Positions 1 to 32,865 of a stretch of 32,865 nt of DNA are shown piece by piece. The translations under genes were made by a program, and so were the position numbers. Position 1 is the stretch's first letter, and each line of letters starts with the position of its first letter. The DNA comes from Rhodospirillales bacterium. GTDB lineage: Bacteria > Pseudomonadota > Alphaproteobacteria > Rhodospirillales > Magnetovibrionaceae. Location: assembly GCA_024653965.1 (NCBI GenBank), contig JANLGW010000127.1:1-32865 (forward strand), written 5' to 3'. The notes beneath the pieces were generated by a model. The model was not told where the DNA came from, made no database searches, and saw only the letters and a list, made by a program, of their open reading frames with translations.

Positions 1-1
1 C

Positions 2-532
2 CGGGTGGGCATTTTAGGCTTGGGCGAATTGGGTCAGGCGGCGGCGCACGCCCTTTTAATGCTGGGTTTTGAATCCATCTCCGGATGGAGCCGCTCGCCT
101 AAACATCTACCCGGGGTTGAAAGTTTTGCCGGTGCGGATGCGCTCGATGCTTTTTTGGCGATTACGGAAATTTTAGTTTGCCTGCTGCCCAACACACCCG
201 CGACCCGCGGTATCTTGAACCAAGCCACTCTGGCCAAACTGCCCCGGGGTGCCTTTATCATCAACGCCGGACGTGGCTCCGCCATCGACGACAACGCGCT
301 GATCGCAGCGCTGAACGACCATCGCTTAAGCGGCGCGGCGCTCGATGTGTTCAACACCGAACCGCTGCCTAAAGATCATCCTTATTGGACGATGGACAAC
401 GTCTTCATCACGCCCCACATCGCCAGCCTGACCACCGCCGATAGCGCCACCCAGGTGATCGCCGAAGGCATCGAGGCGTTGCAACAGGGTCGCAGCCCGG
501 CCAACGTCGTGGATTTGGGCCAAGGTTATTAA
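2..532 (+). CDS. ghrA: GhrA-like 2-hydroxyacid dehydrogenase, 3' part (5' end outside window)
   Basis: C-terminal 176 residues of a D-isomer 2-hydroxyacid dehydrogenase, most like glyoxylate/hydroxypyruvate reductase A, a cytosolic NAD(P)H enzyme reducing glyoxylate to glycolate and hydroxypyruvate to glycerate. The visible part opens at the Rossmann loop GLGELGQAAA, followed by WSRSPK, where an Arg after the second strand suggests NADPH use. The three catalytic positions are present: Arg in NAGRGS, Glu in NTEPLP and His in TPHIAS. The frame is open to the window edge and the first GTG is an internal codon, because about 130 residues of the substrate domain are missing; this is a window cut, not a truncation. 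The stop is only 3 bases from the stop of the convergent gene. Family membership is firm; the exact substrate is inferred. Confidence 0.85.
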   Translation, partial: RVGILGLGELGQAAAHALLMLGFESISGWSRSPKHLPGVESFAGADALDAFLAITEILVCLLPNTPATRGILNQATLAKLPRGAFIINAGRGSAIDDNALIAALNDHRLSGAALDVFNTEPLPKDHPYWTMDNVFITPHIASLTTADSATQVIAEGIEALQQGRSPANVVDLGQGY

Positions 533-535
533 TCC

Positions 536-1312
536 CTACCGAGCCAAACGATCCTTGGACATCAACGCCACCACTTCTTCCAGCCCGCGCGCGGTGCGCG
601 GGCCATATAGGAAGTCCAACAACGCCCCATCGTCTTGAGATTTGGCGATCAAGAACACGTCGTTGAGCAACGCACCCATGATCAGATGAAATGCCGACTT
701 TTCCAGTTTGGGCGTGCCCCGGGGCCGTTCCTCATTTAAGTCTTGCATGAACAGATGTTTCGCCACGTCGAAATTGCGAAACGACAGGCCTAACCGCACC
801 AATATGTTCATGAAAAACTGGCGGTGCATGAAGTTACTCATCACCGCGCGCAACACCACATCATCGCCGCGCCCCGACAGCAGCAAAATGCGCTCCGCCT
901 GATCGTTCACGCGCCGGTACACGGACATGCCGAAGATGCGCCGCATATAAATATCGATGCCGACGGATACTTGGCGATCCAACGGATCGGGGTTGAGCTT
1001 TTTATCGAACGCATGACTGAGCTTGCACGACACCAGCCGCAACAAATGCATTTTGCGCTGCTCCTGGCCGCTGGGCCGTTCGATGGGTTCGTCGTTAATG
1101 GCGATCAGTTCGATCTGTGGCAGATCGCTTACGGGCAACGATCCGCACGCGGTGCAGATCTTGTCGAGCCGCGCCAGCGTCATTTGCGCCCCGGCTTCGG
1201 CCATGGATGCGTCAAACGCATCCGGATTGGCCATTACGAAAGAAAATATTTCACTGACGATCCGCCCAACCTTATCGGGCCCGGACCGATCCTCCTGGCT
1301 GTCTTGGGCCAT
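536..1312 (-). CDS. hypothetical protein, 258 aa, soluble, mostly helical
   Basis: I do not recognise this protein. It has no signal peptide and no membrane segment. It starts with a hydrophilic acidic N-terminus, carries a Cys pair (ICTACGS, around residues 53-57) and continues with amphipathic helices rich in Leu, Met and Arg. The reading is supported as real by its full-length frame, codon use like its neighbours and a purine-rich AAAAGGGGG stretch upstream of the ATG. It lies convergent with the dehydrogenase gene and downstream of uppP on the same strand, with 89 bases between them, so co-transcription with uppP is possible. A single CxxC is not enough to claim metal binding. No function is proposed. 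Confidence 0.7.
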   Translation of the reverse strand: MAQDSQEDRSGPDKVGRIVSEIFSFVMANPDAFDASMAEAGAQMTLARLDKICTACGSLPVSDLPQIELIAINDEPIERPSGQEQRKMHLLRLVSCKLSHAFDKKLNPDPLDRQVSVGIDIYMRRIFGMSVYRRVNDQAERILLLSGRGDDVVLRAVMSNFMHRQFFMNILVRLGLSFRNFDVAKHLFMQDLNEERPRGTPKLEKSAFHLIMGALLNDVFLIAKSQDDGALLDFLYGPRTARGLEEVVALMSKDRLAR

Positions 1313-1401
1313 CGCTGGCGCCCCCTTTTAGTCACATCATTGTCTTGGCGGAGGCATTATTTACAATTTTGAAGGGTGAGAAAACAAAAATTTTGCTAAA
1401 A

Positions 1402-2211
1402 TCAGCCCACTAATCCATATGCCATAGAGAGCAAAAAGCCCCCCAAAGCAATACGATACAGCACAAACGGCGTAAAGCTGGCGCGTTTGAGCCATGCCAT
1501 CATCAAGGTTATGGCGATGATGGCTGCAACAAACGCGAGCCCCATGGCGCTAAGCGCCGTGCCGATTTGCATCGCATCATTGCTTTGATAAAGCTGCAAG
1601 CCCTTCAAAAGGCCTGCGCCGACGATGGTAGGGATGGACAACAACATGGAAAAGCGCGCGCAATCGGGCCGTTCCATGCCCAGCATGCGCCCCGCCGTCA
1701 TGGTGATGCCGCTGCGCGAAGTGCCGGGAATGAGCGCCAAAACCTGCGATGTGCCGATGATGACGACATCGCTTAAGCCTAAATGTTCCATGCGCCGCAC
1801 GGTTAGGCCGAAACGGTCGATCAGCCACAACAACACCCCAAAACTCAGCGTGGCCCAGCCGATGATTTCGATCGAACGGATGCCGTCGGGCATGGTTTTG
1901 TGCATCCAGTAGCCCACGGCGACGACCGGCACCGTGCCCAATACCAAGAAAAACGCCAGTTTTGCGCCGTCATTCACGCCCTTGCCCTTGGTCATACGCC
2001 ACAGGCCGCTCAGCATGCGCGCAATATCGCGCCATAAATACGCCATCACCGCGCCCAGCGTGCCCACATGCACCGCGACATCAATGATGATGCCCTGATC
2101 CGGCCAGCCCAAAGCCCACGGCGCCAAAACCAAGTGTGCGGAAGAACTGATCGGTAAAAATTCGGTGATGCCCTGAACGAGGGCAAGTATGGCAATGTGA
2201 AGCAGCGGCAC
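1402..2211 (-). CDS. uppP: undecaprenyl-diphosphatase UppP (BacA family)
   Basis: Integral membrane phosphatase that converts undecaprenyl diphosphate to undecaprenyl phosphate, recycling the lipid carrier for peptidoglycan and other envelope polymers. Both family signatures are visible: EFLPISSSAHLVL near the N-terminus, with the catalytic Glu/Ser region, and PGTSRSGITMTAGRMLG in the second half, with the conserved Arg-Ser. About seven or eight hydrophobic helices are seen. The frame is open further upstream to 2433, which would add 74 residues of Pro/Gly/Arg-rich sequence unlike any membrane protein. I chose the GTG at 2211, which gives MPLLHIAILALVQG and 269 aa, the usual family length, with AAGGG about 10 bases upstream. 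Confers basal bacitracin tolerance in known members. Confidence 0.9.
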   Translation of the reverse strand: MPLLHIAILALVQGITEFLPISSSAHLVLAPWALGWPDQGIIIDVAVHVGTLGAVMAYLWRDIARMLSGLWRMTKGKGVNDGAKLAFFLVLGTVPVVAVGYWMHKTMPDGIRSIEIIGWATLSFGVLLWLIDRFGLTVRRMEHLGLSDVVIIGTSQVLALIPGTSRSGITMTAGRMLGMERPDCARFSMLLSIPTIVGAGLLKGLQLYQSNDAMQIGTALSAMGLAFVAAIIAITLMMAWLKRASFTPFVLYRIALGGFLLSMAYGLVG

Positions 2212-2619
2212 GGTGCTCAGGCCCTTAAAGGTTCCAATCGAGTGGCGAATCCCCCCGGATGGCAAAACCTTAACCCAGGCCCCCAGCCCCGGCAACGCCC
2301 CGTTTGCAAAGCAAATCCGCCCCCGCGGACCGCCTTGGGCGAGGCACCGGGGCAAAGGCCCAATCGAACCGATCCGAGACGGTCGCAAAACGGCCCAAAC
2401 CCCAGCAAATCCGCGCTTTGGCGGGCCGCTCAAAAATTCTGGCCCCGGGCTTTTCTTTTGTGGTGAGTTCTTGTAATGTCGCGCCTCCGAGTTTCAGCAA
2501 AAGACGTCATAAGGCGTTGGCCGCGCCGGGAACACTGGCGGCGGACACACTTTTTAACGCCTTGAATATAAAGAATTTTCGCCCCACCTATACGGGCGAC
2601 GAGGTATGGAAACGACACA
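2212..2619. other. 408-base intergenic region between uppP and gltB (divergent)
   Basis: Non-coding stretch separating divergent uppP and gltB, so it must hold both promoters. It contains an 11-bp direct repeat AGCAAATCCGC at 2310-2320 and 2404-2414, 94 bases apart. The first copy overlaps an inverted repeat TTTGC-AAA-GCAAA (2303-2315). A weak sigma70-like pair for gltB is CGGACA (2542-2547) and TATAAA (2567-2572) with a long 19-bp spacer. I found no sigma54 TGGCAC-N5-TTGC element and no convincing NtrC site. Open frames crossing it lack start signals and family resemblance. Confidence 0.4.
2542..2572 (+). promoter_or_regulatory. weak candidate promoter for gltBD
   Basis: CGGACA (4 of 6 to the -35 consensus) and TATAAA (5 of 6 to the -10 consensus) with a 19-bp spacer, 48 bases before the gltB ATG. 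It is the best pair I can see close to the gene, but the spacing is poor, so this is tentative. Confidence 0.25.
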
Positions 2620-7266
<4,647 letters not shown>

Positions 7267-7270
7267 GACC

Positions 7271-8713
7271 ATGGGCAAACCAACCGGATTTTTGGAACAC
7301 GACCGCCACGACCGCGCCTATGCGCCGGTCAAGGAGCGTGTTGGACACTATCGTGAATTCGTCATCCCGCTCAAAGACGACGAATTAAAAACCCAGGGCG
7401 CTCGGTGCATGGATTGCGGTATCCCGTACTGCCACAACGGCTGCCCGGTAATGAACATCATTCCCGAATTCAACGACCTGACCTATCACGGCAACATGAA
7501 GACGGCGTTGGAGATTTTGCACTCCACCAACAACTTCCCGGAATTTACCGGGCGCATTTGCCCTGCCCCTTGCGAAGCATCGTGCACCTTGAACCTGGAA
7601 GATCATCCCGTCACCATCAAGACCATCGAATGCGCGATCATCGATCGGGGTTGGGCCGAAGGCTGGGTCAAGCCGCGCATCCCCAAAACCCGTACCGACA
7701 AGACCGTGGCCATCGTCGGCGCCGGTCCGGCGGGCATGGCCTGCGCTCAACAACTGGCGCGTGCCGGACACCGGGTATCGCTGTTTGAAAAAAATACCCA
7801 TGCGGGCGGTTTGTTGCGTTACGGCATTCCCGATTTCAAACTCGATAAATCCATCATCGATCGGCGCTTGGGCCAGATGCAGACCGAAGGTGTGGACTTC
7901 CGCCCCAACACCTGCATCGGTGTGGATGTTCCCGTGGCCAAGCTGATGGCAGACTTCGACGCCATCGTGCTTACCGGCGGCGCGGAAAAACCGCGCGACT
8001 TGCCAATCCCCGGGCGTGAATTGAACGGCGTGCATTTCGCGCTGGAATTCCTCACCCAACAAAACCGTCGCAACGGCAACGAGGCGTTCAATGAAGCGGA
8101 TATTTTAGCCACCGGCAAAAACGTGTTGGTCATCGGCGGCGGCGATACGGGTTCGGATTGCGTCGGCACCTCGGTGCGCCAGGGCGCAACCTCGATCACG
8201 CAAATCGAAATTCTGCCCAAGCCCCCGGCCAAGGAAAACAAGCTCGCCACGTGGCCCAACTGGCCGCAAAAATTGCGCACTTCGAGCAGCCACGAAGAAG
8301 GCTGCACGCGCGATTGGAACGTCGTCACCAAGGCGTTTGTGGGCGACGCCAACGGCAACTTAAAGGCCGCCAAGTGCATGCGCGTGGAATGGAAACCCGA
8401 CGACAAGGGCCAATTCCAAATGAGCGAAATCGCCGGTTCGGAATTTGAAATCCTCTGCGAACGCGCGTTCCTCGCCATGGGCTTTGTGCATCCGGTACAC
8501 GAAGGCTTGATCGACGATCTGGGCGTGAACAAAGACGGGCGCGGCAACGTAGCCGCCGACACCGAAAACTATCAAACCTCCAACGCCAAAGTCTTTGCCG
8601 CGGGCGACATGCGCCGCGGCCAGTCCTTGGTGGTATGGGCCATCCGCGAAGGACGCCAAGCGGCGCGCGCGGTGGATGAATTTTTGATGGGTTCGACCGA
8701 ACTGCCGCGTTAG
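7271..8713 (+). CDS. gltD: glutamate synthase (NADPH) small subunit
   Basis: Small (beta) subunit of glutamate synthase, 480 aa, standard length. It takes electrons from NADPH through FAD and passes them via 4Fe-4S clusters to the FMN of GltB. The N-terminal cysteine sets are C46-x2-C49-x4-C54-x3-C58 and C97-x3-C101-x3-C105. The FAD loop [12 protein letters not shown] follows (about residues 146-157) and the NADPH loop [11 protein letters not shown] near residue 290. The C-terminus has the FAD-contacting [16 protein letters not shown]. It begins 4 bases after the gltB stop and is closed by a strong hairpin terminator. Confidence 0.97.
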
Positions 8714-8733
8714 GGCGCAGCAACACCAAAATC

Positions 8734-8765
8734 AAAGGGCCGCTTCGTTTGAGCGGCCCTTTTTA
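8734..8765. terminator. intrinsic terminator after gltD, probably bidirectional
   Basis: Perfect 11-bp stem AAAGGGCCGCT / AGCGGCCCTTT (8734-8744 and 8752-8762) with a 7-base loop, followed by T residues on the plus strand and preceded by A residues that read as U on the minus strand. It sits exactly between the gltD stop and the stop of the convergent minus-strand gene, so it can serve both. Confidence 0.92.
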
Positions 8766-9347
8766 TATCAGAAACCGGTCATCCACACGGAACACGCCCT
8801 TGATGCAGTCAGGATTACAAACACAAATTTGAATGTGGTTTTTTTCTCTGAACCCGGCACCAGGGTAGACCTCATCCCCCTCGACAAACACACCCTTTAC
8901 CGTGTCGATTTTCGGCTGATTTTGTTCTTGTAAAATCAAATGCGCTAAATTTACAACCATACAATCAAGATTGCGTCGCAATAAATCTTTGCTATTTTCA
9001 GGAAGCACGCAGTTAACATATTCCAAAGACTGTTTCAGTGTTTTATAAGATTCTTTAATAACTGAAATGCCACTAGAGGTCATCAAATCCAAGCACACGC
9101 GCGGTTCAATAATCGCACCAATTACCCAAGGGTTCTTGATACTCGATTTTTTTCCATGCCGCGACTGAACTTCACGGGCAAACTCTAATCCACGCATCGG
9201 ATTGGCCTCCCAGAAATAAATTCCGTGACCTAACCAATCATATTCGTTATCGCTTTGCCTGAACGGTTCGCCAGCCAACAACCGCTCTCCGACATCGCGG
9301 TCGCAACCGTGATAACCGAGGATGAACGCGGAGTGCAGCGTATGCAT
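8763..9347 (-). CDS. hypothetical protein with ADP-ribosyltransferase-like features; candidate toxin
   Basis: 194-aa soluble protein of unknown function. Near the N-terminus it has LGYHGCDRDV (His13) and then LGHGIYFWEANPMRGLEFA (Tyr44, Glu47); near the C-terminus KNHIQICVCNPDCIKGVF. A His-Gly motif, then a Gly-x-Tyr-Phe strand, then a late strand with Gln/Glu is the order seen in the H-Y-[EQ] class of ADP-ribosyltransferase folds (PARP-like, DUF3990-like). This fold call is inference from motif order, not an established match. It follows a 71-aa basic protein by 3 bases on the same strand, the usual small-partner-first layout of a toxin-antitoxin pair. Local base composition is strikingly AT-rich (8941-9060 counts to about 33% GC against about 55% for 8041-8100), pointing to recent acquisition. 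Alternatives: an RNA- or nucleotide-acting enzyme, or an orphan cargo gene. Confidence 0.8.
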   Translation of the reverse strand: MHTLHSAFILGYHGCDRDVGERLLAGEPFRQSDNEYDWLGHGIYFWEANPMRGLEFAREVQSRHGKKSSIKNPWVIGAIIEPRVCLDLMTSSGISVIKESYKTLKQSLEYVNCVLPENSKDLLRRNLDCMVVNLAHLILQEQNQPKIDTVKGVFVEGDEVYPGAGFREKNHIQICVCNPDCIKGVFRVDDRFLI

Positions 9348-9350
9348 TGC

Positions 9351-9566
9351 TTATTTTTTATAATGGGAACGCAAATTGCCGGACGTTGTATAAATTCCAG
9401 CATCCACAAGCACCTTTAACGCAGCAGCTTTTGACTTAATATTTTTTCTGATTTTAACAGCGGCCCGACGAAACTCGTCCGCATCCACCGTCCGCACTTC
9501 CGCGAAGGCGGATGAAGACGACGATCTTGACGCTTGACGCACAGAAGCTGAGGCTTGTTTTTTCAT
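9351..9566 (-). CDS. small basic protein, candidate antitoxin partner of the downstream gene
   Basis: 71-aa protein. The N-terminus is rich in Lys, Ser and Arg and looks disordered (residues 1-20); residues 27-50 form a likely helix (DADEFRRAAVKIRKNIKSK), and the end reads LVDAGIYTTSGNLRSHYKK. I know this style of tail (AGIYT..GNL..HY) from small conserved proteins of unknown function encoded beside other genes, but cannot name the family securely. The gene is first in a two-gene unit: its stop is 3 bases before the next ATG, implying translational coupling. A promoter with an overlapping palindrome lies 74-102 bases upstream. Antitoxin role is inferred from size, charge, order and spacing only. 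Confidence 0.72.
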   Translation of the reverse strand: MKKQASASVRQASRSSSSSAFAEVRTVDADEFRRAAVKIRKNIKSKAAALKVLVDAGIYTTSGNLRSHYKK

Positions 9567-9632
9567 GCTCTTACTATTTCATATTTTTTCTGAACTGAAA
9601 AGGATCAAGGTAAGCACATTTTGTATTTAGCA

Positions 9633-9660
9633 TTGCCAAAATATAGTGTTGTCCTATATC
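9633..9660 (+). promoter_or_regulatory. candidate promoter for the zinc-ribbon gene
   Basis: TTGCCA (9633-9638), 16-base spacer, TATATC (9655-9660), about 40 bases before the ATG at 9700. It overlaps the minus-strand promoter almost completely, so the two may compete for polymerase. Confidence 0.35.
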
Positions 9661-9668
9661 TCTCCCAA
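9640..9668 (-). promoter_or_regulatory. promoter of the candidate toxin-antitoxin pair
   Basis: Reading the minus strand: TTGGGA (9668-9663) as -35, exactly 17 bases of spacer, then TATATT (9645-9640) as -10. Transcription would start near 9633, leaving about 67 bases of leader before the ATG at 9566. The spacer and -10 are covered by the inverted repeat at 9641-9659. Confidence 0.55.
9641..9659. promoter_or_regulatory. candidate operator, perfect inverted repeat ATATAG-N7-CTATAT
   Basis: ATATAG (9641-9646) and CTATAT (9654-9659) are perfect 6-base arms around 7 bases, covering the -10 and spacer of the minus-strand promoter and also the -10 of a plus-strand promoter toward the zinc-ribbon gene. 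This placement is typical of an autorepressor site. The binding protein is unknown; the 71-aa protein is the natural candidate. Confidence 0.5.
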
Positions 9669-9699
9669 CTTTTTCCCTCACCCTTAAAGGTCACACCAG

Positions 9700-9936
9700 A
9701 TGATTTCCTACACCCTGATTTGCGCCAAAGGCCATGAATTTGCTGAACATTTCGACGATTTTGACGACTGTCAGGCCAAGCTAAAGGCCAAGGCATTAAA
9801 GTGCCCGACTTGCGGCTCCAAAAGCCTGACGAAGGGCCTGAGCGCCCCCAACGTCGGCGGCCAAGCCGCGGCCCCCGCTCCCACTTGCCCGGCGGCGGGC
9901 GGCTGCATGAACGGCGCGTGCGGGTTAAAACGCTGA
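9700..9936 (+). CDS. small zinc-ribbon protein (FmdB/DUF1178-like N-terminus)
   Basis: 78-aa protein beginning ISYTLICAKGHEF, then CPTCGSKSLTKGLSAPNV. The Cys near the start plus the CxxC knuckle, and the phrase K-x-L-S-A-P, match the opening of DUF1178 and the FmdB-type regulatory zinc ribbon. DUF1178 proteins are usually about twice this length, and here the remainder is replaced by an Ala/Pro linker and a second Cys group, CPAAGGCMNGACG, which could hold another metal. AAAGGT lies about 9 bases before the ATG. The function of the family is unknown. The gene diverges from the candidate toxin-antitoxin unit and is followed by trkH on the same strand after 120 bases. Confidence 0.75.
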   Translation: MISYTLICAKGHEFAEHFDDFDDCQAKLKAKALKCPTCGSKSLTKGLSAPNVGGQAAAPAPTCPAAGGCMNGACGLKR

Positions 9937-10011
9937 TCCGCCACCACCAAATTCAGCACGCATCAGCTCCGCAAAATAAACATGCCTTTTCGACCTTTCT
10001 CGGCGTAATAT

Positions 10012-10050
10012 CCCCCCAACTTTAGAAGGGGGGGCTTGTGATTTAAGCCC
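10012..10050 (+). promoter_or_regulatory. two overlapping, mutually exclusive hairpins in the trkH leader
   Basis: Hairpin 1 pairs CCCCCC (10012-10017) with the G-run at 10028-10034. Hairpin 2 pairs GGGCTT (10032-10037) with AAGCCC (10045-10050) around a 7-base loop. Both need G10032-10034, so only one can form. Hairpin 2 ends 6 bases before the trkH ATG and would occlude the ribosome site; no ordinary Shine-Dalgarno is visible there. There is no T-tract, so a simple terminator is unlikely. Confidence 0.4.
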
Positions 10051-10056
10051 GGCGTC

Positions 10057-11517
10057 ATGAAGCTTATCGATACCTTCCGCCCGGTTTTATACATCAACGG
10101 GCTATTCCTGATTATCCTCTCGGTCGGCATGATCGCGCCCTTGGTGGTCGATTTCGCCGCAGACAATACCGATTGGCAGGTGTTTTTGGTCAGCGCCTTG
10201 GCGGCGTTTCTGTGCGGCACCTTGCTGGCGACCTCCCAGGCCGGGCACATCGATGAAATCAACCTCAAACAGGCCTTTTTGCTCACCACCACCAGCTGGT
10301 TGACGCTGGCGCTGTTCGCGGCGTTGCCGTTCCGCTTTTCCACCTTGGAACTCAGCATGGCGGATGCCTTTTTCGAAGCCATGTCGGGACTGACCACCAC
10401 CGGATCAACGGTGCTTTCAGGACTCGATAACATGGCGCCCGGCATCTTGTTATGGCGCGCCATTTTGCACATGATGGGCGGCATCGGCATCATCGTCATG
10501 GCCATCACCATTTTGCCGTTTTTACGTTCGGGCGGCATGCAACTGTTTCGCACCGAATCTTCCGGCGGTACGGATGAGCGTGTGGTGCCGCGCGTCAAAC
10601 GCATGACCTTAGGGTTAATGCTGATTTATGGCGGGCTGACCATCATTTGCGGCATCGCCTTGTGGCTCGCGGGCATGACGCCTTTCGACGCCGCCGTGCA
10701 CGCCATGGCGACCATCCCTACGGGTGGTTTTTCCTCCCACGACGCTTCAATCGGATTTTTCCACAGCCCGCTCATCGAAAATCTGATCACGTTGTTCATG
10801 ATCTCCGGCGCGTTCCCCTTCATCGCTTATCTGCGCACCGTTCATGGGCAATTTTCGGCCATCCCCACCGATCCCCAGGTGCGCGGCCTGTTGCTCGTGT
10901 TGCTTACGACGACCCTGATCCTCACCCTATGGCTGGTATTTACGGGCCAGTACGCGCCGGGTGACGCGGTGCGCTTGGCGGCGTTCAACATTACCTCTGT
11001 GATCACCACCACGGGTTTTGCTTCCGCCGATTACAGTTTGTGGGGCAGCTTGCCCTTGGGCGTATTCATGCTCATCACCTTCGTCGGCGGCTGCACGGGC
11101 TCCACCAGCGGCGGCATTAAAATATTGCGCTTTCAGATTTTGAAAAAGGCGTTTAACGGCTATCTGCAACGCCTCGTTTATCCGCACGTCATCCGCCCGG
11201 CCACCATCGGCACCAGCCGCATCACCCCCGACGTGGTGATGGGCGTTTTAGTTTTTATTATCGTTTATTGTCTAACCACCGGGTTTTTCACGTTACTCTT
11301 AACCGCTCTTGGCCTCGATCTGGTGACAGCGTTCACGGGTGCCGCCACCGCCATCAGCAATGTCGGCCCCGGACTGGGCGCCATCGTCGGCCCGGCAGGA
11401 AATTTTCAGCCCTTATCGGACGGCGCCAAATGGGTGCTGGCCATCGCCATGCTGCTGGGACGGCTGGAATTTTTCACCGTTTTGGTGTTATTCACGCCCG
11501 CCTATTGGCGCTCTTGA
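10057..11517 (+). CDS. trkH: Trk-type potassium uptake protein TrkH
   Basis: Inner-membrane K+ channel subunit, 486 aa, the usual length for TrkH/TrkG. The family has four pseudo-repeats of helix-pore-helix, and the four selectivity segments are visible in order: TTTGSTVLSG, IPTGGFSSHD, TTTGFASADY and AISNVGPGLG. The intramembrane gate region after the third repeat reads GGCTGSTSGGIKILRFQ. TrkH normally works with the cytosolic NAD/ATP-binding ring protein TrkA, not encoded here. The ATG at 10057 gives the expected cytosolic MKLIDTFRPVLYINGL start. The leader contains competing hairpins that may control translation. It converges on a diguanylate cyclase gene, with 10 bases between the stops. 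Confidence 0.95.
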   Translation: MKLIDTFRPVLYINGLFLIILSVGMIAPLVVDFAADNTDWQVFLVSALAAFLCGTLLATSQAGHIDEINLKQAFLLTTTSWLTLALFAALPFRFSTLELSMADAFFEAMSGLTTTGSTVLSGLDNMAPGILLWRAILHMMGGIGIIVMAITILPFLRSGGMQLFRTESSGGTDERVVPRVKRMTLGLMLIYGGLTIICGIALWLAGMTPFDAAVHAMATIPTGGFSSHDASIGFFHSPLIENLITLFMISGAFPFIAYLRTVHGQFSAIPTDPQVRGLLLVLLTTTLILTLWLVFTGQYAPGDAVRLAAFNITSVITTTGFASADYSLWGSLPLGVFMLITFVGGCTGSTSGGIKILRFQILKKAFNGYLQRLVYPHVIRPATIGTSRITPDVVMGVLVFIIVYCLTTGFFTLLLTALGLDLVTAFTGAATAISNVGPGLGAIVGPAGNFQPLSDGAKWVLAIAMLLGRLEFFTVLVLFTPAYWRS

Positions 11518-11527
11518 CCCTGCGAGC

Positions 11528-12793
11528 TTAGACCGCGACGCAATTGCGCCCGCCGTCCTTGGCGCGATAGAGCGCCTGATCGGCGGCTTTAAGCGCGGCG
11601 TCGCTGCTCTCGCCTTGCTTGCGCCCGTGTGCGCCGATAGAGATGGTAACACTGACGATAGCGCGATCTTTGGCCTTAACGGTTTTTTGTTGGGCGGCCT
11701 CCATCGCCTTGACCCCAACCGGTTTTTCTTTGGGGCGCTGATCATCGCGCAAGCGAAAGCTCGCTTCGGCGATGGCTTCGCGCAATTTATTCAGATGCGC
11801 CACGGCGGCATGAACATCCTTGCGCGGGAAAAGCACCGTAAACTCTTCGCCGCCATAGCGAAACGCGCGACCGCCGCCGGTAACGCGCATCATGCGGCTG
11901 GCGACCATCTTCAACACTTGATCGCCCACATCATGGCCATAGGTGTCGTTGAATTTTTTAAAATGATCCACGTCGAGCATGGCCACCGTATAAAGCCCGG
12001 GCATCGCTTGCAGATCGTGCATCAAAGCGCGCCGCCCGGGCAATCCGGTCAATTCATCGATGAACGCCAGACGATAGCTTTCCTGCGCCACCGCCGCCAG
12101 CAACGCCATCAGCGCAAGCGTGAACATGATCGCCGGAAGCGAGCCCTGGCCCGCACCGTGCAGGGCCAGCGCGCTGGCCGCGACCGCGCCGAACAAACCG
12201 CCGTCAATAGCCCCGCCGGTCCACGCTGCACGCGCCAGCAAGACAAGACTGACAACCGCAAACAGGCCGATGGCCAGTTGCGGCAACAGCGACCAATAAT
12301 CAAATTCTTTGTCGAACAGACGGGTGTGCAGCACTTCATCAGCCCACGCGCGCGCGGCCTCGCCCGCATCCCACACCACGATCAGCAACGCCACCTGCAC
12401 GGCGAAAAACAGCACCCGCACCAGCACGCCCCGCGACACCATGCCGCGATCGCGTTTGGTGGCGATCAACAGGGCATTCACGGGAAACAACACCGCCACC
12501 GCGCCGTACAGCACCATCAGTTCCGCGCCGTGTGTCCCGGCACTTTCCAAATCCGGCACGAACTGGGCGATGGCCCCATGCGTGCCCATCACCAGCACCG
12601 CCATCAAGGCCACCCGCGGGCTTTTGAACCATGCCCCTAAAATGATGACACCCGCGCCCAACACATACGGTACCGCAGGCAACGCCATGCCCAGCGACAG
12701 CGGCAACGCCGGACGTGACGCAAACAGCGCCAATCCCACCGCCAAAAACAACGCGGGCATCAGCAAAACAAAAAGAGCGTTTCGAATAGCCAT
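11528..12793 (-). CDS. membrane-anchored diguanylate cyclase (GGDEF domain)
   Basis: 421-aa protein with about eight hydrophobic segments over residues 5-250, then a C-terminal GGDEF domain that makes cyclic di-GMP from two GTP. The cyclase signature is intact: FIDELTGLPGRRAL, MLDVDHFKKFNDTYGHDVGD with the metal-binding Asp, and the active loop YGGEEF at 313-318. The feedback I-site (RxxD, starting nine residues before GGEEF) is replaced by TGGG, so classical product inhibition is unlikely. A Lys-rich insertion of roughly 30 residues (around DDQRPKEKPVGVKAMEAAQ) precedes the strand SVTISIG. The membrane part is not a family I can name and is presumably the sensor. It is divergent from the DUF423 gene, with a 55-base gap. 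Confidence 0.9.
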   Translation of the reverse strand: MAIRNALFVLLMPALFLAVGLALFASRPALPLSLGMALPAVPYVLGAGVIILGAWFKSPRVALMAVLVMGTHGAIAQFVPDLESAGTHGAELMVLYGAVAVLFPVNALLIATKRDRGMVSRGVLVRVLFFAVQVALLIVVWDAGEAARAWADEVLHTRLFDKEFDYWSLLPQLAIGLFAVVSLVLLARAAWTGGAIDGGLFGAVAASALALHGAGQGSLPAIMFTLALMALLAAVAQESYRLAFIDELTGLPGRRALMHDLQAMPGLYTVAMLDVDHFKKFNDTYGHDVGDQVLKMVASRMMRVTGGGRAFRYGGEEFTVLFPRKDVHAAVAHLNKLREAIAEASFRLRDDQRPKEKPVGVKAMEAAQQKTVKAKDRAIVSVTISIGAHGRKQGESSDAALKAADQALYRAKDGGRNCVAV

Positions 12794-12848
12794 CGTAAAG
12801 TGATAAAACGCAAACGCTCAAGATAACGTTAAAAAAAGGGAACAGCGC

Positions 12849-13223
12849 ATGAACATTTGGATTTTACTGGGCGGTCTGAACGCCGCCATCGCGGTCGCCG
12901 CCGGGGCCTACGGCTGGCATGCCCTAGGCGATACGCCCGATATCCGCGCCATTTTCATGATGGGCTCCCAATACCAGATGTGGCACGCCTTAGGACTGCT
13001 GGCGGTGGGATTGCTGCTCAACCACGGCCCGGCGCGCGCCTTGCTCATCGCCGGGGTGTGTTTCCAAGCTGGCATCGTGTTGTTTTCCGGCACGCTCTAT
13101 AGCTTCGGCGGATTGATGTTCATCCCGGTCACGGGTGCTGCGCCGTTTGGCGGCGGGCTGTTGATCATCGGCTGGTTGCTGCTCGGCATCTGCGGGGCAA
13201 AACACGTCAAACGCGCCCTTTAA
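12849..13223 (+). CDS. DUF423 family small membrane protein (YgdD-like)
   Basis: 124 aa with four hydrophobic helices and almost no soluble sequence. The family pattern is visible: an N-terminal AVAAGAYGWHAL (usually GAFGAHGL), then MGSQYQMWHALGLLAVGLL, then GIVLFSGTLYSFGG, and a closing GGGLLIIGWLLLGI. Function unknown; members are inner-membrane proteins. AAAAAAAGGG lies just upstream of the ATG. The downstream gene is marR after 116 bases that hold a separate promoter, so the two are probably independent. Confidence 0.85.
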   Translation: MNIWILLGGLNAAIAVAAGAYGWHALGDTPDIRAIFMMGSQYQMWHALGLLAVGLLLNHGPARALLIAGVCFQAGIVLFSGTLYSFGGLMFIPVTGAAPFGGGLLIIGWLLLGICGAKHVKRAL

Positions 13224-13248
13224 GACAAGACCGCGCCATTGAAGGCGC

Positions 13249-13278
13249 TTGAACAATCGTTCGCACGAGTCGCATAAT
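13249..13278 (+). promoter_or_regulatory. candidate promoter of the marR gene
   Basis: TTGAAC (13249-13254), an 18-base spacer and CATAAT (13273-13278; 5 of 6 to consensus). The start would fall near 13285, about 55 bases before the ATG. Confidence 0.4.
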
Positions 13279-13287
13279 GCCTGCACG

Positions 13288-13299
13288 ATAGCGAGCTAT
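13288..13299. promoter_or_regulatory. candidate MarR operator, palindrome ATAGCGAGCTAT
   Basis: Inverted repeat ATAGC-GA-GCTAT beginning a few bases after the predicted transcription start, a common place for a MarR autorepressor site. A short arm length of 5 means it could be chance. Confidence 0.3.
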
Positions 13300-13339
13300 T
13301 GACAACAGACCTGTTTTCGCAGGACCGGGAGAGCGCCCC

Positions 13340-13807
13340 ATGTCTAACAAATCGGAAAAATCCTTGAACGACGCCATCCATCACCTTTCAAGGCTGATGA
13401 CGCAGGCGCTGGGCGACGCCATCAGCGCCCACGGCGTAACGCCCGGACAACTGCCGGTGTTGATGTGTCTGTGGGAACAAGATGGGCTCACCCAGCGTGA
13501 GCTTTATGAACGTGTGCACATCGAACAGGCCACCATGTCCAATACGCTCAGCCGCATGGAACGCGACGGACTGGTCAAGCGCAAACCCGATCCCGACGAC
13601 CGCCGCGCCGCGCGCGTGACGCTCACCGTCAAGGCGCAAAAGCTCGAACCCGTGCTCGCCGACGCCATCAAGACGGTACAAAAGACCGCCCTGGGCGAGA
13701 TCAAGAAAAAAGACAAAAAAGCGCTATTGGCCGCCTTGGGCGAGATGATCGACAACCTCACGCCCCCAAATGCAAAAGACCCTGGCGCCAAAAATCATAC
13801 CGCTTAG
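13340..13807 (+). CDS. MarR family transcriptional regulator
   Basis: 155-aa winged-helix regulator. MarR proteins bind palindromic DNA as dimers and release it on binding small phenolic or other ligands. The wHTH covers about residues 30-105: LPVLMCLWEQDGLTQRELYERV, recognition helix EQATMSNTLSRMERDGLV, and wing KRKPDPDDRRAARVTLT with the conserved D-x-R. The N- and C-terminal helices form the dimer interface; the last 20 residues are a hydrophilic tail. GGGAG precedes the ATG. The stop is 4 bases from the stop of convergent pckG. The ligand and targets cannot be read from sequence. Confidence 0.92.
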   Translation: MSNKSEKSLNDAIHHLSRLMTQALGDAISAHGVTPGQLPVLMCLWEQDGLTQRELYERVHIEQATMSNTLSRMERDGLVKRKPDPDDRRAARVTLTVKAQKLEPVLADAIKTVQKTALGEIKKKDKKALLAALGEMIDNLTPPNAKDPGAKNHTA

Positions 13808-13811
13808 ACCT

Positions 13812-15641
13812 TTACGGTTTTGGCAGCACCCACGTGGCCGGAGAAGCCTCTAAACGTTTGATCTGGGCCTGACGCTGCATTTCCAAAGCTTTCGGCAAGT
13901 GGTCTGAAAACTTGGCAAAATACGCTTCTTGTTCGTGTACGTCTTCGAGCGCCTTATCGCGCGGCACCTGCATCAGATGTTCAAACAGGTCGTATTTGAA
14001 ATCCATCCCCGTCCACGTCAAATCGCCATAGGCCGGCATCTGCCCCAGCGGGCTTTCGTGCGCTTGGGCGCGGCCATGCACGCGGTCCACCACCCATTTC
14101 AAGACACGCATGTTCTGCCCAAAACCCGGCCACAGGAATTTGCCGTTGGCGTCTTTGCGGAACCAATTGACGCGAAAGATCGCGGGCGGATTTTTGAGCT
14201 TTGCGCCCACGTCCAGCCAATGGCCCCAATAATCGGCCATGTTGTATCCGCAAAACGGCAGCATGGCGAACGGGTCGCGACGAATGCCCACTTGGCCCAC
14301 GGCGGCGGCGGTGGCTTCCGAACCCATGGTCGCCGCCATATAAACGCCGTGCGCCCAATCGTTGGCTTGGTAAACCAGCGGGAACGTATGGCTGACACGC
14401 CCGCCAAAAATGAAGGCGGAAATCGGCACGCCGGTGGGATCACTCCACGCCGGATCACCGGAAGGACACTGGCTCACCGGGGCGGCAAAACGCGAGTTGG
14501 GGTGCGCCGCCGGAGTTTCGCTGTCGGGCGACCAATCGTTACCCTTCCAATCGATCAGGTGCGCGGGCGGCTTGCTCAAACCTTCCCACCACACGTCGCC
14601 ATCGTCGGTCAACGCGACGTTGGTAAAGATGCAGTTTTTATCCAAGGTGCGCAGCGCATTGGGGTTGGTGTCTTCGGCGGTGCCTGGTGCTACGCCAAAG
14701 AAACCCGCTTCGGGATTGATGGCATAGAGCCTGCCGTCCGCGCCCGGTTTGATCCACGCAATGTCGTCGCCGACGGTCGATACTTTCCAGCCATCAAAGC
14801 CTTGCGGCGGAATGAGCATCGCCAAGTTGGTCTTGCCGCAGGCCGAGGGAAACGCGGCGGCGATATAGGTTTTTTCGCCTTCGGGGCTTTCCAGTCCGAC
14901 AATCAACATGTGCTCGGCCAGCCAGCCTTCGTCCCGCGCCATGGCGGACGCAATGCGCAACGCGAAGCACTTTTTACCCAACAAGGCATTGCCGCCATAA
15001 CCCGAACCAAACGACCAGATTTCACGGCTTTCCGGGTAATGCACAATATACTTGGTGGTATTGCACGGCCACGCCACATCCTTCTCGCCCGCCTTCAGCG
15101 GCGCGCCCACCGAATGCACGCACGGCACAAACTTGCCATCCTTACCCAGCACGTCCAGCACAGGCTGGCCCATGCGGGCCATGATGCGCATACTTGCCGC
15201 GGCATAGGCGCTGTCGGTCAACTGCACGCCGATATGGGCAATGGGCGAACCCAGCGGCCCCATGGAAAACGGCACCACATAAAGGGTGCGCCCCGCCATG
15301 CAGCCATCAAACAGGCCGCCCAACAAAGCGCGCATCTCGCCCGGGTCCATCCAGTTGTTGGTAGGACCGGCGTCTTCTTTGCGCTGAGAACAGATAAAGG
15401 TGCTTTCTTCCACCCGCGCCACGTCGGAAGGCTGAGAGCGCGCCAAGTATGAACCCGGACGCTTGGCTTCGTTGAGTTTAATCAGCGTGCCCGCGTCCAC
15501 CATTTCGGCGGTCAAGCGGTCGTATTCAGCCTGGGAGCCATCGCACCAATGAATGCGCGTCGGTTTGGTCAACGTGGCGATTTCTTCAATCCAGGCCTTA
15601 AGCCCGGCATGCGCCGTCGGCGCGCCGTTCAAATTCAACAT
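13812..15641 (-). CDS. pckG: phosphoenolpyruvate carboxykinase, GTP-dependent
   Basis: 609-aa cytosolic enzyme forming PEP from oxaloacetate and GTP, the first committed step of gluconeogenesis. Length and motifs are those of the GTP class, not the roughly 540-aa ATP class: FPSACGKTN at 264-272 with the reactive Cys268, [13 protein letters not shown] (second kinase loop), [24 protein letters not shown] and [22 protein letters not shown] lies about 8 bases before the ATG. Upstream are two direct repeats that may bind a regulator. In many alphaproteobacteria the PEPCK gene beside chvI/chvG is the ATP type (pckA), so the type found here is notable. Confidence 0.97.
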
Positions 15642-15663
15642 CTAGAGCATTCTCCCTATCAAA

Positions 15664-15690
15664 AGTTTGGTGAGGTTAACGGGAGTTTGG
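15664..15690. promoter_or_regulatory. direct repeats AGTTTGG spaced 20 bases, upstream of pckG
   Basis: AGTTTGG at 15664-15670 and again at 15684-15690, a period of 20 bases, close to two helix turns, 23-49 bases before the pckG ATG. A TTGAC element lies just beyond on the minus strand. This could be a tandem site for an activator or repressor; no factor is assigned. Confidence 0.25.
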
Positions 15691-15761
15691 CTCAGGTCAA
15701 CTGTATTTCTGAACGAATTGAGGAAAGATTGCGTGAACGGCGCAAGAATGGAACGGTGCCG

Positions 15762-16157
15762 TTATTGAACCGTGGGTTTGGCCTTAGGCTCGACCTTGGT
15801 TTCGCCTTCCTTGGGCGGCACCACACGCACCCGCAACCGTTGCGGAATGGAGCGATCGAGCAGGTCTAAGTCTTCTGCAACCTTGGTAATGCGGGCGCGC
15901 ACGTTGTCAAAATCGGTACTCGTGCCGTTGAGGCGTTTGTCAACCGTACCGACATTATCCATCAGGCTCTTGACCGCTTGGGCGAGTTTCGTCACTTCCT
16001 TGTCCGTGGTGCGGATTTCATCGCGAAGCACGGCGATATGGGCGCGAATGAACTTTTCGTTCTGGCTTTCCACTTTTTTGATCACGTCGCTCACCAGCCA
16101 CAACGCCACCAGGGCAATCCCAAAGCCAAGAACGGCGACGATCGTTGCAAAACTCAT
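15762..16157 (-). CDS. hypothetical membrane-anchored coiled-coil protein
   Basis: 131 aa. One N-terminal transmembrane helix (about residues 4-24, ATIVAVLGFGIALVALWLV) is followed by a long heptad-like, charged helix (about 26-108) and a Pro/Lys-rich tail (VVPPKEGETKVEPKAKPTV). I do not recognise a named family. Anchored coiled coils of this shape often act as scaffolds or partners of other envelope proteins. It lies between the HugZ-like gene and pckG, all on the minus strand, 120 bases from pckG; it may share transcription with pckG but nothing in the sequence ties it to metabolism. Confidence 0.72.
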   Translation of the reverse strand: MSFATIVAVLGFGIALVALWLVSDVIKKVESQNEKFIRAHIAVLRDEIRTTDKEVTKLAQAVKSLMDNVGTVDKRLNGTSTDFDNVRARITKVAEDLDLLDRSIPQRLRVRVVPPKEGETKVEPKAKPTVQ

Positions 16158-16359
16158 GGCGAAAAACCTGCGCTCGATGTGTTGATCGGGTGGACGAACG
16201 GAACCGAAAGCGCCGAATTTAAAATTTTAACGACGCTACCAGCAACGACTTCCGTTGTGCGTAAACCCATATGGGAACCCATACGCCGGTATTCCACCAT
16301 TGAAGCAAAAAAGTGTCGCCGGGGGAAGGCATGAATATCGATTTGGGTAAATGTTTTTA

Positions 16360-17100
16360 TTAAAGTGTCACACGTTTGACACATGCAGCAAAACGCGCCC
16401 GCCAGGACCGCACGTCTTTGGCCGGAGTTGGGAAGTTTAGCCTTGCAATCTTGCCCTGTGGACCGCCGAGCGTCAGGCCGTCCGGGTCCACGTCGATTGC
16501 CCGCCACCGGCGAGAAAGGCCCGCGACGCGCAACAGTTCCGCCCGCCGGGCTCCGTTTACGTCTGCCAGCAAGCGCAGGCGGGCGGCGGCAATATCACCC
16601 TGAAAAATCCCATATTCCACGCCCTTGGCCCATCTGGCGGAACCAAAGCCGCCCACAAAATGAATCTTATCCACAGCCATGGCCCAAAACGCAAAATCGC
16701 CGAAATCCGCATAACGCGCAGCGCTGGGATGACGGGCGAGGTAAACTGCGCGCGCCGCTTGCGCTTCATCAGCCTCTAAACGGCGAGCTCTGCCGCTTAA
16801 GGTCGCCCGTGCGGACTGCAGGGGATTGGCGGTCGTCACCGGGGCTTCAAGCAACAGCGAACAGCGCCCATCGGCCAACAAATCTTGGGTATGGGCGGCT
16901 AGGGTGGAAAACAGAAAGATCGCCTGCCCCTGCCCATCCAGCGCCACGCCCACCTTGGAAACATACGGGTGGCCGGGTTCGCGTTTGGCCCGGCGAAACG
17001 TCGCCAGCGCGCCGCTGATGGCGGCACGCGCAATCAGACGGGCCTCTCGGGCCGCGTAGGCGGGACCGTCTTTTGACGCAGCAGATTTTGCAGGCTCCAA
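16360..17100 (-). CDS. HugZ-like / pyridoxamine-phosphate-oxidase-fold protein
   Basis: 246 aa, split-barrel flavin/heme-binding fold. Motifs of the family: GHPYVSKVGVALDGQGQAIF, LFSTLAAHTQDLLADGRCSL, ARATLSGRARRLE, RYLA-like YLARHPSAARYADFGDF and the HFVGGFGSARW signature. The C-terminal part corresponds to DUF2470, but the usual HMNxDHxxA helix reads DVNGARRAELL, so both histidines are lost, while the closing RLNFPTPA strand is kept. Related proteins bind heme and help degrade or store it, or bind FMN; which applies here is uncertain. AAAGGAAAAC precedes the ATG. Divergent from chvI. Confidence 0.82.
   Translation of the reverse strand: MEPAKSAASKDGPAYAAREARLIARAAISGALATFRRAKREPGHPYVSKVGVALDGQGQAIFLFSTLAAHTQDLLADGRCSLLLEAPVTTANPLQSARATLSGRARRLEADEAQAARAVYLARHPSAARYADFGDFAFWAMAVDKIHFVGGFGSARWAKGVEYGIFQGDIAAARLRLLADVNGARRAELLRVAGLSRRWRAIDVDPDGLTLGGPQGKIARLNFPTPAKDVRSWRARFAACVKRVTL
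16361..16384 (-). terminator. weak hairpin over the 3' end of the HugZ-like gene
   Basis: On the minus strand, GTGTCA-N6-TGACAC (16382-16377 and 16370-16365) overlaps the last codons and is followed by TTTAATAAAAA. The 6-bp stem and interrupted T-run make it a weak terminator at best; it could also be a protein-binding palindrome. Confidence 0.25.
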
Positions 17101-17164
17101 AACCGTTTTCCTTTAAAGGGGGTGCGTTCGCAATTGTAAAGTCCCGCAGCCCTCGAATTAAGAC

Positions 17165-17170
17165 TATAAT
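17165..17170 (+). promoter_or_regulatory. candidate -10 element for chvI
   Basis: A consensus TATAAT about 108 bases before the chvI start, with no good -35 at the normal distance (TTGTAA lies 25 bases upstream). An activator-dependent promoter is possible. Confidence 0.3.
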
Positions 17171-17214
17171 TTTGCCATAAAACCGGGATCAATTGGCATT
17201 TGGTACCTCTTAAC

Positions 17215-17248
17215 CCCATATCCGGCGCCCATATCCGGCGATGGATAT
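17215..17248. repeat. 13-bp tandem duplication plus inverted repeat in the chvI leader
   Basis: CCCATATCCGGCG occurs twice without gap (17215-17227, 17228-17240). The second copy also forms an inverted repeat ATATCC-GGCGAT-GGATAT (17231-17236 and 17243-17248). The repeat lies 30-63 bases upstream of the chosen chvI start and downstream of the candidate -10. It may be a regulator site or an RNA stem. Confidence 0.5.
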
Positions 17249-17277
17249 TCGTTAATCAGTTCATGGATCCAACCACC

Positions 17278-17961
17278 ATGCCTTACAGCATTGCATTGGT
17301 CGACGACGACCGCAACATCCTGACCTCCGTTTCCATGACCCTGGAAGCCGAGGGGTTCACCGTGCGCGCCTACAAAGATGGTGACGAAGCGTTACGCGAA
17401 ATCACTCGTCACCCGCCGGATTTGGCAGTTCTCGACATCAAAATGCCGCGCATGGACGGTATGGAGTTATTGGCCGAACTGCGCAAGCGCAGCGATCTGC
17501 CGATCATTTTCCTTACCTCCAAGGACGATGAGTTGGACGAGGCCATGGGCCTGCGCATGGGCGCCGACGACTACATCAAAAAGCCGTTTTCCCAACGCCT
17601 GTTGCTGGAACGCATTCGCGCGGTGCTGCGGCGCAAAGACCCGCAATCCACCCAGGCCGAGATCGTGCAGCGCGGCAACCTGATGCTCGACGCCTCGCGC
17701 CACATGTGTACCTGGAAAGGCCAGCACGTCAATTTGACGGTGACCGAATTTCTGCTGATCCAGGCGCTGGCGCGCGCGCCCGGTCACGTCAAAAGTCGCG
17801 ACCAATTAATCGATGCGGCCTATGGCGAGCATATCTATGTCGACGACCGCACCATCGACAGCCACATCAAACGCCTGCGCCGCAAGTTCCGTGAAACGGA
17901 CGACGCCTTTTCAGCCATCGAAACGCTGTACGGTGTCGGCTATCGTTATTTGGAAGAGTGA
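17278..17961 (+). CDS. chvI: two-component response regulator ChvI (OmpR family)
   Basis: 227-aa DNA-binding regulator. Receiver domain (1-120): acidic pair VDDDRN, phospho-acceptor Asp53 in [12 protein letters not shown], Thr in IFLTSKDD and Lys in DYIKKPFS. OmpR-type winged helix follows (about 130-227: [25 protein letters not shown] ... [23 protein letters not shown]). ChvI-type proteins control acid response, envelope and exopolysaccharide genes and central carbon genes in alphaproteobacteria. The frame is open from 17200; I chose ATG 17278 because [11 protein letters not shown] is the normal receiver start, though ATG 17263 (five residues longer) is possible. The kinase gene follows after 15 bases. 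Confidence 0.93.
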
Positions 17962-17976
17962 TTTATTCTTGTTTTC

Positions 17977-19638
17977 ATGAGCACCCAGCCGCCCGCGCCA
18001 AAACCCACGTTGCACGATCACGAGCGACTGATGTCGCCGTTGACGCGCCGTATCTTGGCGGTGAACCTGTTGGCGCCTGCGTTATTGCTGATCGGCACGT
18101 TTTACTTAGGCGAATACCGCCGTTCGCTGGTCACCGCCGAACTGTCCTCGCTGCGCACGCACGGGGAAATCTTCGCCGTCGCCTTGGGCGAAAGCGCGGT
18201 ATCGCCCGCCGGTGAAAACCTGATGCCCGAACTGGCCAGCCAGATCGTGCGCCGCCTAGCATTCACCGCCGATACCCGAGCGCGCCTGTTCGCCGTCAAC
18301 GGCATGTTGGTCGCCGATTCCCGCGCCTTGCTGGAACCGGGTGGCGAGATCGTTGAAGCCGAATCCTTAGCCCCACCCGCCGCAAAACCGGCTCCGGAAA
18401 CTGTCGCGGACAGCAAAAGCCTGCTCAACAAATTGTTCGCCTTGCTCGACGTCATTTATTTCTGGCTGCCCGGCGTGGAGGAATATCCGCTTTACCATGA
18501 AAACATCGACCAACATGCCGAAGACTACCGCGAAGTCATGGGCGCGATGGAAGGCGATATCTGGGTGGCGCGCCGTTCCATGCCCGACGGCACGCTGATT
18601 TTATCGGTGGCGCTGCCGGTAACGCGCTACAAACAAACGCTGGGCGTCTTGATGCTGTCCAAAACGTCCGCCGACATCAACGACGCCATGTTCGAGGTGC
18701 GCAAGGCCACCTTACAGGTTTTTGCCGCAACGCTGATCTTCACCGTGCTGGTATCTCTTTATTTGGGCGGCACCATCGCCCGGCCCATTCGCAACTTAAG
18801 CCGCGCCGCCGAACGGGTGCGCAAGGGTCGTCATCGCGAACACACCATCCCCAAAATGACCGCACGCACGGACGAAATCGGCGAATTGGCGCTGGCTCTA
18901 AACGACATGACCGAAGGACTGTGGGCGCGCATGGATGCCATTGAAGCCTTTGCCGCCGACGTCAGTCACGAAATCAAAAACCCGCTGACCAGCCTCAAAA
19001 GCGCCGTGGAAACCGCAACCCGCCTAAAAGACCCCGACGCGCAGCGCAAACTGATGGCCGTAATCCTAGACGATGTGGAACGCTTAGACCGCCTGATCAC
19101 CGACATTTCCAACGCTTCCCGGCTGGACGCGGAGCTGTCGCGCGCCGAACCAAAACCCGTGAACTTAAGCGCCATGCTCACCACCATCGCCGACATTCAT
19201 ACCGCCAGCTTGAGCGAAAATGCACCGACGCTAAGCATCGCCGCACCGGCCGAAAGCGAAGGTTCACTGATGGTCAGCGGCATCGCAGACCGCCTGGTGC
19301 AGGTGCTGCGCAATCTTATCTCCAATGCACAGTCGTTCAGCCCCCAAACGCCTGATGCCGCCATTCGCATCACCGCCGGGCGCGAGGGCGCTTGGGTAGT
19401 GATCACCGTTGAAGACGATGGCCCCGGCATCCCCGAGGGCAAGTTTGAGGCCATTTTCAACCGCTTTTATACCGAACGCCCCCAAGCAGAAGAGTTTGGC
19501 CGCCATTCCGGCTTAGGGCTGGCCATTTCCAAACAAATCGTTGAGGCCCACGGCGGCACGATCATCGCCGAAAACGCCAAAACCGAAGACGGCGCGGTTA
19601 CGGGCGCACGATTTACGGTACGGTTGCCGGCGGCTTAA
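17977..19638 (+). CDS. chvG: sensor histidine kinase ChvG
   Basis: 553-aa inner-membrane kinase, partner of ChvI. TM1 at about 26-46, a periplasmic domain of some 200 residues, TM2 at about 246-268, HAMP linker, then HisKA with His331 in DVSHEIKNPLTSLKSA and a complete ATPase domain: N box LISNAQSFSP, G1 DDGPGIPEGKF, F box FNRFYTERP, G2 HSGLGLAISKQ. The periplasmic segment includes an Ala/Pro-rich linker (EAESLAPPAAKPAPETV) before the wall-side region, where the family is held by the inhibitor ExoR in rhizobia; no ExoR is seen here. All catalytic elements are intact, in contrast to the kinase after ahcY. Confidence 0.93.
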   Translation: MSTQPPAPKPTLHDHERLMSPLTRRILAVNLLAPALLLIGTFYLGEYRRSLVTAELSSLRTHGEIFAVALGESAVSPAGENLMPELASQIVRRLAFTADTRARLFAVNGMLVADSRALLEPGGEIVEAESLAPPAAKPAPETVADSKSLLNKLFALLDVIYFWLPGVEEYPLYHENIDQHAEDYREVMGAMEGDIWVARRSMPDGTLILSVALPVTRYKQTLGVLMLSKTSADINDAMFEVRKATLQVFAATLIFTVLVSLYLGGTIARPIRNLSRAAERVRKGRHREHTIPKMTARTDEIGELALALNDMTEGLWARMDAIEAFAADVSHEIKNPLTSLKSAVETATRLKDPDAQRKLMAVILDDVERLDRLITDISNASRLDAELSRAEPKPVNLSAMLTTIADIHTASLSENAPTLSIAAPAESEGSLMVSGIADRLVQVLRNLISNAQSFSPQTPDAAIRITAGREGAWVVITVEDDGPGIPEGKFEAIFNRFYTERPQAEEFGRHSGLGLAISKQIVEAHGGTIIAENAKTEDGAVTGARFTVRLPAA

Positions 19639-19663
19639 ATACACACTCAGAACACATCGTTTC

Positions 19664-19692
19664 TTGACGCTCATACCATAAGTGCGTATTGT
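19664..19692 (+). promoter_or_regulatory. promoter of hicAB
   Basis: TTGACG (19664-19669), exactly 17 bases, TATTGT (19687-19692). It lies right after the chvG stop, showing that hicAB has its own start of transcription, about 75 bases before the hicA ATG. Confidence 0.55.
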
Positions 19693-19699
19693 GCACGCA
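19683..19699. promoter_or_regulatory. candidate HicB operator TGCGT-N7-ACGCA
   Basis: Inverted repeat TGCGT (19683-19687) and ACGCA (19695-19699) centred on the hicAB -10. HicB proteins with a DNA-binding tail repress their own promoter, and the position is right for that. Confidence 0.45.
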
Positions 19700-19772
19700 T
19701 GCATTGAAGCGCCCTGCGGCAGTGGAGCATGAACCGAAAATTGGGCTGACCACGCGCCCTGGGAGTTTGTGC

Positions 19773-19961
19773 ATGAAGAGTTTAGATGTCCTCCGATGCT
19801 TATATGCCGATGGCTGGATTGAAGTGAAACAACGCGGTTCCCACGTCCAATTGAAACACCCCAGCAAGCCAGGACGTGTGACCGTCCCGCATCCGAAACG
19901 GGATTTGCCGATGGGAACGCTGAAAAGCATCGAAAAACAAAGCGGCGTCAAACTGACGTAA
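19773..19961 (+). CDS. hicA: HicA mRNA interferase toxin
   Basis: 62-aa dsRBD-fold ribonuclease toxin that cleaves mRNA when HicB is depleted. The core is visible: VLRCLYADGWIEVKQRGSH with catalytic His24 in the GSH motif, then VTVPHPKRDLPMGTLKSIEKQ. The frame is open upstream to 19689, but those 28 residues do not belong to the family; ATG 19773 has GGGAG 7 bases before it and yields the typical size. HicB follows after 17 bases. The pair sits between chvG and hprK, which are usually adjacent, so it looks like an insertion. Confidence 0.92.
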   Translation: MKSLDVLRCLYADGWIEVKQRGSHVQLKHPSKPGRVTVPHPKRDLPMGTLKSIEKQSGVKLT

Positions 19962-19978
19962 CGAGGAAGACAACACCT

Positions 19979-20431
19979 ATGCTTCGATATTATCCAGCAG
20001 TGATCCATAAAGACCCGGACAGCGATTATGGTGTGTCGTTCCCGGATTTCCCCGGCTGCGTCAGCGCAGGAAAGAGTCAATCGGAGGCCCTAGTGATGGC
20101 CAAAGAAGCGCTGATCCTTCACATCGAAGGATTGATCGAAGATCACGAAGCAATCCCCGATCCGTCCCCCATCGACCATGTGCAAAAAACCACCCTAACG
20201 GAACGTGGCGTCACGATTGTAACCTTAATCGAAGCCGCTCTGCCCGGCCCCGCCAAGCGCGTCAATATCACCGTTGAAGAATCCCTGTTGGATGAAATCG
20301 ACGCTTTGGCCGCATCCGAAGGCATGAGCCGCTCGGCCTTCCTCGCCAACGCCGCCCGCGAAAAAATGGAATTGATGCTGTTGCGCCGCATGGAAGCGGT
20401 GCGCAAGCAGCACAAGTCCGACGCGGCGTAA
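19979..20431 (+). CDS. hicB: HicB antitoxin
   Basis: 150 aa. Partial RNase H-like N-domain (about 1-70: YYPAVIHKDPDSDYGVSFPDFPGC, SEALVMAKEALILHIEGL) that binds HicA, followed by a ribbon-helix-helix DNA-binding domain (about 92-130: KRVNITVEESLLDEIDALAAS, MSRSAFLANAAREKM). This is the longer HicB form that can bind its operator. GAGGAAG precedes the ATG at good spacing. The 49 bases after its stop lead straight to hprK, so read-through could place the PTS genes partly under the hicAB promoter. Confidence 0.93.
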   Translation: MLRYYPAVIHKDPDSDYGVSFPDFPGCVSAGKSQSEALVMAKEALILHIEGLIEDHEAIPDPSPIDHVQKTTLTERGVTIVTLIEAALPGPAKRVNITVEESLLDEIDALAASEGMSRSAFLANAAREKMELMLLRRMEAVRKQHKSDAA

Positions 20432-20480
20432 CTCTTTTTCCCCCATTGACTCAAGCACGCAGGCGTTTCACGCTAAGGCC

Positions 20481-20915
20481 ATGGAACGCATTCACGCCAC
20501 CACGGTTGCGCTTGCCGGAAATGCCGTGCTGTTGCGCGGCCCGTCGGGTTGCGGCAAATCCGATCTGGCGCTGCGCCTGATCGATGAAGGATGGGATCTG
20601 GTTAGTGACGACTACACCGAAATTCTCATCGATGATGACGTGCTTTGCGCCCGCGCGCCCAAAAACATCCAAGGCCTGATCGAGGTGCGCGGCATCGGCA
20701 TCGTGCGCATCGGCGGTATCGCGCAAGCCCGCGTCAAGGCTGTGTTTGATTTGCTACCGCTCAGCGAAATTGAGCGTTTGCCGGGCCCCGCGAGCGCGTT
20801 TTTGCTGGGCCATCCGGTGGCGCGATTTTGCCTGCACGGCCTCGATGCGTCGGCCCCCGCCAAAGTGCGCCTCGCGCTCAAAGCCCACGCCGAAAACCTG
20901 TTTCATCACGGTTGA
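20481..20915 (+). CDS. hprK: HPr kinase/phosphorylase, short alphaproteobacterial form
   Basis: 144 aa. Only the C-terminal catalytic domain of HprK is present, as is normal in alphaproteobacteria (Firmicute HprK is about 310 aa). It phosphorylates HPr on Ser46 with ATP and can reverse this with phosphate. Walker A GPSGCGKSD at 20-28, the acidic SDDYTE segment, and the HprK signature IQGLIEVRGIGIVRIG. The N-terminus starts at the first strand of the domain, so nothing is missing. Its target, HPr with Ser46, is encoded two genes downstream. It is separated from chvG by hicAB. Confidence 0.95.
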   Translation: MERIHATTVALAGNAVLLRGPSGCGKSDLALRLIDEGWDLVSDDYTEILIDDDVLCARAPKNIQGLIEVRGIGIVRIGGIAQARVKAVFDLLPLSEIERLPGPASAFLLGHPVARFCLHGLDASAPAKVRLALKAHAENLFHHG

Positions 20916-20926
20916 GCCCCGCCACC

Positions 20927-21883
20927 ATGCCCCCCCAAACATCCGCCCCTCAAGACTCCCGTCAAGTCATCTTGGTTACCGGCATGTCCGGCGCGGGCAA
21001 AACCACCGTACTCAAAGCATTTGAGGATTTAGGCTTCGAAGCACTGGACAATGTGCCGCTTTATCTGTTGGGGCGCGTCGTAGAAGCCGATGGCGATAGC
21101 GATGCAGGCGGAACATCCGCCACCCGCCCGCTGGCCATCGGCGTGGATATCCGCACCCGCGACTTTGATGCCGAGAGCTTGATCGCCGCCGTCACGGGCT
21201 TAAGTGCACGCGCCACACTCAGCGTAAAAGTATTATTTGTCGATTGCGGCGACGAAGAACTTCTGGCGCGTTACACCGCCACCCGCCACCGCCACCCGCT
21301 GGCTGCCGATCGTCCGGTGCTCGACGGCGTGCGCCTAGAGCGCCAATTGCTTGCGCCCCTGCTTTCCGCCGCCGACGTTCACTTAGACACCACCGGGCGC
21401 ACGCCTTATGACGTTAAGGATTTTCTGGCGCAGACGTTTAGCGCAAACAAAGAGGCCCATCACCGCGACATGGCGGTGTTTGTAACCTCATTTTCATACC
21501 GCCACGGACTGCCGCGCGACGCCGATTTGGTGTTCGATGTTCGCTTTTTGCGAAATCCCCATTATGATCCCAACTTAAGGCCGCTAACCGGCCAAAACGA
21601 AGCCGTGCAACGCTTCATCGCCGAAGACCCAGGATTTAACGATTTTATGGAACGTTTGATGGGGTTGCTCACCCCCCTGGTTCCACGCTATGCCGAAGAA
21701 GGCAAATCGTACTTGACCATCGCGGTGGGCTGCACGGGGGGTAAACATCGCTCGGTTTTCGTCGCCGAAAGACTGGCGGCGTGGCTGAACCAAAATTTGA
21801 CGCGTGTGCATCTGACTCACCGGGATATGCCGGAAACGTCAGAGCCAAACACGCCGAGGGAAGGAAACGGAACAACGTCATGA
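20927..21883 (+). CDS. rapZ: RapZ-type nucleotide-binding protein
   Basis: 318 aa. Walker A GMSGAGKTTVLK (about 19-30), FEALDNVPLYLL, VLFVDCGDEELLARYTATRHRHPL, and the C-terminal TIAVGCTGGKHRSVFVAERLA, all hallmarks of the RapZ/YvcJ family. In enterobacteria RapZ binds GlcN6P and directs small RNAs that control glucosamine-6-phosphate synthase; in other groups its role is less clear. Located in PTS operons throughout proteobacteria. The frame is open 33 codons further upstream, overlapping hprK; I chose ATG 20927, 11 bases after the hprK stop. The stop overlaps the next start (ATGA). Confidence 0.93.
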   Translation: MPPQTSAPQDSRQVILVTGMSGAGKTTVLKAFEDLGFEALDNVPLYLLGRVVEADGDSDAGGTSATRPLAIGVDIRTRDFDAESLIAAVTGLSARATLSVKVLFVDCGDEELLARYTATRHRHPLAADRPVLDGVRLERQLLAPLLSAADVHLDTTGRTPYDVKDFLAQTFSANKEAHHRDMAVFVTSFSYRHGLPRDADLVFDVRFLRNPHYDPNLRPLTGQNEAVQRFIAEDPGFNDFMERLMGLLTPLVPRYAEEGKSYLTIAVGCTGGKHRSVFVAERLAAWLNQNLTRVHLTHRDMPETSEPNTPREGNGTTS

Positions 21884-22281
21884 TCGGCATCGTGCTTGTC
21901 ACCCATGGCCGCTTGGCTGAGGAATTCGTCGCCGCCACAGAACACGTGGTCGGCCCCCAAAGCGCCATCGCAACAGTCTGCATCGGCCCTGACGACGACA
22001 TGGAAGAGCGTCGCGGGCAAATCCTCGAATGCATCGCCAAAGTCGATGACGGTTCTGGCGTAATCTTGCTGACCGACATGTTCGGCGGCACGCCGTCGAA
22101 CCTAGCCATCAGCGTAATCGAAAAAGCTAACGTCGAAGTCATCGCCGGCGTCAATCTGCCGATGCTGATCAAATTGGCCAGCGTGCGCGCGAGCGGCACT
22201 CTCATCAGCGCTGCGACCCAGGCCCAAGATGCCGGACGAAAATACATCAACATCGCGTCCGAACTTTTAGGCGCAAATTAA
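21880..22281 (+). CDS. manX: PTS EIIA component, mannose family
   Basis: 133-aa cytosolic EIIA domain. Phospho-accepting His9 in VLVTHGRLAEEF; second signature LTDMFGGTPSNLA; closing region VIAGVNLPMLIKLA. It accepts phosphate from HPr. No EIIB, EIIC or EIID gene follows, so it is probably a regulatory output rather than part of sugar import. Start ATG overlaps the rapZ stop as ATGA, with GGAAGGAAA upstream, so translation is coupled. The frame extends upstream inside rapZ, but that part is the rapZ gene in another frame. Confidence 0.93.
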   Translation: MIGIVLVTHGRLAEEFVAATEHVVGPQSAIATVCIGPDDDMEERRGQILECIAKVDDGSGVILLTDMFGGTPSNLAISVIEKANVEVIAGVNLPMLIKLASVRASGTLISAATQAQDAGRKYINIASELLGAN

Positions 22282-22300
22282 TTCTAGGGCCTAATTTTAT

Positions 22301-22570
22301 ATGGAGCAGCGCACCCTCACCATCCGCAATCAGCGCGGCCTACACGCCCGTGCAGCGTCAAAATTCGTCAAGCTGGCGGGGCAGTTCGACGCCGACATCA
22401 TCGTCACCAAAGACGGTCAGTCCGTATCGGGGCGCTCCATCATGGGGCTGATGATGCTCGCGGCAGGCATTAATACCACCATCGCCGTGACCTGCGAGGG
22501 CGCCGATGCCCAAGGCGCTATGACCGCCCTGGAAAATCTGATTGATAATAAATTCGGCGAGGAGTGCTGA
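22301..22570 (+). CDS. ptsH: phosphocarrier protein HPr
   Basis: 89 aa, normal length. His15 in NQRGLHARAAS takes phosphate from enzyme I. Ser46 in VSGRSIMGLMML is the site used by HprK, so both control inputs are present. Intact secondary motif AAGINTTIAVTCEG. The gene follows manX after 19 bases and its 3' end carries the GAGGAG used to start ptsI. Confidence 0.97.
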   Translation: MEQRTLTIRNQRGLHARAASKFVKLAGQFDADIIVTKDGQSVSGRSIMGLMMLAAGINTTIAVTCEGADAQGAMTALENLIDNKFGEEC

Positions 22571-22572
22571 GC

Positions 22573-24333
22573 ATGAACGCCGCAATCAAAGAAATCATCA
22601 TTACCGGTTTGGGTGTATCGCCCGGCATTGCAGTCGGCCGCGTCCACGTGCGCGAAACCGGGTCCATCGCCGTTCCCGAATACGCCATTAAGGCCAGCGA
22701 AGTTGAAGATGAACAGCAACGCCTTGCCGATGCGTTGCGCATCTCGCAGCGCCAGATCGGACGATTGAAGGCCAAGTCCGGATCCATGCCCCCCGCAGCG
22801 GCGGAGGAAATCGGCTTTTTGCTGGATGCCTATGAACAGATGCTGGGTGATTCCCGGTTGGTGCGCGGTGCGTTTCACCGCATCGAATCTGAACGCATCA
22901 ACGCCGAGGCCGCCGTGCAAGCGGAAATCAACGCCATTACCGAAGGCTTCGCTGCGCTGGACGATACCTATATCGCCGCACGCATGGATGACATTCGCGA
23001 AGTGGCCGATCGCATCATTCGCGCGCTCACCAAATCGCACGTCAGGCCGCTCAACACGGTACCGAAAGGCTCGGTGATCATTTCCGAAGAAATGACCCCC
23101 GCCGATGCCGCGCAACTCACGCCGAAACGCGTGCTCGGTTTTGCCGCCGTCCTGGGCGGCGCGCAGGGCCACACCGCGATCATGGCGCGCGCTTTGGGCC
23201 TGCCTGCGGTGCTGGGCGCACAGGGCCTCATGCACCAAGTACGATCCGGCGACACCGTGATCATCGACGGCACCCAGGGCCGCGTCATCGTCAATCCATC
23301 AACCGCAACCCTCGCGGCTTACGAAATCAAACAGGCCGAAGATCGCCGCATCATCGGTCGTCTGGCGCGCCTGCGCCGCCAACCGTCCGTTACCCGCGAC
23401 GGCATCGACATCTCGCTCAGCTGCAACGTGGAACTGCCCATCGAAATGCCCGGCGTATTAAGCGCCGGCGCGGTGTCGATCGGCTTGCTACGCTCTGAAT
23501 TTATGTTCATGAACCGCGAAGACATCCCCAGCGAAGATGAACAATTCCATATCCTAAAAGACATCGTCGAAAATATGGACGGCCGCACGGTAACCGTCCG
23601 CACCCTCGATATCGGCGGTGAAAAACTGGCGCAGTCGCTCACCCAAGACATCGGTGAAAGCGCACAAAGCGCGCTGGGCGTGCGCGGCATCCGCCTGTCG
23701 CTCAAAAAACCGGAATTGATGGAAGGGCAAATCGCCGCCATCTTGCGCGCGGGCGCGTTCGGCCCGGTGCGCATCTTGCTGCCCATGGTATCCACCGTGC
23801 GCGAAGTCATCCGCGCCCGCGACATCATCAAACGCGTGGCGGCGCGGTTAAAACGCAAAAAAGTGACCATCGCCGACCCGTTGCCGCCCGTAGGTGTCAT
23901 GATCGAGGTGCCCTCCGCCGCCCTGACCGCCGACGCCATGGCGGCGGTGTCGGATTTCTTCGCCGTCGGCTCGAACGATCTGACCATGTACACCATGGCG
24001 GTGGACCGCACCGACGAACAGGTGGCCGAGCTTTACAATCCTCTGCATCCGTCGGTCTTGCGCCTGATCCAGTTCACCGCCGAAAGTGCGCTGCGCAACC
24101 GCATCCCCATCTCGATTTGCGGTGAAATGGCAGGCGATCCGCGCTTTACCGCCCTGATTTTAGGGCTCGGCATCCGCGAACTTTCCATGAGCGCCCACGC
24201 CCTTGGCCCCGTCAAACAGCGGGTGCGCGAAATCGAAATGGCTGCCGCGCAAAACCGCACCCACTTCATCATGAGCCAGACCGATCCGGGCCGCATCGCC
24301 ATGTTGTTGGATGATTTCAATAGTTTGGTTTAA
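22573..24333 (+). CDS. ptsI: PEP-protein phosphotransferase, enzyme I
   Basis: 586 aa. Starts the phosphorelay by taking phosphate from PEP. N-terminal HPr-binding domain, then the active His in GGAQGHTAIMARALGLPA (the residues before His are QG rather than the textbook TS), then the PEP-binding barrel: RTLDIGGEK, GVMIEVPSAALTADAM, FFAVGSNDLTMYTMAVDR and ICGEMAGDPRF. There is no N-terminal GAF domain, so it is sugar-type EI in form and not EI-Ntr. The ATG at 22573 has GAGGAG 8 bases before it; the upstream GTG at 22564 would overlap ptsH. No terminator follows it before ahcY. Confidence 0.96.
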   Translation: MNAAIKEIIITGLGVSPGIAVGRVHVRETGSIAVPEYAIKASEVEDEQQRLADALRISQRQIGRLKAKSGSMPPAAAEEIGFLLDAYEQMLGDSRLVRGAFHRIESERINAEAAVQAEINAITEGFAALDDTYIAARMDDIREVADRIIRALTKSHVRPLNTVPKGSVIISEEMTPADAAQLTPKRVLGFAAVLGGAQGHTAIMARALGLPAVLGAQGLMHQVRSGDTVIIDGTQGRVIVNPSTATLAAYEIKQAEDRRIIGRLARLRRQPSVTRDGIDISLSCNVELPIEMPGVLSAGAVSIGLLRSEFMFMNREDIPSEDEQFHILKDIVENMDGRTVTVRTLDIGGEKLAQSLTQDIGESAQSALGVRGIRLSLKKPELMEGQIAAILRAGAFGPVRILLPMVSTVREVIRARDIIKRVAARLKRKKVTIADPLPPVGVMIEVPSAALTADAMAAVSDFFAVGSNDLTMYTMAVDRTDEQVAELYNPLHPSVLRLIQFTAESALRNRIPISICGEMAGDPRFTALILGLGIRELSMSAHALGPVKQRVREIEMAAAQNRTHFIMSQTDPGRIAMLLDDFNSLV

Positions 24334-24368
24334 TACGGTCCGAAACAAAGTCATAGGGGGATATTTCC

Positions 24369-24386
24369 GCCCTTGCCCCCAAGGGC
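24369..24386. promoter_or_regulatory. hairpin in the ptsI-ahcY gap
   Basis: Perfect 7-bp stem GCCCTTG / CAAGGGC around CCCC, 79 bases before the ahcY ATG. It is not followed by a T-run, so it is not a standard terminator. I checked by eye for SAM-II and SAH riboswitch consensus elements in this 131-base gap and saw neither. It may stabilise or punctuate the transcript. Confidence 0.3.
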
Positions 24387-24464
24387 CGGGGCTGGTAAAC
24401 CCTGGTCCACGATTTATTGAAAAATCCCCGAATTTTAGCGATTCGCAGCGTAGGAGACACGTCC

Positions 24465-25871
<1,407 letters not shown>

Positions 25872-25894
25872 ACCAGCGCGGGGCTTCAACCATC

Positions 25895-25929
25895 AAAAAG
25901 GGCGGCATTTTAGCCGCCCTTTTTATTTT
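25895..25929 (+). terminator. intrinsic terminator after ahcY
   Basis: 12-bp stem AAAAAGGGCGGC / GCCGCCCTTTTT (25895-25906 and 25913-25924), 6-base loop, continuing into TATTTT. It closes the long hprK-ahcY unit. Confidence 0.93.
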
Positions 25930-26011
25930 GCCGGGTTGCCGTTGACGCGCCCTCAGCCTAACATCCTTTTAATCGGCGCCGCTTCGCTGCCTTGGGGAAT
26001 CTTCTCACGTT

Positions 26012-28306
26012 ATGAACGGTTTGGACTTATCTGCGAACCTGATGAATACAGCGCCTTTATTGGCGCTGGTGATGGCTTTGGCCGCGCTGGCGCTGGTGGT
26101 CGTGGCGCTGGGTCAGCACGCCAAGCTCAACAAGCTGCGTTCGGACCACAAACGCCTGCAATCGGACACAGAGATCAGCCATGAAATCCTCGCCACCGCG
26201 CCGGACGGGTTGTTCTTGTGGGTGGTGGCGAACAATTCCGAGGCCTGCTCGCGCCGCTTGGCCGTGCTGCTGGGTTTATCCGACGGCGTGCGTTCAAGCT
26301 TTCGCACGGTGATGGATTGTTTTACCGGCGATGACGCCAAAACCTTAACCGGACACGCCCACAAGCTGCGCACCCAAGGTTCGCCGTTCGAATGCGTCGT
26401 CACCACCAAAAACGGCCAACGCCGCCTATTGGTGGTCGGCGTACGCGCGGGCGCGGGGGAGCACCGCGACGAAGCCCTGGCCGACGTCATCTGGATGCGC
26501 GACGTTTCCGACTTGGCCCCGCCTGCCGAAGGCGCGAACATCTCGGCGCACGACATTATCGAAGCGTTGCCTCTGCCCGCGTGGTTGCGCGGCGGCAAGC
26601 TGGGCGTGCAGGCGGCGAACCTGATGGCGCGCACCGTCGCCGCGCCCGAAGCCGCGCGCGAATTGGCCGCGCGCGCCCAAATGACGGGGCAGGCCATCCA
26701 CGAACGGCACCTGCTCACCGCTCAGGACGGCGCGCCACGGCTGCTCGACATTACCGAAGCGCCCCTACCCGGTGGCGGCACGCTGGGCATCGCGCAAGAC
26801 CTAACCCGCACGGAAGAAACCGAAAGCGCGTTTGCGCGCCACATCCAGGCGCAAAATCAGGTGATGGAAACGCTGGCCACCGCCATCGCGATTTTCGACG
26901 GCGACCAACGTTTGAGTTTTTACAATTCCGCTTATACCCAATTGTGGGATTTAAACCCGTTATGGCTGGCCGACAGGCCCGGATTTGCCGACGTATTGGA
27001 GCGCTTGCGCGAACAGCGCCGCCTGCCCGAAGTCGCCAACTTCAAGGCCTTTAAGGCCGAACAGACTGGTCAATTCGGTATCTTGGACGGGCCGCTGGAA
27101 ACCCAAATGCATCTGCCCGACGGCACCGCGCTGCGCGTCGTCACCAGCCCCCATCCGCTGGGCGGTTTGGTATTCGCCTATGAAGATGTCACCGGCCATT
27201 TGGACTTGGAACGCAATTACAAAACGCTGACCGCCGTGCAGCGCGCAACGCTGGACAACCTTTATGAAGGTGTGTGCGTGTTTGGCGCCGATGGACGCAT
27301 GCAACTGCACAATCCATCCTTTGCCCGCATCTGGAAGCTATCCGGCCAGGAAAACCCGAACGGCATGCACATCCAAACCTTCGTCGAACACATCAAGGCC
27401 TTGATCCAGCGCGACGAAAACGCCAAGCCGTTGGACAAAGGCCATCTGGTGGCCAAATTCATGAGCCGCGAGGCGGGCCGCGGGCGGCTCGATCTGGTCA
27501 ACGGCACCGTGCTCGACTACGCCAAGGTTCCGCTGCCCGATGGCGCGGTATTGCTCAGCTATCTCGACGTCACCGATAGCGCGCGGGTGGAAAACGCTTT
27601 GATGGAACGCGCCCACGCTATGGCGGAAGCCAACGTCTTGAAATCAGAATTCATGGCGGGCGTCAGTCACGAAATTCGCACGCCCCTGAACGCCATCGTG
27701 GGCTTCGCATCCATCCTCAGCGACAACTATTTCGGCGAAATGAACGCCCGCCAAAAAGAGTATTCGCGCGGCATTCAAGAAAGCGCCGAGGAACTGATCG
27801 GCATCATCGACAACATGCTGGATTTAGCCTCGGTCGAAGCCGGACTGATGACGCTGGAATTGGACACGGTGGACGTCAACCGTCTGTTGTTGACGGCGAT
27901 GAACTTGGTGCGCGAACGCGCCCGACGCAAAAACGTCGATATCGAGTTTGACTCGCCTGCCGATATCGGCTGGGTGGTTGCCGACGAAAAACGCTTAAAA
28001 CAAGTGCTGTTCAACCTGCTTTCTACCGCCGTAAGCAATACGCCGCCGGGCAGCGATGTATTGTTGACCGCGCGGCGCGAAGCCAGCGACATCGTATTTC
28101 GCGTGACCGACGGCGGCAGCGGCTTGAAGGAGGATGAAGTCCCCGCAGGTCTGGCGCTGATCGCGCGTTTCATCGAACTGCACAACGGCGTGGTGGAGAT
28201 CACCAACCGCCCCGGTCGCGGCACCACCGTCATCTGCCGCTTGCCCGCCGAAACGAGCCGCGACGGTGCCGCGCAACACGATCTGTTTTCGGGCTTTTAC
28301 GAGTAA
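26012..28306 (+). CDS. multi-PAS sensor histidine kinase with degenerate ATPase domain
   Basis: 764 aa. One N-terminal membrane helix (about 14-34), several PAS-like regions (about 55-170, 285-400, 410-535), then HisKA with His553 in GVSHEIRTPLNAIVGFA. The ATP-binding domain is eroded. The N box reads NLLSTAVSNTPPGS, so the essential Mg-binding Asn is Thr672. G1 is DGGSG. The F box and ATP lid are missing, with DGGSG leading within a dozen residues into GLALIARFIELHNG where a GLGL motif is expected. The final strands (ITNRPGRGTTVICRLP) remain. It may act as a phosphatase, scaffold or allosteric partner rather than a kinase. A kinase gene between ahcY and tsaE is, as I recall, common in this class. 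ATG 26042 is an alternative start. Confidence 0.88.
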   Translation: MNGLDLSANLMNTAPLLALVMALAALALVVVALGQHAKLNKLRSDHKRLQSDTEISHEILATAPDGLFLWVVANNSEACSRRLAVLLGLSDGVRSSFRTVMDCFTGDDAKTLTGHAHKLRTQGSPFECVVTTKNGQRRLLVVGVRAGAGEHRDEALADVIWMRDVSDLAPPAEGANISAHDIIEALPLPAWLRGGKLGVQAANLMARTVAAPEAARELAARAQMTGQAIHERHLLTAQDGAPRLLDITEAPLPGGGTLGIAQDLTRTEETESAFARHIQAQNQVMETLATAIAIFDGDQRLSFYNSAYTQLWDLNPLWLADRPGFADVLERLREQRRLPEVANFKAFKAEQTGQFGILDGPLETQMHLPDGTALRVVTSPHPLGGLVFAYEDVTGHLDLERNYKTLTAVQRATLDNLYEGVCVFGADGRMQLHNPSFARIWKLSGQENPNGMHIQTFVEHIKALIQRDENAKPLDKGHLVAKFMSREAGRGRLDLVNGTVLDYAKVPLPDGAVLLSYLDVTDSARVENALMERAHAMAEANVLKSEFMAGVSHEIRTPLNAIVGFASILSDNYFGEMNARQKEYSRGIQESAEELIGIIDNMLDLASVEAGLMTLELDTVDVNRLLLTAMNLVRERARRKNVDIEFDSPADIGWVVADEKRLKQVLFNLLSTAVSNTPPGSDVLLTARREASDIVFRVTDGGSGLKEDEVPAGLALIARFIELHNGVVEITNRPGRGTTVICRLPAETSRDGAAQHDLFSGFYE

Positions 28307-28309
28307 CGT

Positions 28310-28999
28310 TTACGGCCTTGCCGTAGTGCGGCAATCGAGCGTCGCGTAATATTGCGCCAACATATCCACCTCTTCGATACTTAAACGCGCGGCTTGGCGT
28401 TCCATGATCGGATGGGTGCGCCAGAGTTCGCTTTCACGAGACGCCGCGCCATAGGCGTTTTCTCGAATAATCAACAGTTGGCGGCGGAGATAACCACGCT
28501 GTTGGCCGGCAATGTTCGGCACATTACCCGCCGAACTAACCCCGACTTCGCCATGACAGACATCACAACGCTGCGCGACCTGCGGCTTGACCGGCTGAGA
28601 AATCGGCGCAGCCTCGGTTTTACCCCCGTCGCAGGGCAACTGCGCCAAGGTGGCGGCGATGCGTGAAACTTCACCATCGCTTAAAGCCGCGGTCACATGC
28701 GCCATTAAGGGATCGAAGCGGGATGCCAGTGGCTTAGCGCCGTTTTCCGGCACGCTTGAAATCTTGTCTTGCGATTGCCTGAATACACTCATCTGCCGAA
28801 TAAGATAATCGACCTTTTGTCCGGCAAGGGTCGGGTACGTCGGAACACGGCTGACGCCATTCTCACCGTGACAAGTGAAACAGGTTTCCATGGCCGCCAC
28901 CGGCGCGGGCGCGGCAGGCTGTTGCGCCGTTTGGGCGATCGCATGACTGCTCGCCGCCAGCACCCCCATCATCGTAAGCGCCCTTAATATCTTGTGCAT
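28310..28999 (-). CDS. periplasmic diheme cytochrome c (c4-like)
   Basis: 229 aa. Sec signal peptide (MHKILRALTMMGVLAASSHAIA, cleavage likely after AIA). Two class I cytochrome domains, each with a heme site: CFTCHGENG and CDVCHGEVG, each followed by the P-x-x-AGQ segment (YPTLAGQ, VPNIAGQ) and by a Met for the sixth ligand. This is the pattern of cytochrome c4/c553-type electron carriers. It follows the reductase gene by 3 bases, so the two are co-transcribed, although one product is periplasmic and the other cytosolic. Its electron partners are not visible. Confidence 0.92.
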   Translation of the reverse strand: MHKILRALTMMGVLAASSHAIAQTAQQPAAPAPVAAMETCFTCHGENGVSRVPTYPTLAGQKVDYLIRQMSVFRQSQDKISSVPENGAKPLASRFDPLMAHVTAALSDGEVSRIAATLAQLPCDGGKTEAAPISQPVKPQVAQRCDVCHGEVGVSSAGNVPNIAGQQRGYLRRQLLIIRENAYGAASRESELWRTHPIMERQAARLSIEEVDMLAQYYATLDCRTTARP

Positions 29000-29002
29000 G
29001 GT

Positions 29003-30040
29003 CTATTTCACGCTGCCTGGTACGCCCGACGATGTGGAATGTTCAAAGTGATAAGCCGCATCGGGGTGCAGGTGATGGCGCGCGTTATGCGCTGCCTGGG
29101 CGGCCTCGGCAAAGCCCATCAAGATCAACTTCAGTTTGCCCGGATAGGTAATGATATCGCCCGCGCCGAACACGCCTTTGACATTGCTTTCCATGGTGCC
29201 CGGATTGACAGCGATGTGATGGTGTTCCAGCCCCAAACCCCATTCGGCAATCGGGCCAATGTTTTGCGTCAGGCCAAAAAACGGCAGCAATACGTCGGCC
29301 TCGAGGGTGCGTTGTTTGCCGTCCAAATCCGCCACGACGACGGCTTCGAGTTTATCGCGGCTGCCCTGTAACGCCGCCAACTGATACGGCACCACCAGTT
29401 CAATTTTGCCCGCCGCCGTCAAAGTTTCCATACGTTCGACACTTTCCGGTGCGGCGCGGAATTTGGGCCGACGATGCACCACCTGCACGCTGGCCGCCAA
29501 CTCAGCCAGGGAAATCGCCCAATCCACCGCCGAATCGCCGCCGCCCGCGATGACCACCTTTTTGCCTTTAAAATCGTCGCGGCGTTTAACCAGATAGTTG
29601 ACGCCCCGGCCCGGACCCATGCCTTCAAAATCCTCGATGCCGTCCATCGGCGGGCGGTTGGGGCCAAACGCGCCGACACCGGCGGCAATGATCACCGCAC
29701 CGGCATCGATTGCGACGCCTTTGGAGGTGATCAGCTTGAACCGCCCCCCGTTCAAAGACTGCAAAGCCATCACCTGCTGCCCTAAATGATAGCTTGGCCG
29801 AAAGGGTGCGGCCTGAGCCTCCAGCATACTGACCAACTCCCCGGCCAAAATGGTCGGATGTCCGGGAATGTCATAAATGGGCTTTTCCGGGTATAATGCC
29901 GATAACTGGCCGCCCACTTCGTCCAAGGCGTCGATTACGTGGCACGACATCTTCATCATGCCACACTGAAAGACGGCGAACAGGCCCACTGGGCCAGCGC
30001 CGATAATCGCGACATCGGTGGTTATAGGCGTGTTGGGCAT
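29003..30040 (-). CDS. ferredoxin/flavodoxin-NADP+ reductase, thioredoxin-reductase-like type
   Basis: 345-aa flavoprotein of the YumC type: two Rossmann domains as in thioredoxin reductase but no redox CxxC. FAD loop AIIGAGPVGLFAVFQCG, then GGQLSALYPEKPIYDIPGHP, NADPH loop VVIAGGGDSAVDWA, and FGAGDIITYPGKLKLI. In known members it moves electrons between NADPH and ferredoxin or flavodoxin. The C-terminal tail (about 20 residues after AAQAAHNARHHL) has the aromatic/His elements typical of the family. First gene of the unit with the diheme cytochrome; divergent from tsaE across 127 bases. Confidence 0.92.
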   Translation of the reverse strand: MPNTPITTDVAIIGAGPVGLFAVFQCGMMKMSCHVIDALDEVGGQLSALYPEKPIYDIPGHPTILAGELVSMLEAQAAPFRPSYHLGQQVMALQSLNGGRFKLITSKGVAIDAGAVIIAAGVGAFGPNRPPMDGIEDFEGMGPGRGVNYLVKRRDDFKGKKVVIAGGGDSAVDWAISLAELAASVQVVHRRPKFRAAPESVERMETLTAAGKIELVVPYQLAALQGSRDKLEAVVVADLDGKQRTLEADVLLPFFGLTQNIGPIAEWGLGLEHHHIAVNPGTMESNVKGVFGAGDIITYPGKLKLILMGFAEAAQAAHNARHHLHPDAAYHFEHSTSSGVPGSVK

Positions 30041-30167
30041 GGCCTCTCCCGGCGATTGAGGGTTAAACTAAGACGAACGAATCCACTTTCGGGTTATAAC
30101 AGGTTCAGACGGTAGATTAAGGGAAAATTGGCTTTTTGAGGCCCACTTTTTAGACAATCGGGATCAC

Positions 30168-30647
30168 ATGACCGCGCAGCATGAAACCATCACCATCGAA
30201 CTTGCCGGGCTGGCGGCCACGCGGCGGCTAGCTAGGCGGCTGGCCCGCATGGCCAAACCGGGCGACGTGCTCGCGCTGTCGGGCGATTTGGGCGCGGGAA
30301 AAACCGAATTTGCCCGCGCTTTCATCCGCACCCTGACCGATGCCGACGAAGATGTGCCCAGCCCCACCTTTACCCTGGTGCAAACCTATGCCGGCAAAAG
30401 TGGCGAGATTTGGCATTTCGACCTGTATCGTCTGACCAACCCCGACGAGGCGCTGGAGCTGGGCATCGAAGACGCCTTTCACGACGCCATTTCCCTGATT
30501 GAATGGCCCGAACGGCTGGGGCCGCACCTGCCGCGAGGGCGCTTGGGCATCCATCTCGCCGTCACCAAAGGCCGCAACCACCGCTCCGCCGTGCTAACCC
30601 CGCATGCAGATTGGACCGAACGCCTGCGAGACTGCGGTCATGGATAA
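30168..30647 (+). CDS. tsaE: tRNA t6A biosynthesis ATPase TsaE
   Basis: 159 aa. P-loop GDLGAGKTEFARAF, the VPSPTFTLVQTY segment with the conserved Ser/Thr, and IWHFDLYRL (the H-x-D-x-Y-R motif), then ELGIEDAF and LIEWPERLG. It works with TsaB and TsaD to put threonylcarbamoyl on A37 of ANN-decoding tRNAs. First of four genes with overlapping ends; the amgK ATG lies 8 bases inside it. Confidence 0.96.
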   Translation: MTAQHETITIELAGLAATRRLARRLARMAKPGDVLALSGDLGAGKTEFARAFIRTLTDADEDVPSPTFTLVQTYAGKSGEIWHFDLYRLTNPDEALELGIEDAFHDAISLIEWPERLGPHLPRGRLGIHLAVTKGRNHRSAVLTPHADWTERLRDCGHG

Positions 30648-31686
30648 TCGCAAAATGGACCGCAATAGCCTGCGTCAGGCATTTCTCAACCGCGTGGGCT
30701 GGGGTTCGGCATTGCCCGAGCCGTTAAAAAGCGACGCATCGTTTCGCCGCTATTTTCGCTTAAGCCTCGGCAATCAGCGGGTGCTGTTGATGGATGCCGC
30801 GCCCGAATTGGGTGAGGACGTGCGCCCGTTTGCCCGGGTCGACCGCCACCTGATCGAACTGGAACTCAGCGCCCCGGAGATTCTCGCCGAAGACGTCGAG
30901 CATGGTTTTTTGCTGCTCGAAGATTTCGGCGACGCCACCTTCACCAATTTGTTGGCCCAGGGCCAAGACGAAGCCGATTTGTATGCGTTGGCCACCGACA
31001 CCCTGATCGCCCTGCACACCATGGAAGACATCCGCACCGCGCCCGACTGGCTGCCGCCTTACGACGATGAACGCCTATTGGCCGAGGCCTCCCTATTGCC
31101 CGATTGGTTCATGGCGGCCCAGGGCATCCCCGTGACCACGGCAGCGCGCGCAGCTTATGGCAACATATGGCTGGAACTGTTCCATCACGTGCATGCCGGG
31201 CCGCGCACCTTGGTGCTGCGCGATTTTCACGTCGACAATCTGATGCGCCTCGAAGGCCGCAGCGGCGTGCGCGCGTGTGGACTGCTCGATTTTCAAGACG
31301 CGGTGGCGGGCCATCCGGCCTACGATCTGATGAGCCTGCTCGAAGACGCCCGGCGCGACATCGACTTAAGCCTGCAAGCCGCCATGAAGGATCGCTATTT
31401 CGATGCCTTAAGCCTCACCGACAGCCGTGATTTTGAAACCGCCTACGCCATCTTGGGCGCGCAACGCCACGCCAAGGTTATCGGTATCTTCACCCGCTTG
31501 GATCGGCGCGACGGCAAACCGATTTATTTGAAACACATCCACCGGCTGTGGCAACTTTTAGAACGAAGCCTCAAGCACCCGGCGCTGGCCGACATGCGGG
31601 CGTGGATCGACAAACACATTCCCGCACACCAACGCTGCGCCCCGGGCGCCGCCCATCTGCACCGCCCGACGGAACCCACCTCATGA
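30640..31686 (+). CDS. amgK: AmgK-type anomeric sugar kinase (phosphotransferase fold)
   Basis: 348 aa, aminoglycoside-phosphotransferase fold. The substrate loop KSDASFRRYFRL, the hinge LLLEDFGDATFTNLL, the catalytic LRDFHVDNLMRL with Asp, and LLDFQDAVAGHPAYDLMSLL with the metal-binding Asp are typical of AmgK, which phosphorylates MurNAc/GlcNAc at the anomeric carbon. With MurU it makes UDP-MurNAc and bypasses de novo synthesis, giving lower fosfomycin sensitivity in known cases. ATG 30640 overlaps tsaE; ATG 30655 is an alternative. Stop overlaps the next start as ATGA. Confidence 0.9.
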   Translation: MDNRKMDRNSLRQAFLNRVGWGSALPEPLKSDASFRRYFRLSLGNQRVLLMDAAPELGEDVRPFARVDRHLIELELSAPEILAEDVEHGFLLLEDFGDATFTNLLAQGQDEADLYALATDTLIALHTMEDIRTAPDWLPPYDDERLLAEASLLPDWFMAAQGIPVTTAARAAYGNIWLELFHHVHAGPRTLVLRDFHVDNLMRLEGRSGVRACGLLDFQDAVAGHPAYDLMSLLEDARRDIDLSLQAAMKDRYFDALSLTDSRDFETAYAILGAQRHAKVIGIFTRLDRRDGKPIYLKHIHRLWQLLERSLKHPALADMRAWIDKHIPAHQRCAPGAAHLHRPTEPTS

Positions 31687-32408
31687 TTGTAACGCATGCT
31701 ATGGTTTTGGCTGCGGGCCTGGGCACGCGCATGAGGCCGCTGACGCTGACGACGCCCAAACCGCTGGTCAATGTGGCAGGGCGCACGCTGCTCGACTGGG
31801 CGCTTGATAACTTGAGCACGACGGGCGTCGAACATGCGGTCGTCAACTTGCATCATCTGGGCGCACAGATTAAGGCGCACCTTAACCATCGCACCTACCC
31901 GCAGGTAACCACCCTCTACGAAGATCCCCTGCTGGAAACCGGCGGCGGCATACAAAACGCTTTACCCCTGTTGGGCGATGCGCCGTTTTTTGTCATCAAT
32001 TCCGATGGGCTATGGCTGGACGACGACGCCAACGCATTGGCCCTTCGCCACATGGCGGATAGGTGGGACGACGCAGTAATGGATGCGCTGCTGCTGCTGC
32101 ACGATCCCGTCAAAGCGTTCGGCTACGACGGCCCCGGCGACTTTACGATAGGTTCCGACGGACGATTGGCGCGGCGCACCGAAGGTGCTGCGGATGCAAA
32201 AGTCTTTACCGGTGTGCAACTGCTGCACCCGCGTTTGTTCAAAGATGCGCCGGGCGGAATCTATTCGCTCAACGTGCTTTACAACCAAGCCCTCGGCAAT
32301 GGACGGCTTTTTGGCCTCACCCATGCGGGGGAGTGGCACCACGTCGGAACGCCCGAAGCGCTTGAGACAAGCGACCGCCACCTGCGCAACCGTGGATTTG
32401 GCAGATGA
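31683..32408 (+). CDS. murU: MurNAc-1-phosphate uridylyltransferase MurU
   Basis: 241-aa nucleotidyltransferase. The signature AMVLAAGLGTRMRPLTLTTPKPLVNVAG binds UTP; later elements are LLETGGGIQNALPLLG, FFVINSDGLW with the metal Asp, and EWHHVGTPEAL near the end. Being next to amgK supports the MurU reading over other UTP-sugar enzymes. The frame is open 45 codons upstream inside amgK, but ATG 31683 gives the normal start MIVTHAMVLAAG. The stop overlaps the addB start. Confidence 0.92.
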   Translation: MIVTHAMVLAAGLGTRMRPLTLTTPKPLVNVAGRTLLDWALDNLSTTGVEHAVVNLHHLGAQIKAHLNHRTYPQVTTLYEDPLLETGGGIQNALPLLGDAPFFVINSDGLWLDDDANALALRHMADRWDDAVMDALLLLHDPVKAFGYDGPGDFTIGSDGRLARRTEGAADAKVFTGVQLLHPRLFKDAPGGIYSLNVLYNQALGNGRLFGLTHAGEWHHVGTPEALETSDRHLRNRGFGR

Positions 32409-32865
32409 ACAAATCCACCGCCAGCATCTATAGCATCGAAGCGGGGGAGATTTTCGTCGATGCCCTGGCGCGGGGCATCTTGAAGCAAACCGGCGAAAAC
32501 CCAGAAGCATTGGCGCGGGTGCGGGTGTTGCTGCCCACCCGGCGCGCGTGCCGGTCGTTGCGCGAAGCGTTTTTGCGCCTGTCCCAAGGCCGCCCGTTGC
32601 TGCTGCCGATCATGACGCCGTTGGGCGATGTGGACGAAGACGAACTGACGCTCGAAGGCTTCGACGCCAACGACGTGTTGGAACTGCCGCCCGCCATCGG
32701 CGCGCTCACCCGTCAAACCCTGCTGGCCAATTATGTGCTCAAGATGGACGGCGAGACCACGCCGGAACAAGCGGTGCGGCTGGCGGGCGAGTTAGCCAAG
32801 CTGGTCGATCAGGTGCATACCGAGGGCCTGGATTTATCGCGCCTGCCCGAGCTGGTGCAGGACCG
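32405..32865 (+). CDS. addB: AddB helicase-nuclease subunit, N-terminal part (cut by window)
   Basis: 153 residues of a larger protein (whole AddB is about 1000 aa). The opening ASIYSIEAGEIFVDALARG and ARVRVLLPTRRACRSLREAFL, then LLLPIMTPLGDVDEDEL, match the AddB start of alphaproteobacteria. AddAB processes double-strand breaks for RecA. The position after murU agrees with the usual order. ATG 32405 overlaps the murU stop (ATGA). Confidence 0.88.
   Translation, partial: MNKSTASIYSIEAGEIFVDALARGILKQTGENPEALARVRVLLPTRRACRSLREAFLRLSQGRPLLLPIMTPLGDVDEDELTLEGFDANDVLELPPAIGALTRQTLLANYVLKMDGETTPEQAVRLAGELAKLVDQVHTEGLDLSRLPELVQD

Follow-up and report, generated by a model that had tools for sequence, protein, structure and literature searches.

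The window, that is, the whole stretch of 32,865 nucleotides analysed here with positions counted from its first letter, carries a single open frame on the plus strand (26012..28306) that begins with ATG, runs for 764 codons and contains no internal stops, in agreement with a first-pass annotation of this sequence that had described the frame as intact. The features discussed below are as follows:

24417..25871, plus strand: ahcY, upstream syntenic marker (Pfam PF05221)
26012..28306, plus strand: gene assigned as the divL orthologue, 764 aa (best solved-structure match Caulobacter DivL, 4q20; synteny)
26021..26197, plus strand: N-terminal helix with a hydrophobic stretch, residues 4-62 (structure model)
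26198..26800, plus strand: two N-terminal alpha/beta domains, approximately residues 63-165 and 179-263 (secondary structure of the model)
26867..27202, plus strand: PAS_7 domain, residues 286-397 (Pfam PF12860)
27227..27571, plus strand: PAS domain, approximately residues 406-520 (PF12860 in three stretches; PF08448, 414-460; PF00989, 411-458; model)
27614..27856, plus strand: DHp (HisKA) domain, residues 535-615 (Pfam PF00512)
27668..27670, plus strand: codon CAC for His553 at the acceptor position, Tyr in most DivL sequences (alignment)
27857..28252, plus strand: CA (HATPase_c-like) domain, residues 616-747 (Pfam PF02518, 90 residues over 109 profile positions; model)
28025..28027, plus strand: codon ACC for Thr672 at the position of the N-box Asn (alignment)
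28109..28123, plus strand: intact G1 box DGGSG, D700-G704 (alignment)
28124..28147, plus strand: 8-residue remnant LKEDEVPA replacing the F box, the ATP lid and the first half of G2 (alignment)
28148..28159, plus strand: GLAL, the remaining half of G2 (alignment)
30168..30647, plus strand: tsaE, downstream syntenic marker (TIGR00150 over cut-off)

According to Pfam and an AlphaFold model, the protein has multiple PAS domains followed by HisKA and HATPase_c domains. The N-terminal helix is a probable membrane anchor, and the two alpha/beta domains that follow it may be PAS-like, as suggested by the secondary structure of the model. The first-pass annotation had suggested a possible link of the PAS regions to redox or metabolite sensing, which we found to be unsupported: they are of the family's usual kind and domain scans indicate no ligand. 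With a mean pLDDT of 84.1 and a pTM of 0.35, the folds of the individual domains in the model can be trusted but not their arrangement; the fold of the CA domain is predicted to be complete even though it has no lid. Among the 25 NCBIfam models listed, of 72 for the protein, none scores above its curated cut-off.

On sequence similarity and gene order we assign this gene as the divL orthologue itself. Of the sequences in the PDB, that of Caulobacter DivL (4q20) matches best (E 3.7e-36 and 1.6e-35 in two comparisons), and the same protein is the top structural match of the model (Z 21.3, rmsd 3.8 over 213 aligned residues), with other kinases within 1 Z. DivL had been invoked in the first-pass annotation as an analogy; the idea of a DivL-type regulator that probably works with another kinase stands, but the identity of the gene was missed. 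The same annotation placed the gene between ahcY and tsaE. Both do flank it, ahcY directly upstream, but two minus-strand genes, encoding a cytochrome c and a flavoprotein, lie between divL and tsaE. The order ahcY, divL, tsaE is also found in Sinorhizobium and Sphingomonas, and a table in PMC9491525 gives the run in Brucella as ahcY, one small gene, divL and tsaE. A same-strand ahcY upstream and/or tsaE downstream of divL is present in 188 of the 272 loci that we surveyed; many of the remaining 84 have short flanks, and several with flanks of 6 kb (some of them Magnetospirillum-type) lack both markers nearby. The closest named relative among the best 80 of 511 matches is from a Magnetovibrio MAG (L069, 72%), whose sequence is identical to that of a member of the window's own family (G009) over the 200 residues compared.

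As the gene is divL, its partners can be predicted, with DivK as input and CckA as output, and both are present in the window genome: DivK has its best match to 1m5t (E 2.5e-56), and CckA, the N-terminus of which runs off its contig, to 5idj and 5idm (E 2e-67 and 2.5e-37). The genome also encodes CtrA (NF045991 above cut-off) and ChpT (best matches 4qpj and 4fmt), the latter in a gene separate from divL. In an alignment read by eye, R556, F565 and A606 of the window DHp domain correspond to R553, Y562 and A601 of Caulobacter DivL, so that among these DivK-contact residues R556 and A606 are kept and F565 is in place of Tyr. The window protein is predicted from its orthology and these contact residues to bind DivK~P and regulate CckA.

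Alignment bears out the first-pass reading of the kinase boxes (His553, Thr672, F box and lid absent), with the refinement that GLAL is the second half of G2. His553 lies within HEIRTPL, at the place of the phosphoacceptor His in the H box of active HisKA kinases. The N box reads NLLSTAV, compared with NLLSNAV or similar in most relatives, and G1 is separated from the GL of G2 by 8 residues, compared with 23-35 in 218 of 259 DivL sequences. The G-L-G-L-x-L of relatives aligns with P-A-G-L-A-L, and since GLAL thus matches the second half of G2, the first Gly-Leu has been lost together with the lid. Set against the features of active HisKA kinases, the acceptor His is present and the N-box Asn, F box, ATP lid and full G2 are absent. 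A sequencing or assembly error is excluded because 13 other family members, from other genomes, have a spacer of 8-9 residues. We also compared the protein with 17 other kinases of the same genome. The gap from G1 to G2 is 20-24 residues in all 12 with both boxes detected (the pattern missed one box in the other five), and 13 of the 17 matched the N-box pattern with Asn. Judged against these kinases, the box losses exceed chance. A working kinase is very probably excluded by the sequence, and the missing boxes support the earlier designation of a probable pseudokinase.

The 272 DivL loci yielded 259 distinct sequences, drawn from 141 of 156 genomes of the class and 51 of 53 of the window's order in which a DivL-level match was found, and from the best 80 of 511 related loci; as the latter were taken by closeness, the counts of acceptor types represent an uneven sample. 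Within the order, a DivL-level match (E 1e-80 or better) was found in 53 of 60 genomes by hand count. PMC8116508 reports divL in 27-36% of Rhodospirillales, a figure that is not directly comparable as orders and samples differ.

The acceptor residue in the 259 sequences is Tyr in 173, His in 32, Ala in 17, Phe in 14, Asn in 5, Gln in 4 and Arg in 3, with rarer occurrences of Cys, Thr and Gly (2 each) and of Val, Ser, Met and Lys (1 each), and a gap in one. The N-box Asn is present in 222. PMC4211667 describes Tyr in place of His across DivL homologues, M. magneticum with its Ala being the sole exception, and credits Caulobacter DivL with all of the H, N, G1, F and G2 boxes save for the acceptor residue. 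Our survey shows that Tyr is neither general nor defining in DivL and that the ATP boxes are not universal, whereas the Ala group is borne out; the window protein, with His553, itself fails the published Tyr mark. On FastTree trees built with the acceptor column removed, His and other acceptors were exchanged at least 19 times. By pattern, 16 of the 259 sequences, which is half of the 32 that bear His, combine His with every ATP box, and these might be working kinases. The possibility raised in the first-pass annotation, that orthologues would reveal the window protein as an ordinary form within a family of active kinases, thus has some basis in DivL at large, but this combination is absent from all 14 lid-less proteins of the window's family. 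We also considered whether His is paired with an intact ATP domain, as in surviving true kinases, and found no association on independent pairs. Spacers of 8-9 residues outside the family occur in Magnetospirillum fulvum and M. molischianum (L099 and L100; acceptor Ala, N-box Thr, spacer 8), where the lid was apparently lost independently. In six further DivLs, truncation or degeneration has left a spacer of at most 13 residues.

Within the window's family the lid is absent in all 14 members read outside genus g2, with a spacer of 8 residues in 13 and of 9 in L015; the g2 representative (L022) has His, the N-box Asn and a 30-residue spacer. His is kept in 8 of the 14 lid-less members, which belong to genera g1 and g4 and all have HEIRTPL intact. 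In the sister genus g5, all 5 members read have Asn as acceptor residue and the same lid-less CA domain, and genus g3 has Gln (n=1). Two members of the window's own genus (L010 and L021) still possess the N-box Asn, from which it follows that the lid was lost before this residue. The ratio of CA to DHp amino-acid distances was calculated with the lid left out, in three identity bands. It is 1.39-1.46 in the lid-less family (13 members, L015 omitted), and DivLs that possess the lid and the Asn span 1.32-2.01. Pairwise dN in the family lies between 0.03 and 0.30, and dS ranges from 0.73 up to saturation. The lid-less family shows no relaxed constraint on its ATP domain, and the distance ratio and low dN uphold the earlier opinion that this is not a decaying gene. 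The family has an unusual, lineage-wide combination for DivL, in which two genera have kept His and lost the ATP grip, and so reverses the usual pattern: most DivLs have another residue in place of His and keep the N-box Asn.

DivK is strongly conserved in most of the genomes that encode these proteins. Among 17 other family genomes, 11 encode a DivK that is 93-98% identical to that of the window genome and two more, of the same genus, one that is 87 and 85% identical; in two, both incomplete or fragmented, the best match is only 64 and 48% identical and perhaps represents another regulator. No DivK was found in the remaining two of the 17, G003 (59% complete) and G006 (99% complete), and in the DivL of G006 (L015, genus g3) the acceptor is Gln, R-A-P replaces R-T-P and G1 is broken. 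In genus g5, DivK is 93-95% identical in four of five genomes.

Across order and class genomes at least 90% complete, 130 of the 148 loci with DivK (E 1e-40 or better) have preserved the Arg-Thr-Pro motif (R-T-P), compared with 1 of the 19 without DivK (no match at 1e-28), a difference with a Fisher value of 2.5e-13 when kinship is ignored. This count leaves out 8 genomes with weak DivK matches (R-T-P in 6 of them), genomes of 20 handles that are less than 90% complete and one gapped locus. The exception is G195, a complete genome with no DivK match that keeps R-T-P and whose DivL sequence is that of L121 (G377). On a tree built without residues 550-562 there are 5-6 independent changes, and on average 3.7 of 5 supported pairs behave as expected with none opposite (sign test p 0.125). 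Absence of DivK thus accompanies loss of R-T-P, but the independent changes are few and the phylogenetic control is not significant. An acceptor of Tyr, His or Phe is found in 142 of 149 loci with DivK versus 10 of 19 without.

As a marker of DivK loss, however, loss of R-T-P failed. We examined 15 motif-changed genomes (those behind L082, L086, L088-L091, L093, L095-L101 and L123), which are mostly of the Ala-acceptor, Magnetospirillum type (acceptor Ala, Cys or Gln), and 11 of them have DivK (E 1.7e-56 or better, 73-86% identical); of the other four, G348 has it in two pieces and G346, G347 and G358 have weak matches only. Four genomes with R-S-P were divided, two having a DivK match (E 2.3e-41 and 3.0e-49) and two none. 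In the same comparison, 17 of 19 R-T-P-keeping genomes have DivK at E 1e-40 or better, one has a match at 1.8e-40, and G377 a partial one at 7.9e-24. Loss of whole DivL domains has been tied to loss of DivK in PMC2877005 and PMC9430884.

The window DivL probably reads DivK~P without catalysis and adjusts CckA accordingly, with the CA domain as a structural or docking module and His553 as docking surface. As the ATP site is gone, a protein that senses DivK~P and signals to CckA requires the fewest new assumptions. The protein would not autophosphorylate; DivK~P would dock onto its DHp helices, and this would be relayed to CckA as a conformational change by the emptied CA domain together with the PAS domains, whereupon CckA would toggle between kinase and phosphatase and set the level of CtrA~P. 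His553 may be kept as a piece of the DivK-docking surface, like the Tyr of most DivLs, without being required for phosphorylation. An acceptor His appears not to be needed, since most DivLs have Tyr, others have varied residues, and genus g5 combines Asn with a DivK that is mostly kept. Caulobacter DivL is a DivK~P-binding regulator of CckA (PMC4211667, PMC5361649), and PMC4211667 reports that binding goes via the DHp domain, that an ATP analogue is bound weakly (57 uM), that the protein has neither kinase nor DivK~P phosphatase activity, and that changes to R553 and A601 strongly affect binding and fitness, with a mild fitness effect of Y562A. Against this explanation we count the N-box Asn retained in L010 and L021, the small number of independent changes behind the DivK link, the failure of its converse and the R-T-P kept in G195 without DivK, and, with respect to the docking surface, the invariance of His in genera g1 and g4 (8/8), which is more than indifference to the residue requires.

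This invariance would be accommodated by an alternative that we nevertheless regard as unlikely, namely that DivL here gave up ATP and kept His in order to read DivK~P chemically via His553 and not by shape alone, His553 being an ATP-blind phosphoacceptor that takes a phosphoryl group from DivK~P or a CckA receiver by reverse transfer. An analogy is offered by DHp proteins of the ChpT or Spo0B kind, whose CA domain is dead. HEIRTPL has survived in g1 and g4 despite the loss of lid and F box, and the Y550H variant of Caulobacter DivL acquired phosphate when DivK~P and ATP were both supplied, back transfer not being formally excluded by the authors (PMC4211667); in the test without ATP described there, however, no significant phosphate accumulated. 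The Tyr of most DivLs and the Asn of g5, with its equally lid-less CA domain and mostly present DivK, also argue against a phosphoacceptor. Were it correct, DivL in the window's family would either drain phosphate or relay it between DivK and CckA.

Kinase-dead sensor kinases can act as phosphatases, and HEIRT is intact in the window protein. A phosphatase role had been among the proposals of the first-pass annotation; one directed at DivK~P or CckA through the E-x-x-T beside His553 is conceivable but improbable: the idea gained no positive support, and the same E-x-x-T is present in Caulobacter DivL, in which no DivK~P phosphatase activity was found when it was assayed with Y550H alongside (PMC4211667). 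It is more improbable still that the lid-less CA domain binds ATP weakly and phosphorylates His553 upon binding of DivK~P. The remaining His, G1 and part of G2, the N-box Asn of L010 and L021 in the same genus and the stimulation of Caulobacter Y550H DivL by DivK~P (PMC4211667) would fit such residual kinase activity, but the window protein has no F box, lid, first half of G2 or N-box Asn, and even Caulobacter DivL, with its motifs reportedly retained, has only the weak affinity for the ATP analogue given above. We give hardly any credence to early decay of a gene whose function is fading. The losses are indeed stepwise, with the lid followed in some members by the N-box Asn, but frames are open in the family members read, dN is low, the CA domain evolves no faster than in lid-bearing DivLs and DivK is strongly conserved in most family genomes.

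The window protein resembles Caulobacter crescentus DivL (4q20, PMC4211667) in its several PAS domains, DHp and CA domains, the equivalents of R553 and A601, the predicted lack of catalysis and the partners DivK and CckA; in contrast, the Caulobacter protein has Tyr550 and reportedly keeps its boxes. DivL of Sinorhizobium meliloti and Brucella abortus shares the neighbours ahcY and tsaE (for Brucella by the table in PMC9491525), although the Sinorhizobium protein has a Tyr acceptor and a lid. Short or degenerate DivLs of Rhodobacterales likewise have a reduced kinase core (PMC9430884, PMC2877005), and degenerated HK/CA domains are described in PMC9430884 for the long DivLs of the genera Oceanicella and Albimonas; there, however, the core was lost or degenerated after loss of DivK, whereas the window genome has DivK and the DHp domain is intact. 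RetS of Pseudomonas aeruginosa (7n0e, 6dk7) is structurally near the window model (Z 19.2), keeps its His and controls another kinase, GacS (PMC12189002), but belongs to another family with another partner. We had considered RetS as a lid-less precedent and dropped it because the solved chain has a spacer of normal length, about 30 residues between the G1 and G2 regions. ChrS_CA-fs of Corynebacterium glutamicum (PMC9491836) has a ruined CA domain and acts via a second kinase with its own His dispensable; this is a laboratory frameshift, in contrast to the natural, conserved family described here.

DivL is a much-studied pseudo-histidine-kinase, and the missing His has been taken as a mark of the family, which our survey indicates is not general. 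The DivL family is known; in the open-licence papers searched, PMC11500502, PMC3577659 and PMC4426382 among them, we found no report of a His-bearing DivL or, by name, of a lid-less one. Such proteins are natural separation-of-function variants, and DivLs with Tyr and lid, His and lid, His and no lid, and Asn and no lid bear on whether the DivK-to-CckA switch needs one half of the kinase core or the other.

The surroundings of divL have further features. The minus-strand genes at 28310-30040, between divL and tsaE, encode a cytochrome c (two Pfam stretches) and an FAD/NAD oxidoreductase. Of 14 family loci searched by tblastn, 12 have this cytochrome and 7 the flavoprotein, before which many of the loci end; neither was found in the two outside loci searched (L071 and L023). 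Upstream of ahcY, the region 17200-24333 encodes a response regulator and a sensor kinase together with a PEP-utilising enzyme, and a gene for a GTP-type PEP carboxykinase lies there on the minus strand. The region resembles the Sinorhizobium run of chvG, PTS genes, ahcY and divL. After tsaE, at 30604-32408, are genes related to AmgK and MurU of cell-wall sugar recycling, both scoring below the curated cut-offs.
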